A stretch of DNA of 64,000 nt. Origin: Pedobacter cryoconitis. GTDB lineage: Bacteria; Bacteroidota; Bacteroidia; Sphingobacteriales; Sphingobacteriaceae. This document shows positions 1 through 64,000 of this stretch, one piece after another (within the stretch, counting starts at the first letter, position 1; the number at the start of each line of letters is the position of its first letter). The notes beneath the pieces were generated by a model. The model was not told the DNA's origin. It saw nothing but the letters and a program-made list of their open reading frames with translations, and did no database searches. Location of the stretch: NCBI RefSeq assembly GCF_003259615.1, contig NZ_QLLR01000001.1, forward strand, positions 3,922 through 67,921. Reading direction: 5' to 3'. A program made the translations under genes and the position numbers.

Positions 1-82
1 ACCCGGCCGATATAGATCTATTATTAAGCTATTTTGAATTTATTTACTAACAGCCCGGCCTTGTTTCGGCTGAGTCATTCCC

Positions 83-250
83 ATGCAAATTGAAAGCTTT
101 CAGCGCAACTTCCACAGGCATAAGAACATCCGTGACAGCAAAGACTTTCTGTTTAGCGTGTCAAAATTTATCCTTAAAAAAGAGCCTGCTCCACAAGTTT
201 ATGACTTGCCCCTTAAAAAGATTGATAATGAATATCAATTACAACTTTAG
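83..250 (+). CDS. Possible small protein, 55 aa, unknown
   Basis: A 55-residue reading frame runs from an ATG at 83 to a TAG at 248-250. Its composition is protein-like: basic and hydrophobic residues alternate, with a Phe/Ser/Lys-rich middle and a charged C-terminus. I do not recognise a family. No convincing ribosome-binding site precedes it, and a stop at 71-73 limits upstream extension. The stop codon overlaps by one base with a GTG that opens the next small frame, a TAGTG junction that could allow translational coupling. It may instead be the end of a decayed larger gene. The longer frame 90-311 on the same strand looks less protein-like. Confidence 0.3.
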   Translation: MQIESFQRNFHRHKNIRDSKDFLFSVSKFILKKEPAPQVYDLPLKKIDNEYQLQL

Positions 251-384
251 TGAAATTAGATCTGATAAGAATTATAGAGGGGGATTTAAGCTTCGAAAAA
301 GAGTATATTAGTTCATTACAAAAGGTCTTAAAAAAAAGAAAGGGTTGTTCCATCCAGACACATCCCTATTCTAACCAAATATAA
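250..384 (+). CDS. Possible small protein, 44 aa, GTG start
   Basis: A 44-residue frame begins at a GTG whose first G is the last base of the previous small ORF's stop, and ends at the TAA at 382-384. The translation is amphipathic. The first half reads like a helix rich in Leu, Ile and Glu, followed by a Lys/Arg-rich segment and a polar tail. I recognise no family. The one-base overlap with the upstream ORF is the main argument that both could be real. The short length and lack of a ribosome-binding site argue against it. Confidence 0.3.
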   Translation: MKLDLIRIIEGDLSFEKEYISSLQKVLKKRKGCSIQTHPYSNQI

Positions 385-612
385 ACCTGTATGAACGGGT
401 TTTCTCTTTAAAATTCCGGCAGTGTTGCTGTCATTTCTAATGACTCATCCTTGATCCGGAAAATATTTATTGCTTATTTTCTGATACAAATATATACAAC
501 TTTTATATAGTGTACAAATTACACTAACGATTATTTTAAATAAAACATTTCTATGACGAATTAACGACAAATCAGCCTCTGGAATCAGAAAATAGACATT
601 AAAAAGTTGAAC
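385..612. other. AT-rich intergenic stretch
   Basis: No gene is supported here. A short hairpin with GTCAT/ATGAC arms lies near 433-447, but no T-run follows it. The stretch ends at the stop codon of the minus-strand PfkB kinase. Confidence 0.5.
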
Positions 613-1494
613 TTAGCCCCTATCTCTAGCTAACAATTGAATTATATCACCTTCAGTACCATCAAAAGGCCCGTAAGATTCCATTTTTAAACTCGCCATA
701 GCAGCACCGAACTCACCCGCCTGCTGTATACCTGCACCTTTTACTCTTTGAGCTAGATAACCTGCCATATACGTATCGCCACATCCTGTTGCATCCAGTT
801 CAGCTACAGGTCTGAAAGCAGGAATATCATACCATAAACCATCACCATAAATTACAGAACCCAAACTGGCCCTGGTAATCACAATCTCCTGAACACCCCA
901 GTCACTTAAGATCCCCACCCCTTCTCTAATTCCTACAACTCCCGTCAACACCTCGAGCTCAGCCTCATCAGCTTTCACCGTATGCACGTACTGAAGCGCT
1001 TCCTTTTTATCCTTCCAATCCACCGCACAAACACTTTGTCCCTTAACTTCACGCAAATAACCCTGAACATCTAAGGACACCCTGCTCCTGCCAGCTAACT
1101 CTCTGATCAGCTCCACAGAAATATCATTTGATAGTAACGGCCCCAAATGGAAAATTTTAGCGTCAACAGCCTTAAACTGCTCCACAGTAAAAGGATCAGA
1201 CTCCTGTAATACCCTTTGTGTCCGGTGATCCAGGCTTCCTGAATAGATATTCTCGAAATAAACGGTTTTTGCACTTGGAAAAACAACAACATCAGTACCC
1301 TTTGTACGTAAATCTGATACAAATCTCATTTCACTTTGAGCGATAGCAGTAACCAGGCCATAGTTTATCCCCATCTTGCGGATCGCATTAGAGAAATAAA
1401 ATGAGGTCCCTCCCGCCATGTGTTTTTCAGTAGTTGGTGTAACCACCCTGTCTAGCGTAATATGACCTACACAACAAATATCGTACATATACAT
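613..1494 (-). CDS. PfkB-family carbohydrate kinase
   Basis: This 293-residue protein belongs to the ribokinase/PfkB fold, whose members transfer phosphate from ATP to a sugar or nucleoside hydroxyl in the cytoplasm. The N-terminal Gly-Gly-Thr substrate motif is at about residues 28-30. The PfkB signature DATGCGDTYMAGYL begins at about residue 234, and its last Asp (about 240) is the expected catalytic base. The length is normal for the family. The substrate cannot be read from sequence; no transporter or catabolic gene lies beside it. It is the last gene of a minus-strand run that starts with the desaturase. A TACATTTG box matching the Bacteroidota -7 consensus lies on the minus strand about 40 bases upstream. 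Confidence 0.88.
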   Translation of the reverse strand: MYMYDICCVGHITLDRVVTPTTEKHMAGGTSFYFSNAIRKMGINYGLVTAIAQSEMRFVSDLRTKGTDVVVFPSAKTVYFENIYSGSLDHRTQRVLQESDPFTVEQFKAVDAKIFHLGPLLSNDISVELIRELAGRSRVSLDVQGYLREVKGQSVCAVDWKDKKEALQYVHTVKADEAELEVLTGVVGIREGVGILSDWGVQEIVITRASLGSVIYGDGLWYDIPAFRPVAELDATGCGDTYMAGYLAQRVKGAGIQQAGEFGAAMASLKMESYGPFDGTEGDIIQLLARDRG

Positions 1495-1532
1495 TTATAA
1501 TAATCCTGATCAGCTGAACCGCTAACAAGCCA

Positions 1533-1540
1533 CAAATGTA
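1533..1540 (-). promoter_or_regulatory. -7 box of PfkB kinase promoter (candidate)
   Basis: The minus strand reads TACATTTG, matching the Bacteroidota consensus TAnnTTTG, about 39 bases before the kinase start. No -33 TTTG is visible at the usual spacing, so this is a weak call. Confidence 0.3.
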
Positions 1541-1569
1541 TCAAATGATTTAATTCGAAAGGGTAAATT

Positions 1570-2031
1570 TTATTTAAACAGCTCAAAACTGTGTGAAGCA
1601 TCACACCAGAATTCATCCAGCGCGATGAGTCTCGGCTTAAGAAAAGAAATGATTTCAGGCCAGTCTTCTTCTTTGAAAATGTTGACATCAGGCAAGGACT
1701 TATAAATCCTGCTTACAGGTTTATAATTTTCATCCAGCAGCTGCTGTTCCCACTCCCATTCTTCGTTTAAATAGCCCTTCAGAATATTCCTGAACTCCTT
1801 AAACTGTTCAAATAAAAGTTCCTGAACGCCCGTATCAGGGTGAGAAATCTCAATTGCAATAAATGCAGACTTATTGTCTGCATGCAGTTTAAAACTCAGA
1901 TACTTAATTCCTGTCTTGTAATTTATCCAGTTAATTCTCATCCCCTCAGCAGAGAGCTGGGGGGCAATATACTGGCCAAAGGCCGTCCAGAAAGCCTGTT
2001 TCAGTTTTGAAGCCTGATCCTTAGAATACAT
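1570..2031 (-). CDS. DUF4268 domain protein
   Basis: This 153-residue protein resembles the DUF4268 family of small Bacteroidota proteins of unknown function. It has no signal peptide or membrane segment, so a cytoplasmic location is likely. It is rich in Trp, Phe and Glu, with a central Glu/Trp-rich helix around residues 85-105. It lies 31 bases after the desaturase gene and 75 bases before the kinase gene on the same strand. Co-transcription with the desaturase is plausible but says little about its role. DUF4268 domains also occur fused to nuclease-like modules elsewhere; here the domain is alone. Confidence 0.7.
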   Translation of the reverse strand: MYSKDQASKLKQAFWTAFGQYIAPQLSAEGMRINWINYKTGIKYLSFKLHADNKSAFIAIEISHPDTGVQELLFEQFKEFRNILKGYLNEEWEWEQQLLDENYKPVSRIYKSLPDVNIFKEEDWPEIISFLKPRLIALDEFWCDASHSFELFK

Positions 2032-2062
2032 TAAAAAAAGCTATAATCCTTTTAGCGAAAAA

Positions 2063-3151
2063 TTACCCCTTATCCTTTTGCAAGACCAGCATTTTCTCTT
2101 CCGCTAAACGAAGAGCCTGCTCATCTTCCATCAGGGCTACTTTATTGTAATGCGTCTCTAAGAAGTCTGTTTTAGAATCTTTGAAAGATTTAACAGTTCC
2201 GATCGCATACATAAAACGGATATAATACCAGGCAATATCTACCTGATGGGGTAAAAATCCTGTTCTTGCACTTTTTGGATATAAATGGTGATTATTATGC
2301 CACTCTCCGGCAACTATTCCCGGCCAAAGCTGGTTGATAGACATGTCCTCACGGGAGAAATCATAATTATCTCTGCGCATATCCTTTCCCTTGCCATGTC
2401 CTTCATAATTGAAAGTACGAACCCCTACAGCCCAGATACCTGCAGCACCGAAAACAGTACAAGCCAATCCAAAACCACCGATAAGGAAGAATATACCAAA
2501 CCAGAAGCCCCAGTTTAAAGCCCAGGCAAGAACTGTCCTCGCCGGATTAGCTATAGAACCCCATTTTAAATATTGAGTATATGTATTTGGCTGAACGCCG
2601 GTATGCTTCATTAATCTTGCCGCACGGTGATAATTTCTTTCACTTAAATCTTTCGCTATCGGCTGATGATTCACATCTGCCAGAAAACAATATAAAAATC
2701 CACCGGAAGCATTATAAGGGTCACCAGGCATATCAGACTTCGCATGATGTACATGATGTGAAACCACATAGATTTCTTCAGGAATCATTGAGATAGTCAG
2801 GTTCTGCGTAAAAAAGCGCCAGAACCTATTGCTAAAAGCATAAGCATTGTGCGTGCAAAACCGGTGATGCCATATCGTACCATGGGTACCCATGATAATC
2901 ATACTATATAAGAAGGCAACAATTAATAAGCTCCAGCTAAAGTATTCAAAGATAAAAAAGTAAAGAAAAGGTATAGTAATAATAACTTTTAACCAGCTCA
3001 TGAATGGCAGCCAGTTTTTTTTACTTTTAAAAATGTTCAGACGTTTAAAGAATTCCTGTAACAGCTGACGAGTTGTCGGCTTCGATAAATTACCATTAGT
3101 ATCGGCCCATCCATAAGTTGGCGGATCCAATACTATACTCAAAAATGCCAT
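2063..3151 (-). CDS. Acyl-CoA/acyl-lipid desaturase
   Basis: This integral-membrane di-iron fatty acid desaturase introduces a cis double bond into acyl chains, a route to control membrane fluidity. All three histidine boxes are present: HHRFCTH at residues 95-101, HHVHH at 132-136 and HNNHH at 285-289. They are separated by hydrophobic segments at about 55-90 and 205-245. At 362 residues it is close to the delta-9 desaturase length. Double-bond position cannot be decided from sequence. It opens the minus-strand run with DUF4268 and PfkB and diverges from the malic enzyme gene, sharing a 212-base intergenic region with it. Confidence 0.9.
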   Translation of the reverse strand: MAFLSIVLDPPTYGWADTNGNLSKPTTRQLLQEFFKRLNIFKSKKNWLPFMSWLKVIITIPFLYFFIFEYFSWSLLIVAFLYSMIIMGTHGTIWHHRFCTHNAYAFSNRFWRFFTQNLTISMIPEEIYVVSHHVHHAKSDMPGDPYNASGGFLYCFLADVNHQPIAKDLSERNYHRAARLMKHTGVQPNTYTQYLKWGSIANPARTVLAWALNWGFWFGIFFLIGGFGLACTVFGAAGIWAVGVRTFNYEGHGKGKDMRRDNYDFSREDMSINQLWPGIVAGEWHNNHHLYPKSARTGFLPHQVDIAWYYIRFMYAIGTVKSFKDSKTDFLETHYNKVALMEDEQALRLAEEKMLVLQKDKG

Positions 3152-3363
3152 AGACTACAATTAGTTTTTCTTGTGAAAGTACGGCAGATTTTTCACAAAT
3201 CAGCTACTATACAAAAATTTCTTATAGCTAACGGTCACTTTCAGGTAATTTCCCCATTATTTTCTAGTATTATTTTAAACATATACCTACTTTCGACCAC
3301 TTATTAGCTTTTGGAGTAATCTACTCCCCCTAGCACAACAAAGATCAAGGATACACACACAAG

Positions 3364-5625
3364 ATGAACAAAGCAACAAACCGCAAACAGGACGCATTAG
3401 ATTATCACGCTGATGGCCGGCCAGGTAAGATTGAAGTCGTACCTTCCAAGCCAACAAATTCACAACGGGATTTAGCACTTGCCTATTCACCTGGAGTAGC
3501 GGAACCCTGTATGGAAATATACAGAAACCCTGAAGATGTATATAAGTATACAGCTAAAGGTAATTTAGTAGCAGTAATCAGTAACGGAACCGCAGTATTA
3601 GGTTTAGGAAATATCGGCCCTGCAGCAAGTAAGCCAGTAATGGAAGGTAAAGGATTGTTATTTAAAATCTTTGCTGACATCGATGTTTTCGATTTAGAGA
3701 TCAATGCGACTACTGCTGATGAATTTGTAAACGTGGTTAAGGCCTTAGAACCAACTTTTGGAGGTGTAAACCTGGAAGATATTGCAGCGCCGATGTGTTT
3801 TGAAATCGAAAGGCGCTTAAAAGAAGAGATGAATATCCCGGTCATGCACGATGATCAGCATGGAACAGCAATTATCACCAGTGCAGCCCTATTGAATGCT
3901 TGTGAATTACAGCACAAAAAGATAGAAAAAATAAAGCTGGTTGTGAGCGGAGCTGGTGCAGCGGCAGTATCCTGTATCAAACTATACCTTAAATTAGGTG
4001 TCAAAAAGGAGAACATGCTGGTATTTGATAAGGATGGTATCGTGAATACCGACCGTACCGACCTTGACCCAATGCGTATGGAATTCGCTACACCAAGAAA
4101 AGACATCAGCACTTTAGCTGAAGCCATGAAAGGTGCAGACGTATTTTTAGGTCTTTCGGCAGCCAATGTAGTTTCAGTAGACATGGTACAATCAATGGCC
4201 AAAAACCCGATTGTATTTGCATTAGCTAATCCTGATCCTGAAATCGCGTACGATCTTGCCATCAACAGCCGTAAAGATATTATTATGGCCACAGGACGTT
4301 CCGACTTCCCTAACCAGGTAAATAACGTATTAGGATTTCCTTACATCTTCCGCGGTGCCCTTGATGTACGCGCTACATCGATTAATGAAGAAATGAAGCT
4401 TGCTGCAGTAAGAGCAATTGCTGAACTGACTAAACTTCCGGTACCAGAAATCGTACACCTTGCCTACAAAGCAAAAAATCTGAAGTTCGGAAAAGACTAT
4501 ATTATCCCAAAACCTATTGATTCAAGACTAATTGGTATTGTTTCTACTGCTGTTGCCAAAGCGGCGATGGAATCTGGCGTTGCCCGCAAACAGATTACAG
4601 ACTGGAACGCTTACCAGGAAGAACTGCAAATCAGATTAGGTGCTGATGATAAAATCCTGAGAAATCTTGCCAGCAAAGCAAAATCTGCTCCTAAACGTGT
4701 AGTATTTGCTGAAGCTGATAACTATAAAATATTAAAAGCAGCACAGATTGTTAAGGACGAAGGTATTGCTACCCCTATTCTATTAGGAAATGTAACCAAA
4801 ATCCAAAAAATCATTCTGGAACATGGAATTGAATTCGGCGAAGTTGAAATCATTGACCCATGGCAGGGAACAGAGGAATCTGATAAATTTGCAGATCACC
4901 TTTTCCAAAGAAGACAAAGACGCGGTATCACTTTATACGAAGCAAAGAAACTGGTACGTGACCGTAACTATTACGGTGCAAGTATGGTAGAATTCGGACA
5001 AGCTGATGCGTTGATCTCCGGATTGACTAAAAACTATAAATCTACTTTAAAACCTGCATTACAGGTTATCGGTACTAAACCAGGCGTGAAAAAAATCGCT
5101 GGTATGTATATGATGCTGACCAAAAAAGGTCCTGTATTTTTAGGAGATACAACTGTAAACCCTGATCCTACAGCACAGGATATGGTTGATATTACCGGAA
5201 TGATAAACGAAACTATCAAAGAATTCAATATCACGCCACGCATCGCCTTATTATCTTACTCAAACTTCGGTTCTAACACTGGCTCTGTTCCAGATAAGAT
5301 GAGAATTGCGACTGCATTGCTAAAAGAAAAATATCCTGATATGATTGTTGATGGTGAAATGCAAGCCAACTTTGCGATGAACGCAGAATTGCTGCAAAGT
5401 AATTATCCGTTCTCCAGCTTAAAAGGAAGTCCAGCAAACACTTTGATCTTTCCTAACCTGGAATCAGGAAACGTTGCCTACAAATTATTGCAGGAACTTG
5501 GAAATGTAGAAGCAGTCGGCCCTATCCTTTTAGGTCTGAACAAACCAGTACATGTTTTACAGATGGACAGCTCTGTCAGAGAGATCGTGAACATGATTAC
5601 AATTGCTGTGGTAGACGCACAATAA
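3364..5625 (+). CDS. maeB: NADP-dependent malic enzyme with phosphotransacetylase-like domain
   Basis: This 753-residue protein decarboxylates malate to pyruvate, normally with NADP. The malic enzyme half (about 1-425) contains Tyr41 in the SPGVAEP region, the metal-binding HDDQHGTA at 162-169 and a dinucleotide-binding GAGAA near 196-200. The C-terminal half (about 430-753) resembles phosphate acetyl/butyryltransferase. In MaeB-type enzymes this half is usually regulatory (acetyl-CoA sensing) rather than catalytic. The length matches E. coli MaeB. The gene stands alone, with a very strong terminator 25 bases past its stop. The AUG at 3364 is the first Met before the conserved region. Confidence 0.93.
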
Positions 5626-5649
5626 GAGCAACAAGTTCTTACCCATCAA

Positions 5650-5704
5650 TTTACGTACAAAAAAGCCCACGGACCAAATGTCCGCGGGCTTTTTTGTACG
5701 TAAA
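5650..5704. terminator. Very long intrinsic terminator after maeB
   Basis: An inverted repeat of about 24 bp with one internal mismatch closes on a 7-base loop. The arms include TTTACGTACAAAAAAGCCC and its complement. A/T tracts at both ends make it bidirectional. Confidence 0.9.
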
Positions 5705-5767
5705 TTTTTTTCATATTAAAACAAACACAGTCACAATTTATATATTGAGATCTATGTTATTTTCGAA

Positions 5768-6185
5768 TTGGGCCTTCAGGCCAGAGGAGAGCTGAGCATG
5801 GACTACAATGCAGTTGAACGTTTCTCAGGCGGCAAAAGAAAGCTGGAACTCGAAGCCACGGAGCAGAGAAAAAAGATACCATTGCTTATACTTACAGCAT
5901 TTCTAGAAAATCACCTGTTCAACGATTTTACAAACTATCCGTCACTACATTAAAGGTAAAAGCATCCGATCTGCTCTTTTATGCCGATAAAAGAAGTCCT
6001 TTAAAGGCATCAGGTATTTTGTCTGGAAAGTAAAAAGCAAGCTCATTACTATGTCCTATTATCCGCCAAAAGCAGAAGTGACCCCAAACACCGTGTTTCT
6101 TTCCATCATAGACGAATCTTTTAAATTAAAGACCTATCCCATGTATATTACAGGAACAGGCATAGACGGATACTTTAAAAACTAA
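5768..6185 (+). pseudogene. Frameshifted gene relic, unknown family
   Basis: Three protein-like segments follow one another in three different frames. The first is open to 5953 (frame of 5768). The second is open 5818-6033 and includes a stretch read as DTIAYTYSISRKSPVQRFY. The third is open 5991-6185 and ends in a GTGIDGYFKN tail and TAA. Each segment reads like coding sequence where the others break, which is what two indels in one gene of about 130-150 codons would produce. The frame changes fall near 5860-5900 and near 5990-6030. I recognise no family. No start or promoter is evident; the maeB terminator lies just upstream. An alternative is chance open frames. Confidence 0.5.
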
Positions 6186-6197
6186 TCCCGTTAAAAG

Positions 6198-6240
6198 CTA
6201 CAAAGGGCTGTTTCATTCCAAATGAAACAACCCTTTGTAG
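6198..6240. terminator. Bidirectional terminator after cysM
   Basis: A near-perfect inverted repeat has arms CTACAAAGGG(C/T)TGTTTCATT around a short loop. It lies 21 bases beyond the cysM stop on the minus strand and also just after the plus-strand relic. Confidence 0.8.
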
Positions 6241-6261
6241 TTTTCCGGTAAGCCTGTTTAT

Positions 6262-7134
6262 TTACAAAAACAGATCACTGCTCAGGTATCGGTCACCCCG
6301 GTCACAAGCTATAAAAACGATCACTCCCGAAGTTAACTCCGAAGCCAATCTAAGCGAACAGGCCAAAGCACCGCCGCTGCTCATTCCAGCAAAGATACCC
6401 TCCGCTTTCGCCATTTTCTTGGTATAGTCCGAAGCCTCATCCTGGGAAACATCCATCACTCTGTCTACCCTTGACGCATCAAATATCTTAGGAAGATATT
6501 CCTTTGGCCATCTTCTGATCCCAGGGATTGAAGACTCTTCCGTAGGCTGACAACCCACAATCTGAATAGCCGGATTCTTTTCCTTTAAATACATCGAATT
6601 ACCCATTATACTCCCCGTAGTTCCCATAGAACTCACAAAATGGGTGATCTGATGGTCAGTATCCTTCCATATTTCTGGCCCTGTTGTTTTATAATGCGCC
6701 AGGTAATTGTCAGGATTTGCAAATTGATTTAACAAAAAATACCCCGGCGTACCGCCCTTTTCCTCCGCATAATCCCTGCACTTCTCAATAGATTCCAGCA
6801 ATGTAACCTTTGCGCCAAAAGCCTCCATGGTCAGCGTGCGTTCCCTGGTAGAGTTCGAAGGCATGACCAGTTCAATATTCAGCCCATAAATAGAGGCAAT
6901 CATGGCCAGTGCAATCCCAGTATTTCCACTGGTTGCTTCTACTAATTTCGTGTCCTTGGTAACCTCTCCCCGCTCCATTGCGCTGCGGATCATATTCAGA
7001 GCAGCCCTGTCTTTTACGCTTCCGCCAGGATTATTTCCTTCCAGTTTAGCGAAAATCCGGACTGCCGGATTAGAGTTTAGCTTTGTAATTTCTACTAATG
7101 GCGTATTTCCTATGCAATCTATTAAAGTTCCCAT
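6262..7134 (-). CDS. cysM: Cysteine synthase (O-acetylserine sulfhydrylase B type)
   Basis: This PLP enzyme combines O-acetylserine with sulfide or thiosulfate to give cysteine. The PLP lysine is Lys41 in NPGGSVKDR and the phosphate/substrate loop TSGNTG is at 68-73. A serine/glycine-rich SSGGA loop near 250 binds the cofactor phosphate. The length of 290 residues fits CysM/CysK. The CysM choice over CysK rests on overall resemblance and is less certain. The gene follows the serine acetyltransferase gene with a two-base gap, so the two are almost certainly co-transcribed and perform the last two steps of cysteine synthesis. A strong terminator follows. Confidence 0.9.
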   Translation of the reverse strand: MGTLIDCIGNTPLVEITKLNSNPAVRIFAKLEGNNPGGSVKDRAALNMIRSAMERGEVTKDTKLVEATSGNTGIALAMIASIYGLNIELVMPSNSTRERTLTMEAFGAKVTLLESIEKCRDYAEEKGGTPGYFLLNQFANPDNYLAHYKTTGPEIWKDTDHQITHFVSSMGTTGSIMGNSMYLKEKNPAIQIVGCQPTEESSIPGIRRWPKEYLPKIFDASRVDRVMDVSQDEASDYTKKMAKAEGIFAGMSSGGALACSLRLASELTSGVIVFIACDRGDRYLSSDLFL

Positions 7135-7136
7135 GC

Positions 7137-7949
7137 TTAAATTTTGCTTTTTGTTTCTATCACTTTCATTGCAGACTGATGATATACCGTAGAATTTGAC
7201 GGGACACTTTTAGTCAGCCATACATTTCCTCCAATCACGCTATGCGCTCCAATTACCGTATCCCCGCCTAAAATGGTTGCCCCCGAATAAATAATCACAT
7301 GATCCTCAATTGTAGGATGTCTTTTAGTATTTGCCATGAATTTCTCAACGCTGAGTGCCCCGAGTGTAACATTCTGGTATAATTTTACGTGGTCACCAAT
7401 TTTCGTGGTTTCCCCAATCACCAAACCAGTACCATGATCTATAAATAAATACTCACCGATTTCGGCCCCCGGGTGAATATCAATACCCGTTGCCGAGTGT
7501 GCGTACTCAGTCAGTACCCTTGGGATCAATGGAATACCCATTTTCAACAGTTTGTGGGCAATTCTATAGATTGATATGGCCAAAAACCCAGGATACGTCC
7601 TGATAATTTCAAACTCACTTCTTGCTGCCGGGTCACCGCTCAGCGTGGCTGTGACATCCGTATTCATTTGGCGGAACAACTCCGGAAGCTCATTATAGAA
7701 AGTTTCCGCAATCACGTGATGATTGCAAGTTGTACAGGCCTTTGTCTTTTGTAAAATATGAAGTAACTCTTGTTCAGAATGACTAAAATACCCTTTAATC
7801 TCTTCTAAAGTATGCGCAGGATTAGTTAAACGTTCGGGATAAACTAAATTCAGCAGGCTTACAGCCCATTCCGCAATTTCAAGATTAGAGGGTACAGCTT
7901 CAATCTGGCTTTGTTTGTTGTAGATATGAAGATAAAATTCTTCGTTCAT
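7137..7949 (-). CDS. cysE: Serine O-acetyltransferase
   Basis: This enzyme acetylates serine from acetyl-CoA, the committed step to cysteine. The protein has a helical N-terminal half and a left-handed beta-helix of hexapeptide repeats from about 150 to 250, including the HPGAEIGEYLFIDHGTGLVIG active-site region and the KRHPTI segment. The last residue is isoleucine. In known CysE proteins the C-terminal Ile inserts into the active site of cysteine synthase. At 270 residues it matches the EpsC/CysE length. It sits between mscS (20-base gap) and cysM (two-base gap) on the same strand. Confidence 0.92.
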   Translation of the reverse strand: MNEEFYLHIYNKQSQIEAVPSNLEIAEWAVSLLNLVYPERLTNPAHTLEEIKGYFSHSEQELLHILQKTKACTTCNHHVIAETFYNELPELFRQMNTDVTATLSGDPAARSEFEIIRTYPGFLAISIYRIAHKLLKMGIPLIPRVLTEYAHSATGIDIHPGAEIGEYLFIDHGTGLVIGETTKIGDHVKLYQNVTLGALSVEKFMANTKRHPTIEDHVIIYSGATILGGDTVIGAHSVIGGNVWLTKSVPSNSTVYHQSAMKVIETKSKI

Positions 7950-7969
7950 TATAGGTGGATTTTAAATGT

Positions 7970-8794
7970 TTAAGATACGCGATTTGTCATCACATATACT
8001 TCAGCTTTTTTTGATAAAATAATTTTACTCTTTTCCAGTTCCTCTTTGATTTTTTGATAGTTAGCATAATAAACAGGCCAGAAGTTCCCGTTTGCCGCCC
8101 ATGCCCGCACTAACAAGACCACTGCACTATCCTCCAGTGAGGAAACCAGTACTGCTGGCTTAGGGTCCTTAAGGATCAATGCATCCCCCTCCAATACCGC
8201 CAGTATCACCTGACGCGCATGGTCAATATTAGTATCAAAAGATATACTAATCTTATACTCTGCCTGCCGGATTTCATTATCCGATGTATTATTGATTACC
8301 GCATTTGCCAGCGGGCCATTCGGTGCATAAATCGTTGTACCATTGCCAGACTTTAAGGTTGTATATAAAATATCGATTTTCAATACCGTTCCTGAGACAT
8401 TATTCGCAGCACTGATATTGTGTCCAACCTTAAAAGGCTTAAACAACAAGATCAGTACCCCGCCTGCAAAATTAGAAAGACTGCCCTGTAAAGCAAGGCC
8501 AACTGCTAAACCGCCCGAAGCCAGCACAGCAACAAAAGAGCTCGTCTGTATCCCGATCATTGAAGCGCAGGAAATAACCAGTAAAATATAGAGGATGACC
8601 CTGATGATACTCACTAAAAACTCACTCAAAGAAATATCGACCGTATTCCGTTGAAAACGGCGGTGGATAAAATCAAGAAACCATTTGATGAGCCAGATAC
8701 CGGCTAAAAGAGTAACTACAGCGAGAATGAAGTTTGGCAGGCCACTGATGATCCTTTCAGAAAATACTTCTACATAATTTTCAATTCTATTCAT
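7970..8794 (-). CDS. Small-conductance mechanosensitive channel (MscS family)
   Basis: This 274-residue inner-membrane protein has the compact MscS architecture, a channel that opens on hypo-osmotic shock. Hydrophobic helices lie at about 15-37, 58-80 and 85-115. The pore-lining helix is rich in Gly/Ala (ASGGLAVGLALQGSLSNFAG). A cytoplasmic beta domain follows. It is the first gene of a minus-strand run with cysE and cysM, with a 20-base gap to cysE. The functional link is unclear; read-through transcription is the simplest explanation. The dispersed hairpin at 8837-8877 lies upstream and probably terminates the previous gene. Confidence 0.88.
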   Translation of the reverse strand: MNRIENYVEVFSERIISGLPNFILAVVTLLAGIWLIKWFLDFIHRRFQRNTVDISLSEFLVSIIRVILYILLVISCASMIGIQTSSFVAVLASGGLAVGLALQGSLSNFAGGVLILLFKPFKVGHNISAANNVSGTVLKIDILYTTLKSGNGTTIYAPNGPLANAVINNTSDNEIRQAEYKISISFDTNIDHARQVILAVLEGDALILKDPKPAVLVSSLEDSAVVLLVRAWAANGNFWPVYYANYQKIKEELEKSKIILSKKAEVYVMTNRVS

Positions 8795-8836
8795 TTGTCA
8801 ATAAACGTAACGTTGGTTAGCGGAGATTTAAAAAAA

Positions 8837-8877
8837 GAGCCTGTTTAAAATTTATCAGCTAAACTTCAAACAGACTC
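8837..8877 (-). terminator. Hairpin terminator, member of a dispersed repeat
   Basis: Arms GAGCCTGTTT and AAACAGACTC enclose a loop of about 21 bases. On the minus strand a run of Ts follows, so it terminates the SseB-like gene. Arm sequence, size and a central AGCTA are shared with the element at 42168-42207. Confidence 0.75.
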
Positions 8878-8967
8878 TAAGATTTTTTAAAGATACGTAT
8901 CTATTTTTTTGTTCAAAACGAAAAGGTATCATTACAACGTCAGATCAGCAATAAGCGCTCAGACACT

Positions 8968-9678
8968 TTAAGTAATAAACTCCACTTCGAAGGAAGTTCC
9001 AGGATTAAGGACAAAAAAATGCGACTTTAAGCTTCCGTCAATAGCCTCATCAATCCTTCGCCAGTCGAATTCCGCTACCGTCAGATCGCTTGGCACTTCG
9101 GTCATTCCACTCTTGAATACCATTTCTTTAGTAGAGAACAAAGGAATAAACTCTCTGCCATCCCTCACGAAAGTCTGGAAATCGATTCCCCGGCTTAGCG
9201 GATCAAAATCCTTAAAAAGAGAAGTGACCTTTGACAATTTGATCTTTTCCACAAAACTTTTCTTATAAGAAGGATCGAACCACTGTTTCATGACCAGTAC
9301 ATTTAGTGGCTGAGGCTTGTCCTTAACATAAAACGGGAAATTGCTTCCCTCAATAAAGTCCAGTAGTTCCGGTTGATCAACCGTTGAAGTGTAGAACATG
9401 GAGACATCCGGCATAAACGTTTTTTTGATAGCTTGTGTTATCTTTTTCAATCCTTCCCCATCCCCCAGATGTGCTATCGCTAAGAATAAATCATTATCAT
9501 CCTTTTCCTCATCATACAACAACCCAAAATAAGCCCTTAACACCATGGGTTTAGTTGTAAATAAGTTAATCAGATTTTCTACAAACCCCATATCAGTACC
9601 CCTTGAATATGAAGTATGATCGTCTCCGCGCTCATCAGCATCATTCTCGTTGGTATTTAAAAAATCAAATAATCCCAT
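8968..9678 (-). CDS. SseB-like domain protein
   Basis: This 236-residue cytoplasmic protein has no signal or membrane segment. The segment from about 45 to 120, with an AIAHLGDGEGLKKI core and a following PFYVK, resembles the SseB C-terminal domain. The segment from about 160 to 236, with REFIPLFSTKEM and a terminal LNPGTSFEVEF, resembles the SseB N-terminal domain. The order is therefore the reverse of classical SseB (enhanced serine sensitivity protein), whose biochemical role is unclear. The N-terminal 30 residues are acidic and probably disordered. It is followed by the hairpin terminator at 8837-8877. The family call is from motif memory only. Confidence 0.55.
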   Translation of the reverse strand: MGLFDFLNTNENDADERGDDHTSYSRGTDMGFVENLINLFTTKPMVLRAYFGLLYDEEKDDNDLFLAIAHLGDGEGLKKITQAIKKTFMPDVSMFYTSTVDQPELLDFIEGSNFPFYVKDKPQPLNVLVMKQWFDPSYKKSFVEKIKLSKVTSLFKDFDPLSRGIDFQTFVRDGREFIPLFSTKEMVFKSGMTEVPSDLTVAEFDWRRIDEAIDGSLKSHFFVLNPGTSFEVEFIT

Positions 9679-10027
9679 ATGTATATATTTTCAGGGCTTT
9701 GGTTTATCTTCAAACAAAACACTGATTACCAAACCATAAGATCTAATATATGGAATTATAAAAGGCAATAAAAAGAAATACCTAAAAAAAAATTATCCTT
9801 TCCTGATAATAAACAAAGAATAATCCTTCTCTACACTATACTGAGGTTGAACATCCTCTTATTTCTCCTTCAACAAATAACAATCCTCTTATTTCTCCTC
9901 TAACCCACAACACCAACCAACCGGATAATCATTTTTAAAAAATATAAGATAATGGGAGGACATGCGTTCCGAGCTTCTTCAGCGAAGGCAATGTCGGCCT
10001 CACATAGCTTGTATTTTTTTAAATTGA
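9679..10027. other. Intergenic stretch with short direct repeats
   Basis: No gene is supported. Two imperfect direct copies of a unit of about 30 bases containing ATCCTCTTATTTCTCCT occur at about 9852-9911. A more GC-rich patch at 9960-10010 contains a small hairpin (CTTC/GAAG arms around AGC) and could be part of a dispersed repeat. I see no T-run terminator. Confidence 0.4.
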
Positions 10028-11938
10028 TTACCCCTCCACAAACTCCCACGCACTCTTATACCCCCCAAATCCCTCCACATACCCAATAAACCCATTATAA
10101 AACTCCGACCTCGAAAGCGTTGCACTATCCCCAACCACTACTAACTTCTTCTTTGCCCTGGTAATCGCTACATTCATCCTTCTCACATCAGCTAAAAACC
10201 CGATTACCCCTTCACTATTACTCCTTGTCAACCCTATATATACTATATCCCTTTCCTGCCCCTGAAAACTATCAATAGTATTCACAGTAATCTTATCCGC
10301 ATAAACCATTAACTCCGGCGTATTCAATAAAAGCTCCTTTAACAAATACACCTGCTGCTTATAAGGCGAAATCACAGCAATAGTAGGGAAATCGGCCAAA
10401 ACCACTCCACTATCCCTCACCCTGTTCACCAACTGCGTCAAATGCTTCATCAAAAACACCCCCTCCTCAGGATTCGTCGTACTCGTTCCCTCCAACTTCT
10501 CCTCAAAACCACAACCCGCCGTATCTACAAACTCCACAGGCTCTTCCCCATCCATCAAAACCCGTGTCGCCACAGAAACATGAGCCTTCATCCTATCCTC
10601 ATAAAAAACCCTGGAAGAATACCCCATAATCTGTTCATTCATCCGGTACTGCTCCTCTAAAAGCACTACCGCCTCAGGATGCAAACCCACACACTTCTCC
10701 AATAAAGTAGTGCTCAGCCCATTTCTTGCAGCCACATTAGACTTTACTGTAGGCGACAACTGGCAATGATCCCCCGCAAAAATCACCTTTTTAGCCTTCA
10801 AAACAGGTATCCAGCAAGCCGGCTCCAGCGCCTGTCCAGCCTCATCAACCACTACCGTATGAAAATGACGATTTCTGACCGTATAATGGTTAGACCCCAC
10901 TAAAGTTGCCGTAATCACCTGCGCCTTCGCCACCAGATCATCAATAATATACTGCTCAGTATTGCCCACCTCTTTCATAATCTTGTGTGCCTCACTGAAC
11001 AACGCCTTACGCTGTTCCTGCTCCGCCCTGCCAAAATTCCGCTTATACTTATGTGCCAGGTTCTTATACTCATTCGCCTGCTTTTTCAGGTTTTTCATTT
11101 CCTTCATGCTGCTATGCTCAGCCATTCTGCTACCCAGCGTTAAAGCCGTCAGCCGCTCCGAAACCCTTGCCGGATTTCCTACACGCAACACATTCAACCC
11201 CTCATCAGCTAACTTTTCACTCAGTAAATCGACTGCCGTATTACTCGGTGCAACCACTAAAATCTGGTGATGATCCTGCTTAATCAAAGCCTTTATCGCC
11301 TGAACAAGCGTAGTTGTTTTACCCGTTCCCGGAGGCCCGTGAACAATGGCCAGGTCAGTTGCGGATAAAATCTTGTCTACCGCAAGCTGCTGAACATCAT
11401 TTAAAGAAGGAATACGATACAGATGGGTTTGACTATTGAACGAAGGAGACAGCTCACCCGTCAAAATCCTGACCAGCCTTCCATCCTCCTCCTTCTCAAA
11501 AGGAGAACCCGCCAGCTTAAGCGCATTCTGCATTTCATCATAACTATTGTTATCAAAAAGCACATCCAGCCCCAGCTTACCATCGCGCGACCAATCCGGC
11601 AATTCATCCGTCCGTAAAGTAACTTTGATTTGATTACCAGACTGGTGATAAACCACGCCCTCCACCCGGTCAACCTTTGGATCATGATTAGAAAACAACA
11701 CTACCGATGCACCAAAACGAAGCTGATGGCTAATATCCTGGTGAGAAGTCCGTTCCATTTCCACCGTCAGATAATCACCACGGCTCATTTCAGAACCCCT
11801 GATTGCAACCGGGTACCACGTTAAACCATTCGCCCGGCGATCCGCTACAGAAGAAGACTCCGTTAATTTTAAATAAGCATTTTGATCTTCTTCACGTTCA
11901 GTTTTGAGTAAATCAAGCAGTTTTTTGAAATATTCCAT
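10028..11938 (-). CDS. Superfamily 1 DNA/RNA helicase (UPF1/IGHMBP2-like)
   Basis: This 636-residue ATP-dependent helicase belongs to the UPF1-like SF1B group. An N-terminal beta-barrel region (about 40-160) precedes the motor. Walker A is GPPGTGKTT at 201-209. Walker B is VVDEAGQA near 365, followed by GDHCQLSPT (motif III). Motifs V and VI are DSFQGQERD and NVAITRAKKKL near the C-terminus. Length and order match bacterial IGHMBP2-type proteins, whose cellular substrate is mostly undefined. A TACCTTTG -7 box ends only five bases before the ATG, so the transcript may be leaderless. The gene diverges from a plus-strand hydrolase gene. Confidence 0.92.
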   Translation of the reverse strand: MEYFKKLLDLLKTEREEDQNAYLKLTESSSVADRRANGLTWYPVAIRGSEMSRGDYLTVEMERTSHQDISHQLRFGASVVLFSNHDPKVDRVEGVVYHQSGNQIKVTLRTDELPDWSRDGKLGLDVLFDNNSYDEMQNALKLAGSPFEKEEDGRLVRILTGELSPSFNSQTHLYRIPSLNDVQQLAVDKILSATDLAIVHGPPGTGKTTTLVQAIKALIKQDHHQILVVAPSNTAVDLLSEKLADEGLNVLRVGNPARVSERLTALTLGSRMAEHSSMKEMKNLKKQANEYKNLAHKYKRNFGRAEQEQRKALFSEAHKIMKEVGNTEQYIIDDLVAKAQVITATLVGSNHYTVRNRHFHTVVVDEAGQALEPACWIPVLKAKKVIFAGDHCQLSPTVKSNVAARNGLSTTLLEKCVGLHPEAVVLLEEQYRMNEQIMGYSSRVFYEDRMKAHVSVATRVLMDGEEPVEFVDTAGCGFEEKLEGTSTTNPEEGVFLMKHLTQLVNRVRDSGVVLADFPTIAVISPYKQQVYLLKELLLNTPELMVYADKITVNTIDSFQGQERDIVYIGLTRSNSEGVIGFLADVRRMNVAITRAKKKLVVVGDSATLSRSEFYNGFIGYVEGFGGYKSAWEFVEG

Positions 11939-11943
11939 TGCAG

Positions 11944-11951
11944 CAAAGGTA
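11944..11951 (-). promoter_or_regulatory. -7 box directly before the helicase ATG
   Basis: The minus strand reads TACCTTTG, a perfect TAnnTTTG match, and five bases separate it from the ATG at 11938. In this promoter class transcription starts roughly five to seven bases after the box, so the mRNA would begin at or next to the start codon. Confidence 0.5.
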
Positions 11952-12021
11952 GCAGTTTACCTCAATTTTGACATTCACTTGAAAACCACCTCAAACAGAA
12001 GCCCTATATTGCACCCAGCAC

Positions 12022-12885
12022 ATGAAAAACTACAGACAAATCTATCAGCAAGCAAAAGACCTGAGTCAAATGGAAAGCTCGGCAATCGATGATTTACTCT
12101 GGAAATTGATCTGTTACGCCCCAAAAATCCCACTAAGATTAGCCCAGCAGCAACTATTAGACACAGCCGAACACTTTCAGCTATCCGTAACAGATACCTA
12201 TTTCACTAAACAAGAACTCGTTTTTAATGGATTTAAATGGGGAACAGGCAGCCGTAAAATACTGCTTACCCATGGCTGGAGCTCCAAAGCAGCAGACTTT
12301 TCTGCCCTGCTGGAAGAACTGCTCAAACTAGAAGACGTAGAAATTATTGCCTTTGACGCGCCAGGCAACGGAAGTTCACCAGCAGAACTCTCCAACCTGA
12401 TCCTGTATATAGAAGCTATCAAAAAGATTATCAATCAATACGGAGCACCATCTACTGTGATCGGCCACTCTTTAGGCGCAATGGCAAATGTGATTGCCCT
12501 GCAACAAGCAGGCATTAAGCCCGGTGCACTGATCAGTATTGCACCTGTTATCAAACTAAAAGCACTCTTCTGCAATATGCTGAATAGCGTAAACGTACCT
12601 GAAAATCTGCAAGACAACTTTTTCGCCTCTTTTCAGGCTACCTTTAACAGGCCGGCTTCCGATTACGATCTGGATACCTATTATAACTTTGACCACACCC
12701 TGAACCACTGGATTGCATTTGATGAAGACGATACTGTAGTCAATTCAGCTTACCTCAGTACCTTTTTAAAAGACCGGCCATGGATAAAGTCTGAAAACTA
12801 TAAAGGAGCAGGGCATGAAAAATTAATCAAGCACACCCCACTCCTTAATGATCTGATCAGAGATTACTTCCCTGTTAGCTTATAA
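12022..12885 (+). CDS. Alpha/beta hydrolase
   Basis: This 287-residue soluble alpha/beta-hydrolase is probably an esterase or lipase-like enzyme of unknown substrate. The nucleophile is Ser150 in GHSLGA, the oxyanion-hole segment is THGWSS near 83-88, and the catalytic His is about 265 in GHEKLI. The acid is probably an Asp in the FDEDDTVV segment near 240. No signal peptide is present. Its 3' end is one base from the end of the convergent DUF6515 gene. Promoter elements must lie in the 83-base gap shared with the divergent helicase. Confidence 0.85.
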   Translation: MKNYRQIYQQAKDLSQMESSAIDDLLWKLICYAPKIPLRLAQQQLLDTAEHFQLSVTDTYFTKQELVFNGFKWGTGSRKILLTHGWSSKAADFSALLEELLKLEDVEIIAFDAPGNGSSPAELSNLILYIEAIKKIINQYGAPSTVIGHSLGAMANVIALQQAGIKPGALISIAPVIKLKALFCNMLNSVNVPENLQDNFFASFQATFNRPASDYDLDTYYNFDHTLNHWIAFDEDDTVVNSAYLSTFLKDRPWIKSENYKGAGHEKLIKHTPLLNDLIRDYFPVSL

Positions 12886-12886
12886 A

Positions 12887-13630
12887 TTATTTCCCAATCA
12901 CTTTATAAGAAACCTTACCGTCATCACCAAATAGCTGTTCATAATAGACCCCATAATCAGAAACATAGTATTTATTACCTTTAACCATTACTTCTTTATA
13001 CCCCTCAGGCAGCTGAGTGACTACATCACCAATCTGCGGGCCATTATCCTGATTATCATTTCCATTGTCTGTATTCAGCACCCCATCTTTACCGGCAACG
13101 ATATAAACCGTTTTCCCATCCTGATCCTGAGATTCGCTGTAATACACCCCTTTGTACTCATAATAAGTTTGTCCGTTAATCACAACCTGCTGCGCATCAG
13201 AAGGAAGTGCAGGCACTGAAGCCCCTATCGGCGGAACAACGACCTTATAAGTATCATCATACTGTCTGTAGAATAATCCGCCGGAATAATAAAACTGGCT
13301 ATCCCCATAAAAGAATGGATAATATCCAAAAGGAAGTACGCTGATCCCAAAACCTAAATAAGGTCTGTAATAACTGCGGTAGGAATAATATGGTCTTCTA
13401 AACCCCCAGCCAGCCGGACGGTAATGATAACCGGCACGAACGCCGATATGCACTGAGCCGCCTCCGCCAAATGAACCTCTTGAGGGACCATGAAAAGACC
13501 GGCCGCCAAAACCGCCACCATGTCCACCGCCACCACGTCCGCCTCTTTGTGCAAAAACACTTGTTGTCAGTCCGCTGAATACCAATAAAGCAACTACAAC
13601 TATTAACGATTTAAAATTCAGAGTTTTCAT
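12887..13630 (-). CDS. Secreted DUF6515-family Gly/Tyr-rich protein
   Basis: The N-terminus is a typical Sec signal peptide ending at VFAQ, followed by a Gly/Arg/His-rich low-complexity stretch and a Tyr/Pro-rich region. Two similar C-terminal units follow, each with a (G)xxYYxxxGVYY core. This order matches DUF6515 proteins of Bacteroidota, whose function is unknown; a periplasmic or surface role is likely. I place the start at the in-frame Met at 13630 rather than 13645, because the signal peptide then begins with MKTLNFKS. The two C-terminal repeats (about residues 135-185 and 200-247) suggest duplication. Confidence 0.75.
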   Translation of the reverse strand: MKTLNFKSLIVVVALLVFSGLTTSVFAQRGGRGGGGHGGGFGGRSFHGPSRGSFGGGGSVHIGVRAGYHYRPAGWGFRRPYYSYRSYYRPYLGFGISVLPFGYYPFFYGDSQFYYSGGLFYRQYDDTYKVVVPPIGASVPALPSDAQQVVINGQTYYEYKGVYYSESQDQDGKTVYIVAGKDGVLNTDNGNDNQDNGPQIGDVVTQLPEGYKEVMVKGNKYYVSDYGVYYEQLFGDDGKVSYKVIGK

Positions 13631-13789
13631 AACGAAATGAATCAATTTGTTTTTATGACTACGCCACCATAAAAAGGATTATTCCCATTTTCAATCAATT
13701 CTTTTTTTAACTAAAAGGTGATAAAACTGTGACAAATCGCACAAGAGAAACAGAAAAATGCTACTTTACAGCTATCAATTGAACCACAA

Positions 13790-15745
13790 ATGAGATTATT
13801 TAACAAGCAGCAACTTTTAATCCTGGCAGCCATCCTATTGTCCACAGGCAGCTACGCACAACATCCTGATCATACACTAAACCCAGGCCATACATCAGAC
13901 ATAACCGGCGCACCAGAGCCCTATGGCGCTCTTCCTACCGCAAGACAGCTCAAATGGCAGGAAACAGAAATGTATTGTATCATTCATTTCACCCCGACAA
14001 CCTTTCAAAACAAAGAATGGGGATATGGAGACGCTGACCCGGCTATATTTAATCCTAAAAAATTCAACGCCCTTCAAATCGTCAATGCCGCTAAATCCGG
14101 AGGCTTTAAAGGAATCGTATACGTAGCCAAACACCATGACGGTTTCGCACTCTGGCCAACAAAAACTGCCGCTTATAACATTAGTGAAAGCCCGTGGAAG
14201 GATGGTAAAGGAGATATGGTCAGAGAATTTCAGCAGGCCGCAAAACAAACGGGGATGAAATTCGGAGTCTACTGCTCCCCATGGGACCGGAATAATCCAG
14301 CCTATGGAACACCAGCCTACCTTACTATTTACCGAAATCAGCTTCAGGAACTTTATACCAATTATGGAGAACTGTTTATGAGCTGGCACGATGGCGCAAA
14401 TGGCGGGGACGGCTCTTACGGAGGAAAAAATGAAAAAAGAAAAGTAGATCAGTCCAACTATTACGACTGGCTGAATACCTGGGAAATTACCAGGAAATTA
14501 CAACCCAATGCCAGTATTTTCAGCGACATCGGTCTTGACGTACGCTGGGTAGGCAATGAAAAAGGAATTGCGCCAGAAACAAGCTGGTCTACCATTACCC
14601 TCAAAGGAAACGAAGGTAAACCGCCAATGCCCGGTTTTCTGGAAGACTCCAACCTTGGCAGCGGTACAAGAGGCGGCGAACAATGGATACCTATTGAAGG
14701 CGATGTATCCCTGCGTCCGGGATGGTTTTACCATGCCGAACAGGACGGCCAGGTCAAAACAGTAGCAGAACTGTTTAACATTTACTGCAAATCTGTTGGC
14801 CATGGCGGCGCACTCGATCTTGGACTTTCCCCAACTACCGAAGGAATTCTTCATCCAAAAGACGTAAACACATTAGCAGAATTCGGGAAATTGCTGAAAC
14901 AGGTATTTGCCCATAACCTGGCTAAAGAAGCCAAAATAACCCTCTCTAACATCCGCAACAAACAAGCAGGCTCATTCGGCGCAGCAAACCTGACCGATGC
15001 CAGCAGATACAGTTATTGGGCCACAGACGATGCTGTTCACAGCGCCTGGGCACAGCTTGACTTTAAGAGGCCCGCAAAATTCAGTATCGTACAACTTCGC
15101 GAAAACATTAAGCTTGGTCAAAGGATAGACAGCGTAACTGTGGAAGTCTTCAAAAACCACAAATGGGAACTACTGGCTAAAGCGACCAGCATTGGCGCGA
15201 ACAGAATAATCCGTTTGCCTGAACCCCAGTCATCCGCAAAAATCCGTATCCATGTTTATGCGCCTGTAGCGATTGCATTAAGTGAAATTGGCCTTTACCT
15301 GGAGCCGGAGCTTAAACCAATGTCTGCTCAAAATTCAGACGTTGCCTATAGCAAAACAAACTGGAAAGCATCCGTTTCAACCCCTTCAGCTCATACGCAG
15401 CTTGAACTTAAAAACAGTATAGACAATAATAAATCGACCTTTTTCGAAACGAAAAGCAGCAACTATATTGACCTTGACTTTGGAAAATCACTGACATTTT
15501 CGGCAGTAGGTTACTTACCCGGACAAGATGGAACAGCCACCGGGGCGATTGAAAAATATGAATTATTCAGCAGTACAGATGGTAAAAAATGGCAGAAGAT
15601 TGCCAGCGGGGAATTCTCAAATATTAAAGCTAACCCTATTTTACAACGGATCACTTTAGCTGCGAAAACAACAGCCAGATACCTGAGATTACAAAATAGT
15701 GAAGATGGATTACTACGTATCGCAGAACTGGAAGTTTACAAATAA
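13790..15745 (+). CDS. Alpha-L-fucosidase (GH29) with discoidin-like domain
   Basis: This secreted glycosidase is expected to release terminal L-fucose from glycans. A signal peptide ends near residue 24. The GH29 catalytic barrel covers about 40-390, with HHDGFALW at 115-122 and the likely nucleophile Asp201 in SWHDGAN. An F5/8 type C (discoidin)-like region follows, and the C-terminal 130 residues form a second carbohydrate-binding-type beta-sandwich. At 651 residues it fits two-module GH29 enzymes. It stands alone, not in a polysaccharide locus; the SusCD pair is 22 kb away. Its stop is two bases from the end of the convergent sigma gene. Confidence 0.9.
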   Translation: MRLFNKQQLLILAAILLSTGSYAQHPDHTLNPGHTSDITGAPEPYGALPTARQLKWQETEMYCIIHFTPTTFQNKEWGYGDADPAIFNPKKFNALQIVNAAKSGGFKGIVYVAKHHDGFALWPTKTAAYNISESPWKDGKGDMVREFQQAAKQTGMKFGVYCSPWDRNNPAYGTPAYLTIYRNQLQELYTNYGELFMSWHDGANGGDGSYGGKNEKRKVDQSNYYDWLNTWEITRKLQPNASIFSDIGLDVRWVGNEKGIAPETSWSTITLKGNEGKPPMPGFLEDSNLGSGTRGGEQWIPIEGDVSLRPGWFYHAEQDGQVKTVAELFNIYCKSVGHGGALDLGLSPTTEGILHPKDVNTLAEFGKLLKQVFAHNLAKEAKITLSNIRNKQAGSFGAANLTDASRYSYWATDDAVHSAWAQLDFKRPAKFSIVQLRENIKLGQRIDSVTVEVFKNHKWELLAKATSIGANRIIRLPEPQSSAKIRIHVYAPVAIALSEIGLYLEPELKPMSAQNSDVAYSKTNWKASVSTPSAHTQLELKNSIDNNKSTFFETKSSNYIDLDFGKSLTFSAVGYLPGQDGTATGAIEKYELFSSTDGKKWQKIASGEFSNIKANPILQRITLAAKTTARYLRLQNSEDGLLRIAELEVYK

Positions 15746-15747
15746 CG

Positions 15748-16341
15748 TTAAAAATAGCACCGTAATTCTTTTACAGCCAGTCTGATTTTTGATTTTACGG
15801 TGCCTAAAGGAATATGGAGTTTGTCAGAAACTTCTAACTGCGTATAGCCCTGAAAATAGACCAGTGTAAGAATCTGTTTCTGCGAATCTGACAAGACCCC
15901 TATCAGCTCCCGTATTCCGATAACATCGGTATTGTAACGGAAATGGTGAAAATCATTGACCTTGGAGTATACACTGTCGATGTCATCATTCCTGATACTC
16001 TTTGCAAAGTTTTTCCCTTTAAGGTAGTCTTTTGCAGTATTACGCGCTAAACAGGACATCCAGGTAAATAACCTGCCTTTCCCCTCATCATATTGATCAA
16101 TTGACTTCCAGATTTTGATAAATGTTTCCTGTAAAATATCTTCAGCTACCTCTCTGGAGGAAACCAATTTAGAGATCACCCCTAACAACATAGACGCATA
16201 AACCACATATAAACGGTTAAAAGACAGCTGGTTTTGCGTCTTTAATTCCATGACTATTTCTCTTTCAAAGAAATCCTTCCGGACAGAAACTTTGTCTTCG
16301 CTGGCCACTACCATTATTTTTTGACTATAGGCTCTGTTCAT
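15748..16341 (-). CDS. ECF-type RNA polymerase sigma factor
   Basis: This 197-residue sigma-70 family protein has region 2 at about 40-105 (with EDILQETFIKIWKSI and TWMSCLARN) and region 4 at about 140-195 (with YTQLEVSDKLHIPLGTVKSK as the helix-turn-helix). The RLFTWM...DYLKGK segment resembles SigK-type ECF factors. No anti-sigma gene lies next to it, which is unusual for this class. Alternative starts exist at Met10 and Met31; I keep the longest. It is convergent with the fucosidase gene. Its regulon cannot be read from the window. Confidence 0.88.
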   Translation of the reverse strand: MNRAYSQKIMVVASEDKVSVRKDFFEREIVMELKTQNQLSFNRLYVVYASMLLGVISKLVSSREVAEDILQETFIKIWKSIDQYDEGKGRLFTWMSCLARNTAKDYLKGKNFAKSIRNDDIDSVYSKVNDFHHFRYNTDVIGIRELIGVLSDSQKQILTLVYFQGYTQLEVSDKLHIPLGTVKSKIRLAVKELRCYF

Positions 16342-16601
16342 GGGATTAATTAATTTAACCTGAGTAAATATCTAAATTTACCGTCTTAGCCTAAGCATCG
16401 CAATAGATTATCACCATTCATTCCGTTCATTTTCTAAAGAGATAATTTTGGTTTTACAGAAATAATTTATGCCCTAATCAGCAAAACCGACAACCGGTAA
16501 CATCCGTATAAGTTAACAAAAATTCACATCAGTAACAAGTGCTATCTTTATAATGAACAGAAAATAAACGGAAAGATTTACCGAAGCCCGTCAAATGGCT
16601 C

Positions 16602-16609
16602 TACCTTTG
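16602..16609 (+). promoter_or_regulatory. -7 box before selO
   Basis: TACCTTTG matches the Bacteroidota -7 consensus. Transcription would start near 16615, after the apparent upstream start at 16595, which supports the selO start at 16634. Confidence 0.5.
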
Positions 16610-16633
16610 TGTCTTAAAAAGAAGCAGGATTTT

Positions 16634-18190
16634 ATGGAAAAATTGAGTACAAAAACGTTTAAAAATGAATTCATCACTACATTTGATGGTGATGAAAGCG
16701 GAAACTTTCCACCCCGACAAACTCCCGGCGTTTTATACAGCAAAGCTATACCCACCCCAGTTAAAAATCCTGAACTCCTGGCCTGGTCTGATGAACTGGC
16801 AGAAGAGCTTCAAATCGGTCAGCCAAATGAAAAAGACATCAATATCATTGGCGGTAATGTGCTCAACCCTTCCATGTATCCCTATGCCGCCTGTTATGCA
16901 GGCCACCAATTTGGAAATTGGGCAGGACAACTGGGCGACGGACGTGCAATTACTCTTGGAGAATGGGAAAACTCAAATAAGGCGATTTACGAGCTTCAGC
17001 TTAAAGGGGCTGGCCCAACACCATATTCCCGCAGAGGAGACGGCAGAGCGGTCCTGAGATCCTCAGTACGTGAATACTTAATGAGTGAGGCTATGTTCCA
17101 TTTGGGTATTCCTACCACCAGGGCTTTAGCGCTGGTCACTACAGGAGATCAGGTGATGCGCGATCTTTTTTACGATGGAAACGCCGCCTATGAAAAAGGC
17201 GCTATTGTGCTGCGTACAGCACCAAGCTTCCTGCGTTTCGGGAATTTTGAAATGCTCGCTGCCAGACAAGAGATCCCTCAGTTGGAAAAACTGACCTCAT
17301 GGACCATAGAAAGGTTTTTTCCGCATTTAACAGGAGCAAACAAAACCCTCGCCTGGTTTGAAGAAGTTGTGGATAAAACAGCCAGCCTGATGGTCGAATG
17401 GATCAGGGTAGGTTTTGTACATGGGGTGATGAACACCGATAACATGTCGATCCTTGGGCTTACCATTGATTATGGCCCTTTCTCTTTTCTGGATCAGTAT
17501 GACCTTGAATTTACGCCAAACACCACAGACCTTCCCGGAAGAAGATATGCTTATGGCCGTCAGCCTTCCATTGGTTACTGGAACTTAGGCTGCCTGGCCA
17601 GTGCTATCGCGCCCCTTTTTGAACAACCTGAACAGCTTTCAGCAGCCCTGGAAAACTACAAGACAATTTACTTCTCCAAATACCACGCAATGATGGCAGA
17701 CAAGCTTGGACTGGATGAGTTCAAAGCAGCAGATCAGGAGCTGATTGAGACGGTTGAAAAGACCCTGAATTTACTCAAATCCGATATGACAATTTTCTAT
17801 CAGCTGTTGATTACACTGCCTGCGGAAGCCACTACGGAGGATCTCATTTCAATCCATTTTTCCCCTTCATTCTATGAGCTTCCCAACAAAGTAAATCAAC
17901 AAGAGCTCTATCAAACTATAAATGCTTATCAAAAGATAATCAGCGAGAACCAAATTTCACCTGAAGCTTCACAAGAGCTCATGAGAAAAAGTAATCCCCG
18001 CTTTATTTTGAGAAATTATTTGCTTCTTCAAGCGATACAAGAACTCGAAAAAGGAGAGCAAACTCTATTTATAAAATTGCAGGAAGCACTCAAAACCCCC
18101 TATTCAACAGCACATGATGAGTTCTTTAAATTAAGACCGGAATGGGCAAATGATCAGCCCGGAAGTTCTACTTTATCCTGCAGTTCTTAA
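16634..18190 (+). CDS. selO: Protein adenylyltransferase SelO (YdiU)
   Basis: SelO is a pseudokinase-fold enzyme that transfers AMP from ATP to Ser, Thr or Tyr residues of target proteins and is linked to redox stress. The conserved YAACYAGHQFG and GDGRA segments lie near 80-120. The nucleotide region KGAGPTPYSRRGDGRAVLRS and the metal-binding HGVMNTDN...DYGPF follow in the right order. Extension to 16595 is possible, but AGGA six bases before the ATG at 16634 and a -7 box at 16602-16609 favour the shorter 518-residue form. Its end faces the dehydrogenase gene nine bases away. Confidence 0.92.
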   Translation: MEKLSTKTFKNEFITTFDGDESGNFPPRQTPGVLYSKAIPTPVKNPELLAWSDELAEELQIGQPNEKDINIIGGNVLNPSMYPYAACYAGHQFGNWAGQLGDGRAITLGEWENSNKAIYELQLKGAGPTPYSRRGDGRAVLRSSVREYLMSEAMFHLGIPTTRALALVTTGDQVMRDLFYDGNAAYEKGAIVLRTAPSFLRFGNFEMLAARQEIPQLEKLTSWTIERFFPHLTGANKTLAWFEEVVDKTASLMVEWIRVGFVHGVMNTDNMSILGLTIDYGPFSFLDQYDLEFTPNTTDLPGRRYAYGRQPSIGYWNLGCLASAIAPLFEQPEQLSAALENYKTIYFSKYHAMMADKLGLDEFKAADQELIETVEKTLNLLKSDMTIFYQLLITLPAEATTEDLISIHFSPSFYELPNKVNQQELYQTINAYQKIISENQISPEASQELMRKSNPRFILRNYLLLQAIQELEKGEQTLFIKLQEALKTPYSTAHDEFFKLRPEWANDQPGSSTLSCSS

Positions 18191-18196
18191 GCCTGA

Positions 18197-18243
18197 AATC
18201 AGGCCAGTTTATTTGCTGTAGACTGGCCTGATTCTGCAGCATC
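18197..18243. terminator. Perfect 12-bp hairpin between converging genes
   Basis: Arms AATCAGGCCAGT and ACTGGCCTGATT are perfect complements around a 23-base loop. One side lies within the last codons of the minus-strand dehydrogenase. No T-run follows on the plus strand, so terminator activity for selO is possible but not certain. Confidence 0.5.
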
Positions 18244-19182
18244 CAGGTTCTGTAAAGTTGTCTGGGCAATCTCCGTTAAAGCCTCTGTAGTGAAGAAGCC
18301 CTGGTGCGCTGTGATCAGTACATTGGAGAAACTCATCAACCTTAAAATCTGTTCATCCTCGATCAGGCTTTCCGAAAGATCACGGAAGAAAAGCTTATCC
18401 TCCTGCTCATAAACATCAATTCCGAGGTAGCCTAATTTGCCTTGTTTCAACGCTTCAATTGCATCATGGGTATCTAAAATTGCGCCTCTGCTGGTATTGA
18501 TCAGCATCACCCCTTTCTTCATCTGTTCAAATCTCTTTTGATTAATCAAATGATGGGTATGTTCATTTAAAGGGCAATGGATGGAAATTACATCAGCGGT
18601 TGTCATCAAAGTATCCAGATCTGTCAGGCTAATATAAGCAGGTGCATTCTTGACTACCGGGTCATAAGCAATAACTTCACAACCAAAGCCCTGCATTATT
18701 TTTGCAAAGGCAAGGCCAATTTGTCCCAGCCCGATAATACCTGCTTTTTTGCCATTCAGGTTAAAGCCAATCAACCTTTCTAAAGAGAAATTCCCCTCTC
18801 TTACCCGGTTATAAGCTTTATGTGTTTTACGGTTCAAAGTCATGATCATCGCAACAGCATGTTCTGCTACGGCTTCCGGCGAATAAGAAGGCACTCTGTA
18901 AACATTCATACCCAATCCTTTAGCAAACTCCAGGTCCACCTGATTAAAGCCTGCACAGCGCAATACAATGGTATCTGTACCATACTGATGCAGGATCTGC
19001 AAAGTTTTAGCATCCACCTTATCATTCACGAAAACACAAACACCACGACATCCACCGGCCAAAATCGCAGTATCCGCGTTTAAAGCTGGTTCAAGGAAGA
19101 TAAACTCATGATTAAAATCCTCATTAACAAGGTTAAAATACTGTTTATCATAAGATTGTGTACTAAAAACGGCTACTTTCAT
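18199..19182 (-). CDS. D-2-hydroxyacid dehydrogenase (D-lactate dehydrogenase-like)
   Basis: This NAD-dependent enzyme, most like fermentative D-lactate dehydrogenase (LdhA), reduces pyruvate or a related 2-keto acid. The Rossmann motif GIIGLGQIG begins near residue 139. The family's catalytic Arg, Glu and His are represented by NTSRGAI, DVYEQE and ITAHQGF. At 327 residues it has normal length. It lies between selO (convergent) and dnaA (same strand, separated by a strong terminator), so it is probably a single-gene unit. Confidence 0.88.
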   Translation of the reverse strand: MKVAVFSTQSYDKQYFNLVNEDFNHEFIFLEPALNADTAILAGGCRGVCVFVNDKVDAKTLQILHQYGTDTIVLRCAGFNQVDLEFAKGLGMNVYRVPSYSPEAVAEHAVAMIMTLNRKTHKAYNRVREGNFSLERLIGFNLNGKKAGIIGLGQIGLAFAKIMQGFGCEVIAYDPVVKNAPAYISLTDLDTLMTTADVISIHCPLNEHTHHLINQKRFEQMKKGVMLINTSRGAILDTHDAIEALKQGKLGYLGIDVYEQEDKLFFRDLSESLIEDEQILRLMSFSNVLITAHQGFFTTEALTEIAQTTLQNLDAAESGQSTANKLA

Positions 19183-19219
19183 GGTAATTAATTTAAGGCT
19201 TAATATAAGGTTTTAAAAC

Positions 19220-19276
19220 CCTGTTAAAATAGAAAAAGGCATCCGTAATACGGATGCCTTTTTCTATTTTAACAGG
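19220..19276. terminator. 28-bp perfect palindromic terminator after dnaA
   Basis: CCTGTTAAAATAGAAAAAGG and the next eight bases are followed, after one central base, by the exact complement. It lies 27 bases past the dnaA stop on the minus strand, and the A/T tracts give bidirectional termination. Confidence 0.92.
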
Positions 19277-19302
19277 AAAACCGGCTTTTCAGCAGGATTA
19301 AC

Positions 19303-20733
19303 CTAGCTCATCTTTAATTTTTTCTGAATATCATTTACATACCCTTTGAATTTCTTGTCTGTATCGATCAGATCTTCAACCGTTTGGCAAGCATAAATCA
19401 CAGTAGAGTGATCTCTTCCACCGTAAAATGCGCCAATACTCTTTAAAGAAGATTTAGTCAGACTTTTCGATAAATACATTGAAATCTGGCGTGCCTGTAC
19501 AATTTCACGCTTGCGGGTAGGTGATTTCACCATTTCCACAGGTACTTCAAAATACTCACAAACCAGTTTCTGGATATAATCCATTGAAATCTCTTTCGTG
19601 GTGTTTTTGATAAAGTTTTTCAGCATTGACTTAGCCAGACCAAGATCAATATCTTTTTTATTCAACGTAGACTGTGCTAATAAAGAAACCATTGCTCCTT
19701 CCAGCTCACGTACATTGTTATCAATGTTATTCGCTACATATTCAACTACATCCGAAGGAAGTTCAATTCCGTCAGCGTACATTTTTTTCCTTAAGATTGC
19801 GATCCTGGTTTCCAGATCAGGAATCTGCAAATCAGCTGAAAGCCCCCATTTGAAACGACTTAACAAGCGTTCTTCAACACCTGAAAGATCTTTTGGCGCT
19901 TTATCTGAAGTGATAATAATTTGTTTTCCCGACTGATGCAAGTGATTGAAAATATGGAAGAAAATATCCTGTGTTTTCTCTTTTCCGGCGAAATTATGGA
20001 CATCATCCATGATGATTACATCCATCGCCTGGTAAAAGTTCACGAAATCATTGATCGTATTGTTCTTTAAAGACTCTACAAACTGCTGGCAGAACTTCTC
20101 ACAAGACACATATATAACCAGTTTATCCGGTAAAGTACGTCTGATTTCATTTCCGATAGCCTGTACTAAGTGGGTCTTACCCAATCCTACAGCACCATAG
20201 ATCATTAAGGGGTTAAATGAAGTTGCACCCGGTTTTGCCGCTACTGCAAAACCTGCAGAACGTGCTAAACGGTTACAATCACCTTCTACATAACTTTCAA
20301 AAGTATATTGAGAATTTAATTGAGGGTCAACATTCAGTTTTTTCAGCCCTGGTATAATAAAAGGGTTTTTAATGTCCTTATTTATAGATACCGGAACAGG
20401 CATTGATTGTGTTTTTGAAGCAGCTCCGTTGCCATTTGACGGCATGCTGGTTGTATAGGGTGAACCGCTGTTTGACGACTTATCAACCACTATATTATAT
20501 TCTAAACGTCCTTCTTCTCCCATTTGCTGTTTAACTGTCTTGCGCAATAAACCAACATAATGCTCTTCCAGCCATTCATAAAAGAATAAACTCGGCACTT
20601 GTACAGTTAATATGTTGCCTTCCAATTTTAATGCCGAAATCGGTTCGAACCAAGTTTTAAAACTTTGGACCGGGATATTATCCTTAATAATCTGGAGACA
20701 GTTATTCCATACTTCGGTACAAGTTTTTTGCAT
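19303..20733 (-). CDS. dnaA: Chromosomal replication initiator DnaA
   Basis: DnaA binds DnaA boxes at oriC, opens the duplex and loads the replicative helicase. Domain I is at about 1-85, followed by a variable Ser/Asn-rich linker. The AAA+ domain has Walker A GAVGLGKTH and Walker B IIMDDVHNF. The C-terminal helix-turn-helix carries the signature GGRDHSTVIYACQ. I start at the Met at 20733 (476 residues) because domain I then begins MQKTCTEVWNNC, as in homologues; the longer frame to 20781 adds an atypical hydrophobic extension. A palindromic DnaA-box pair lies 165 bases upstream. Confidence 0.96.
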   Translation of the reverse strand: MQKTCTEVWNNCLQIIKDNIPVQSFKTWFEPISALKLEGNILTVQVPSLFFYEWLEEHYVGLLRKTVKQQMGEEGRLEYNIVVDKSSNSGSPYTTSMPSNGNGAASKTQSMPVPVSINKDIKNPFIIPGLKKLNVDPQLNSQYTFESYVEGDCNRLARSAGFAVAAKPGATSFNPLMIYGAVGLGKTHLVQAIGNEIRRTLPDKLVIYVSCEKFCQQFVESLKNNTINDFVNFYQAMDVIIMDDVHNFAGKEKTQDIFFHIFNHLHQSGKQIIITSDKAPKDLSGVEERLLSRFKWGLSADLQIPDLETRIAILRKKMYADGIELPSDVVEYVANNIDNNVRELEGAMVSLLAQSTLNKKDIDLGLAKSMLKNFIKNTTKEISMDYIQKLVCEYFEVPVEMVKSPTRKREIVQARQISMYLSKSLTKSSLKSIGAFYGGRDHSTVIYACQTVEDLIDTDKKFKGYVNDIQKKLKMS

Positions 20734-20781
20734 AGTTATTCTATAAATTAATGGTATTCGACTTAAACAACGACCAAACAC

Positions 20782-21390
20782 TCTGCCGTTTTGGGAGGGC
20801 GAAGATCCTAAAAATTACCAACAAAAAATCATAAAATCTCACCTAATTCATAAGTCGCTAACAGGCAAAACGATAGCCTAGAAAAAAGCGTCTTTTTTGT
20901 GGATAACTTATCCACATTGAAAATTCAGTGTTTATAACTATTGTGCAAACCAAAGGTTTTCATTCCTTATTACAGGACAATATTACCAAAAAAAGATGAG
21001 TAATCCTGTGTCTTTTACAGGCCGTCCGTAAAATAAAAAAACAGGAGAGCGACAACTTGTCATTCACTAATTATTTAGATAACAAGCATATATATCTCAT
21101 TTAAAATAAATTATAATAATCAATTGATTAAACATATGAAGTATAACAGCAAAATTATCCCTGTTAACTGAACAAAGTGAACAGTTAAACCGGCCGACCC
21201 TGCATTGCTGCGCGCCAAAGCCGAAAGACGCAAAAGAGACGCACAAAAAATTAAGTAACGTTTTACACATTCCAGTAAAAGACAAATTCAGCCCAACTTA
21301 TTTCAAGCAAAATAAGCCTCCTGTAAAGAATGATTTCTGTCATCGCGATATAACAGGTACATTGCAATAAGGACGTTCCAACGTCACTTA
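20782..21390. other. Gene-free AT-rich region upstream of dnaA, candidate oriC
   Basis: About 600 bases contain no credible gene. They include the paired DnaA boxes at 20898-20916, a hairpin with CCTGT/ACAGG arms near 21006-21022, and a strongly AT-rich run at about 21061-21128 that could be an unwinding element. The position beside dnaA supports an origin, although in some Bacteroidota oriC lies away from dnaA. Confidence 0.5.
20898..20916. promoter_or_regulatory. Palindromic pair of DnaA boxes
   Basis: TGTGGATAA and TTATCCACA, each a perfect consensus DnaA box, face each other across one base. The pair could act in oriC, in dnaA autoregulation, or both. Confidence 0.8.
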
Positions 21391-21442
21391 AAAAGGCAAC
21401 CACGCCCTCATCTTCTATAATTCAAAGGGCACGGTTACCTTT
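21391..21442 (-). terminator. Terminator after ohr
   Basis: On the minus strand GGTAACCGTGCCCT pairs, with G-T wobbles, with AGGGCGTGGTTGCC and is followed by TTTTT. It begins four bases past the ohr stop. Confidence 0.8.
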
Positions 21443-21445
21443 TAG

Positions 21446-21871
21446 CTAAACATTTTCAAGTTCAACCTCAATGTTGCCACGGGTAGCATTTGAATAAGGA
21501 CATACCTGATGTGCCTTCTCAGTCAATTTCTTTGCGAGTTCAGCATCTACTCCCGGAATAGCTACAGAAAGCTTTACAGCCAGCTGAAAGCCTCCTGTTG
21601 TGTTCTTTCCAATACTGACCTGGGCGGTTACTTTAGTTTCGCCTGTTTCCACTTTATCCATTTTGATCACCAGATTCAAAGCACTGTCAAAACAAGCCGC
21701 ATAACCCGCTGCAAATAGTTGTTCAGGGTTTGTATAGGCTCCTGCCCCACCCCCAAGCTCCTTTGGCATTCTTACTTCCAGGTCCAAAACTCCGTCTGAT
21801 GATTTTACATTTCCATTTCTACCACCGGTAGCACTTGCTACAGCAGTGTATAATTTTTCTATTTTATCCAT
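21446..21871 (-). CDS. ohr: Organic hydroperoxide resistance protein (Ohr, OsmC family)
   Basis: Ohr reduces organic hydroperoxides with a reactive cysteine pair and protects against lipid peroxides. The two catalytic cysteines are Cys60 in YAACFDSAL and Cys124 in VCPYSNATRG, both at the expected spacing in a 141-residue protein. It overlaps the upstream marR-type gene by eight bases, so the two are co-transcribed and probably translationally coupled. The partner carries the conserved regulatory cysteine of OhrR, which strengthens the Ohr (not OsmC) assignment. A terminator follows directly. Confidence 0.94.
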   Translation of the reverse strand: MDKIEKLYTAVASATGGRNGNVKSSDGVLDLEVRMPKELGGGAGAYTNPEQLFAAGYAACFDSALNLVIKMDKVETGETKVTAQVSIGKNTTGGFQLAVKLSVAIPGVDAELAKKLTEKAHQVCPYSNATRGNIEVELENV

Positions 21872-22298
21872 TTTGTTTATTGATTGTATTTAAAATTCCT
21901 GTTAGTTTTTGCTGAAGACTGACCATTTCACCCTCAGTAATATCCAAAGCGCAAAACAAAGCTCCCGGGATTCCGGCAGCAGCATACTTTAATTTCAGCC
22001 CGCCACTGGTCAATTCGATCAGTACAATCCGTTCATCTTCTTCGCTCCTTTTCCTGGTCAGATATTTTTTTTGCTCCAGCCTTTTCAATAGCGGCGTTAA
22101 GGTTCCGGTATCCAGCAAAAGCTTCTCCCCAATTTCTTTGATACTGATTTTATTGGTTTCCCAAAGCAACAGCATCACCAGGTATTGCGGATAAGTGAGA
22201 TCCAGTTTCTCCAGTAAAGGCCGGTACAAAGCGGTGATCTGTCTTGACAAAGCATAGATCGGGAAGCAGAGCTGCTGCTCCAGTTTAAGCATTTCCAT
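21864..22298 (-). CDS. ohrR: MarR-family peroxide sensor OhrR
   Basis: This 144-residue winged-helix repressor is expected to release DNA when its N-terminal cysteine is oxidised by organic peroxides. The sensing residue is Cys11 in QLCFPIYALSR, the position typical of OhrR. The wing region with LLLDTGTLTPLLKRL and RKRSEEDERIVL is standard for MarR proteins. No second C-terminal cysteine of the two-Cys type is seen, suggesting the one-Cys class. It precedes and overlaps ohr. A palindrome-like site lies 29 bases upstream, so autoregulation of the pair is likely. Confidence 0.92.
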   Translation of the reverse strand: MEMLKLEQQLCFPIYALSRQITALYRPLLEKLDLTYPQYLVMLLLWETNKISIKEIGEKLLLDTGTLTPLLKRLEQKKYLTRKRSEEDERIVLIELTSGGLKLKYAAAGIPGALFCALDITEGEMVSLQQKLTGILNTINKQNG

Positions 22299-22326
22299 AC
22301 GTATTAAACGGACATTACTTAACTAT

Positions 22327-22353
22327 ATTGCGCACAATCTAATTTTGCACAAT
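22327..22353. promoter_or_regulatory. Candidate OhrR operator
   Basis: ATTGCGCACAAT is a 12-bp palindrome with one mismatched pair. A second half-like copy, TTTTGCACAAT, follows five bases later. The position just upstream of ohrR fits an operator for the operon. Confidence 0.5.
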
Positions 22354-22402
22354 AAAAAACACAACAACATAAATATCAATTAATTAAAAATATAACACAT
22401 AC

Positions 22403-22440
22403 AAAAAGAGGGCTTCCAACTGAATGGAAGCCCTCTTTTT
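22403..22440. terminator. Terminator after fabV
   Basis: A perfect 16-bp stem (AAAAAGAGGGCTTCCA and its complement) encloses a six-base loop. It lies 19 bases past the fabV stop and is flanked by A and T runs. Confidence 0.92.
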
Positions 22441-22459
22441 AAACAGGTTAAAGTCTAAA

Positions 22460-23650
22460 TTAAACTAATCCAGGGACCTCTACCATTTCATTCGTTTCAA
22501 CTTCGTAATCAACTCCGGCCACATCAAAACCAAACAAGTTCAGGAAGTCATGTTTGTAACCGGCAAGGTCACCCATTTCTGGTAAACTTTCTGTAGAAAT
22601 GCCAGCCCACAACTCAGCAACTTCCGCTTGAGTAGCCGCATCCATTTCTAAATCATCAACACGGATTCTTCCTTTTTCATCGGTTGGTATCGCAGCGCCA
22701 GTATATAGTCTGTCCTGGAATAAACGCTGGATCTGCTCAATACATCCTTCATGAGTTCCTTTTGCTTTCATCACTTTATAAAGCAATGATATATACAATG
22801 GAATTACCGGAATAGCAGAACTTGCCTGGGTTACCAAAGCTTTGTTTACAGAAACATAGGCTTTACCATTCAGGTCTTTTAATTTTTCAGTGATATGGAA
22901 AGCAGTAGCTTCCAGATCATCTTTAGCACGTCCGATAGTTCCTTTACGGTAAACCGCTTCAGTTACTGATGGGCCGATATAAGAATAAGCCACTGTCGTA
23001 GCGCCTTCTGCCAGTAAACCTGCAGCTTTAAGATCTTCGATCCAGAAACCCCAGTCCTCCCCTCCCATTACGGCAACGGTATTTTCTATTTCTTCTTCAT
23101 TTGCAGGTTGAATAGAAATATCAGTAACTACACCAGTATGAAAATCTACTGTTTTGTTAGTGAAACTCTGACCGATTGGTTTCAGCACAGAATTATAGAC
23201 CACTCCTGTTTTAGGGTGCGTTCTGCGTGGTGAAGCTAAACTGTAGATCACTAAATCAATCTGACCTAAGTCAGCTTTAATCAAGTCTAATGTTTTTTGT
23301 TTGATCTCATCAGAGAAAGCGTCGCCATTGATACTTTTAGCATATAAACCAGCTTCCTGAGCTTTAGTTTCGAAAGCAGCGGTGTTATACCAGCCTGGTG
23401 AAGCAGTTTTACCTGGTGCAGGTGGTTTTTCGAAATACACACCTATGGTAGCGGCATCCGATCCAAAAGCACTGGTTATTCTTGATGCCAGGCCAAACCC
23501 TGTAGATGCGCCGATAACCAGCACACGTTTAGGGCCAGCTATAGCTCCTTTTGATTTCACGTAGTTGATTTGATTGACAACATTTTGCTCACATCCCTGA
23601 GGATGGGCAGTCAGGCAGATAAAACCACGTATTCTTGGTGCAATAATCAT
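22460..23650 (-). CDS. fabV: Enoyl-ACP reductase FabV
   Basis: FabV reduces trans-2-enoyl-ACP/CoA with NADH, the last step of each fatty-acid elongation round, and is typically poorly inhibited by triclosan. The protein opens with the family hallmark MIIAPRIRGFICLTAHP. The extended Rossmann motif GASTGFGLASR is near 48-58, and a YIGPSVTEAVYRKG active-site region lies near 245. At 396 residues it matches FabV, well above FabI's roughly 260. It stands as its own unit, 41 bases from pepD with a strong terminator downstream. Confidence 0.95.
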   Translation of the reverse strand: MIIAPRIRGFICLTAHPQGCEQNVVNQINYVKSKGAIAGPKRVLVIGASTGFGLASRITSAFGSDAATIGVYFEKPPAPGKTASPGWYNTAAFETKAQEAGLYAKSINGDAFSDEIKQKTLDLIKADLGQIDLVIYSLASPRRTHPKTGVVYNSVLKPIGQSFTNKTVDFHTGVVTDISIQPANEEEIENTVAVMGGEDWGFWIEDLKAAGLLAEGATTVAYSYIGPSVTEAVYRKGTIGRAKDDLEATAFHITEKLKDLNGKAYVSVNKALVTQASSAIPVIPLYISLLYKVMKAKGTHEGCIEQIQRLFQDRLYTGAAIPTDEKGRIRVDDLEMDAATQAEVAELWAGISTESLPEMGDLAGYKHDFLNLFGFDVAGVDYEVETNEMVEVPGLV

Positions 23651-23691
23651 AAATTGTTCTTTAAAGAAGGTCTAAAATAATTAATTCTTTT

Positions 23692-25152
23692 CTATTTAGT
23701 GTTTTTTGGGATCTCTTTCAATACGCTCAGCAGGAAGCCCCAGAATTTCTGAACGGAAGAAATCTGTACCCGTTCATCCGGAGAATGTGCTCCCCTGATA
23801 GTCGGTCCAAAGGAGATCATGTCCATTCCTGGTAAATGACCTCCCAGAATACCACATTCCAGGCCTGCGTGACAAGCATCAACCTTTGGCGCTTTGCCAA
23901 AAGCAGTTTCATACATACCCGTCATTAATCTTAAAATATCGGAGTCAGGGTTGGGTTTCCATCCAGGATAGTCGCCATCTTGTGAAACTTCACTGCCCAT
24001 ATTTTCAAAAGCAGCACGGATCGAGTTGGATACGTCTGTTTTAGTACTTTCTACACTGCTGCGTTGTAAAGACTGGGTGATGAATACACCATCTTTAACA
24101 ATGACCCGCGCTAAGTTACTGGAGGCTTCAACCAGATCCTGAATATCAGGGCTCATTCTGAAAACACCATTTGGCATCGCATAAATTGTATTGACGATCT
24201 TTTTAAAGTCAGCATTTACCATCACCTGTGCAGGCAAAGCTGTTTCGCTGAGTACGATAGTTAATGCTGGTTCTACAGTTTGATATTCTTCCTGAATTAA
24301 AGCAGTGAATTCTTTTATAAATGCTTCAAATGTTGCTTTTTCTGTACTGGCTACTACGACTACGGCAGCAGACTCTCTTGGAATTGCATTTCTTAAACTG
24401 CCTCCATTGATGGTACTCAGCTGTAAACCAATTGTCTGAGCCGCTGTAAAGAATAAACGGTTCATCAGTTTATTGGCATTTGCCCTGCCTTTATGAATAT
24501 CCATTCCTGAATGTCCGCCTTTTAGCCCTTTGATCGTAATTTCAAACGCAGTGCTCAAAGCTTTTACTGCTTCTTGCTGATAAGTGTAGTTTGTATTGGT
24601 ATCTATTCCTCCGGCGCAGCCGATGGTTAGTTCATCATCTTCTTCGGTATCGAGGTTCAGCAGGATAGTCCCGGAGAAATTAGCAGGATCAAGCTCTTTA
24701 GCGCCTGTCATACCAGTTTCTTCATCAATGGTGAACATCGCTTCCAATGCAGGGTGCGGGATCGTTGCAGAAGCTAATAAAGCCATGATCGTCGCTACTC
24801 CTATTCCATTGTCAGCGCCCAGTGTGGTCCCTTTTGCTTTTACCCAGTCTTGCTCCACAAACATTTCAATGCCTTGTTCGTCAAAATTAAACACGGTATC
24901 GCTGTTTTTTTGGTGTACCATATCAAGGTGAGACTGTAAAATCACTGTTTTACGATCTTCCATTCCCGGAGTTGCAGGTTTTTTGATCACTACATTTCCG
25001 GTCCGGTCTGTCACGGTTTCAAGACCAAGGTCATTTCCAAAGCTGACCATAAATGCAATGACACGTTCTTCTTTTTTTGAAGCACGGGGCACGGCGTTCA
25101 GCTTCACAAAGCTACTCCAAAGTTCCTGAGGTTCTAAATTTTTGACTTCCAT
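23692..25152 (-). CDS. pepD: Aminoacyl-histidine dipeptidase (M20C)
   Basis: This cytoplasmic zinc peptidase cleaves Xaa-His and related dipeptides. Metal and catalytic motifs of the M20 fold are present: SHLDMVHQK (His/Asp metal ligands), GADNGIGVA (bridging Asp), DEETGMTGA (catalytic and metal Glu) and a C-terminal GPTIRGAHSPDE with the last His ligand. At 486 residues it equals E. coli PepD. The gene follows PAP2 on the same strand with a 121-base gap that holds a weak hairpin. The nearby histidine decarboxylase is 9 kb away, so no pathway link is implied. Confidence 0.93.
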   Translation of the reverse strand: MEVKNLEPQELWSSFVKLNAVPRASKKEERVIAFMVSFGNDLGLETVTDRTGNVVIKKPATPGMEDRKTVILQSHLDMVHQKNSDTVFNFDEQGIEMFVEQDWVKAKGTTLGADNGIGVATIMALLASATIPHPALEAMFTIDEETGMTGAKELDPANFSGTILLNLDTEEDDELTIGCAGGIDTNTNYTYQQEAVKALSTAFEITIKGLKGGHSGMDIHKGRANANKLMNRLFFTAAQTIGLQLSTINGGSLRNAIPRESAAVVVVASTEKATFEAFIKEFTALIQEEYQTVEPALTIVLSETALPAQVMVNADFKKIVNTIYAMPNGVFRMSPDIQDLVEASSNLARVIVKDGVFITQSLQRSSVESTKTDVSNSIRAAFENMGSEVSQDGDYPGWKPNPDSDILRLMTGMYETAFGKAPKVDACHAGLECGILGGHLPGMDMISFGPTIRGAHSPDERVQISSVQKFWGFLLSVLKEIPKNTK

Positions 25153-25220
25153 TCAAAAGGGTATATGAAATAAGCCTTTATGGCAAATTCCCTGGTTAAA
25201 ATTATATGTAAAGATATAAA

Positions 25221-25238
25221 CCGTTTAAAACTAAACGG
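25221..25238 (-). terminator. Weak hairpin after PAP2 gene
   Basis: CCGTTT and AAACGG arms enclose a six-base loop. On the minus strand a T-rich tract follows. The stem is short, so confidence is limited. Confidence 0.4.
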
Positions 25239-25273
25239 CTTTAAAGAATCGGCCAATTTAAGGATTATCAAAA

Positions 25274-25894
25274 TTATATCCTGGCTACTGCCCGGCCAAG
25301 ATACCAGAATATGTAACTAAAAACCGGTGCGGCCAGTACATCTGCGGTATAATGAACGTGTTGAACTAATAATAAAATGCCTAATATCCCTGTAGCAATG
25401 AAGATAATAACCTTTTCAGTTTTATTTTCCAGGCAAAAGCCCACCAGGCATAAAGTAGCCGTATGACCGGAAAAGAACAGGTCTTTGGTAATCAGATTTG
25501 ATCCGTAAAAAATGATAGAAAAAGGATCACTCAGGTGTACCAGGTTTACAGGGGCATCGAGCGGGATCAGCGAAATCGTGAGCATCCTGGCCAGGCAGAG
25601 AAAAATATATCCCCATAAGGCAATCATGCAGATCGAAGAATTTTTGATTAACCGCCAGATGAAAAATCCTGTTGCCGGATAAAGGATCAGAAAGATATAA
25701 TCGGAAACATCATGGGCCGGTAACCAGTGAAGTACCCAGTCGTGCATCAAAACCCCGTTTCTGGCCTGTATAAACAAGAAAAAATCCTGCAGGTAAAAAA
25801 GTATCAGGAACATCATTAAGATTCCTGATATAAATTTTACCCTGAAGGCCGGATATTCCCAGGCGAACTGCCAGGTCAACTGTTTAGTCTGCAT
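25274..25894 (-). CDS. PAP2 superfamily membrane phosphatase (PAP2_C type)
   Basis: This 206-residue polytopic membrane protein has about six hydrophobic segments. The conserved core is the FFSGHTATL motif near 136-144 followed by HVHYTADVLAA near 180-190. This is the pattern of the PAP2_C/sphingomyelin-synthase-like branch, in which two His and one Asp carry out lipid phosphate or head-group chemistry. A lipid phosphatase or phosphotransferase role is likely but the substrate is unknown. It is divergent from a lipoprotein hydrolase gene; both have TAnnTTTG-type boxes in the 184-base gap. Confidence 0.75.
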   Translation of the reverse strand: MQTKQLTWQFAWEYPAFRVKFISGILMMFLILFYLQDFFLFIQARNGVLMHDWVLHWLPAHDVSDYIFLILYPATGFFIWRLIKNSSICMIALWGYIFLCLARMLTISLIPLDAPVNLVHLSDPFSIIFYGSNLITKDLFFSGHTATLCLVGFCLENKTEKVIIFIATGILGILLLVQHVHYTADVLAAPVFSYIFWYLGRAVARI

Positions 25895-25924
25895 TAATAT
25901 GAATCAGGTTAGATTTTGTCGCGA

Positions 25925-25932
25925 CAAATATA
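25925..25932 (-). promoter_or_regulatory. -7 box for PAP2 gene
   Basis: The minus strand reads TATATTTG, a TAnnTTTG match, about 30 bases before the ATG. No clear -33 element is visible. Confidence 0.4.
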
Positions 25933-25953
25933 ATATTACTTTTCCCGCCTTTA

Positions 25954-25961
25954 TATTTTTG
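25954..25961 (+). promoter_or_regulatory. -7 box for the lipoprotein hydrolase
   Basis: TATTTTTG matches TAnnTTTG and would give a leader of about 110 bases before the ATG at 26079. It is back-to-back with the PAP2 box. Confidence 0.35.
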
Positions 25962-26078
25962 GAGTAAATATTGATCAAAATACGAACAAAAACAGGTCAA
26001 AATCCTGTTTTTAACTAATTAATCGCAATATTTGAGTATTGTGTTTCAGCGAAGAAACATTATAAATGCTAAAATATC

Positions 26079-26900
26079 ATGCGTATAAAAGATCTGATTA
26101 TCTGTGCTGCCTGTGTATTGACCTTGCTGATCAGTGCTTGTCAGAGCCAGGTCATCAATTACGGTAATAATCAAAAGACGGGAAAATACTTCAATATCAG
26201 GGGGTTTAAAATGTACTATGAAATATATGGTACGGGTAAACCTTTATTGATGATTCATGGGAATGGTGGTGACATCAGCTCTTTTGCGGGCAATATCCCC
26301 TATTTCTCTAAAAAATACCAGGTTATTGTGGCCGATAGCCGTGCACATGGCAAATCTGAAGACCTGCGGGATTCGCTCAGCTTTGAAATGATGGCTGATG
26401 ATTATGCAGCCCTGCTGGATTCTATAAATGTAAAATCGGCTTATGTAGTAGGCTGGAGTGATGGCGGGATCAATGCTTTGCTGCTGGCTATACGCCATCC
26501 GGATAAAGTGATTAAACTTGCAGCTACAGGAGCTAATTTATGGCCGGATTCTACAGCTTTGAAACCAGAATTCTGGAAGTCTGAGCAGGAAACTTTCCTT
26601 TCTGGTAAGGACAAAGCTTTTGCCACTGCGAAGGAAAAGAATGACTGGAAAGTATTTTTACTCGATTGGAATCAGCCAAATATTCCTTTGACTGCTTTAA
26701 AACAGGTTAAATGTCCGGCTTTGATTATCGGGGGTGATCATGACCTGATCAATACGGAACATACGGTCCTGATTGCAAAAAACATTCCCGAAGGCCAGTT
26801 ATGGATTGTTCCTAAGTCTGGTCATGCCACATTAATTGAGCATAAAGATGAATTTAACCACAAAGTTGATGAGTTCTTTCTAACTCCTGGCCCGCAATAA
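26079..26900 (+). CDS. Alpha/beta hydrolase, lipoprotein
   Basis: A lipoprotein signal with Cys20 (LLISACQSQ) anchors this 273-residue hydrolase to a membrane facing the periplasm or outside. The oxyanion region is IHGNGGDISS near 59-68, the nucleophile Ser lies in VVGWSDGG near 128, and the catalytic His is in SGHATLIEH near 248. A substrate cannot be assigned; esterase or lactonase activity is typical of the fold. Thirty-three bases separate it from the L,D-transpeptidase gene, so the two are probably co-transcribed. Confidence 0.85.
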   Translation: MRIKDLIICAACVLTLLISACQSQVINYGNNQKTGKYFNIRGFKMYYEIYGTGKPLLMIHGNGGDISSFAGNIPYFSKKYQVIVADSRAHGKSEDLRDSLSFEMMADDYAALLDSINVKSAYVVGWSDGGINALLLAIRHPDKVIKLAATGANLWPDSTALKPEFWKSEQETFLSGKDKAFATAKEKNDWKVFLLDWNQPNIPLTALKQVKCPALIIGGDHDLINTEHTVLIAKNIPEGQLWIVPKSGHATLIEHKDEFNHKVDEFFLTPGPQ

Positions 26901-26933
26901 TTTAATTTCAACGTTTTACTTATATTCATACCT

Positions 26934-28568
26934 ATGAAACTAAAGTTACGCTTCAATTTTTCAAGAACAAGGCTTCCTGCTTTACTATTAATTATCCTGA
27001 CTTCTTTATTTTTTATACAATGTCAGCGGAAAGAGGTTAAAAAAATAGCCAGGGACGTTACTATTACGCCTAAAAATGCAGTGACCAAACTATTAATTGA
27101 TAGTATGGAACTGGAGAAATATATCACCGGAGCTAAATTAGAAGATAGTTCAGCATTAAGATTGAGGAACTTTTACAATAGCCGTAATTTCCAGTTCGCC
27201 TGGTTAACAGAAAAAGGATTGGCAGAACAAACCAGGGTATTCTACGCACTGGATAAGCGTTATGATTCGACTTCCAGAGACAGTTCTAAAAATGAATTGT
27301 TGTTACGAAAACAACTCGATGGGTTAATTAGTAAAGACACTGCTATTCTTGCGGTAAGCCCGGCTTTGGTTCAGCTGGAACTGGAACTGACCCAGCATTT
27401 CTTTAATTTTGTAACCAACGCCTATGCCGGAAAAGTAGATCCCGCAGCGTTGCAATGGTATATTCCCAGGAAAAAGATTAACGCAGTCGCTTTACTGGAT
27501 TCACTGGTCGCAAAAAAAGGCGCTGGTGTAGCGGAATGGGAGCCTGTAAATGGGTATTATAAAACGCTGAATAAAGAACTGATCCGCTGGTATAGTATTC
27601 AGAAAAGAGGCAGCTGGCCGCAAATAGATGCAACTGCACTTAAAGCTATCAAAGTAGGTGATTCGGGCGCAGTAGTCTTACAGTTTAAGCAGCGGCTGAT
27701 AGATTTCGGAGATCTGGAGGCTAAAGATTCTACTTCAGTTTACAATACAGAGGTAACCGCGGCCGTTAAAAAAGCACAGCTGCAATTTGGGTACAGACAA
27801 ACCGGGAAACCAGATCGTTTATTACTGGCAGCTTTAAATGCCCCTGTGGAATCCCGTATCCAGCAAATGCTGATTAACCTGGAAAGAATCCGCTGGTCAC
27901 CGCTGATGCCTGAAGGTAAACTGATCTTAGTGAATATCCCGGAATATAAGTTACATGTGTTTGAAGCTAAAAAAGAAGTACTCAACATGGGTATCGTAGT
28001 TGGAAAAGCGGCAAACAAGACTGTGATCTTCAGCAATACTTTAAAAAATATCGTTTTCAGCCCGTACTGGAATATCCCGCCAAGTATTGTCCGCGCAGAA
28101 GTCTTGCCTGCAATGCGCAAAAACCGCAATTACCTGGCGCAGAAAAATATGGAACAGTATGGTTTTAGTGATGGGCTGCCGCTGATTCGTCAGAAGCCAG
28201 GAAACACCAATTCTTTAGGTCGTGTCAAGTTCTTATTTCCAAATAGTTATAATATCTATTTGCATGATACCCCTGCAAAATCTTTATTCTCGGAGGATAA
28301 ACGGGCATTCAGCCATGGTTGTATCCGCCTGGCAAAGCCGAAAACATTAGCTGAATATTTACTAACGGACAGACCGGAATGGACGACTGAGAAAATTGAC
28401 AAGGCCATGAATTCTAAAAAAGAGGTGTGGGTAACGATGAAAACCCCGGTTCCGGTAATCATTGCTTATTTTACCAGCTGGGTAGATAAAAACGGACTGA
28501 TCAATTTCAGAGAAGACATTTATGGCCATGATCAGAAGATGGCTGAACAGCTGTTTCCTGCAAAATAA
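26934..28568 (+). CDS. L,D-transpeptidase (YcbB-like), lipoprotein
   Basis: This 544-residue enzyme is expected to form 3-3 peptidoglycan cross-links or to attach proteins to peptidoglycan. A lipoprotein signal ends at FFIQC (Cys30). An N-terminal scaffold resembling YcbB spans about 70-230, a peptidoglycan-binding helical domain about 235-305, and the YkuD catalytic domain about 325-490. Its active-site motif is SHGCIRLAKP, with Cys near 463 and the upstream HDTP. Length and domain order match YcbB-type L,D-transpeptidases. It follows the lipoprotein hydrolase closely. Confidence 0.92.
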   Translation: MKLKLRFNFSRTRLPALLLIILTSLFFIQCQRKEVKKIARDVTITPKNAVTKLLIDSMELEKYITGAKLEDSSALRLRNFYNSRNFQFAWLTEKGLAEQTRVFYALDKRYDSTSRDSSKNELLLRKQLDGLISKDTAILAVSPALVQLELELTQHFFNFVTNAYAGKVDPAALQWYIPRKKINAVALLDSLVAKKGAGVAEWEPVNGYYKTLNKELIRWYSIQKRGSWPQIDATALKAIKVGDSGAVVLQFKQRLIDFGDLEAKDSTSVYNTEVTAAVKKAQLQFGYRQTGKPDRLLLAALNAPVESRIQQMLINLERIRWSPLMPEGKLILVNIPEYKLHVFEAKKEVLNMGIVVGKAANKTVIFSNTLKNIVFSPYWNIPPSIVRAEVLPAMRKNRNYLAQKNMEQYGFSDGLPLIRQKPGNTNSLGRVKFLFPNSYNIYLHDTPAKSLFSEDKRAFSHGCIRLAKPKTLAEYLLTDRPEWTTEKIDKAMNSKKEVWVTMKTPVPVIIAYFTSWVDKNGLINFREDIYGHDQKMAEQLFPAK

Positions 28569-28627
28569 TAAAATAATATAAACCTTTCTATCGATGAGTG
28601 GTTATGGCTACTCAAAATCAATAGAAC

Positions 28628-29200
28628 ATGGCAACTACAACAAAAAAAACTAACACAACGACAAAAGCAAGTTCAAAAAAGACAACTGGTCTGACTGGAA
28701 AAATGAAGGATTCTGAATTCCATGAATTCTTTGTAGATGAACTGAAGGATATTTACTGGGCAGAGAAACACCTGGTTAAAGCGCTTCCTAAAATGAAAAA
28801 AGCAGCGACAAGTCCAGAGCTTGCAGCTGCGTTTGAGAAACATACACAGGAGACTCAAACACACATTGACACCTTAGAAGAAGTGTTTGCCTTATTGGAG
28901 ACAAAACCTGCAGCTAAGAAATGTGATGCAATGGCTGGTTTATTGGAAGAAGCTGATTCTATTATTGCCGACACTGACAAAGGTACATTAACCAGGGACG
29001 CAGGTTTAATCCTGGCTGCGCAGAAAGTGGAGCATTACGAAATTGCTACCTATGGTACATTAGCGGTATTCGCTCAGAACATGGGACATACAGAAGTAGC
29101 GAGTTTATTACAACAGACGCTGGACAATGAGAAAGCGACTGATGTAGCTTTAACTGAAATCGCAACGGCTTATGTAAATGAAGAAGCTGCAGCAGAGTAA
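28628..29200 (+). CDS. Ferritin-like DUF892 (YciE/YciF) protein
   Basis: This 190-residue four-helix-bundle protein belongs to the YciE/YciF group (DUF892), stress-induced proteins of unclear activity. A Thr/Lys-rich tail occupies the first 25 residues. The helices carry Glu and His positions compatible with a di-metal site (ELKDIYWAEKHL, EKHTQETQTHI, KVEHYEIA and DNEKATD). The start at 28628 begins MATTTKKTN. A strong terminator follows. Stress regulation is known for the family but no regulator is visible here. Confidence 0.88.
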   Translation: MATTTKKTNTTTKASSKKTTGLTGKMKDSEFHEFFVDELKDIYWAEKHLVKALPKMKKAATSPELAAAFEKHTQETQTHIDTLEEVFALLETKPAAKKCDAMAGLLEEADSIIADTDKGTLTRDAGLILAAQKVEHYEIATYGTLAVFAQNMGHTEVASLLQQTLDNEKATDVALTEIATAYVNEEAAAE

Positions 29201-29220
29201 AATGTTAAGTATTAAATCTA

Positions 29221-29257
29221 AAAAAGCCTGAATAGTAAATCACTATTCAGGCTTTTT
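29221..29257. terminator. Bidirectional terminator between converging genes
   Basis: A perfect 16-bp stem (AAAAAGCCTGAATAGT and its complement) encloses a five-base loop between the DUF892 gene and the minus-strand iron-permease-family gene. Confidence 0.93.
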
Positions 29258-29265
29258 AATGTTAT

Positions 29266-29730
29266 TTATTCGTTGTGATATTTTTTCCGGTGCTCAATTT
29301 TCTCTTTTTCCAGGTTATTTGCAGCATCTATAGAATGAGAGTTATGAATATCATCATCCTCTTCAGAAATATCAGAGAGCTTCTGGTAATATTTATGCAG
29401 TACATCCAATTCCTGCTCAGTCAGATCCTCAATATCCACCATCCTGTTACTCGCATGCCTGCTGGCAGCAATCAATTCATTTAATTTTAACTGGATAGCT
29501 TTGGAATCTTTATTCTGAGATTTCTGGATTAAAAAGACCATCATAAAGGTAATGATAGTGGTCCCGGTATTAATCACCAGCTGCCAGGTATCAGAATATT
29601 TAAAGACCGGCCCGCTGATCCCCCAAACAATGACAACTGATAAGGCTATACCGAATGCTGCAGAACTCCCCGTCCAGCAAGTTATTTTTGTAGCTAATTG
29701 CTCAAAAAAGGATTCTTTCTTCTTTTCCAT
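29266..29730 (-). CDS. Low-affinity iron permease family protein
   Basis: This small membrane protein of 154 residues has two hydrophobic segments at about 23-45 and 50-67. The region FLIQKSQNKDSKAIQLKLNE is typical of the family, which is named after yeast Fet4. The C-terminal half (about 75-154) is charged and probably cytoplasmic. Iron transport by these short bacterial members has not been shown, so the family name should be read cautiously. It is convergent with the DUF892 gene. Confidence 0.8.
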   Translation of the reverse strand: MEKKKESFFEQLATKITCWTGSSAAFGIALSVVIVWGISGPVFKYSDTWQLVINTGTTIITFMMVFLIQKSQNKDSKAIQLKLNELIAASRHASNRMVDIEDLTEQELDVLHKYYQKLSDISEEDDDIHNSHSIDAANNLEKEKIEHRKKYHNE

Positions 29731-29840
29731 GAACGTTATAATTTGATTTATTCGGGATATAACAATAAGAGCGGACTTCTGTTTTATATCTTATCTTATA
29801 ATAGCCAGATTTATTTCATCATCACTGATAAGAAATCTTT

Positions 29841-29848
29841 TAAATTTG
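29841..29848 (+). promoter_or_regulatory. -7 box before lspA
   Basis: TAAATTTG matches TAnnTTTG and gives a leader of roughly 40 bases before the lspA ATG. No clear -33 TTTG was found. Confidence 0.4.
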
Positions 29849-29896
29849 AGATTATAAACTAAACGGATTAAGTTTATACCGAAAATCAATGTCCGG

Positions 29897-30391
29897 ATGA
29901 AACTTATCTTAAGAAATCTATCTATTTTACTACTTGTACTGGCTAATGCAGGCTGCGATCAGCTTTCTAAAAATGTAGCCCGTCAAAATATAGCTTACCA
30001 TGAAACGATCAATGTAATTGGTAATCATTTAATATTAACCAAAGTTGAGAATTCTGGTGCCTTTTTAAGCACTGGTGATTCAATGGCAGACTCTGTAAAG
30101 TTTATATTCCTTTCTCTGATCCCGCTGCTGGCACTTTGCTATGGCATCTATTATCTGCTGAGAAATAGTCAGCTCAATAACTTACTGGTACTGGGTATCT
30201 GTTTTGTAATTGGCGGAGGCTTAGGAAACCTATATGACAGGCTTCTGTATGGCTCGGTAACCGATTTTCTGCATATAGACTTCTATATCCTTAAAACCGG
30301 CATTTTCAACCTTGCTGATGTTTCCATTATGATCGGCATGGTGATGCTGGTTATACATTTATATGTTAAGCGCACGCTTCAGTTTACTTAA
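29897..30391 (+). CDS. lspA: Lipoprotein signal peptidase (signal peptidase II)
   Basis: LspA is an inner-membrane aspartyl protease that removes signal peptides from diacylated prolipoproteins. Four hydrophobic helices are visible. The catalytic motifs are GNLYDRLLYGSVTDFLH (first Asp region) and FNLADVSI (second Asp), and NSGAFL near 53 is another family hallmark. At 164 residues the length is normal. It is separated by nine bases from the downstream cyclophilin gene, so they form a unit. Many predicted lipoproteins in this window depend on such an enzyme. Confidence 0.92.
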   Translation: MKLILRNLSILLLVLANAGCDQLSKNVARQNIAYHETINVIGNHLILTKVENSGAFLSTGDSMADSVKFIFLSLIPLLALCYGIYYLLRNSQLNNLLVLGICFVIGGGLGNLYDRLLYGSVTDFLHIDFYILKTGIFNLADVSIMIGMVMLVIHLYVKRTLQFT

Positions 30392-30400
30392 AATCGTCTT

Positions 30401-31066
30401 ATGAAAATATCAATCCTGACTATCATTTTAGCTTTCCTGATTTGCACCGTTCAAGCACAGACTAACTATGTACGCCTTTCTACCTCCAAAGGAAACATCC
30501 TGATTATGCTTTATGATGCAACTCCCAATCACCGCGACAATTTCCTCAGCCTGGTTAAAAAAGGGCTTTTTAAAGATCAGGAGTTCAACAGGGTTATTAA
30601 AAATTTTGTAAGTCAGGGCGGAGAGCTGGATGATACCATACTGGACAGAGAAAAACTTAATCCGCATGCCCATGTTCAGCGCCTGGCGGCCGAAATAAGG
30701 CCAGAACTATTTCATAAAAAAGGAGCTTTAGGGGCGGGAAGAAATGACAATCCGGAAAAGAGTTCTTACCTGGATCAGATTTACCTGGTCGAAGGAAAAA
30801 TACAGACTGATGCTGAACTGGATGAACTGGAATTAAAAAAAGGTATAAAGTTCTCTGCCGCACAACGGGAAACTTATAAAACTACAGGTGGCATCCCGCG
30901 TCTTGATCAGGATTATACTGTATTTGGAGAGATCGTATCAGGACTGGCAGCAGCCAAAGCAATTAATGAAGTAGCTACAGATAAAAGCGATCATCCGCTA
31001 AAAAAAGAAGGCTTTACTATTCATATCCTGAGTAAAAAGGAAATCAGTAAAATTGCAAAGCCTTAG
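30401..31066 (+). CDS. Exported cyclophilin-type peptidyl-prolyl isomerase
   Basis: A signal peptide ending near VQAQ is followed by a cyclophilin domain with YDATPNHRDNFL and EFNRVIKNFVSQGG near its start and DYTVFGEIVSGL near its end. It accelerates cis-trans isomerisation of Xaa-Pro bonds in the periplasm. A charged insertion (about 115-160), including LDELELKKG, separates the usual motifs and is common in Bacteroidota members. The length is 221 residues. It is the second gene after lspA and ends 15 bases before the convergent GHKL ATPase gene. Confidence 0.88.
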   Translation: MKISILTIILAFLICTVQAQTNYVRLSTSKGNILIMLYDATPNHRDNFLSLVKKGLFKDQEFNRVIKNFVSQGGELDDTILDREKLNPHAHVQRLAAEIRPELFHKKGALGAGRNDNPEKSSYLDQIYLVEGKIQTDAELDELELKKGIKFSAAQRETYKTTGGIPRLDQDYTVFGEIVSGLAAAKAINEVATDKSDHPLKKEGFTIHILSKKEISKIAKP

Positions 31067-31080
31067 AAAAAATGAATTGC

Positions 31081-32349
31081 TTACTCCATTAATAAGGTAG
31101 TAAGCTCAGCTCTTTCTTCTTCTTCCAGGTCAACTATATTCTCCAGCAGGTGCAGCAGGCTACTCCGCTGATCAGAAACCAGTAAGGCATCAATTAGCGC
31201 TATAAAGGTCTTTTTTTGATCTATACTAAGGTTACTGAATATTTTCGGCTGAATTTCATACATGGCTTTCAGCGTATTCAGCAGGTCTTCTTTTCTTTTG
31301 GGATTAAGTGGTTCTTTATCACTCAAAGAAAGTACGCCTTCATTTTCAAAACGCTGAAGCAGTTTACTGGAATATTCTTTCAGGAAAAACTTCCTTTTTG
31401 CCCGGAGCAGTTCATTCACCTTTTTGCTGAGTAACTTATATTCCGGTGATGATTTTGAACGGTTATATAATTTCACCTGCGTATCGAACTCTGTTCCGCT
31501 GAAATCGAAATCAGTAAAAAATTCACTTTCTATATAAACACTGTGAAAATATTCGTCAGCCTTTTTATTCAGGGTCGTATATTCTTTAAACTTCTCTTCG
31601 CCCCTTTCGTTGATATAATAAACTTTGGATAGTTCTTTATGTAAAGACTCTTTCCACTGTACGAACTTCAGCTTAAACAGCGTCTGTGTGCTTTCATCCT
31701 TCAGCAGAATACCCTCTTCATAGTATTGGATATTATCAGAATAATCAAGCGGCACACCATTAATTACAATGGAATAATTCCTCTTTTTATTCAATTCCAG
31801 AAACCAGCAAAACTCTGCTTTCAGAAAAGGAATGATCTCCTGTTCCATATTCTCCTCTAAAATCTTGATATTGGAGAACAATACCCTGGTGCCTGTTTTT
31901 TCACTTAAAGGCATATCCAGCAAATTTGCCTGGTAATTATTCAAAGCGGATACCCCAATCATAATCCTGCCGCTTTTCAGTACATTATTATGCAGAAAAG
32001 TAGTTTGCCATTCGGCATCATTGGCGAACTTAAAAAAGGTTAACCTTCCTACTCCATTTTTACCGTGCATCACAGACCTGTTCCTGTTCACAGCAAGCTG
32101 AAGTGCTTTCTCAGATTCGTAAAAAGGATCGAACTTAACTTTAAGATTTTTAAAATTTATTCCATAACCGTTGTCATAAATCTCCAGACGATCCATGAAG
32201 CCCAGTTCATTGGCCGTAAAGTTAATTTCTACCGTATCAGCATTGGCATCAAAACCATTCCAGATATACTCAGCCAGCGCCTGTTTCTCATTGTAATTAC
32301 GCAAAACCTTTTGTATGCCGCTGGAAGTGATATTTACATTATTTGCCAT
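31081..32349 (-). CDS. GHKL (Hsp90/MutL-type) ATPase domain protein
   Basis: This 422-residue soluble protein has a complete GHKL ATP-binding fold at its N-terminus. The N box EYIWNGFDANAD is near 27-38, G1 is IYDNGYGI near 57-64, and G2 is GKNGVGRLTF near 96-105. The middle has beta-rich sequence and the C-terminal 120 residues are helical and charged. Similar stand-alone GHKL ATPases occur in MORC/paraMORC-like and other conflict-associated families, but no nuclease or methylase lies beside it here. It overlaps the start of the exported chorismate mutase gene by 11 bases and is therefore co-transcribed with it. Confidence 0.75.
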   Translation of the reverse strand: MANNVNITSSGIQKVLRNYNEKQALAEYIWNGFDANADTVEINFTANELGFMDRLEIYDNGYGINFKNLKVKFDPFYESEKALQLAVNRNRSVMHGKNGVGRLTFFKFANDAEWQTTFLHNNVLKSGRIMIGVSALNNYQANLLDMPLSEKTGTRVLFSNIKILEENMEQEIIPFLKAEFCWFLELNKKRNYSIVINGVPLDYSDNIQYYEEGILLKDESTQTLFKLKFVQWKESLHKELSKVYYINERGEEKFKEYTTLNKKADEYFHSVYIESEFFTDFDFSGTEFDTQVKLYNRSKSSPEYKLLSKKVNELLRAKRKFFLKEYSSKLLQRFENEGVLSLSDKEPLNPKRKEDLLNTLKAMYEIQPKIFSNLSIDQKKTFIALIDALLVSDQRSSLLHLLENIVDLEEEERAELTTLLME

Positions 32350-32728
32350 GGAAGTTTAATTTAATTTCATCTTCAATTCTAAGACTTTCTATGTGGATGG
32401 CATTCATCATTTCGGTCACAAAGGTAGCTGATAAACCTTCTTTTGCACCTGTGGTGATACTTTTTTCCAATACCTGTTTGAAGCGGTCTGCCTGCAGGGG
32501 CGGAATATTATTTTTAGCCTTATAAATGCCGATCTCTTTGACTGCCCTTTCCCGCTCTCCAATCAATTCCATTAGTTTCTTATCCAGTGAATCAATCTTA
32601 TTTCTATTGATTTGCAGTGTATTCAGGCCACTATTGGGCGCTTTGACCAAGGCTTGCTGCGCAAAAGCCTCAGAATAACTCAGCAAACAAATCCCGGATA
32701 AAAACAGGATAAGGCTATATAACTTCAT
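32339..32728 (-). CDS. Exported AroQ-type chorismate mutase
   Basis: A signal peptide ending near AFAQ precedes a 90-residue helical chorismate mutase domain. The AroQ pattern is visible as INRNKIDSLDKKLMELIGER, RAVKEIGIYK and ADRFKQVLE, carrying the expected Arg, Lys, Asp and Glu positions. The enzyme turns chorismate into prephenate. Secreted versions (*AroQ) exist in several bacteria but their role outside the cytoplasm is unclear. At 129 residues this is a stand-alone domain with no dehydratase or dehydrogenase partner. It is followed by the GHKL ATPase gene with an 11-base overlap. Confidence 0.82.
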   Translation of the reverse strand: MKLYSLILFLSGICLLSYSEAFAQQALVKAPNSGLNTLQINRNKIDSLDKKLMELIGERERAVKEIGIYKAKNNIPPLQADRFKQVLEKSITTGAKEGLSATFVTEMMNAIHIESLRIEDEIKLNFHGK

Positions 32729-32795
32729 AATGATTTGATTTGACAGTTAAATTTAAGGTTTCGTCTGTGATTTAATTATAAAATAATTACAGATT

Positions 32796-32803
32796 TATTT
32801 TTG
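32796..32803 (+). promoter_or_regulatory. -7 box of candidate sRNA A
   Basis: TATTTTTG matches TAnnTTTG on the plus strand, between two minus-strand genes, with no plus-strand gene downstream before the terminator at 32877-32903. Confidence 0.4.
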
Positions 32804-32808
32804 GGTCT

Positions 32809-32910
32809 ATACAATAAAGCTCAATTATGAGCGTCTGTATATATGAGAGCGTTAATTTAGATAGCGGGGATGAGTCGGAGACTTATCCCCGTTTCTTTTT
32901 TACAGCCCTT
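32809..32910 (+). ncRNA. Candidate small RNA A
   Basis: A promoter-like box ends at 32803 and a plus-strand terminator (CGGGGAT...ATCCCCG followed by TTTCTTTTTT) ends near 32910, giving a transcript of about 95-100 nt with no ORF. A hairpin with GCTCA/TGAGC arms lies in its first third. The terminator has no T-run on the minus strand, so it does not serve the adjacent minus-strand gene. The element lies just past the 3' end of the VirJ-domain gene and reads antisense to its last bases. Confidence 0.4.
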
Positions 32911-33595
32911 TTATAATCGCCCTGGTTACCTGGGGAATATCATCGTCAAAACGATGAGAGCCAGGGATCGTAACCTTATGTATTTTATCCGTTTGCTTTA
33001 AAGCCTTATAAAACTCACTATCCTCGTCTTTACCGAAAATACACCAGACAGGAATTACTGATTTCGCTAATTCAGGGGTCACTTTATATTTCTCTTTGTC
33101 AGTAGACCCGAAATTCAGTAAGTTTTTCAGTTTAACTACATATCCGGTCGAAAAACCTGGCGAAAGTAAAACCAGGGAGTTTTGTTTTTCTGCTAAATGG
33201 CCCGGTAAACGGGAAGGTACAAAAGCGGCAACATCTGCCCCAAAAGAATAACCAACCAGAGAAAATGATTCCTTATTCCAGGTTTTCAGATAAGAAGACA
33301 GGATCACCTGCATATCTTTTGCAAACTGATCAGGTGTTTTCTGTGTCCAGAAATATTTGCGGGTATCGAGTACCAGTGTTGAATACCCGCTTTTAACCAG
33401 TTCTTTTACGGTTGACTCCGAAAAATTGTTCCATCCGCCATCACCAGTCAGGAATACAACCATAGGTTTATTAGAGCGCACAAAATGTGCATGCAGTGGG
33501 AATTCTGATAATTCGCGTACAGGTTGAGCATTCACGTTCATCAGGCTGAATGCCGTAATGAGCAAACAGGAGCTTAAAATAGTTATTATCTTCAT
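32900..33595 (-). CDS. Exported VirJ-domain (AcvB/VirJ-like) hydrolase
   Basis: A signal peptide (about 1-23) precedes an alpha/beta-hydrolase-like VirJ domain. The GDGGWNNFSE segment is at 51-60 and the GYSFGAD elbow places the likely nucleophile at Ser117. The His is in PGSHRFDDD near 215. AcvB/VirJ proteins of Agrobacterium and relatives act in the periplasm; a lysyl-phosphatidylglycerol hydrolase activity has been reported for the family. This 231-residue version has only one domain. A -7 box lies 48 bases upstream. Two candidate small RNAs flank it. Confidence 0.78.
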   Translation of the reverse strand: MKIITILSSCLLITAFSLMNVNAQPVRELSEFPLHAHFVRSNKPMVVFLTGDGGWNNFSESTVKELVKSGYSTLVLDTRKYFWTQKTPDQFAKDMQVILSSYLKTWNKESFSLVGYSFGADVAAFVPSRLPGHLAEKQNSLVLLSPGFSTGYVVKLKNLLNFGSTDKEKYKVTPELAKSVIPVWCIFGKDEDSEFYKALKQTDKIHKVTIPGSHRFDDDIPQVTRAIIKGL

Positions 33596-33642
33596 GGTCT
33601 TGTTTTGTCTGAAGACTAGAGTCTCCTCTATTGCCTTAATGC

Positions 33643-33650
33643 AAAGTTAA
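33643..33650 (-). promoter_or_regulatory. -7 box for the VirJ-domain gene
   Basis: The minus strand reads TAACTTTG, a TAnnTTTG match, giving a leader of about 40 bases before the ATG at 33595. Confidence 0.45.
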
Positions 33651-33718
33651 GAAAAAGCCACATAGATGCGATTAATTGAATAGTGATCCTTGTCATTTTT
33701 TAGCATCAGACACAGTTT

Positions 33719-33726
33719 TATATTTG
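33719..33726 (+). promoter_or_regulatory. -7 box of candidate sRNA B / regulator leader
   Basis: TATATTTG matches TAnnTTTG. Transcription would start near 33732, about 200 bases before the response regulator gene and just before a terminator hairpin. Confidence 0.4.
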
Positions 33727-33731
33727 AACAG

Positions 33732-33809
33732 ATAATTTATTCCATACCGGTGGATGCCGGCTCTCATTGAGGGGGTTTTACCGGGAAGTTCAACCCCCTT
33801 AATTTTTAA
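33732..33809 (+). ncRNA. Candidate small RNA B or attenuated leader
   Basis: After the -7 box come a short hairpin with CCGG/CCGG arms (33748-33761) and a strong terminator (33767-33802) whose GGGGGTT/AACCCCC stem carries a TTACCGGGAAGTTC loop and is followed by TTTTT. The product would be about 75-80 nt, with no ORF. It could be a free small RNA or a leader attenuating the response regulator gene 120 bases downstream. The two-hairpin layout resembles candidate A. Confidence 0.42.
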
Positions 33810-33931
33810 TTTAAGAAAAACACTTATTTGGTACAAGGTTTGCCATCTATTCTATCAATAGTATATTCTGCCAGCCAGTTTCCATCACAAGGATGAAAAC
33901 GGGCTTATTTCTATTAGAAACCTATTGAGAA

Positions 33932-34297
33932 ATGATGAAGCAAATACATGTTGTAGAAGATGATCAGGATATAAGACAGATCATAGAATTTATATTAGAA
34001 GATGAAGGTTATAAAGTGCGCCTTTTCCCGGATATTTCTTCGTTCCATGCGGCTATGAAAGATAGCATTCCCGATTTGTATTTGCTCGATGTCATGCTCC
34101 CTGATGGAAATGGCCTGGAATTATGCAAGGAAATCAGAACGATGCAACAAACAAAAGACATACCGATTATCGTGATGTCTGCACATGCTTCGGCAGATAC
34201 CGTTTTTCAGCAATGCAGTGCCAATGATTTTATCAGTAAGCCTTTTGATTTAAATGATATACTGTTCAGAATTAAGAAACAGATAACATTACATTAG
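33932..34297 (+). CDS. Receiver-only response regulator
   Basis: This 121-residue protein is a single CheY-like receiver domain. The acidic pair is Asp10/Asp11, the phospho-acceptor is Asp53 in LLDVMLPDG, the switch Ser is at 83, and the conserved Lys is 103 in SKPFD. No output domain is attached, so it must work by protein contact or as a phosphate relay. No histidine kinase is in the window. Its 3' end overlaps the convergent histidine decarboxylase gene by 26 bases. The long leader contains a terminator (see 33732-33809), so its expression may be attenuated. Confidence 0.9.
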   Translation: MMKQIHVVEDDQDIRQIIEFILEDEGYKVRLFPDISSFHAAMKDSIPDLYLLDVMLPDGNGLELCKEIRTMQQTKDIPIIVMSAHASADTVFQQCSANDFISKPFDLNDILFRIKKQITLH

Positions 34298-35411
34298 TTT
34301 CTGCAATTTCCATGACCAATTGATCAATCTGATGTTTAGTTACATTGGGCATACAAATGATATGGCACCATCCGTTTTCTAAAGCCAGCTGCCATTTGAT
34401 CCTGACATGTGAAGCTGGTTCAGGTAAATTAACAGTAATCGAATCAGGATTTCTCCAGGCATTGATACCTATCTCTTTTAACCTCATTTCCGCATAAGCA
34501 GCTACTTCAAGGCTATGCAAGGCTCTTTTCTTAAACCCTTCCAGTCCCAGGCTTTTAATCATATACCATAAAAACAAAGGGGTATGTCCGTTTCTGGACC
34601 CGGTAATTGTCGTATCCATACTGCCTGTATAAGATACCGAACGGGCAATACGGTCGCGGTTATTCTTCTTCACCACCACTACGCCGCAAGGGATCGGAGA
34701 GCCTATAAATTTATGTCCGCTAATGGCGATACTGTCCGCACCATCAGCAAAATCAAATGCCGGACGGGGTTCTATGAAAGCACTGTAGCTCCCTGAAAGC
34801 GCACCATCTGCGTGAATATAATAATGTTGTATGGCCAGTTCCTGTAAAATACTTCTGATCTTGCGTACATCATCACGGGCCTCGGTCATTGTGGTCCCGA
34901 TATTGGCAAAGATGATCACAGGCATATGTCTGTTCATTTTGATTGTATCTCTAAGATCGTCATAATCAATCTCGCCGCTTGCCTGTGTACGGATTACAAT
35001 ATTAGGCATATTTAAAAGGTGCAGGTTTTTCTGCACACTATAGTGCGTGGCCTGCGAAAAATAGACCATTCCTTTGGGATGAATTTCCCGGGCCAGGTAT
35101 AAACCATAAAGATTTCCTTCTGAACCTCCATTGGTCACATATCCCCACCAGTTATTGACCGGAGCTCTGAACAATGACGCAAAAAATTCCAGTACTTCCC
35201 TTTCCATTTCACGCGTCCCTACATTATAGGTAGAGGCCACAAAAGGATCTCCAAGGTTGTTAATTGGATAGTTCAGAAATTTCGCCAGTTCAGAATAATC
35301 AAAATCTTTCGATACCGGGTATCCAAGCATTAACTCCGAATCAGCAGTTAATCTCTCCATTAATTCCTTCAGTCTCCCTGCGTTTTCCGCTGATAAGTTA
35401 TGCTGTTCCAT
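34272..35411 (-). CDS. hdc: PLP-dependent histidine decarboxylase
   Basis: This 379-residue enzyme closely resembles the pyridoxal-phosphate histidine decarboxylases of enteric bacteria, which convert histidine to histamine. Shared features are TNGGSEGNLYG near 110, HYSVQKN near 135, FANIGTT and HADGALSG, and the Schiff-base Lys in SGHKFIGSPIPCG near 231. The SRNGHTPL segment follows. Length equals that of the Morganella enzyme. Related group II decarboxylases act on other amino acids, so histidine is likely but not proven. No histidine/histamine antiporter is adjacent. It is divergent from an Lrp-type regulator gene. Confidence 0.85.
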   Translation of the reverse strand: MEQHNLSAENAGRLKELMERLTADSELMLGYPVSKDFDYSELAKFLNYPINNLGDPFVASTYNVGTREMEREVLEFFASLFRAPVNNWWGYVTNGGSEGNLYGLYLAREIHPKGMVYFSQATHYSVQKNLHLLNMPNIVIRTQASGEIDYDDLRDTIKMNRHMPVIIFANIGTTMTEARDDVRKIRSILQELAIQHYYIHADGALSGSYSAFIEPRPAFDFADGADSIAISGHKFIGSPIPCGVVVVKKNNRDRIARSVSYTGSMDTTITGSRNGHTPLFLWYMIKSLGLEGFKKRALHSLEVAAYAEMRLKEIGINAWRNPDSITVNLPEPASHVRIKWQLALENGWCHIICMPNVTKHQIDQLVMEIAETNVMLSVS

Positions 35412-35578
35412 TTTACAAATACAATTGGTTTAAATGATATGTAAATTAAGGAATCCTGATTCTTTAAAACTATTATTTGGCATAAATTAGAAAACAAACA
35501 CTATTATATGGATATTTACAGGATTTTTAAACCTTTTAAGAGGTTGTAAATTAATTAATACAGTATAAAAAAACTACC

Positions 35579-36043
35579 ATGGAAGCGTTTGACCCGGTTG
35601 ACAAGAAGATTTTAAAGGTTTTACAGGCAGATGCCCGGCTGAATACAAAACAGATTGCTGGTAAAATAGGTTTGACGGTCACTCCTACCTACGAAAGACT
35701 CAAAAAAATTGAGCAAAGTGGTGTAGTGAAAGAATATGTAGCCTTACTGGACAGAGAAAAGATTGGCAAGACCATTGTTGCTTTCATTAATGTTTCTTTG
35801 CAACTGCATTCCAAACCGCTGATCAATGTATTTGAGCGCGCTATCGTTAAGGTCCCTGAAGTGATGGAGTGTTTCCATGTAGCTGGCAATTTTGATTACC
35901 TGCTGAAAGTTGTAGTCAAAGACATGAATAGTTATCAGAATTTCCTTTCCAATAAACTCGCCACCATAGAAAACATTGCACATGTCCAAAGCTCGTTTGT
36001 AATGACAGAGATCAAACATCAAACTGCTTATGTACTGGACTAG
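35579..36043 (+). CDS. Lrp/AsnC-family transcriptional regulator
   Basis: This 154-residue protein has an N-terminal helix-turn-helix (about 10-55, with NTKQIAGKIGLTVTPTYERL) and a C-terminal RAM domain (about 70-145, with VMECFHVAGNFDYLLKVV) that usually binds amino acids and drives octamer formation. It faces away from the histidine decarboxylase gene across a 167-base AT-rich gap, a layout typical of a local regulator controlling its divergent neighbour. Histidine or a related amino acid would be the natural effector if so. A terminator follows its stop. Confidence 0.9.
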   Translation: MEAFDPVDKKILKVLQADARLNTKQIAGKIGLTVTPTYERLKKIEQSGVVKEYVALLDREKIGKTIVAFINVSLQLHSKPLINVFERAIVKVPEVMECFHVAGNFDYLLKVVVKDMNSYQNFLSNKLATIENIAHVQSSFVMTEIKHQTAYVLD

Positions 36044-36060
36044 TTTTACCATTTTAGAAG

Positions 36061-36106
36061 TCAGCAGACCTCATGAGTATTAACCTGTTTGATTTAGGTC
36101 TGCTGA
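36061..36106 (+). terminator. Terminator after the lrp-type gene
   Basis: Perfect 11-bp arms TCAGCAGACCT and AGGTCTGCTGA enclose a 24-base loop and are followed by TTCCTTTT. Confidence 0.75.
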
Positions 36107-36453
36107 TTCCTTTTCGCCGCTGTTAATCGGGAGGTTCTTTAATAGACCGGTTAGAATGAACAATTAACTCCTGCATATTTATTGGTGTGTGTTTTAGATT
36201 TCAAGCCTTTTATTTACTTACAGTAATAAAAAACCGATTAATCTCCTATGCCTGTTTAAGATTTACGTCTATAGGTGTAATCACAATTCCGTTAAAGTTC
36301 TGGTTGTTAGCCTATTCGCAATAGAACTAATTTTTACATTTAGATATTTTTAATATTTAATAGCAATAATTTATAATTCATATAAACATTTATTTTACAT
36401 AAAAATAACATTATAGATGATTTAAGACAATTAATAATTATCATCTTGCAATC
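36107..36453. other. AT-rich intergenic region before the XRE gene
   Basis: No gene is supported. The right half is extremely AT-rich. An inverted repeat (AGATGAT at 36415-36421 and ATCATCT at 36440-36446) ends seven bases before the GTG start of the XRE regulator and could be its own operator. Confidence 0.45.
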
Positions 36454-37002
36454 GTGGCAGAAAATGATAAAAGTGCATTAAAAGAATACGGAAACCGGGT
36501 GAGGACTTTTCGGAAAGAGGCTAATATTTCGCAGGAAGCCTTAGCTACGTTTGCTCAATTGTATCAATCCTACATTGCTTCTATTGAAAAAGGGGATGTT
36601 AATATTGGGATTCTGGCGCAGCAGACGCTAAGTAATACTTTCGGGGTGAAGCATTATCAATTGTCAGATCCTGATTTTCCAATTCCTCCAAAAAGTGTTT
36701 TAAGAGAAAATATCAGACGTTATATTACGGCAAGAAATATAGATACAGCCTATTTAAAAGATAAGCTCCCTAACTATGTAAAACCTATGGACGAATTGCT
36801 GCAATCAGGATTCTTCAATGAGCCAAAGACCACCAAAGAGATTGCTGAGCAATATAAAAATGAATACGAACTGGAAATTTCCCCTTCCCGCGTGGTTGAT
36901 ATATTAAGCCGCGGAACCAGGAAAGATAAGATTGATATTATCAAATCTGCCTGCGGCACAAGAAACAAGTATAAGCTGACGAATCAGAAAAACCATCTTT
37001 GA
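36454..37002 (+). CDS. XRE-family helix-turn-helix regulator
   Basis: This 182-residue protein has an N-terminal Cro/CI-type helix-turn-helix (about 10-65, with ANISQEALATFAQLYQSYIASIEKG). Its C-terminal half (about 75-175) is lysine-rich and unfamiliar; SPSRVVDILSRGTR near 150 looks like a second small helical DNA-binding segment. The start is a GTG directly after a Cys/Ile-poor AT-rich leader; no in-frame ATG lies nearby. No toxin, integrase or phage gene is adjacent. A 47-residue ORF on the opposite strand begins 164 bases past its stop. Target unknown. Confidence 0.8.
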   Translation: MAENDKSALKEYGNRVRTFRKEANISQEALATFAQLYQSYIASIEKGDVNIGILAQQTLSNTFGVKHYQLSDPDFPIPPKSVLRENIRRYITARNIDTAYLKDKLPNYVKPMDELLQSGFFNEPKTTKEIAEQYKNEYELEISPSRVVDILSRGTRKDKIDIIKSACGTRNKYKLTNQKNHL

Positions 37003-37022
37003 GCCTGAAAGGGCCAAAGAAA

Positions 37023-37166
37023 TTAACTTTTCCGGGTCAAATCTTTGCGCTTTAAAAGTTCCTTAATAGCTTCCAGGTCTTTAGAAAGAATATCTACTAC
37101 TGTTTTAACTGCTTTAGGTTCTTCAACTAATTTAGTTACCGTTTTTTCTGGGGCTTTGTTTTCCAT
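37023..37166 (-). CDS. Small Lys/Glu-rich protein, 47 aa
   Basis: The ATG at 37166 opens a 47-residue frame ending at a TAA at 37023. The protein begins MENKAPEKTV and continues with an amphipathic helix (about 17-42) rich in Lys, Glu, Leu and Val. The composition is typical of real small cytoplasmic proteins. I recognise no family. It lies tail to tail with the XRE gene, 20 bases from its stop, and is preceded by an A/T-rich leader of the Bacteroidota type. Confidence 0.5.
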   Translation of the reverse strand: MENKAPEKTVTKLVEEPKAVKTVVDILSKDLEAIKELLKRKDLTRKS

Positions 37167-37281
37167 GATTAATGAATATATCGTTAAAATAATTAGAAAT
37201 TATTAACTGATGAACAAATATAACATAATAATGTTTGGTTGTACTTGTTTTATCCTCAACGACTTATAAGCGTATAAAAAA

Positions 37282-37309
37282 AACGCCTTAAGCAAATGCT
37301 TAAGACGTT
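37282..37309 (-). terminator. Terminator after susD
   Basis: ACGCCTTAAGCA pairs with TGCTTAAGACGT (one G-T pair). On the minus strand a TTTTTTTT run follows. It lies 30 bases past the susD stop. Confidence 0.85.
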
Positions 37310-37338
37310 AACTGGAGAGTCATTATTAATTCAGAGGT

Positions 37339-38940
37339 TTAGAAATTCGCTTTATTTACATCCCACCATAATCTTGTTCCGCCATTATCCGGACCATTCA
37401 ATAATTGAACGGCCTTCGCAATTTCCGGCCCATTGCTGGAATATTCATTTTGAGGGAAAGCTAATCTGCGGATCTGTATTTTGCTGTCGATCGTTCCATT
37501 ACTGTTGTTAGTGACTACAGGAAATAGCTTTGGATAACCTGTACGGCGGTATTCTGTCCAGGCTTCCTGACCTTCAGGGAACATCGCAATCCATTTCTGC
37601 GTGATAATACGTTCCAGTTTCTGCTCATTCGCAGCTGCACCATCCCATTTTATAGTAATGGTTGAAACAGCTGGCGAGTTATTCGCTGCATTTCCAGGGT
37701 CAACATAAGCAGTTGGCAAACTTGTAGCATCATTGAGATAAGCATCATTAGACACCTTCCATTGTGCCAGAGAAGTCTGGATACCAGTGTTATAATTTGT
37801 TTGTGCATCACCTGCACCAGTCCATCCGCGTAAAGCTGCTTCTGCTTTCAGGAACCATACTTCAGCAGCGTTCATGATCATCATTGGTGAATTGCTCGTC
37901 ACAATAGTTTTGCTATTTAATAAAGAGTAACCATTATAACCAGGTTTGGCAGTTACAATTGATCCGATACGGATACCTTTATACTGACCAGCAAAGCGCG
38001 CATCCACCGCTGGTGTAGCGTATACCGGTAAACGCGGGTCATTGTATCCGGTTAAATAGGTTTCTATCGGAGCTCCTAAAGCAATATCTGTCCAGCTGGT
38101 TGTAATAACTTCCAGCGGATTATGCGTTCCGCCGCCTGAAACACCAGCGTTGTCTGCATTTATAGTCAGAACACCACCATTAGCTGGATCTAAAGCCTTT
38201 TGAGCTTGTGCTTGTGCTGTTGCAGCATCAACTTTCACAATGTGCATGGCTAAGCGTAAACGTAATGAATTAGCCAATTTTAACCATTTGGTATAATCAC
38301 CGCCATAAACCAGATCATATTGTTTGAATGGAGTTTGTGCAGGATTAGCTTTGATATAAGTATTCAGGTTGGTTACTGCTGTATCCAGTTCCAGAAAAAA
38401 CTGATTGTAAACCGCTTGCTGAGAGTCATAAGGAGTTCCCATTAACGTTTTTCCCGCTGCATTGTAAGCAATAGGACCGAATTTATCAGTTACCCTGTTC
38501 ATGATCTCTACTTTAAGGATTAAAGCAACAGCCCAGAAATCAGGAAGTGCAGTTCTTGTACCTGCCTTTCCTATCGAATTGATGGCAAACAGTGAATTGG
38601 TAAAAGAAGTCACAAAAACATTCTGATTCCATCCGTCTACCAGGCTGTAATTTAAGTTACTGATATTTCCTCTGAAAGGGTTTGGAGACATCATATAACC
38701 TGAGTAACAGTCTGCGTTTAAGTTCTGGTTCAGCTGGTAATCACCTTCACCTCCAAAAATAGAAGCCTGGATACCTGGATATACCAGTCCAATCTGAAAC
38801 TTCCCGGTACCGATACCTGTATTATCGGTATTGTATTTTTCAAAGTCTTTTTTACAACCGGCAAATGTAAGTACTGTTAGTGCAAGAAAAGCAGACAGTG
38901 CGTACTTATAACCATTGCGTATTATATATTGAGTTTTCAT
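37339..38940 (-). CDS. SusD/RagB-type nutrient-binding lipoprotein
   Basis: This outer-membrane lipoprotein caps a SusC channel and captures a glycan or peptide for import. The lipoprotein signal ends at LTFAGCKKDFE. The helical TPR-like scaffold and C-terminal motif with FPQNEYSSNG are typical of the SusD-like subgroup. I place the start at the Met at 38940 (533 residues) rather than 38979, because the signal peptide then begins MKTQYIIRNGYK and the gap to susC becomes 25 bases. It follows susC on the same strand, with a terminator after it. Confidence 0.92.
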   Translation of the reverse strand: MKTQYIIRNGYKYALSAFLALTVLTFAGCKKDFEKYNTDNTGIGTGKFQIGLVYPGIQASIFGGEGDYQLNQNLNADCYSGYMMSPNPFRGNISNLNYSLVDGWNQNVFVTSFTNSLFAINSIGKAGTRTALPDFWAVALILKVEIMNRVTDKFGPIAYNAAGKTLMGTPYDSQQAVYNQFFLELDTAVTNLNTYIKANPAQTPFKQYDLVYGGDYTKWLKLANSLRLRLAMHIVKVDAATAQAQAQKALDPANGGVLTINADNAGVSGGGTHNPLEVITTSWTDIALGAPIETYLTGYNDPRLPVYATPAVDARFAGQYKGIRIGSIVTAKPGYNGYSLLNSKTIVTSNSPMMIMNAAEVWFLKAEAALRGWTGAGDAQTNYNTGIQTSLAQWKVSNDAYLNDATSLPTAYVDPGNAANNSPAVSTITIKWDGAAANEQKLERIITQKWIAMFPEGQEAWTEYRRTGYPKLFPVVTNNSNGTIDSKIQIRRLAFPQNEYSSNGPEIAKAVQLLNGPDNGGTRLWWDVNKANF

Positions 38941-38965
38941 TTTTTTAATTTTAATAGTGAACATT

Positions 38966-41900
38966 TTATAAAGTAACATTCAGGTTGAAACCGAAATTAC
39001 GTGTAGCTGGCTGACTGAATACGTCTACCCCAGATAATCCATTACCTGTTGACATGGTAACTTCAGGATCGAAAGGTGCTTTTTTATAGAAGTATAAAAG
39101 ATTTCTTCCGATCACCGAGAACCTTAAACTTTTAACTGCTCCTTTGGTAAATGGAATAGTATAACCAATAGAGGCTTCACGTAAACGTACTACTGTTGCA
39201 CTGTACATATAGTTTTCTGTAATACCATCACGGCCACCTACAGAAGTATACCATACTTTAGGGTCCACACTGCTGATTGGTTTGCCCGTAACCGCATCTA
39301 CTCCGTTGATATTTACACCACCTTGATTTCTTGCATCACCTGAGGCTTGTGAAACACCGTATTTATCAAATACAGCTTCAGTAAGTGATAATACCTGGCC
39401 TCCGAATTTACCGTCCACAAGGAAGCTTAATCTGAATCTTTTGTAATCAAAGCTGTTACTCCATCCCAATTGGAATTTAGGGTTCGCATTTCCGATATAG
39501 TTGTAACCGTCATTTACCAATGGTTTACCATCAGCACCGATTAAAATACGGTTCTGGTCATCACGTTTAAAGGTAACGCCATAAATATCACCAAATGAAC
39601 CACCTGTCCTTAATTCTGACTGATAAGTATTGTTACGGTTTGGTGTTAATATGAATTGATTAATACCATCTTTTGAATCGACATCAATTACTTTATTTTT
39701 ATTGGCTGATCCGTTGAAAGATGAATTCCAGGTCAGGTTTGTATTTTTAATGACATCATAACCTAAATTAAATTCGATACCTGAGTTCTGAATATTTCCG
39801 GCATTTACATAACCTTGGGAGAAGGTCGTGACAAAAGAAGGGATAACGCGGATAAACTGGTTCTTGGTATTAGATTTATAGTAAGTGAAACTCAGGTTAA
39901 GTCTGTCACCTAAGAAACGTAAGTCTGTTCCTAACTCAAAAGAAGTTGTTTTTTCTGGCTTCAATTCCGGAAAAGGAGCAACAGAATTTAATAAGACCCC
40001 ACCGCCAGTACTAAAGTGTGTTAAGGGCTGGGTTACATAGTTAGGAACCGTGTTACCTACCTGCGCAAAAGTACCCCTTAATTTCGCATAAGAAATTACT
40101 TCAGGCAATTTAAACATCTGGTTCAGAATGAAAGACAAACCTGCCGATGGATAGAAATAAGAGTTATTTGGCGTAAATGCCAGGTTTGATGACCAGTCAT
40201 TTCTTGCCGTAACGGTTAAGAACGCCCAGTTTTTGTAACCAATGTTTGCATTGGCAAATATCGATTGTATCTGGTTATGGTTATTTGGTAATGAGGTAAT
40301 AGGAGGCCCGCCGGCAACTGTTGTGATATTTTCAGGAAGAAAAATATTTGGAATGGTTAAACCTGGTTTGGTATAGCCATTGCTTGCATCAGGACCAATT
40401 AAAGTACCAAAAGCGTTAGCATCTGTAATACTGGTCCCCAATACACCGTCCACTTTAAAATCAGATTTAGAGGGTACTGAGAAAGTAAGTAATAAATCTG
40501 CGTATTTCTGTTCTGTAGTCTGGTTGCTTAATAACAATTGTCCGTTCTCTTTTGCAAGTACGGCATTGGTTGTTGCATATAAATCCTGCTCGTAAATATC
40601 GGTGTAACGGTCAATATTTCCACGTGCCTGGATGCTTAACCAACTGGTAAAATCATATTTAGCACTTGCATTTAACAAGATACGGTTACGTTTGGCTTCA
40701 TTCAGGTTACGGTTAAGTACCCACCATGGATTTTGTTGTACGTCTTCGTTGAAAGGCCAGTTTTGTTGTGGCACTGAAACACCTTCAACTGATCCTGGTA
40801 ATTCAAATTGGTTTTTATAAGGAGAAATATCTCTCCCCCTTGGAAATAAGTACAATCCGGTTAAAGGATTTAGGTAAAAGCCCAAACCAGGACTGTTGTT
40901 GACTTTTTGAGAGATATAGTTCACGTTCGCATCAACGGTCAGTTTATTATCCAAAAAACGGGCTGTCTCGCGGAAGTTAAGGTTATGACGGCCTAATTTG
41001 TTGGTTGGTTCTACACCTCTGGCAGTAGTATTGGCATAAGAGAAATAGGATTGTGCAACGTCATTACCGCCAGAAAGACTGATGGAGTTTGTTAAATTTG
41101 TACCCGTTTGAAAGAATGGGCTTACATTATCTTGTGCTGATGATATTTTATCGCCCCAGCTATCTGCTCCGCCAGTAGTCTGACCATAACTATTCTGAAG
41201 TTTAGGTTTGTAGGCCACACGGTCCAGTGTAAGTGAAGAAGAGTAACTGATTTGAGTTTTTCCTGCTTTTCCTTTTTTAGTGGTAATTAAGATAACACCG
41301 TTTTGTGCCTGGCTGCCATATAAGGCAGAGGCTGATGCACCTTTTAAAATAGTCAGTGTCTCGATGTCTTCAGGGTTAAGGTTGGAAATACCATCACCAC
41401 CGTCCTGACTTGCACTTACTGAGGTAGTTCCGCCACCGCCTTGCCCTACGTTACTTCCAAAAGTATTGTTAGGTTGTCCGTTAGCGTTTGACCCGTTAGA
41501 AATCGGAACTCCGTCAATTACATATAATGGCTGATTATTTCCACCAGCTGATTTGTTACCTCTTAAGATAACTTTAGCAGAACCACCTACTCCAGAAGCA
41601 CTAGGTGAAATTGTTACACCTGATACTTTACCATTCAGAGAGTTCATTAAGTTATCACTTTTCACCCTGGTCAGTTCCGATCCGGATACCTGCTGGGTAG
41701 CATAAGTGATTGTTTTTTCTGATTTTTTAATACCCAGGGCGGTTACCACAACCTCGCCCAGTTGTTTTGAATCTTCCAATAATGTGATCTGCAAAGTTCC
41801 TGAGCCTGCTGTAGCTTCCTGACGTGCAAAACCGATATAAGAGAAAATTAATACATCGCCAGGATTGGCCTGTATAGCAAAATTACCATTTGAGTCTGTT

Positions 41901-42124
41901 TGAGTACTCAGTTTTGTGCCTTTAACTTGTACGCTGACCCCAACTAATGGTAGCCCGCCTGCATCTTTTACTGTTCCTTTAATGGTCGCTGCTACTTTTA
42001 ACGCATTTAAAGAACTGGCCTTGTGTGCCGGCCAGTTAACCAATACCGGGTGGCCAGCGTTATTGAGATTTGCTCCCATTGCCAGGCCCGGCATCAATAA
42101 AGTGAAGAGTAGTAATTTTTTCAT
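38966..42124 (-). CDS. SusC/RagA TonB-linked outer-membrane transporter
   Basis: This 1052-residue TonB-dependent barrel imports a substrate with its SusD partner. A signal peptide (about 1-17) is followed by a carboxypeptidase-D-like regulatory domain (about 45-125, with IKGTVKDAGGLPLVGVSV), a TonB box region, the plug (about 130-260, with LYVIDGVPISNG and ASASALYGSQAQNGVILITT) and a large barrel ending NFGFNLNVTL. No STN domain is present, so sigma/anti-sigma signalling is not expected. A ROK regulator gene lies immediately upstream, with only the repeat hairpin at 42168-42207 between. Confidence 0.94.
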   Translation of the reverse strand: MKKLLLFTLLMPGLAMGANLNNAGHPVLVNWPAHKASSLNALKVAATIKGTVKDAGGLPLVGVSVQVKGTKLSTQTDSNGNFAIQANPGDVLIFSYIGFARQEATAGSGTLQITLLEDSKQLGEVVVTALGIKKSEKTITYATQQVSGSELTRVKSDNLMNSLNGKVSGVTISPSASGVGGSAKVILRGNKSAGGNNQPLYVIDGVPISNGSNANGQPNNTFGSNVGQGGGGTTSVSASQDGGDGISNLNPEDIETLTILKGASASALYGSQAQNGVILITTKKGKAGKTQISYSSSLTLDRVAYKPKLQNSYGQTTGGADSWGDKISSAQDNVSPFFQTGTNLTNSISLSGGNDVAQSYFSYANTTARGVEPTNKLGRHNLNFRETARFLDNKLTVDANVNYISQKVNNSPGLGFYLNPLTGLYLFPRGRDISPYKNQFELPGSVEGVSVPQQNWPFNEDVQQNPWWVLNRNLNEAKRNRILLNASAKYDFTSWLSIQARGNIDRYTDIYEQDLYATTNAVLAKENGQLLLSNQTTEQKYADLLLTFSVPSKSDFKVDGVLGTSITDANAFGTLIGPDASNGYTKPGLTIPNIFLPENITTVAGGPPITSLPNNHNQIQSIFANANIGYKNWAFLTVTARNDWSSNLAFTPNNSYFYPSAGLSFILNQMFKLPEVISYAKLRGTFAQVGNTVPNYVTQPLTHFSTGGGVLLNSVAPFPELKPEKTTSFELGTDLRFLGDRLNLSFTYYKSNTKNQFIRVIPSFVTTFSQGYVNAGNIQNSGIEFNLGYDVIKNTNLTWNSSFNGSANKNKVIDVDSKDGINQFILTPNRNNTYQSELRTGGSFGDIYGVTFKRDDQNRILIGADGKPLVNDGYNYIGNANPKFQLGWSNSFDYKRFRLSFLVDGKFGGQVLSLTEAVFDKYGVSQASGDARNQGGVNINGVDAVTGKPISSVDPKVWYTSVGGRDGITENYMYSATVVRLREASIGYTIPFTKGAVKSLRFSVIGRNLLYFYKKAPFDPEVTMSTGNGLSGVDVFSQPATRNFGFNLNVTL

Positions 42125-42167
42125 GTTTTGGTTTTTTTAAAAGTTTAGATTTAATCGTTTTGGTTTG

Positions 42168-42207
42168 GAGCCTGTTAAAATCCAGGTAGCTAATTTCCAA
42201 CAGGCTC
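42168..42207 (-). terminator. Hairpin between ROK and susC, dispersed repeat
   Basis: Perfect 9-bp arms GAGCCTGTT/AACAGGCTC enclose a 22-base loop containing AGCTA. It starts at the ROK stop codon and is closely similar to 8837-8877. On the minus strand the sequence after it is A-rich, not T-rich, so it may attenuate rather than fully terminate. Confidence 0.6.
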
Positions 42208-43455
42208 TTAATACTTAGTTTCAGGTAGTTTCTCCATAGTCAGTCGTTTAGTGTTTATCGCTAATTGTTCATTGTCAAAATTCTCCATGACTAATGCTGC
42301 TGCACCGATAATTTCACCGTCAAAGCCGAGCTTGGAGATCAATAATTCTGTATTGGCAGCCAGCCTTGGAATGCAGTACTTATTTAAAGCCTGCTGCATG
42401 GGAGCCATCATGATTTTACTGGCCTTCGCTCCTCTTCCGCTTAATACAATGGTTTGCGGATTCATAATATGAATCAGGATAGAGAGTGCTTTACCAATTT
42501 TATAACCAGCATCAGAAAGCAATTCAATAACGAACTGATCTCCATTATTCGCGGCTTCAAAAATCGCATCACTCATTACTTTTAACGAGCCATCAACGAA
42601 GGAATTTAAAGTGGATAAACGCCCTTGTTTGATGCCTTCAATAGCTTTTTTCACGACTACCAACATAGATGCTTCTGCTTCCAGGCAACCTTGTTTACCG
42701 CAAATACATAATTCTCCGTCTTCAAATAAAGGGATGTGGCTGAATTCGCCTGCAAAACCACTGTAACCTCGAAAAATATCTCCTTTCACAATCATCCCAA
42801 GGCCAATACCCCAGCCCAGGTTAATTACCATAACTTCTTTAAGAGATTTAGCGACTCCGAATCTTTGTTCAGCCAGTGCAATCACACTGGAATCATTATC
42901 TATATAGGTAGTTAAACCGGTGGCATTGGTGATATATGCAGTTAGCTTTTCGCCTTCTGCATCCAGATAAGAGTAGTTTTTACCGTCTTTTACACTCACA
43001 AAACCAGGCATGCCTACACCTATCCCCAGGATACTTTCTTTGTTGATTCCTGATTTCAGGATATGATCTTCGATGTAAGTGATTAACTGGGAAAGTGCGG
43101 TTGAATTGTTATTTAAAATCAGCTCTACCGTTTCGATTTCGGCTATCGGCTTGTTATTCAGATCTACAATAGCGATCCGGGTAGAAAGCTGGTCCATGGC
43201 AATAGCCATAATATACATTGCATCTGGCTTTATGGCATACATTAATGGTCGTCGTCCCCCACTCGATGGAGCGTAGCCGACCTCGATAATAAAGCCCTCA
43301 TTAATTAACTCATTTATTGTTTTAGTTATAATTGGGATGCTTCTATTAAATAAAGTGCTCATTTCAGCACAAGAAAGTGACTTCTCTAAATACAATTGCT
43401 TTAAAATCTCACTTTTTAGCTCAGTGCTTTTTACTAGCTTTTCCGTTACTTCCAT
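42208..43455 (-). CDS. ROK-family transcriptional regulator
   Basis: This 415-residue protein joins an N-terminal winged helix-turn-helix (SCAEMSTLFNRSIPIITKTI region, about 30-65) to a ROK sugar-kinase-like domain. The zinc motif CICGKQGCLEAE is near 255, and ATP/sugar residues in GVGMPGFVS and ATGLTTYIDND are present. Such proteins sense sugars and repress uptake loci. I start at the Met at 43455 because sequence before it (to 43509) is hydrophobic and atypical. It lies directly upstream of susC-susD on the same strand and probably regulates them. Confidence 0.9.
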   Translation of the reverse strand: MEVTEKLVKSTELKSEILKQLYLEKSLSCAEMSTLFNRSIPIITKTINELINEGFIIEVGYAPSSGGRRPLMYAIKPDAMYIMAIAMDQLSTRIAIVDLNNKPIAEIETVELILNNNSTALSQLITYIEDHILKSGINKESILGIGVGMPGFVSVKDGKNYSYLDAEGEKLTAYITNATGLTTYIDNDSSVIALAEQRFGVAKSLKEVMVINLGWGIGLGMIVKGDIFRGYSGFAGEFSHIPLFEDGELCICGKQGCLEAEASMLVVVKKAIEGIKQGRLSTLNSFVDGSLKVMSDAIFEAANNGDQFVIELLSDAGYKIGKALSILIHIMNPQTIVLSGRGAKASKIMMAPMQQALNKYCIPRLAANTELLISKLGFDGEIIGAAALVMENFDNEQLAINTKRLTMEKLPETKY

Positions 43456-43712
43456 TATATATTTGATTACTTTAATAAACTTACTAAAATGTTTTAATAA
43501 GTTTTGCAAGTAATTAAAATAAATTTAAAATAACTTCATCTTTATTATTTAAAATAGATAAGATACAGTTTAAAGCAACAAATAGATAGTATGTTTTTAA
43601 TATCAAAAAAACGTTTTAGCAAAATTAATAGAGAATTAATTTAAGGTCAGGTGGGCTGAATAAAAAAATTGACGGGTGGAGAAGAAAAATAGCAGGATTG
43701 GAAAAGAAATCT

Positions 43713-43741
43713 TGTGCAACCTGCTTTTGACAGGCTGCACA
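43713..43741 (-). terminator. Terminator after PorP/SprF gene
   Basis: On the minus strand TGTGCAGCCTG pairs with CAGGTTGCACA (one wobble), followed by a T-rich tract. It lies 26 bases past the stop. Confidence 0.65.
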
Positions 43742-43766
43742 TTAGATTTCACAAAACACACGTGAC

Positions 43767-44678
43767 TTATAATAATTTTGGCTGCAATGGTCCTTTACCA
43801 AAGCGGATTCCTACAGAAATTTCATGAGAACCTTTGCTGATCTTCCCGAGGTTAGCATTACCAAAGCCAGTTTGATAACTGTACCCCAGTTTTACATTGG
43901 TATTTAAGATGACAGATATAATACCAGCTACTTCACTCGTGGTCTTATAGTTAACTCCAAAGCCGAACTTATCTTTCAAATAAACTGTAGCGGAGAAATC
44001 AGCTTCTGTATTATAGGTCCTGCTGTAAGAAACCATCGTAGCGGGTTTAAATTTCACATCTTCATTCAAATTGAACAAGTATGCTCCACTAAAATAATAG
44101 GTGTTGCTATAGTTTCTTTTTTCATCAGCAGATGCGTTTCCCAGGCTCCGGAAGCTTAATCTTGGCAGAGAAGCTCCTATATAATACTTTTCAGGGCTAT
44201 ATAACATGACACCTAAACCTACTGTTCCCACAGTTTCCCTGATGTCGTTGCGAAAACTCACATCGTTAGGGTCAACTTCGCTATAACTTGCAATATAATT
44301 TCTGAATCCTGCATTAAAAGAGGCAGCAAAGAAGTTCTGGTCTGAAAGCTGCACTGCTTTGGCAAAAAAGGCAGATACTTCGGCCAGTTTCTCAATATTA
44401 AATTTATCATAGGTCAGAGACAGCCCTGCTGCACCATTGATCTTCTCAATTGGTAAGCTTCCATTGAGCTGGAAAGTATAGGGGGCCCCTTCTATCCCTG
44501 CCCATTGCCTTCTGCTGTTCAGGTTCACTGAACCCGCTTTATCTAATAGTGAATAGGCAGAGTTGAATGGAACCTGATTATCATGGTATTGGGTAAAAGA
44601 AGTGGATTGCTGGGCCTGGCTTACGCTGAGGATCATGACGAGTGCACTGGTTAACAGTGCCTGTTTAAAGAGTTTCAT
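43767..44678 (-). CDS. PorP/SprF-family T9SS outer-membrane protein
   Basis: A signal peptide ending at SQAQ is followed by a 280-residue outer-membrane beta-barrel of the PorP/SprF family. In the type IX secretion system, PorP/SprF paralogues are needed for export or surface attachment of a cognate substrate bearing a type B C-terminal domain. The opening TSFTQYHDNQVPFNSAYSLL is characteristic. It is encoded 52 bases downstream of the 1583-residue adhesin that carries such a domain, so the two are a likely pair. A GC-rich hairpin at 44701-44722 lies between them. Confidence 0.88.
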   Translation of the reverse strand: MKLFKQALLTSALVMILSVSQAQQSTSFTQYHDNQVPFNSAYSLLDKAGSVNLNSRRQWAGIEGAPYTFQLNGSLPIEKINGAAGLSLTYDKFNIEKLAEVSAFFAKAVQLSDQNFFAASFNAGFRNYIASYSEVDPNDVSFRNDIRETVGTVGLGVMLYSPEKYYIGASLPRLSFRSLGNASADEKRNYSNTYYFSGAYLFNLNEDVKFKPATMVSYSRTYNTEADFSATVYLKDKFGFGVNYKTTSEVAGIISVILNTNVKLGYSYQTGFGNANLGKISKGSHEISVGIRFGKGPLQPKLL

Positions 44679-44700
44679 ATTTCTGTTTTATATTTTGGTA

Positions 44701-44722
44701 AGGCCGGAACGTGGTCCGGCCT
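44701..44722. other. Intergenic hairpin between adhesin and PorP genes
   Basis: Perfect 8-bp arms AGGCCGGA/TCCGGCCT enclose a six-base loop. No clean T-run follows on the minus strand, so it may be an mRNA processing or stability element rather than a full terminator. Confidence 0.5.
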
Positions 44723-44730
44723 GTTTAGAG

Positions 44731-47700
44731 TTAGTATTTAAGGATAAAATAGCCTGTTTTACGCTTCACACGACTATCAGTCTGGTATTCAATCAAACAG
44801 AAATAAGTGCCCTGAGGTAAATTTTCGCCGGATTTTGATTTTCCCAGAAAAACATGCTGGTCATTGTCATAACCTTCTATGTCAAATACTTTAAGTCCGT
44901 TCCTGTTAATAATCGTCACTTTATTGAGCGGAAAGTCTTTGATTCCATCGATTGACAGGAATTCATTGACTCCATCCCCGTTAATGGATAGTGCGGGGTG
45001 AACTCTGATCGCTTCGCCTGCTGCATCTGTAATTTGCAGTTCCTGTACAATCATCTGAGCAGCTTCGTAGCGGCTGTCTCCTGCTTGAATAGCGGTGATT
45101 TGCGTTTTACCAATTCTTAATCCTTTAAGCTCAGTCCCGGTCAATATTGCATAATCAGGACTGGTTATTTTAAAAGTTACAGGCAGGCCTGCGCTTGATA
45201 CTGCTTTTAAAGTATAGGTACTGTTAATTTGCAAGGAAGGGATTCTTTCGAAAGTAATGGTCTGTGGTAATTTACCCACGACTAATAAACGACTTGCTGA
45301 CGGGGTAGCTGCATAGTTCGGATTAACCGGAGCAGTTGCCGTAATCATCACATTTCCTGCACCAACCAGGTGAACTTTGTTGTCAGCAATAGTTGCAATT
45401 GACAGATCACCGCTACTGAAAATTGGTGTTTCCCCGCTGCTCAGCATTACATCGGGCGTAAAGTCAGCATCACCTACGGCTTTTGTAAGGATCGCATCCA
45501 TGGTAATAGTTCTGGTAGTGGAAGTAATACTTAACGTTCCGTTCACATAACTGAAGGAATAGTTAGCTGCTGAACCTCCTGAAAGGACAATCGGATAAGT
45601 ACCCGCGGCAGAACTTTTTATAGCTTCAGTTGTGGCCAGTGGCGGGTTCTGAATTACTGATTCGCCTTCAGCATTTACAAAACCGCTGTATTTAAAAGTG
45701 AAAACCGGATTATCAATTCCAAAGATCCTGGTCTTATTATCGGCAGTTACCTGGAGGATGGCTTTATCAATTGATAAAATAGCTGATTCATAACTTATGT
45801 TATAATTTAAAGCAGAAGCCCCAGTACCAGAAATGATATAAGTTCCGGCAGGGGATAGTGGTTTGGCAACTGTAGTCAGTAAAGCTGGTGCAGAGATAGC
45901 TGAAGCTACAGTTTCTCCATTTACAAATCCATCATAGGTAGCTGTTAAAACCGGATTGGCCTGTCCATATAGTCTTGTTTTATTGTCTACTCTAACAATC
46001 AGGGCTCTTTTTGCAACAAAGAGTGGCTTACTGACTGCAGTAGCCACAAAATCGGCCGATGCGGCAAAAGATGCTGTAATATTTGCCGTTCCTGTACCTG
46101 TAATCTTTACTTTTCCGTTTTCAATTACAGCAACATTCAGGTTATCAGAAGAATAAACTGGCTGTACACCCGAATTTGATAGGGCTGCAGGATCAAGGTT
46201 CGCGTCTCCGTAACTTACTGCTGGTAAATCAGCATAAGTAATTATTGGCAAGCCTCTGATAAACAGCTGCCCGGCAGTATAAGTGATCGTATAGTTTGCA
46301 GCGGCAGCATTACTGACAGTAATCGGATAAACTCCTTTTCCTGAGGCTGCTGTAGCTGTAGTTACCGCTAATGGAGCCGCAGTTAAATTCGCCGCTTTAT
46401 CTCCGTTAACAAAACCGGTATACGTAAAAGTAAACACTGGGTCTGTTTGCCCGGCCCCCCTTTCGGCATCATCAGCCTTAATATTTAACGGAGCTGGTTT
46501 GATAGTTAATAAACCAGGCTGATAACTCACTGTATAATTTGTAGTCACCGTCAAGCCTGCAGGTATCAATGCGTAAGTTGCTACAGCTGAAGAGGCTGTT
46601 GCTGTTGTAGCCACAACTGTTTTCAAATTTAAGTCACTGATATTATCCTGAGCGGCTAAACCGGTATATGCTAAAGTAAATACAGGATTTTCCTGTCCAT
46701 ATAATCTGGACTTATCTTCAGCCTTTACGATCAGGGCCGCTCTTGTAACTGTCAGTACACCTTGCTGATAGCTGAATTTATAATTAGCTGCCGCAGCTGC
46801 GCTTGCATTAATTGCATAGGTACCGGCAGCAGAACCTGGCGTTGCCGATGTCGAGAGCTGTGGTTTTGCCGTTAAAACGCTTTCATTTTCTCCATAAGCC
46901 AGGCCGGTATAATTAACAGATAATACAGGATTCTCCTGTGCGTATACCCTGGTCTGAGGATTGGCAGTGATGACTACGGCCTTCTGATCTACGTTAAGTG
47001 TCGTTGTTCCAGAAGCTCCAGAGGTAAATGTTGCGGTCACCGTTGTTGAACCTGTACCTTTTATTTCCAGTAAGCCTGCTGTATTTACGATAGCGATGGC
47101 CGGGTTGCCGGTAGTATAGGCTGGCTTGCCGCTGGTACTGATTGCACCGGGATCAAAAGGTGCATCCCCATAAATTTTATGGAGTGGTGAAAAAGAGACG
47201 TTCCCTTCTGTTAGTTTTCCATTTACAAAAGTGATGGCATAATTAGTGGAAGTTAAGCCTGCAGGAATAATCAGGAATCCAGCCCCGTCTGCCTGTTTGG
47301 TAAAGGTAAGGGTGCCTGTAAGTTTACTGGCCTCATCGGCATTTACAAATCCTTCGTAACGTACTGTAAATACAGGATCATTTTCTCCGGTTAGTTTAGA
47401 TTTATCATCGGCAATTACCTTTAAGGGTACTGTTGCGATATTGAGCTGCTGACTGGCTATCCCCGGCCCATAAATTGCATCTTCTGCTTGTAAAGCGGTA
47501 ATACTGACCTGACCTGCACCAAGGACTTTGACGGTCCACTCTCCTACTATATCTTTTTCAACTACCGCAATGTCCGGGTTCGAACTGGTAAAAGTAATTG
47601 GGTTTGCAGTATTGCTGGCTGCCTGAAAAATCAAAGGCTGATCTCCATATGTGGCAGTAGCAGGAAGATTACTCAGGGTAATCAACTGATCTTTTTTAGA

Positions 47701-49482
47701 CTCGATAGTTAATTTCCCTTTAACCGGGTTAAAAGTATATTTATCGGAAGTCAAGCCGGAAACATCCACCAGAATATCATATACGCCTGCTGCGGATGTG
47801 GCATCTGCCTGAATACTCAGGATTGGAGTTCCTGTTATAGCGGTTGCATCATCTGCACCTGCAAAAGGGCCATAGGTGAAAGTAGCTGCAGGGTTTGCAC
47901 TTCCATGGGTTTTAAGCTTATCTTCTGCGGTTACATTCAGGTTTGCTTTTGCAATGGTTAATGAGCTGCTCACCTCGGCAGCCGGAGAATAAGTTGCATT
48001 TCCTGCCTGGTTAGCCTTAATCAGGACAGTACCCGATTTTTTGATAATTACCTGGTTGACGGCAGTAATTTCCGCAATCGCAGGGTTATCCGAAGTATAG
48101 GTTATGGCATTTCCGCTTGCACCACCTGTAGCTGATAAGGTAATATTTGCATCGCCATAAACTGCCGCCAGTGTAGCTGGTAAGCCTGTAATAACCTGTG
48201 GGGTTGCAGTTACAACAATTGTTTTGGTCGCTGATGCGGGATCAAAAGTTGTATTTCCAGGTTCAGTAACAGTAATTACGGCTGTTCCTCCACCTATTAC
48301 TTTCACGGTACTCCCGGTAAGCTGAAGAATTCCTGCCGGAGCTACTGTATATTGGAAAGCGGTTAAGCCAGCAGTACTGCTTGCTGCTAAGATAAAATCT
48401 GGATCTCCTACTTTAAAGGTAGTTGGAAAAGTATTGGTAAAGGCCACAGTTTGTGGTGATTTTGGTAGCGCCAGGGTAACTTTGGTTCCGTCAAGTACGA
48501 TAGCTTTGGTTCCATCTGGCCCTGATCCTAAACTTAGCGAAAGGGTAGAAACTAAGCCCCCCGGGTTTGCTCCATCAGCCCATGAACCATCGGCAGAAGT
48601 ATTATACCCTGCCAGCGCACCATCATTCAAACTGCGCTGTTCAATACGGCGTACACCTTTTTGATCATCGCTTAAAATCATTGTTCCCCAGGCATTGGAA
48701 ACTCCATTGACATCGTTAAAATAAAATGGAGAAAGTCCGGAAAATTCATTGGCCTTGACAGCAGCTACGCCATCGTCTTCTATAAAAGTCCCTGCAAGCG
48801 GACGACCTGTTCCTTCCACATTGTCATAAAGGAATACAAAGTTTTTAGCAATCCCTGCAGTTGCAGCATTACTTCGGATAGCAGTTCCAGCGCCAGGCAT
48901 CCCCTGATCATCCACATCCATACTCAAAATGGTCAAAGGATCAGCTGCAGGAGAATGTAATTTATAGGCAATAGCTGCAGGATCAGCGGCATCAGGATTA
49001 TTCAGTGCTATTCTTAAGAATAAGTTCTGTCCCGGGTTCATTCCCTCGGTTTTAACAGTTTCCTGAATAAACCAGCCTGTATAACTTCCAGCGCCGTCTG
49101 TAGTTAAAACTCCATAGTCCGAAACCAGCGTTCCTTTTAAAGGTGACCCGTTTTTAATTTTTGAACTTTCCAACGGAGGCCTGTAAAAGTTTCCATCAGT
49201 ATGGCCTGCTGTGCCCGGAGCAACATTTGCAGAGGGAAGAAGGTACAGGTAAAATCCAGCACCATCAGAAACAGTAGTTGTAGTAACCAGGTTATTTTCA
49301 TACCTGTAGGTTTTGTTTGGCTTTAAGCCCGTTATTTTAGCTCTGTATACGTATGGAATACCATTTCGCGCATACATCCCTCCTTCAATATATTTTGGGA
49401 ACAGGAGCATTTCAAGCTTGGGCTCCTGCCCAAATACCTGAATGGAGAGTAAAGTGAGTAAAAACAGTAAAAGTTTTTTCAT
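44731..49482 (-). CDS. Giant MBG/Ig-repeat adhesin with T9SS type B sorting domain
   Basis: This 1583-residue secreted protein starts with a signal peptide ending at VFGQ. After a 330-residue N-terminal region it contains about seven Ig-like (BIG-type) units of roughly 75 residues, several with a YGD motif, and about seven MBG-type units of roughly 80 residues recognisable by an NPVFTFTYTGF core and a C-terminal GxLTI. The two types are interspersed. The last 85 residues form a gliding-motility/T9SS type B sorting domain (NGDGVNEFLSI, KVTIINRNGLKVFD, GTYFCLIEY). Surface adhesion is the probable role. Its PorP/SprF partner follows. Confidence 0.88.
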   Translation of the reverse strand: MKKLLLFLLTLLSIQVFGQEPKLEMLLFPKYIEGGMYARNGIPYVYRAKITGLKPNKTYRYENNLVTTTTVSDGAGFYLYLLPSANVAPGTAGHTDGNFYRPPLESSKIKNGSPLKGTLVSDYGVLTTDGAGSYTGWFIQETVKTEGMNPGQNLFLRIALNNPDAADPAAIAYKLHSPAADPLTILSMDVDDQGMPGAGTAIRSNAATAGIAKNFVFLYDNVEGTGRPLAGTFIEDDGVAAVKANEFSGLSPFYFNDVNGVSNAWGTMILSDDQKGVRRIEQRSLNDGALAGYNTSADGSWADGANPGGLVSTLSLSLGSGPDGTKAIVLDGTKVTLALPKSPQTVAFTNTFPTTFKVGDPDFILAASSTAGLTAFQYTVAPAGILQLTGSTVKVIGGGTAVITVTEPGNTTFDPASATKTIVVTATPQVITGLPATLAAVYGDANITLSATGGASGNAITYTSDNPAIAEITAVNQVIIKKSGTVLIKANQAGNATYSPAAEVSSSLTIAKANLNVTAEDKLKTHGSANPAATFTYGPFAGADDATAITGTPILSIQADATSAAGVYDILVDVSGLTSDKYTFNPVKGKLTIESKKDQLITLSNLPATATYGDQPLIFQAASNTANPITFTSSNPDIAVVEKDIVGEWTVKVLGAGQVSITALQAEDAIYGPGIASQQLNIATVPLKVIADDKSKLTGENDPVFTVRYEGFVNADEASKLTGTLTFTKQADGAGFLIIPAGLTSTNYAITFVNGKLTEGNVSFSPLHKIYGDAPFDPGAISTSGKPAYTTGNPAIAIVNTAGLLEIKGTGSTTVTATFTSGASGTTTLNVDQKAVVITANPQTRVYAQENPVLSVNYTGLAYGENESVLTAKPQLSTSATPGSAAGTYAINASAAAAANYKFSYQQGVLTVTRAALIVKAEDKSRLYGQENPVFTLAYTGLAAQDNISDLNLKTVVATTATASSAVATYALIPAGLTVTTNYTVSYQPGLLTIKPAPLNIKADDAERGAGQTDPVFTFTYTGFVNGDKAANLTAAPLAVTTATAASGKGVYPITVSNAAAANYTITYTAGQLFIRGLPIITYADLPAVSYGDANLDPAALSNSGVQPVYSSDNLNVAVIENGKVKITGTGTANITASFAASADFVATAVSKPLFVAKRALIVRVDNKTRLYGQANPVLTATYDGFVNGETVASAISAPALLTTVAKPLSPAGTYIISGTGASALNYNISYESAILSIDKAILQVTADNKTRIFGIDNPVFTFKYSGFVNAEGESVIQNPPLATTEAIKSSAAGTYPIVLSGGSAANYSFSYVNGTLSITSTTRTITMDAILTKAVGDADFTPDVMLSSGETPIFSSGDLSIATIADNKVHLVGAGNVMITATAPVNPNYAATPSASRLLVVGKLPQTITFERIPSLQINSTYTLKAVSSAGLPVTFKITSPDYAILTGTELKGLRIGKTQITAIQAGDSRYEAAQMIVQELQITDAAGEAIRVHPALSINGDGVNEFLSIDGIKDFPLNKVTIINRNGLKVFDIEGYDNDQHVFLGKSKSGENLPQGTYFCLIEYQTDSRVKRKTGYFILKY

Positions 49483-49559
49483 TGAAATATAATTATATCG
49501 GTTATGACAATAGCAACATCATCTATATTAATTTTAAGACAAGTCAGTTTCAGGGGGCA

Positions 49560-50282
49560 TTATTTGCTCATTAATAGCGTAGCCCGGATGTTGGTCTGAC
49601 CAGTTCCTTTATCGTCCAGATAAATCAGATACACAGCAGCAGTTTCTACCGGAAGACTCAGCGGCGTACTAAACAGCACAGCCTGGTCATTGGAGTCTTT
49701 GATCAGCAGCGTAAATTCTTTTATTGGTTTCAAGAACTGATCTTTTCCTACCAAAAGAGTTTTAAATCCTGAAAATGAAGCGGACAACCGGAGGAAGTCG
49801 CCAACTTTTATTTCTTCTGATCCAGGACCTTTATATGTAGTGGTGGTGATATAAACATTTACCTTATCTGGTAATACTTTAGAAAAGTTAGCCAGACTGA
49901 TTTTCACTGAACCGGCCGCTGGCAAAGTTTCTTGATTAAAACCATGAAGAGAATCATCAAAAACCCGCAGCTTAATTTTATCATTTGGCCTGAGCATAAA
50001 ATATTTATGGTTTTTAAAGGCCTCTAATTTTAATAAAGTATCTAATAATAAAGTAGTATCATCGTAGAACCTGAACCTGTTCTCTCCCGAAACCAGGCTG
50101 ACACTGGTAATAGGTACAGTTAATTTATTGCCTGCCCCTTCTACAACAGTTACTTTTTGTGAAGTGAAATCACTGATAGAGAAGCTTCCAAATGCAGGGT
50201 CTTTCACTAATTTTCCTTTTGAGCAGGAGGAAATTCCAGACATAAACAACATGGATAAAATAAAGTAAAAGGTTATTCTCAT
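49560..50282 (-). CDS. Unknown lipoprotein
   Basis: A lipoprotein signal ending at ISSCSKG (Cys20) precedes a 220-residue, mostly beta-strand region. I recognise no family. The second half, with an ITTTTYKGPGSEE stretch and alternating hydrophobic residues, suggests two small beta-sandwich domains. It is transcribed just before the giant adhesin (77-base gap) and after a terminator that separates it from the beta-helix lipoprotein. An accessory surface role with the adhesin is plausible, by position only. Confidence 0.7.
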   Translation of the reverse strand: MRITFYFILSMLFMSGISSCSKGKLVKDPAFGSFSISDFTSQKVTVVEGAGNKLTVPITSVSLVSGENRFRFYDDTTLLLDTLLKLEAFKNHKYFMLRPNDKIKLRVFDDSLHGFNQETLPAAGSVKISLANFSKVLPDKVNVYITTTTYKGPGSEEIKVGDFLRLSASFSGFKTLLVGKDQFLKPIKEFTLLIKDSNDQAVLFSTPLSLPVETAAVYLIYLDDKGTGQTNIRATLLMSK

Positions 50283-50297
50283 AGCGTCTGAATAATG

Positions 50298-50333
50298 AAA
50301 AAGCAGTCCCTTTATAAAGGGATACTGCTTTTT
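50298..50333. terminator. Terminator after the beta-helix lipoprotein gene
   Basis: A stem AAAAAGCAGT...ACTGCTTTTT with an inner CCCTT/AAGGG stem forms a long hairpin, 22 bases past the minus-strand stop. Confidence 0.88.
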
Positions 50334-50355
50334 CTTAGAAATAAAATCTTAAAAA

Positions 50356-51762
50356 TTAATCTTGAGAAGTCTGTGGAGTGAATTTAGCCCATCCAGAAGT
50401 CCATTGACTTAAGTTTGAAGCAAGAACAGCACCTTTAGTCACTGTTGTATTTCTTGGCAACAAGTTATTGAAGCTATAAGTACTTGCAAGATCAGTTGTA
50501 TAAAAAGGACTTAAGTTTCTTGTTCCTCTGATACCTAATCCGATAAATGCGTCAGCATCAGCAGAAACTAAGATAGAGTTTGTACTTCCTGTTAATGAAA
50601 CAGCAGTTGCAGGGCTGAATACTGTTGTATAAGAATGAACAATATTATTGTTGAAACCACCAGGTGTTGCACTGGTTTCAGTTCCGCTTTGGAATTCAGC
50701 ACCAGTGTTATAACCAGCGATGATTGAATTCGTGATCGAAAGATCAGAATTTCTTCTCCAGCGGTTACCAGCACGTAATCCTGTATTAGCACTTGAATAA
50801 CCTAGTAAAGTGAAGTTTGAATAAGTTGGTTTTGTTCTTGGTGTAGCTGTTGAACCTGTACCATCATTATCTGATTCAATTCCGTTAGAGTCAGAAACAC
50901 CACCACTTGTACTATGCGTAGATTGTGGATCTTTTAAACTGATTGCATAGCTGATCGTTCCAGAATAACCGAAATCTGTATCAAAATCATCATCATCATT
51001 ACCAAGCGCTAATAAATAGCTTGGGCTAACTGTACCACCAAAGAATTCAAATGCGTCATCAGCTCCGAAAGAAACCTGTACGTGGTCAATAGTTGTACCT
51101 GATCCAACACCACCCATAGTTAAGCCATTGATTTCATTGTTTGGTGCAAGAATATAACCTGCATATTCAATACGTACATACTGAAATTTACCTGAATTAT
51201 CAGCAGGAACATTACCACCGTAAGTAAGGTCAACACCTAAGGAAACTCCATTGGCATCATAACCTGGCAAACCTTCAATAACCTGAGTAGATGGTTTGTT
51301 TGTAGTTGAATTTCCTAATAAAACAATCCCGCCAAAATCACCTGCAACACGGGTATTAGCTGCTTTTGGAGAAGTAAAGATGATTGGTTGTGATGGAGTA
51401 CCTACTGCATCAATTGAAGAACCTCTTGTTACTACCAATACTCCTGCAATTGCATTAACTACTGATGTAGAAGGGTCAACTTTGTAATTTACTTTTTCTC
51501 CGGTAGTAAGGATTGTACCTGGTTTAATAGTTAGTTTTGCTCCGCCAGTCACATAAACTACACCATTTAACTTGTAAACTTTTCCAGGGCTCAATGTTCT
51601 GCTTGCAGAAATGTTACCCGTAATTACGGAGTCAGCTCCGGTAAAAGGCCCGCCAGCGCCATTTGAACGATCAAAATTTCCTTCTGCTCCTTTTTTACAG
51701 CCTGCGACTGCGAATGCGGCAATTGCTACAATTGCAAGCGCTTGTTTTGTGAATTTTTTCAT
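50356..51762 (-). CDS. Parallel beta-helix lipoprotein
   Basis: A lipoprotein signal (AFAVAGCKKG, Cys22) is followed by a 440-residue Gly/Asn/Ser/Thr-rich protein with repeated short beta-strand turns. The stretches GVLVVTRGSSIDAVG, GGIVLLGNSTTN and GLTMGGVGSGTTIDHVQVS are typical of right-handed parallel beta-helices. Similar proteins in Bacteroidota are encoded beside TonB receptors and often lack a defined substrate. Asp-rich LGNDDDDFDTDFGY near 250 could bind calcium. It follows the STN-type TonB receptor gene by 160 bases on the same strand, so a receptor partner role is plausible. Confidence 0.78.
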   Translation of the reverse strand: MKKFTKQALAIVAIAAFAVAGCKKGAEGNFDRSNGAGGPFTGADSVITGNISASRTLSPGKVYKLNGVVYVTGGAKLTIKPGTILTTGEKVNYKVDPSTSVVNAIAGVLVVTRGSSIDAVGTPSQPIIFTSPKAANTRVAGDFGGIVLLGNSTTNKPSTQVIEGLPGYDANGVSLGVDLTYGGNVPADNSGKFQYVRIEYAGYILAPNNEINGLTMGGVGSGTTIDHVQVSFGADDAFEFFGGTVSPSYLLALGNDDDDFDTDFGYSGTISYAISLKDPQSTHSTSGGVSDSNGIESDNDGTGSTATPRTKPTYSNFTLLGYSSANTGLRAGNRWRRNSDLSITNSIIAGYNTGAEFQSGTETSATPGGFNNNIVHSYTTVFSPATAVSLTGSTNSILVSADADAFIGLGIRGTRNLSPFYTTDLASTYSFNNLLPRNTTVTKGAVLASNLSQWTSGWAKFTPQTSQD

Positions 51763-51922
51763 TGTTTTCTTTAAAATGGTTTATGGTTTTTATTATAAAA
51801 TAAAGTTAATCTTTCTGTGTTTTAATAAGTACTGTTTTATGTTAAGTTTTTATTAATAAATAACTGATTAAAAGGCATTTAAATAAAATTATATAAACAA
51901 ATAATACATATTAATTATCCGA

Positions 51923-54900
51923 TTAAAACTTATAAGTAAATGCCATACTTACATTGGTTCCCGACCTCACCTGGTAAGTGATTTTATCGCCGTCACTTTC
52001 TTTATACTGATCAGTCTGTCCCGGCTTTAATACAAAAGGGGTATCACCACCACCACCATCGTATCCGTTGATATTTTTATAAAAACTGGTTTGCGCATTT
52101 AAAAGGTTTGAAATATTTAACTTCAGTTCTCCTTTCTGCTTAAAGACACGGGTGAACACCTGGAAATCAACCAGGTTACGTCCCATTTCATATTCAATTT
52201 CCAGAGGGCTAAAATGTATCGTGTTTGTCCTGTAGCCCGATCTGTTATAAACTACGTTGGCACCATAATTAAGCTGTGTATACGATAAACCAACATTGAC
52301 AATCCATGGAGACTGACCATAAAGTGCCCTTTTAGATTTAACCTCTTTAACAACCTCATTATTCACCCCTTCATAACTAAGCGCAACGACATCAGATTTA
52401 ATCAGGGTACCATTTCCAAAAACAGAAAGGTTACGCAGCCATTGCCGGTCTGCGATAAAGCCCATTGATTTTCTAACTTCCATTTCAAGCCCATAGTTCA
52501 CTGCAGATTTCTGGTTTTGAAAGGCATATTGATCTACCGCCATATCCTGAATAAAAACCAGCTCAATTGGCTTATCAAATTTCTTGTAGAATCCAGACAA
52601 GGAAACAATTTCTCCCGCAGAAGGATACCATTCAAGTCTTAAATCTGTATTGTTAATTTTAGTGCTTTTCACATTAGAACCTCTGATCCTGGCATCCAGA
52701 ATCGGGTCATATAAGTTAAAGACAGAAGTTTCCCTGAAATCAGGTCTGACTACTGTTGTGGCATAAGAACCTCTTACATTTATATTGTCTGAGATACTAT
52801 AGGTTACATTGACCGAGGGAAGAAATTTCTTATTGTCATCTGTATTGGTTTCCCCGTCCTTAGTTTTTAATTGTGTATTGGAAAGTTTGTAAGCATCAAA
52901 CCTTACCCCGTATACCAATCTCAGTTTCTTAAAAAATCGCTGATCCAGCATTGCATACGCACTTTGAGAGTTTGCTTTACCTGTAAATTGTCCGCCCATA
53001 TCGTCAGGAACACTATAAAATGCCTGATCAGCACCACTGCCCACTTTATCTGGAGCAAGGCTATATTCATAAGGCGCAACAAACAGAATAGGATTTATGG
53101 CATTGTAGATCTCTATGGTATAATTCGAAAGATCTCTTTTTTTGTAAAACCCGCTGTAACCAATTTTAGCCAGTGTATTATCCCCCAGCAGTTCAAAAGA
53201 TTTACTCAGGTTTATTCCCCAATTGTAATCCTTTTCCCTGGTGTCAGTATATAAACGGTAATCAGGGTTGCCGTCATTCTGTTTGGCGTTTGCAACCAGA
53301 TAACGTTGAAAATAAGGTATACCATTTACAGAGCCGGAGCCAAATGCAGTGAACTTTCGCCTGTCATTTATAGTTTGGCTCACATGGGTATAAGATCCGT
53401 TCCAGGTCAATTTAACACCAGATTCCCCTAAAGTATGCTCTCCTTCGAGTTTATGCTGCAAAACCGTCGTATTCTTTGGGTCCTGAATATTGAATTGCCT
53501 TCTGTATTCAGGCCCTGTCTTTTGTTCATCTGTGGGGTCCCTGCTTTCAGAGGTAATAAAATCATTGTTATATACATGAGAATACATGTTTCTGAATCCA
53601 ATTTTAAAACCTTTGCCCTGAACACCAAGATTTAACAATGCGCTTATTGTAGAATTATATTTATAGATCCTGCCATTCTGACGAATGTCTGCACTATCAA
53701 TTGAAGAAGGTGTAAACCCTCCTCTTGTACTGATAAAATCATTAATTTCCTGGCTGTTCCGCAGAGTTGCCCCGCCTACAAATCCAAAACTCAATCCATT
53801 TTTCAATGGATAAACACGCCCAAAAGAGAAACGATAATTTTGATTCGGTTCAAAACCATAACGGTATAACCTGAAACCTCCGGGATCAAAAGCTCTGCTT
53901 TGTGTGATCAGATAATCGGGAACTGCTCCGTTACGGCTCCAGCTTTGCAAACCAAGAGGCAGTTTATGGCTTTTATCCATAAAACCAAACACCTCTGCGC
54001 CTGCTCTTTTTCCAGCCTGCATAAAGTCTTTACCAATAGTATTGCTATTATATCCTGTTCCAACCTGGAACTGCATGAAGTTTTGTATGGGAATATCCAG
54101 GGTATTGACGATCACCTGCCCGCCAGCAAATTCAGAGGACAGGTCTGGTGTTGCTGTTTTATTGACAACAATACTGCTGACCATTTCTGCAGGGATAGCA
54201 TCAAACGAGAAATTACGCCGGTTCATATCTGTACTTGGCTGAGTCACCCCGTCTATCTGAGCCTGGTTATACCTGTCACTCAATCCACGCACCACGACAT
54301 ACCGGTTATCAACGACGTTCAAACCACTCACACGCTTTAAAATCGCACCTACGTTATTATCTGGCGTACGTGCAATTTGTGCAGCAGAAATCCCGTCGGT
54401 GATCCCTGCTGCAGTTTTCTGTCTTGCGTATAGTCCTGCTGTGGAAGCCTTTTGATAACCTGAAGTGACCACCACTTCCTTTAGTGCATTTGCAGCAGGT
54501 TTCATAGAAATATCCAGCTTGGTTATCGCTCCTGCTTTAATTTGTACCCCGGTTATTTTTTGTGTCTGGTAAGAAATGTAACTGATTTCCAGGGTATAGG
54601 TTCCCGGAGGAAGCGACATCACATAAGTTCCATCGACAGCACTCTGCATGCCTGATCCCAGTTCAATGACCCTGATACTTGCGCTTGGAAAAGTTTCTCC
54701 TTTTTCATCGCTGACTGTGCCGGTTATTTTTCCCGGCTCTGGCTTTTTTACGGGAGGTTTTACGGTTAAACGCACTGAAATATTTGAGTTCAACATAGAA
54801 AAGTTAAGGTTTGTCTTCTTTTCCAGGTCTTCCAGTACCAGTTTTAAGGGTAAATGATTGTAGTTGATATTTTGAAGTTTAACCTCGCTCATCTGGGCGG

Positions 54901-55114
54901 GGTCGTACACGAAAGTAAAAGAGGATTGTTTATCTAAATCCTTTAATAAGGTCTGAGCGGTACAGTTTTTATACATCAGGGTAATAGTTCCGCTCTGCCC
55001 CCGGGCTTTGGAAATACTATAAAATGATAAGAAAATAATCAGAAAACTGATGAGTAATAAGGGTTGAAGTGGATATACTGTATATTTTTTTTTGGACAGT
55101 AAATATATAATCAT
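51923..55114 (-). CDS. TonB-dependent receptor with STN signalling domain
   Basis: This 1063-residue outer-membrane receptor has a hydrophobic signal region (about 15-40), an STN domain (about 45-118) of the kind that signals to FecR, a carboxypeptidase-D-like domain (about 130-205, with ITGTVSDEKGETFPSASI), a plug (about 225-345, with NVGAILKRVSGLNVVDN and VVVRGLSDRYNQAQIDG) and a barrel ending VSMAFTYKF. Upstream, in the same orientation, lie a FecR-type anti-sigma gene and an ECF sigma gene, the classic surface-signalling set. A plus-strand promoter box begins at its start codon, predicting an antisense RNA over its leader. Confidence 0.93.
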   Translation of the reverse strand: MIIYLLSKKKYTVYPLQPLLLISFLIIFLSFYSISKARGQSGTITLMYKNCTAQTLLKDLDKQSSFTFVYDPAQMSEVKLQNINYNHLPLKLVLEDLEKKTNLNFSMLNSNISVRLTVKPPVKKPEPGKITGTVSDEKGETFPSASIRVIELGSGMQSAVDGTYVMSLPPGTYTLEISYISYQTQKITGVQIKAGAITKLDISMKPAANALKEVVVTSGYQKASTAGLYARQKTAAGITDGISAAQIARTPDNNVGAILKRVSGLNVVDNRYVVVRGLSDRYNQAQIDGVTQPSTDMNRRNFSFDAIPAEMVSSIVVNKTATPDLSSEFAGGQVIVNTLDIPIQNFMQFQVGTGYNSNTIGKDFMQAGKRAGAEVFGFMDKSHKLPLGLQSWSRNGAVPDYLITQSRAFDPGGFRLYRYGFEPNQNYRFSFGRVYPLKNGLSFGFVGGATLRNSQEINDFISTRGGFTPSSIDSADIRQNGRIYKYNSTISALLNLGVQGKGFKIGFRNMYSHVYNNDFITSESRDPTDEQKTGPEYRRQFNIQDPKNTTVLQHKLEGEHTLGESGVKLTWNGSYTHVSQTINDRRKFTAFGSGSVNGIPYFQRYLVANAKQNDGNPDYRLYTDTREKDYNWGINLSKSFELLGDNTLAKIGYSGFYKKRDLSNYTIEIYNAINPILFVAPYEYSLAPDKVGSGADQAFYSVPDDMGGQFTGKANSQSAYAMLDQRFFKKLRLVYGVRFDAYKLSNTQLKTKDGETNTDDNKKFLPSVNVTYSISDNINVRGSYATTVVRPDFRETSVFNLYDPILDARIRGSNVKSTKINNTDLRLEWYPSAGEIVSLSGFYKKFDKPIELVFIQDMAVDQYAFQNQKSAVNYGLEMEVRKSMGFIADRQWLRNLSVFGNGTLIKSDVVALSYEGVNNEVVKEVKSKRALYGQSPWIVNVGLSYTQLNYGANVVYNRSGYRTNTIHFSPLEIEYEMGRNLVDFQVFTRVFKQKGELKLNISNLLNAQTSFYKNINGYDGGGGDTPFVLKPGQTDQYKESDGDKITYQVRSGTNVSMAFTYKF

Positions 55115-55121
55115 ACTTTTG
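55114..55121 (+). promoter_or_regulatory. -7 box of antisense RNA
   Basis: TACTTTTG matches TAnnTTTG on the plus strand, starting at the first base of the receptor's start codon. The next plus-strand feature is a strong terminator, not a gene. Confidence 0.45.
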
Positions 55122-55126
55122 GAATG

Positions 55127-55228
55127 GTTTATTGCGCCTGTGAATCGTAATTTATCATTGTTTTTTTCCGGTCTGACCGGTAATTAAGAGCAGTACTGCC
55201 GCCAGCGGTACTGCTCTTTTTTTTGGAT
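55127..55228 (+). ncRNA. Candidate antisense small RNA at the receptor leader
   Basis: Between fecR-type and receptor genes (both minus) the plus strand carries a -7 box and, 65 bases later, a terminator with an 11-bp stem (AAGAGCAGTAC/GTACTGCTCTT) and eight Ts. A smaller CCGGTC/GACCGG palindrome lies in between. The transcript of about 95-100 nt would be complementary to the receptor mRNA leader. Placement matches the DonS-type RNAs that repress sigma/anti-sigma polysaccharide loci in Bacteroides. No T-run serves the minus strand. Confidence 0.5.
55187..55227 (+). terminator. Plus-strand intrinsic terminator in the anti-sigma/receptor gap
   Basis: AAGAGCAGTAC and GTACTGCTCTT form a perfect 11-bp stem with an 11-base loop, followed by TTTTTTTT on the plus strand only. 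Confidence 0.8.
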
Positions 55229-55252
55229 ACGGTGTAATGGTTTACTGAGCGC

Positions 55253-56209
55253 TCAATTCATAATAACATACCCCGCAGGGATTTTTTTAAACTTTAAATG
55301 GTGAGTAAATAAGAGTGTTTTAATTACATCTTCGACAGGCTCATTTCTAAAGCTGCCGCTAATGGCAAAGCCCTTCAGTCCTTGCTTTTCAAATTGCAGT
55401 GTAATATTATAGTAAGAAGCTACCTGTGCTAAAGCTTCTGTTAAGCTTGTATTATCGAATTCCAGTGTCCCATCCTCTGTATAAGATTTAATATGATCAT
55501 TGTTATCAAATACAGATTTTGTCCCTGCATCACCAACCTGGCTATACTGCTGACCGGGGGCAAGCCTTAAAGCATTAAAGCCCTTTTGCTGGCTGCCTAT
55601 TTCCACCTTGCCTGTATATAAGCGTATTTTTTCCAGCTGATAGTTTTTATAATTCTCTACGGTAAAAGAAGTCCCTAAAGCCGTAGTAGATAATTTCGCC
55701 GAGTAAACGGTAAAAGGTCTGTGTTTATCTTTAGCGATCTCAAAGAAACCTTTTCCTTTAATCAGAAATACTTTACGGTTATTGGAAGCAAATGCCGCAG
55801 GATATTTAAATACTGAGCCAGAGTTTAAGGTAACCACAGAATGATCTGTCAGGGTGATAATCTTTACAGAACCAACCGGGACAATGACCGTCGTAAAAGA
55901 AGTTTGTTGTTTTAGGCTTTCAGCTTTGCGATGTGCTAAATACCCCAAAGCAGAAACAAGGATAAAGGACGCTGCAACAGTTACTTTGATAAAAAATTTG
56001 AATACAGGGTGTAGCTTAACTGGTGAAGCAATGACTGGTTCCTCTTCAGTAACTACAGGAACTTTTTCACCAACCATTGGCATCATATCCAGATAGTCCA
56101 GATCAAATTCCCCATTTTCTACCAACAGGAAAAACTCATCCAGCTCTGCTGCATTCAATTCCTTTTCAAGAAACCTGCGGTATAGATTCTTTTTCTCGCT
56201 CGAGTTCAT
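55253..56209 (-). CDS. FecR-type anti-sigma factor
   Basis: This 318-residue membrane protein has a cytoplasmic N-terminus (about 1-85), one transmembrane helix (about 88-108, VAASFILVSALGYLAH), a periplasmic FecR domain (about 115-210, with VTLNSGSVFKYPAAF) and a C-terminal DUF4974 domain (about 245-318, similar in fold to STN). It holds the neighbouring ECF sigma factor until the TonB receptor's STN domain signals. It follows the sigma gene by 42 bases and precedes the receptor gene by 138 bases, with the candidate antisense RNA in that gap. Confidence 0.93.
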   Translation of the reverse strand: MNSSEKKNLYRRFLEKELNAAELDEFFLLVENGEFDLDYLDMMPMVGEKVPVVTEEEPVIASPVKLHPVFKFFIKVTVAASFILVSALGYLAHRKAESLKQQTSFTTVIVPVGSVKIITLTDHSVVTLNSGSVFKYPAAFASNNRKVFLIKGKGFFEIAKDKHRPFTVYSAKLSTTALGTSFTVENYKNYQLEKIRLYTGKVEIGSQQKGFNALRLAPGQQYSQVGDAGTKSVFDNNDHIKSYTEDGTLEFDNTSLTEALAQVASYYNITLQFEKQGLKGFAISGSFRNEPVEDVIKTLLFTHHLKFKKIPAGYVIMN

Positions 56210-56251
56210 ACTACTATATACTATCGGGCAATCCCTTTAGGGGGGATGGAA

Positions 56252-56848
56252 TTAAAATAAATTATCCAGAGAAAATAGCAGGGGTAAAAACAAGTAAAGA
56301 TAATCAGCCGCATCCGCAAGTTTACCCAGATCTCTCTTTGCTAAACTCATGTGTTCTTTAATCGTTTCTTTGCTTACAGAAAGCATATTAGCGGCCTCAG
56401 CATAAGTGAACCCGTCAATTTTACACAGTTCAAAGGTTTGCCTCCTTTTAGCAGGAATACGTCCCATAATTTGACGGAGCAGGGCAAGATCCATAGCCGC
56501 AGCAATGGCAACGTGCTGACTTGCCTCTTGTTGGGCAGACAAATATCTTCCGCGGAATACATTCTTCATCTTCTGATCAGAAAGTACACGCTTTAACCAG
56601 GTAAAAGTTACATTTTTGGTAATGGTAAAAAGATAGGGCCTGATTTCCCGCTCCGGGTCCAGGTTTGCCCTTGCTTCCCAGAGCCTTAAGAAAACATCAC
56701 TGGTAAGCTCATCTGCAAGTTCAGCAGCACGTGTATGTTGAAAACAGTAAGCCCTTATATCTTTATAATACAGCTTATAAACCTGGGTAAAGGCATATTC
56801 ATCACCATTAATGAAATCCTGAATGATACCTTTTGTTAATACTGTCAT
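56252..56848 (-). CDS. ECF sigma factor (FecI-like)
   Basis: This 198-residue sigma-70 family protein has region 2 (about 20-90, ELADELTSDVFLRLWEAR and RPYLFTITKN) and region 4 (about 130-180, with FTYAEAANMLSVSKETIKEH as the helix-turn-helix). It is the Bacteroidota FecI-like type. It is the first gene of the sigma, anti-sigma, receptor series on the minus strand. The C-terminal tail YLYLFLPLLFSL is unusually hydrophobic and could contact membrane or the anti-sigma factor. The likely targets are the receptor and perhaps downstream genes. Confidence 0.92.
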   Translation of the reverse strand: MTVLTKGIIQDFINGDEYAFTQVYKLYYKDIRAYCFQHTRAAELADELTSDVFLRLWEARANLDPEREIRPYLFTITKNVTFTWLKRVLSDQKMKNVFRGRYLSAQQEASQHVAIAAAMDLALLRQIMGRIPAKRRQTFELCKIDGFTYAEAANMLSVSKETIKEHMSLAKRDLGKLADAADYLYLFLPLLFSLDNLF

Positions 56849-56927
56849 ACCTTACAAATTTAAGTTTCAGAATGATGTAGTATATAAACTACAGATTAAT
56901 TAAATGTTAACTTAAATGAAATAACTA

Positions 56928-58295
56928 TTAGTTTAGCCTGGTAATCGTCAGGTTTGATTTCAAGTCAACCGGAATCCTGGAATCAAAAAGAACTTTAGGT
57001 TTTTCACTGACAGCCTCAGTTTTAAACCGACCTGCAGCGACAAAGCTTTTCTGGAGACAACTTTGGATCAGCGGATCTGAAATATCACCAAAAGGTTTTA
57101 AAGGAAGTACGGACAATTCATCAGCGGTTTGATCTGGTATTAACCCGCTACTGTAATCCCCTTTTCCCGAAGCATTGTATAATTTAAAAATCATGGGATA
57201 GATTTCCCATTTCGGAACCAGCTGCGGATTTCTATAGTCTTTAATTACAAAACTGGCCATATCCTTCCCCAGTGTTTGCTGACCGGATTGAATCACAGTC
57301 AGATAAGGTCTTAACGAATTGATGAGCAGTTCGGCCGCGGATGCAGTATGACTGCCTGTCAATATATAAACTCTGCCGAGATTCAAACGGTAAGCAGAAA
57401 GCCCGGAGAAACTGACTTTCTGGATAGTTTGAAACTTGGTCATTTCTGCTCCAAAACTACTTTTCCTTGAACCTGCATTTGAATTACCTCTATATTCTAC
57501 AAAAGTAGCCCCTTCGGTAGCATTGGAAGAGATCAGGGTTGCTAAAGTCGCCGCAACAGGTACACTGCCCCCGGGGTTATAACGCAGGTCAACAATTAAT
57601 TCCTGAACCTGTTCTTGTTTGAAATAAGTAAAGGCTTTTTTTAATTGAGTTAAAGCACTTTCTTCAAAAGAGTTCAAAAAGAGGTAGCCATAAGTTTGAC
57701 CACCAGACTCAAAAACCTGGTAAGTATATACCGGATCTTCCGAATTGATTAACCGGGAGACTTTGATTGTTCCGTCTTTACCGGCCAGTTCGAGTTCGGC
57801 GCTTTGCTGTAAAATGCTGGTGCTGGTCAGCGCAGCAATATTAGCTGCGGATGGTACTGCTCCATTAATCTTTTTAATAATATCTCCGCGAACCAGACCT
57901 TTCTCTGCACCTCTGGAACCGGGAACAACCAGGCTGATTACCGTTTGCACCTGCCCGTTACCAGTTTGCAATGTAATCCAGTCAAACCCCAAAGTATGGG
58001 CTAAGGACGGCGGGTAGCTTTCCGGAAGATCCGGATTTACGAGCGCAGAGAAACGGTCAGCACCATTTCGAAGACCCTTAAAAAAAGCCGAAGGATCAGT
58101 ATTCAGGTCAGGTTTCCCTGGTAAACTATTATTCCAGTAATAGTATACTTTCATACTATCCAGCACCCAGGAATTGATGTTTTCCTGACTGCCGGCAGGA
58201 TAGTCTGGCCGGTCTTCGGTTTTGCGGCAACCAGTAATGGAGAAAAAAAACAAGTATAACAGCAGCGTTTTGATCAACAGAGAGCATGTCTTCAT
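56928..58295 (-). CDS. S41 family peptidase, lipoprotein
   Basis: A lipoprotein signal ending SITGCRKT precedes a C-terminal-processing-type protease of 455 residues. A PDZ-like domain (about 105-165, with GAEKGLVRGDIIKKING) is followed by the S41 catalytic domain. The nucleophile Ser lies in TGSHTASAAEL near 320 and the general base Lys in TLGKDMASF near 345. The ELIVDLRYNPGGSV segment is diagnostic. It acts on periplasmic or surface peptides. It is divergent from the EEP hydrolase gene and 79 bases downstream of the sigma gene's start, so it may be read separately. Confidence 0.9.
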   Translation of the reverse strand: MKTCSLLIKTLLLYLFFFSITGCRKTEDRPDYPAGSQENINSWVLDSMKVYYYWNNSLPGKPDLNTDPSAFFKGLRNGADRFSALVNPDLPESYPPSLAHTLGFDWITLQTGNGQVQTVISLVVPGSRGAEKGLVRGDIIKKINGAVPSAANIAALTSTSILQQSAELELAGKDGTIKVSRLINSEDPVYTYQVFESGGQTYGYLFLNSFEESALTQLKKAFTYFKQEQVQELIVDLRYNPGGSVPVAATLATLISSNATEGATFVEYRGNSNAGSRKSSFGAEMTKFQTIQKVSFSGLSAYRLNLGRVYILTGSHTASAAELLINSLRPYLTVIQSGQQTLGKDMASFVIKDYRNPQLVPKWEIYPMIFKLYNASGKGDYSSGLIPDQTADELSVLPLKPFGDISDPLIQSCLQKSFVAAGRFKTEAVSEKPKVLFDSRIPVDLKSNLTITRLN

Positions 58296-58439
58296 AAAAA
58301 CGTTTTATATCGGTATGCGGTAAAATTAGCCGCTGCGTATAAAGTTTATATTAAGATAAAAACATATAATACTGCGAAACTCCTATACAATTCTTAGTTA
58401 GTAAAACTATCATTATATTAGTCACACTTATTATAGATT

Positions 58440-59291
58440 ATGATCAGAAAAACCAGTATTACAGCCCTTTTCCTTTTATTTTTAAGCACACAGCTTTTTG
58501 CACAAAAACTAATTATCGGAACTTATAACCTGCGGAATGACAATAAAGGTGACATCGGCAATTTATGGGCACAAAGAGCCCCGATTGTCGCAAACCTTCT
58601 TCGTTTCCACCAATTCGATGTTTTCGGGATTCAGGAAGGGTTTAAAAACCAACTGGACGACATCAACAACGCTTTGCCGGAATATGCACATTACGGACGC
58701 GGACGTGATGATGGAAAAGATGGTGGCGAACATTCTTCGGTCTTTTACAGAAAAGATAAATTTAAGCTTCTGAAAAAGGGAGACTTCTGGTTGTCAGAAA
58801 CCCCTGATCAGCCGGGTTTAGGCTGGGATGCCACTTGTTGTAACCGGATTTGCTCCTGGGTTGAATTACAGGATATAAAAACTGGCAGTAAATTCTATTA
58901 TTTTAACGCACATTTTGACCACGAAGGAAAAATTGCAAGAGTAGAAAGCAGTAAATTGATCATTCGTAAAATGAAAGAAATCGCAGGAAATGTACCTGCT
59001 GTATTTACAGGTGATTTAAATGGCGGACAAGACAGTGAATGGTATTTAACGTTAGCCAAATCCGGCTACCTGAAAGACACTTATAGCCAGGTTAAATATC
59101 CTTATGTCAACAATCCTTCTTTCAATGAATTCGGCAAACACCTGGATGGCTTTGAAATTATAGACCATGTACTGGTAACCAAAGACTTTAAAGCAGACAG
59201 ATGGGGTGTTTTAACTGATTCTTATCAAGGCAAGTATCCCTCAGACCATTTTCCTATCTTAGTAGAGGTAAACTTAAATAATAAACAATGA
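58440..59291 (+). CDS. Exported endonuclease/exonuclease/phosphatase-family hydrolase
   Basis: A signal peptide ending LFAQ is followed by a DNase I-like EEP fold of 260 residues. Metal and catalytic motifs are TYNLRND near 27-33, GIQEGF, NAHFDH, FTGDLNGG and SDHFPILVEV. The family includes nucleases and phosphodiesterases acting on nucleic acids, sphingolipids or inositol phosphates; I cannot decide which. Its stop overlaps the start of the Dabb gene in an ATGA junction, so the two proteins are coupled and both exported. A cysteine pair in ATCCNRICSW may form a disulfide. Confidence 0.88.
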   Translation: MIRKTSITALFLLFLSTQLFAQKLIIGTYNLRNDNKGDIGNLWAQRAPIVANLLRFHQFDVFGIQEGFKNQLDDINNALPEYAHYGRGRDDGKDGGEHSSVFYRKDKFKLLKKGDFWLSETPDQPGLGWDATCCNRICSWVELQDIKTGSKFYYFNAHFDHEGKIARVESSKLIIRKMKEIAGNVPAVFTGDLNGGQDSEWYLTLAKSGYLKDTYSQVKYPYVNNPSFNEFGKHLDGFEIIDHVLVTKDFKADRWGVLTDSYQGKYPSDHFPILVEVNLNNKQ

Positions 59292-59716
59292 ACAAACCAA
59301 ACAGAAGAAAATTTATCGGGACAGCTGCTGTTCTTGTTGCAGGAACAGCAGCAGCAACAGCAATGCCTGTGCTAACTGCAAATAACGAAATGAAAAACAA
59401 AGAAGAATTACCGGTGGTACATCATGTTTTCTTCTGGTTGAAAAACCCTGCTTCAACAGCAGATCGTGATCAGCTGGTTGCCGGTGTAAAAACACTTTCA
59501 GCTATAGAAACAGTCAATAAACTCAAAGTAGGTATTGTAGCCAGTACAGAAAAACGTGAGGTGGTAGATAACAGCTGGGCAGTATCCGAGCTGATTTTCT
59601 TTAAAGACCTGGCCGCACAAGCGGTTTACCAGACGCATCCGATACACCTGGAATTCATTAAAAATTGCAGCCACTTATGGGAGAAGGTTATTGTTTATGA
59701 TGCAGTAGATGCCTGA
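59288..59716 (+). CDS. Tat-exported Dabb (stress-responsive A/B barrel) protein
   Basis: A twin-arginine signal (NRRKFIGTAAVLVAGTAAAT) precedes a 100-residue Dabb domain, a dimeric alpha/beta-barrel fold. VHHVFFWLKNP is the typical first strand. Members include small stress proteins and some enzymes with unclear chemistry. Tat export implies folding with or without cofactor before secretion. The start overlaps the end of the EEP gene by four bases (ATGA). A functional unit with the EEP enzyme is likely but undefined. Confidence 0.85.
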   Translation: MNKPNRRKFIGTAAVLVAGTAAATAMPVLTANNEMKNKEELPVVHHVFFWLKNPASTADRDQLVAGVKTLSAIETVNKLKVGIVASTEKREVVDNSWAVSELIFFKDLAAQAVYQTHPIHLEFIKNCSHLWEKVIVYDAVDA

Positions 59717-59727
59717 GCAAGCTCAGG

Positions 59728-60342
59728 TTATTTAAGCGCAATCCGGTAAGAACATCTCCGATCTCCGGAAACGATATGATCTAACCGGTTAATATTTACC
59801 TGTTCTCCCAGAACGAACCTGAATACATTCAATTCTCCAGCACAAAATCCCTGGCAGGAAGTCGCGGCAGCACAAATAGGGCAATGATTTTCGACGAATA
59901 AATAGCCTTGCTCGTCTTTACTATATTCAGCCATATAGCCTTCTCTGCTCCTGATCTCTGTAAGTTTAGCAACTCGTCCTTCCAGGTCATCAATAGGATT
60001 TAATTCCTGCATATATTTATCCCGGCCAGTTTGTTCGGCTGCATCCATTACACTTTGTAAGGCATTATCGCCTAAAGTATTTTTAATCATATGAATCAGC
60101 TTTACCGTAAGTTCAGCATGGGTGTCCGGAAATTTAGCATGCCCTGCGGCTGTTAAACTAAAAAATTGCTTAGGCCTGCCCACTCCGCTGGATTCATTTT
60201 CAGCCTGAATTAACCCTTCGTCCGTATACTTTAATAATTGTAACCTTGCGCCTTCTTTTGTCATGCCAAGTTCTTGCGCAATTGCGGAAGCAGTTAAAGC
60301 ACCACGGGTTTTAAGCAGCATCAGGAATCTGTTTGTCATCAT
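59728..60342 (-). CDS. SufR-like cysteine-rich transcriptional regulator
   Basis: This 204-residue protein has an N-terminal winged helix (about 1-75, with TASAIAQELGMTKEGARLQL) and a C-terminal region carrying Cys154, Cys157, Cys163, Cys167 and Cys197. The CPIC and CQGFC pairs resemble the iron-sulfur or metal-binding region of SufR-type regulators, which sense cluster status and control suf genes. A perfect 10-bp inverted repeat lies six bases upstream of its start, with promoter boxes for both directions next to it. The target divergent gene codes for DUF2480. Confidence 0.8.
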   Translation of the reverse strand: MMTNRFLMLLKTRGALTASAIAQELGMTKEGARLQLLKYTDEGLIQAENESSGVGRPKQFFSLTAAGHAKFPDTHAELTVKLIHMIKNTLGDNALQSVMDAAEQTGRDKYMQELNPIDDLEGRVAKLTEIRSREGYMAEYSKDEQGYLFVENHCPICAAATSCQGFCAGELNVFRFVLGEQVNINRLDHIVSGDRRCSYRIALK

Positions 60343-60347
60343 AAATT

Positions 60348-60375
60348 AATAAAACAAGTGTTTGGTTGTTTTATT
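60348..60375. promoter_or_regulatory. Operator palindrome of the SufR-like regulator
   Basis: AATAAAACAA (60348-60357) and TTGTTTTATT (60366-60375) form a perfect inverted repeat with an eight-base spacer, six bases before the regulator ATG. It overlaps the expected transcription start of the regulator. Confidence 0.75.
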
Positions 60376-60377
60376 CA

Positions 60378-60385
60378 CAAAAGTA
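60378..60385 (-). promoter_or_regulatory. -7 box of the SufR-like regulator
   Basis: The minus strand reads TACTTTTG, a TAnnTTTG match. Transcription would start near 60372, inside the palindrome. Confidence 0.5.
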
Positions 60386-60386
60386 C

Positions 60387-60394
60387 TAACTTTG
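60387..60394 (+). promoter_or_regulatory. -7 box in the divergent direction
   Basis: TAACTTTG matches TAnnTTTG, one base from the opposing box. TTG at 60366-60368 is a possible -33 element with an 18-base spacing and lies within the palindrome. Transcription would start near 60400. Confidence 0.45.
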
Positions 60395-60689
60395 CTGAAC
60401 TTATTCATATTTTAAATCATAGTTATGTCTTTAAAATTACGCACAATTATAGCCACGCCTTCCTTGAAAAAACAGCCAGTATTTCTTGTTCCGTATTGGA
60501 ATGTGCTGATGCGAAAGGCTTCCTGATCATTTGCTGTTCTGCAATTGATTTTTCTTAAAAACCTCAATTAAGCAATAAAAGGCCTTCATCGGCCTGTTTA
60601 TTCTTTCACCCTTAAAAGCAATTTTAAGCGTGCAGGAACTCTTATGCCCAAAATAAAATGAATCTGCCAACACCACAACAACAATAGAA
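60395..60689 (+). other. Leader region with no clear gene
   Basis: About 290 bases precede the DUF2480 gene. A 33-codon frame opens at 60425 and a short AGGCC/GGCCT hairpin lies near 60580-60595. The region could be a long leader or contain a small RNA. I see no convincing longer ORF. Confidence 0.35.
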
Positions 60690-61199
60690 ATGGAAGAAAT
60701 TATTAATAAAGTAGAGCTGAGTGGCATTCACACTCTTGATCTGATTAATTACAAACCCCTCAAACAAGAATACATAGCCTTTGACCTTGTTCCTTATTTA
60801 TTCCAGGGATACCTGTTAAAGGAAAAGGTATTCAGAGTAGATATGATCCAGATCAACTGGGGTCAGTTTGCCGGGAAAGAAGTGATCCTTTACTGTTCAA
60901 ATGATGCAATTGTCCCGTATTGGGCTTATGTATATATTACCTCACTGCTCAAACCCTTTAAAGCACAGGTTTACTTTGCTAATCAACAAGACCATACAGA
61001 GCTGATCTGGATGGAAAGGGTAAAAAAAATAGACTATAGCGTATTCCATGGTCAAAAAGTGGTGCTCAAAGCGAATACCATAGTCCCCCCCGAAGTTTAT
61101 GTATGCGCAACAGGCTACCTGATGGATCAGGTACAAAGCCTGATGTGGGGAGAAGCCGGCTCTCCAGTCATGATTTATAAAAAGAAAAAAAACTTATAG
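60690..61199 (+). CDS. DUF2480 family protein
   Basis: This 169-residue cytoplasmic protein matches the DUF2480 family of Bacteroidota, of unknown function. Members are often encoded near Fe-S assembly (suf) genes in flavobacteria. Recognisable stretches are FDLVPYLFQGYLLKEK and NWGQFAGKEVILYC. No signal or membrane segment is visible. The divergent SufR-like regulator upstream fits a Fe-S context, although no suf gene is in this window. It lies 11 bases before the RND adaptor gene, so read-through into the efflux operon is likely. Confidence 0.8.
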   Translation: MEEIINKVELSGIHTLDLINYKPLKQEYIAFDLVPYLFQGYLLKEKVFRVDMIQINWGQFAGKEVILYCSNDAIVPYWAYVYITSLLKPFKAQVYFANQQDHTELIWMERVKKIDYSVFHGQKVVLKANTIVPPEVYVCATGYLMDQVQSLMWGEAGSPVMIYKKKKNL

Positions 61200-61210
61200 A
61201 AACCCCCATA

Positions 61211-62338
61211 ATGAAAACAACACTAATTTACTCCTGCCTTTCAGCTTGCCTGATTTTATCTTCCTGCGGAAATTCTAAAAATCCGCAGCAGCGGGAGCAC
61301 ATACAAGAATTCCCTGTGTTATCGATTAAAGCGCAAAAGGCTGATCTTTTTGCAGAATATCCAACCACTTTACAAGGAGAACAAACTGTAGAAATCCGTT
61401 CCAAAGTAGATGGTTATATCGAACAGGTTTATGTTGCAGAAGGTACAATTGTAAGTAAAGGACAACCTTTATTTAAAATAGATGCCAACAGCTTCCAGCA
61501 GGAAATGAATAATAAAAATGCAGCCGTTCTTGCTGCTGTAGCGAACCTGGAAACTGCCAGCATTCAAACAGAAAGAACAAAAGTACTGGTAGAAAAGAAA
61601 ATTGTCAATTCCTTTGAGCTCACTTCTGCCAAAAATGTGGAACAGGTGAAAAAGGCGGAACTCAACCAGGCAAAAGCAGATCTGTCGGCAGCGAAGTCCA
61701 AGCTTGCCTATACCAACATTGTAAGTCCGATTAATGGAGTGGTAGGAAGCTTACCTTATAAAATAGGCAGTTTAGTGAGCAGTACTTCTGAAACTGCTCT
61801 GACTACTATTGCCAATACCAAACAAATCTACGCTTACTTTTCTCTGAGTCAGCAGCAGCTTGGCGCATTCTTAAACCAGTACGACGGTCAGCAGATCAAT
61901 GAAAAATTCAAGCATATGCCGCAGGTATCTCTGTTGATGCAGGATGGAGAATTGTACAATACAAAAGGTAAAATTGAAACACTGAGCGGCGTATTGAATG
62001 CCTCAACGGGGGCTGCAAATTTCAAAGCAGTATTTCCAAATCCGGAAGCTAAATTATGGAGTGGTGCCAGTGCAACCATCAGAATCCCAACTCAGCTGAA
62101 CGATGCGATTATGGTGCCTAAGTCCACAACTTTTGAGCTGCAGGGCAAGTACTTTGTCTTTAAAGTTGACCAGAAGAACATTGTTCACCATACTGCAATT
62201 GACATTATGGAAGCTGTTACCGATAAAAACTATGTAGTAACCAAAGGACTGGCTGCAGGCGACCAGATAGTTACCGAGGGCCTGGGTAATTTAAAAGACG
62301 GTATGAAAATCAAACCCAATCCTTCAACCCCGAAATAA
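61211..62338 (+). CDS. RND efflux periplasmic adaptor (membrane fusion protein)
   Basis: This 375-residue lipoprotein (ILSSCGNS, Cys19) links an inner-membrane RND pump to an outer-membrane channel. The order is lipoyl half-motif (about 60-100, with VEIRSKVDGYIEQVYVAEG), a coiled-coil hairpin (about 100-160), the second lipoyl half, a beta-barrel domain and the membrane-proximal domain. It precedes the RND permease gene by eight bases. An outer-membrane channel gene, if present, lies beyond the window. Substrate not predictable. Confidence 0.92.
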   Translation: MKTTLIYSCLSACLILSSCGNSKNPQQREHIQEFPVLSIKAQKADLFAEYPTTLQGEQTVEIRSKVDGYIEQVYVAEGTIVSKGQPLFKIDANSFQQEMNNKNAAVLAAVANLETASIQTERTKVLVEKKIVNSFELTSAKNVEQVKKAELNQAKADLSAAKSKLAYTNIVSPINGVVGSLPYKIGSLVSSTSETALTTIANTKQIYAYFSLSQQQLGAFLNQYDGQQINEKFKHMPQVSLLMQDGELYNTKGKIETLSGVLNASTGAANFKAVFPNPEAKLWSGASATIRIPTQLNDAIMVPKSTTFELQGKYFVFKVDQKNIVHHTAIDIMEAVTDKNYVVTKGLAAGDQIVTEGLGNLKDGMKIKPNPSTPK

Positions 62339-62346
62339 GCATAGAC

Positions 62347-64000
62347 ATGTTAAAGAAATTTATTGAAAACCCGGTACTGTCTACGGTCATATCGATCATT
62401 ATAGTCATCCTGGGAATATTAGGATTAGTTTCCTTACCGATTTCCCAATATCCTGATATTGCCCCGCCTACAGTTTCTGTAACCGCTGCTTATCAGGGTG
62501 CCAATGCCAATGTGGTGATGAAAAGCGTAATTGTTCCATTAGAGGAGCAGATTAACGGGGTAGAGAACATGACTTACATGACCTCTACTGCAAGTAATAA
62601 CGGAAGTGCCACGATCACGATCTTCTTTAAACAAGGTACAGATCCTGATCAGGCGGCCATCAACGTACAAAACAGGGTAACCAAGGCGACCAGTCTGTTG
62701 CCAGAAGAGGTGATTAAAGCCGGGATTACGACCAGTAAAGAGCTGAGCAGTCAGGCTTATAGTTTTTTACTTTACAGCAGCAATCCCGCCTATGACCAGA
62801 AATTCCTTGACAATTACCTGAGGATAAACATCATGCCTCAGATGAAACGGGTAAATGGTGTAGGAAGTACGCAGATTTACGGCATGCAGGAATATTCGAT
62901 GAGAATCTGGTTAAAACCAGATGCCATGGCTAATCAGGGTTTGATTCCTGATGATATTGTAGCTGCATTGAAGGAACAGAATATTGAAGCTGCGCCCGGT
63001 AAACTGGGAGAAAACAGCAATCAATCCGTTCAGTACACTTTGAAATATACGGGACGATTGGCGGAAGTCAAACAATTTGAAGACATTATCCTTCGCAGCG
63101 CTAAACAAGGTGGTTTATTACGCCTTAAGGATGTGGCACAAGTAGAATTTGGTGCACAAGATTATACAACTTCTTTGATTACACAGGGAAAAGTTTCTTC
63201 TGGGGGCGCGATCAGTCAAACTTCTGGTGCCAATGCCAGGGAGTTGATTATTGCCTGCGAAGACATCTTAAAAGAAGCTTCAAAAGACTTCCCTCCCGGT
63301 GTAACTTACCATACCTTCCTGAATGCCAATGACTTCCTGGATGCTTCGATTGAAAAAGTAATCTCTACGTTAGTGGAAGCATTTATCCTGGTTTTTATCG
63401 TTGTCTTTATTTTCCTCCAGGATTTAAGGTCAACTTTAATCCCTGCAATTGCAGTACCGGTAGCGATTATCGGAACGTTCTTTTTCCTGAAGCTTTTCGG
63501 TTTCACCATCAACCTGCTCACCTTATTCGCTTTAGTACTGGCCATTGGAATTGTGGTCGATGATGCGATTGTAGTCGTCGAAGCGGTACATGCGAAACTG
63601 GATCAGGGGGCAAAATCAGCAAAGAAGGCTACTATACATGCCATGAGTGAAATTAGTGGTGCAATTATATCCATCACGCTGATCATGTCGGCAGTTTTCC
63701 TGCCTGTGACTTTCATTACAGGTTCTGCAGGAGTATTTTACAAACAATTTGGATTAACCCTTGCAGTAGCGATTGTAATCTCCGCAGTAAATGCTTTGAC
63801 ACTGAGCCCTGCTTTATGTGCTATATTTTTAAAACCACACGGGCCGCAGGATCATACCCGCCCAAAAGGGTTCTTACCTAAATTCTATGCTGGCTTTAAT
63901 ACAGCATTTGAGGCAGTAACTAATAAATATATTGGAGGAGTCCGCTTTTTAATCCGTAGGAAATGGATTTCTATAGCCGGAATTGCGGTGTTTGCAGGGA
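62347..64000 (+). CDS. RND efflux permease, 5' part (AcrB/MexB-like)
   Basis: An ATG at 62347 opens a frame that stays open to the window end (551 codons), so the protein is cut; full length is normally about 1040-1060 residues. The first helix (about 10-28) is followed by the periplasmic porter region, with the PISQYPDIAPPTVSV entry segment at about 31-45. TM4 carries the proton-relay pair Asp405-Asp406 in GIVVDDAIVVVEAV, equivalent to AcrB Asp407/408. The family exports drugs, detergents or similar compounds driven by protons. It is the second gene of the efflux operon. Confidence 0.94.
   Translation, partial: MLKKFIENPVLSTVISIIIVILGILGLVSLPISQYPDIAPPTVSVTAAYQGANANVVMKSVIVPLEEQINGVENMTYMTSTASNNGSATITIFFKQGTDPDQAAINVQNRVTKATSLLPEEVIKAGITTSKELSSQAYSFLLYSSNPAYDQKFLDNYLRINIMPQMKRVNGVGSTQIYGMQEYSMRIWLKPDAMANQGLIPDDIVAALKEQNIEAAPGKLGENSNQSVQYTLKYTGRLAEVKQFEDIILRSAKQGGLLRLKDVAQVEFGAQDYTTSLITQGKVSSGGAISQTSGANARELIIACEDILKEASKDFPPGVTYHTFLNANDFLDASIEKVISTLVEAFILVFIVVFIFLQDLRSTLIPAIAVPVAIIGTFFFLKLFGFTINLLTLFALVLAIGIVVDDAIVVVEAVHAKLDQGAKSAKKATIHAMSEISGAIISITLIMSAVFLPVTFITGSAGVFYKQFGLTLAVAIVISAVNALTLSPALCAIFLKPHGPQDHTRPKGFLPKFYAGFNTAFEAVTNKYIGGVRFLIRRKWISIAGIAVFAG

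Follow-up and report, generated by a model that had tools for sequence, protein, structure and literature searches.

A predicted cis-antisense RNA opposite the leader of a TonB-dependent receptor gene in a sigma/anti-sigma locus of Pedobacter cryoconitis

Loci of the FecI/FecR type are usually explained by transcription alone, namely by the interplay of substrate, anti-sigma factor, sigma factor and receptor. Antisense RNAs working together with a leader peptide are known from plasmid copy control, where CopA/tap and Inc/repY are the examples. The antisense RNA DonS and the PUL-associated cis-antisense RNAs of Bacteroides are attributed by later papers to Cao et al. 2016. DonS loci are under sigma/anti-sigma control.

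According to published articles, DonS-type RNAs of Bacteroides are cis-antisense transcripts of 78-128 nt that lower the expression of a susC homologue (PMC7366714), antisense RNAs exist for 15 PULs of B. fragilis (PMC9723704), and 32 PUL-associated antisense RNAs of B. thetaiotaomicron show both negative and positive correlation (PMC10994844). The FopS small RNAs of Bacteroides repress translation of SusC-like transporter genes by binding near the start codon; they form a family of 14 similar paralogs (nine intergenic, four antisense and one from a 3' UTR) and are related to GibS (PMC11697453). In the excerpts of open-licence literature that were covered, an antisense RNA of such a kind was not found reported for Pedobacter, Sphingobacteria or Flavobacterium.

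The window, i.e., the whole analysed stretch of 64,000 nucleotides from the P. cryoconitis contig NZ_QLLR01000001.1, contains a minus-strand locus consisting of genes for an ECF sigma factor, a FecR-type anti-sigma factor and a TonB-dependent receptor (Table 1). The element described here is encoded opposite the leader of the receptor gene in this sigma/anti-sigma locus, which is the position of DonS-like RNAs, and most of it falls within the 138 nt that separate fecR from the receptor gene. We consider it probable that a cis-antisense RNA about 100 nt long, which would pair with the receptor leader and lower receptor expression, is encoded on the plus strand at 55074-55224.

Table 1. Predicted features of the receptor locus and of the antisense element, in window coordinates.
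Feature	Position	Strand	Basis
ECF sigma factor	56252-56848	-	Pfam Sigma70_r2 + r4_2
FecR-type anti-sigma factor	55253-56209	-	Pfam FecR + FecR_C above cut-off
TonB-dependent receptor, 1063 aa	51923-55114	-	CarboxypepD_reg, Plug, beta-barrel
Predicted antisense RNA, ~100 nt, predicted 5' end 55125-55129	55127-55224	+	Promoter, terminator, fold, alignment
Promoter block, ultraconserved, overlying receptor codons 1-14	55074-55124	+	48/51 columns invariant, 11 genomes
-33-like element TTTG, end of T9 run, within receptor codons 7-8	55091-55094	+	Sequence
-7 element TACTTTTG, fits TAnnTTTG	55114-55121	+	Sequence; invariant in 11 genomes
Near-invariant 5' RNA segment ending in poly-U	55125-55166	+	40/42 columns invariant, 11 genomes
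Small hairpin CCGGT-CTG-ACCGG	55168-55180	+	2/5 pairs changed on both sides
Terminator hairpin, 14 pairs, 5-nt loop CGCCA	55186-55218	+	Stem search, fold
Terminator T-run, 8 T	55217-55224	+	Sequence; broken in one ortholog, L031
Nine-codon putative ORF MINYDSQAQ* in receptor leader, opposite antisense RNA	55129-55158	-	Sequence

The sigma factor was recognised by TIGR02937 above its own cut-off, and its TIGR02985 score was below the cut-off of that model. The receptor had been called an STN receptor in an earlier note on this DNA; its N-terminus looks STN-like by eye, but a Pfam STN hit was absent. Its TIGR04056 score (62.9 bits against a cut-off of 368.25) does not assign it to the SusC type, and Pfam gave no SusD match in the three genes downstream of it. 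Two genes that follow the receptor at 49560-51762 (-), encoding 240 and 468 aa, gave no match in either Pfam or NCBIfam at E 0.001. Just 5' of the sigma gene ATG, in the region 56848-56930 (-), a TAnnTTTG sequence of its own (TAAATTTG) was found, and because of it a separate predicted housekeeping promoter is suggested for the sigma-fecR pair.

Like the DonS RNAs, the Pedobacter element would be an antisense RNA opposite a TonB-linked receptor gene, it has many counterparts in one genome, and the predicted length of about 100 nt, calculated from the boxes and the terminator only, falls inside the range of 78-128 nt. It differs in that it belongs to another bacterial family, that the receptor is not of the SusC type by model score and that SusD was not found; the last two differences make it DonS-like in anatomy and not a member of DonS. 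By position, predicted length and orientation, it is analogous to DonS. With the FopS RNAs, it would share repression by binding near a start codon; unlike them, it would face the gene that it presumably targets, and no second full copy of it exists in the genome. With one full copy, a repeat element was ruled out. CopA/tap and Inc/repY resemble it in having an antisense hairpin RNA opposite a leader, and short upstream ORFs occur in many sibling loci of Pedobacter; the difference is that uptake receptors encoded on the chromosome are concerned here and that no upstream ORF precedes the hairpin at the window locus. An Rfam scan of the window revealed no family reaching its gathering score, and a 20-mer of the predicted RNA had no match in viral contigs.

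The earlier note had placed a box on the plus strand at 55114-55121, and TACTTTTG is indeed present there. Only this downstream box had been noticed; the upstream TTTG, at a spacing of 19 nt, completes a promoter of the Bacteroidota type, whose -33/-7 consensus is reportedly due to Bayley 2000. With the receptor ATG starting at 55114, the -7 box has one base in common with the start codon. Another Pedobacter genome shows the same arrangement of T9-GGA and TACTTTTG in front of its tRNA-His gene, which favours reading the promoter of the element as a housekeeping one. The perfect terminator reported near 55227 is real as regards its hairpin and its eight T residues, but the T-run ends at 55224. 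It has the most pairs among 14 terminator-like sites in the 50-60 kb region (mean of 8.2 sites in shuffled sequences). On the minus strand, no T-run follows the stem, as had been noted before, and the searches of this fecR-receptor gap gave no terminator for the sense strand.

These features suggest the following mechanism. A housekeeping-type promoter that overlies the start codon and the first 14 receptor codons would drive transcription away from the receptor and across its leader, and the intrinsic terminator just before fecR would end it. Beginning just above the start codon and continuing through the whole terminator hairpin, the predicted RNA is a perfect complement of the receptor leader. 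Pairing with the leader mRNA is therefore most likely, and translation would then be blocked or the message destabilised. Such an RNA would act as a standing brake, keeping the receptor low until the released ECF sigma factor yields enough mRNA to outrun it. The promoter and terminator sequences, their strand asymmetry, their conservation, the kept pairing and the recurrence at sibling loci are observed, and transcription of the RNA, its pairing with the leader and repression are their most likely explanation. The antisense RNA analogous to DonS that the earlier note had proposed is thereby supported by position, predicted length, orientation, conservation and recurrence.

Folding of the predicted RNA gave -35.1 kcal/mol against -20.6 kcal/mol in shuffled sequences (z -4.66; none of 200 shuffles was as good). 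In the alignment, 98.1% of the hairpin cells were paired (93.1% in shuffles), 14 cells carried double changes (5.0 in shuffles) and the covariation score was 0.227 (0.122 in shuffles), with none of 500 shuffles as high in each of the three measures; one terminator pair reads C-G, A-U or G-C depending on the species. The other two of the five pair-test measures failed to exceed the shuffles, namely the number of pairs with a double change (4 vs. 3.0; 153/500 as high) and that of further pair types (8 vs. 9.2; 464/500 as high). The hairpins form on the sense strand too. Several G-U pairs of the plus strand would become A-C on the minus strand, an argument for the strand that is weak because some cells go the opposite way. 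YUNR loops are typical of antisense RNAs; as a recognition signature, they were rejected here since they were not enriched (10/55 vs. 17/57 in controls).

The convergent geometry, with a well-formed and invariant promoter over the start codon, would also suit transcriptional interference, in which firing of the antisense promoter collides with receptor transcription and the RNA itself does little. A two-hairpin RNA and an invariant 5' segment have both been kept, although interference would require neither of them, and we regard this reading as unlikely.

In order to evaluate the recurrence of the element, 29 fecR loci of the same genome were used (32 FecR_C matches, 30 taken, of which one lay inside a receptor-sized ORF). 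Five other Pedobacter genomes provided 80 loci, i.e., 76 taken best-first among the matches listed (of 170) and four (L117, L135, L136 and L165) chosen for carrying the element. From these 109 Pedobacter loci, 18 with a gap of less than 60 nt and one other were dropped. In a wider set, the 57 best-scoring loci were used and seven were dropped for gap size. The locus counts are not independent, because the set includes orthologs of loci of the own genome. Terminators were detected with a strict test (perfect stem of at least 8 pairs), a looser test (perfect stem of at least 7 pairs) and a fold-based test allowing bulges, the last one added after perfect stems had missed cases by eye.

By the strict test, an antisense terminator was found in 10/29 fecR gaps of the own genome, the window locus included, and a sense terminator in 0/29, as compared with 2 antisense and 13 sense terminators in 83 codirectional control gaps. 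By the fold-based test, gaps of 60-320 nt in the own genome gave 14/20 antisense and 0/20 sense terminators, while 6/20 had no antisense terminator; the control gaps gave 9/84 and 21/84, respectively (p 2e-7 for 14/20 vs. 9/84). One of the control hits is a strong antisense-strand terminator at 32728-32899, between the minus-strand ORFs 32338-32728 and 32899-33595. The best-listed loci of the five other Pedobacter genomes together with the four chosen ones gave 45/70 antisense and no sense terminators by the same test. For all six Pedobacter genomes, antisense terminators were present in 46/90 gaps by the looser stem and in 59/90 by folding, among the matches listed. The best-scoring loci of further Pedobacter genomes (8/14 and 11/14, respectively) and of other genera of the family (11/16 and 6/16) also contained them. 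In other families of the class, the values for the best-scoring loci were 1/8 and 4/8, and all four fold-based hits came from one family (f51); outside the class, the best-scoring loci gave 1/12 by either test.

The strand asymmetry of the terminators bears on the possibility that the conserved block is mainly a sense element, made up of an ECF-sigma promoter and the receptor translation start, with incidental plus-strand signals. Such a reading can point to the leader and start codon being covered by the block, to hairpins that would act in the mRNA, to the good fold of the sense leader (z -4.05) and to each sigma factor possibly owning its promoter, which could explain locus-specific conservation. 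Against it, the 140 gaps among the matches listed had 81 antisense and 0 sense terminators by folding (67 vs. 4 by the looser stem), and TAnnTTTG was found in antisense orientation at -5..0 of the start codon in 42/90 Pedobacter gaps among the matches listed but in 0/84 control gaps. Weak searches revealed neither a motif common to the leader and the region upstream of the sigma gene nor a clear ECF promoter in the leaders. A shared sense ECF promoter was rejected as a candidate after most of what the k-mer search turned up proved to be fecR codons and the word at the start codon, and AACC-rich stretches yielded no second box.

In the own genome, TAnnTTTG lay opposite the start codon in 7/20 gaps and was absent from 13/20. 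It was found in the best-scoring loci of further Pedobacter genomes (9/14), other genera of the family (6/16), other families of the class (1/8) and outside the class (0/12). The complement of TACATTTG was present in 19/68 leaders (0.5 in shuffles). The 48/90 Pedobacter gaps that have no TAnnTTTG at the start codon, among the matches listed, agree with the idea of an ordinary terminator that stops stray antisense transcripts crossing the receptor gene; it could shield fecR from antisense reads, and no dedicated RNA would exist. We find this very improbable, as at this locus both promoter boxes are invariant and stand at a suitable distance from each other, and the RNA between promoter and terminator is conserved and folded.

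A covariance search near fecR-receptor pairs, proposed in the earlier note, was performed with a model of the predicted RNA over 78 fecR loci and gave 16 matches at E values up to 1. Two were loci already in the model and two lay on the opposite strand of those; of the other 12, nine were antisense in sibling gaps, two were elsewhere and one was in a locus dropped for its gap. The expected position was thus found in most cases, but the E values were mostly weak (0.0009 for the best sibling, above 0.01 for the others), which indicates a shared two-hairpin plan and not close homology. Judging by these sequence comparisons, many sibling receptors under this type of sigma/anti-sigma control seem to have an antisense RNA of their own.

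For the analysis of conservation, a 161-base query was searched against 145 genomes of the genus including the own one (E <= 0.01). It matched 16/145 genomes; in 11 of these, counting the own one, the element is present with 91-100% identity, and the other five showed short weak matches only, one of them being the tRNA-His promoter. The element was therefore kept in the own genome and in 10 of the other 144 searched. As the earlier note had expected of related loci, box and terminator are conserved: the boxes are invariant and the hairpin is kept in 11/11 genomes with the element, including L031, where an A interrupts the T-run. In the block 55074-55166, 88/93 columns were invariant among the 11 genomes, while the comparison of four segments from fecR and the receptor gene gave mean identities of 72-79%, and that of the rest of the gap 66%. 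Third codon positions of the receptor were invariant in 13/14 cases under the promoter, and then in 2/14, 6/72 and 14/100 (11 genomes), so that the receptor-side edge of the block coincides with the plus-strand promoter.

This edge also speaks against a sense element, since the invariant stretch reaches 42 nt into the coding sequence and ends at the -33 box. In its favour, the receptor starts of L051 and L053 are likewise very conserved. Taking both sides together, a mainly sense function of the block appears improbable. If the antisense reading is true, the nested promoter would explain the frozen synonymous sites at the receptor start.

Cis pairing survives any mutation, and so pairing alone cannot account for the near-invariance of the 5' segment; a further constraint on it is likely from the alignment, and this may stem from a promoter on the sense strand, a signal for translation start, a target in trans or a small ORF. 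The segment, followed by poly-U and hairpins, has the build of a seed-type small RNA (40/42 positions invariant), and the RNA could be a trans-acting one lying here by chance, with the segment as a seed for other mRNAs. A search for the 19-nt target complement in five genomes gave 11 matches with three mismatches against 4 for a reversed-pattern control, a small excess. However, the perfect match was the own locus only in each of the five genomes, all others had at least 3 mismatches, and no second site was seen recurring across the five genomes in this 19-nt search; a trans-acting RNA appears improbable.

A second frozen receptor start region was observed in four Pedobacter genomes. L051 and its orthologs L132, L149 and L161 have 103 identical bases, 47 before the receptor ATG and 56 from it.

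Small reading frames were also considered. The earlier note had stated that no plus-strand ORF lies in the gap; this has to be qualified, as a 31-aa frame with a TTG start (55092-55187) and tiny ORFs are present. The 31-aa peptide was rejected as unlikely to be made, because its frame crosses a T-run and a hairpin, stretches that vary in length in relatives. An octapeptide frame, MVYCACES*, at 55124-55150 (+) is kept in 11 genomes, and the single variable site in this stretch exchanges the stop codons TAA and TGA. It was set aside as a peptide: its ATG is at or before the expected RNA start, and it would be usable only in a leaderless reading. On the minus strand, MINYDSQAQ* has a single variant in the 11 genomes, a substitution of His for Tyr.

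Among 54 non-redundant gaps with a length of 140 nt or more, 35 have a short ORF in the sense leader that starts 12-84 nt past the fecR stop and comprises 4-13 codons (18.3 in 300 shuffles, sd 3.4, maximum 29). In 20 of these ORFs, the second residue is K, R, E or N (4.9 expected), and 10 end in proline (1.2 expected); these figures are exploratory, because the test window and the features were picked after viewing an overlapping set. Such ORFs may encode leader peptides, whose translation perhaps terminates slowly. The gap of the window itself has no such ORF before the hairpin.

More tentatively, and with more doubt than belief, most sigma/anti-sigma TonB receptors of Sphingobacteriaceae might possess a private switch composed of a hairpin leader, an antisense RNA from a housekeeping promoter nested at the start codon, and often a leader peptide. 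Translation of this peptide (4-13 codons, often proline-ending) would decide whether the antisense RNA acts, by analogy with the logic of plasmid copy control transferred to uptake receptors, and the invariant segment at 55125-55166 would serve another function in addition to pairing in cis. If many such receptors carry a cis-antisense brake, post-transcriptional receptor control would be broader in Bacteroidota than in gut Bacteroides; the brake would occur in Sphingobacteriaceae and at least one other family and would include a receptor that is not of the SusC type.

Upstream ORFs were seen in L048, L045, L051, L055, L061, L107, L147, L166 and others, with MKRKLQKH, MKKIYKKGS, MKNHQHDP and MSNSP as examples from the sense leaders. 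In one ortholog set, the frame is kept as MKRKLQKH/MKRKLQEY/MKRRLLAH. In a second set, it is kept as MDRLKIY/MNQLKLY/MDRLKIY, and the fourth member has lost the frame.
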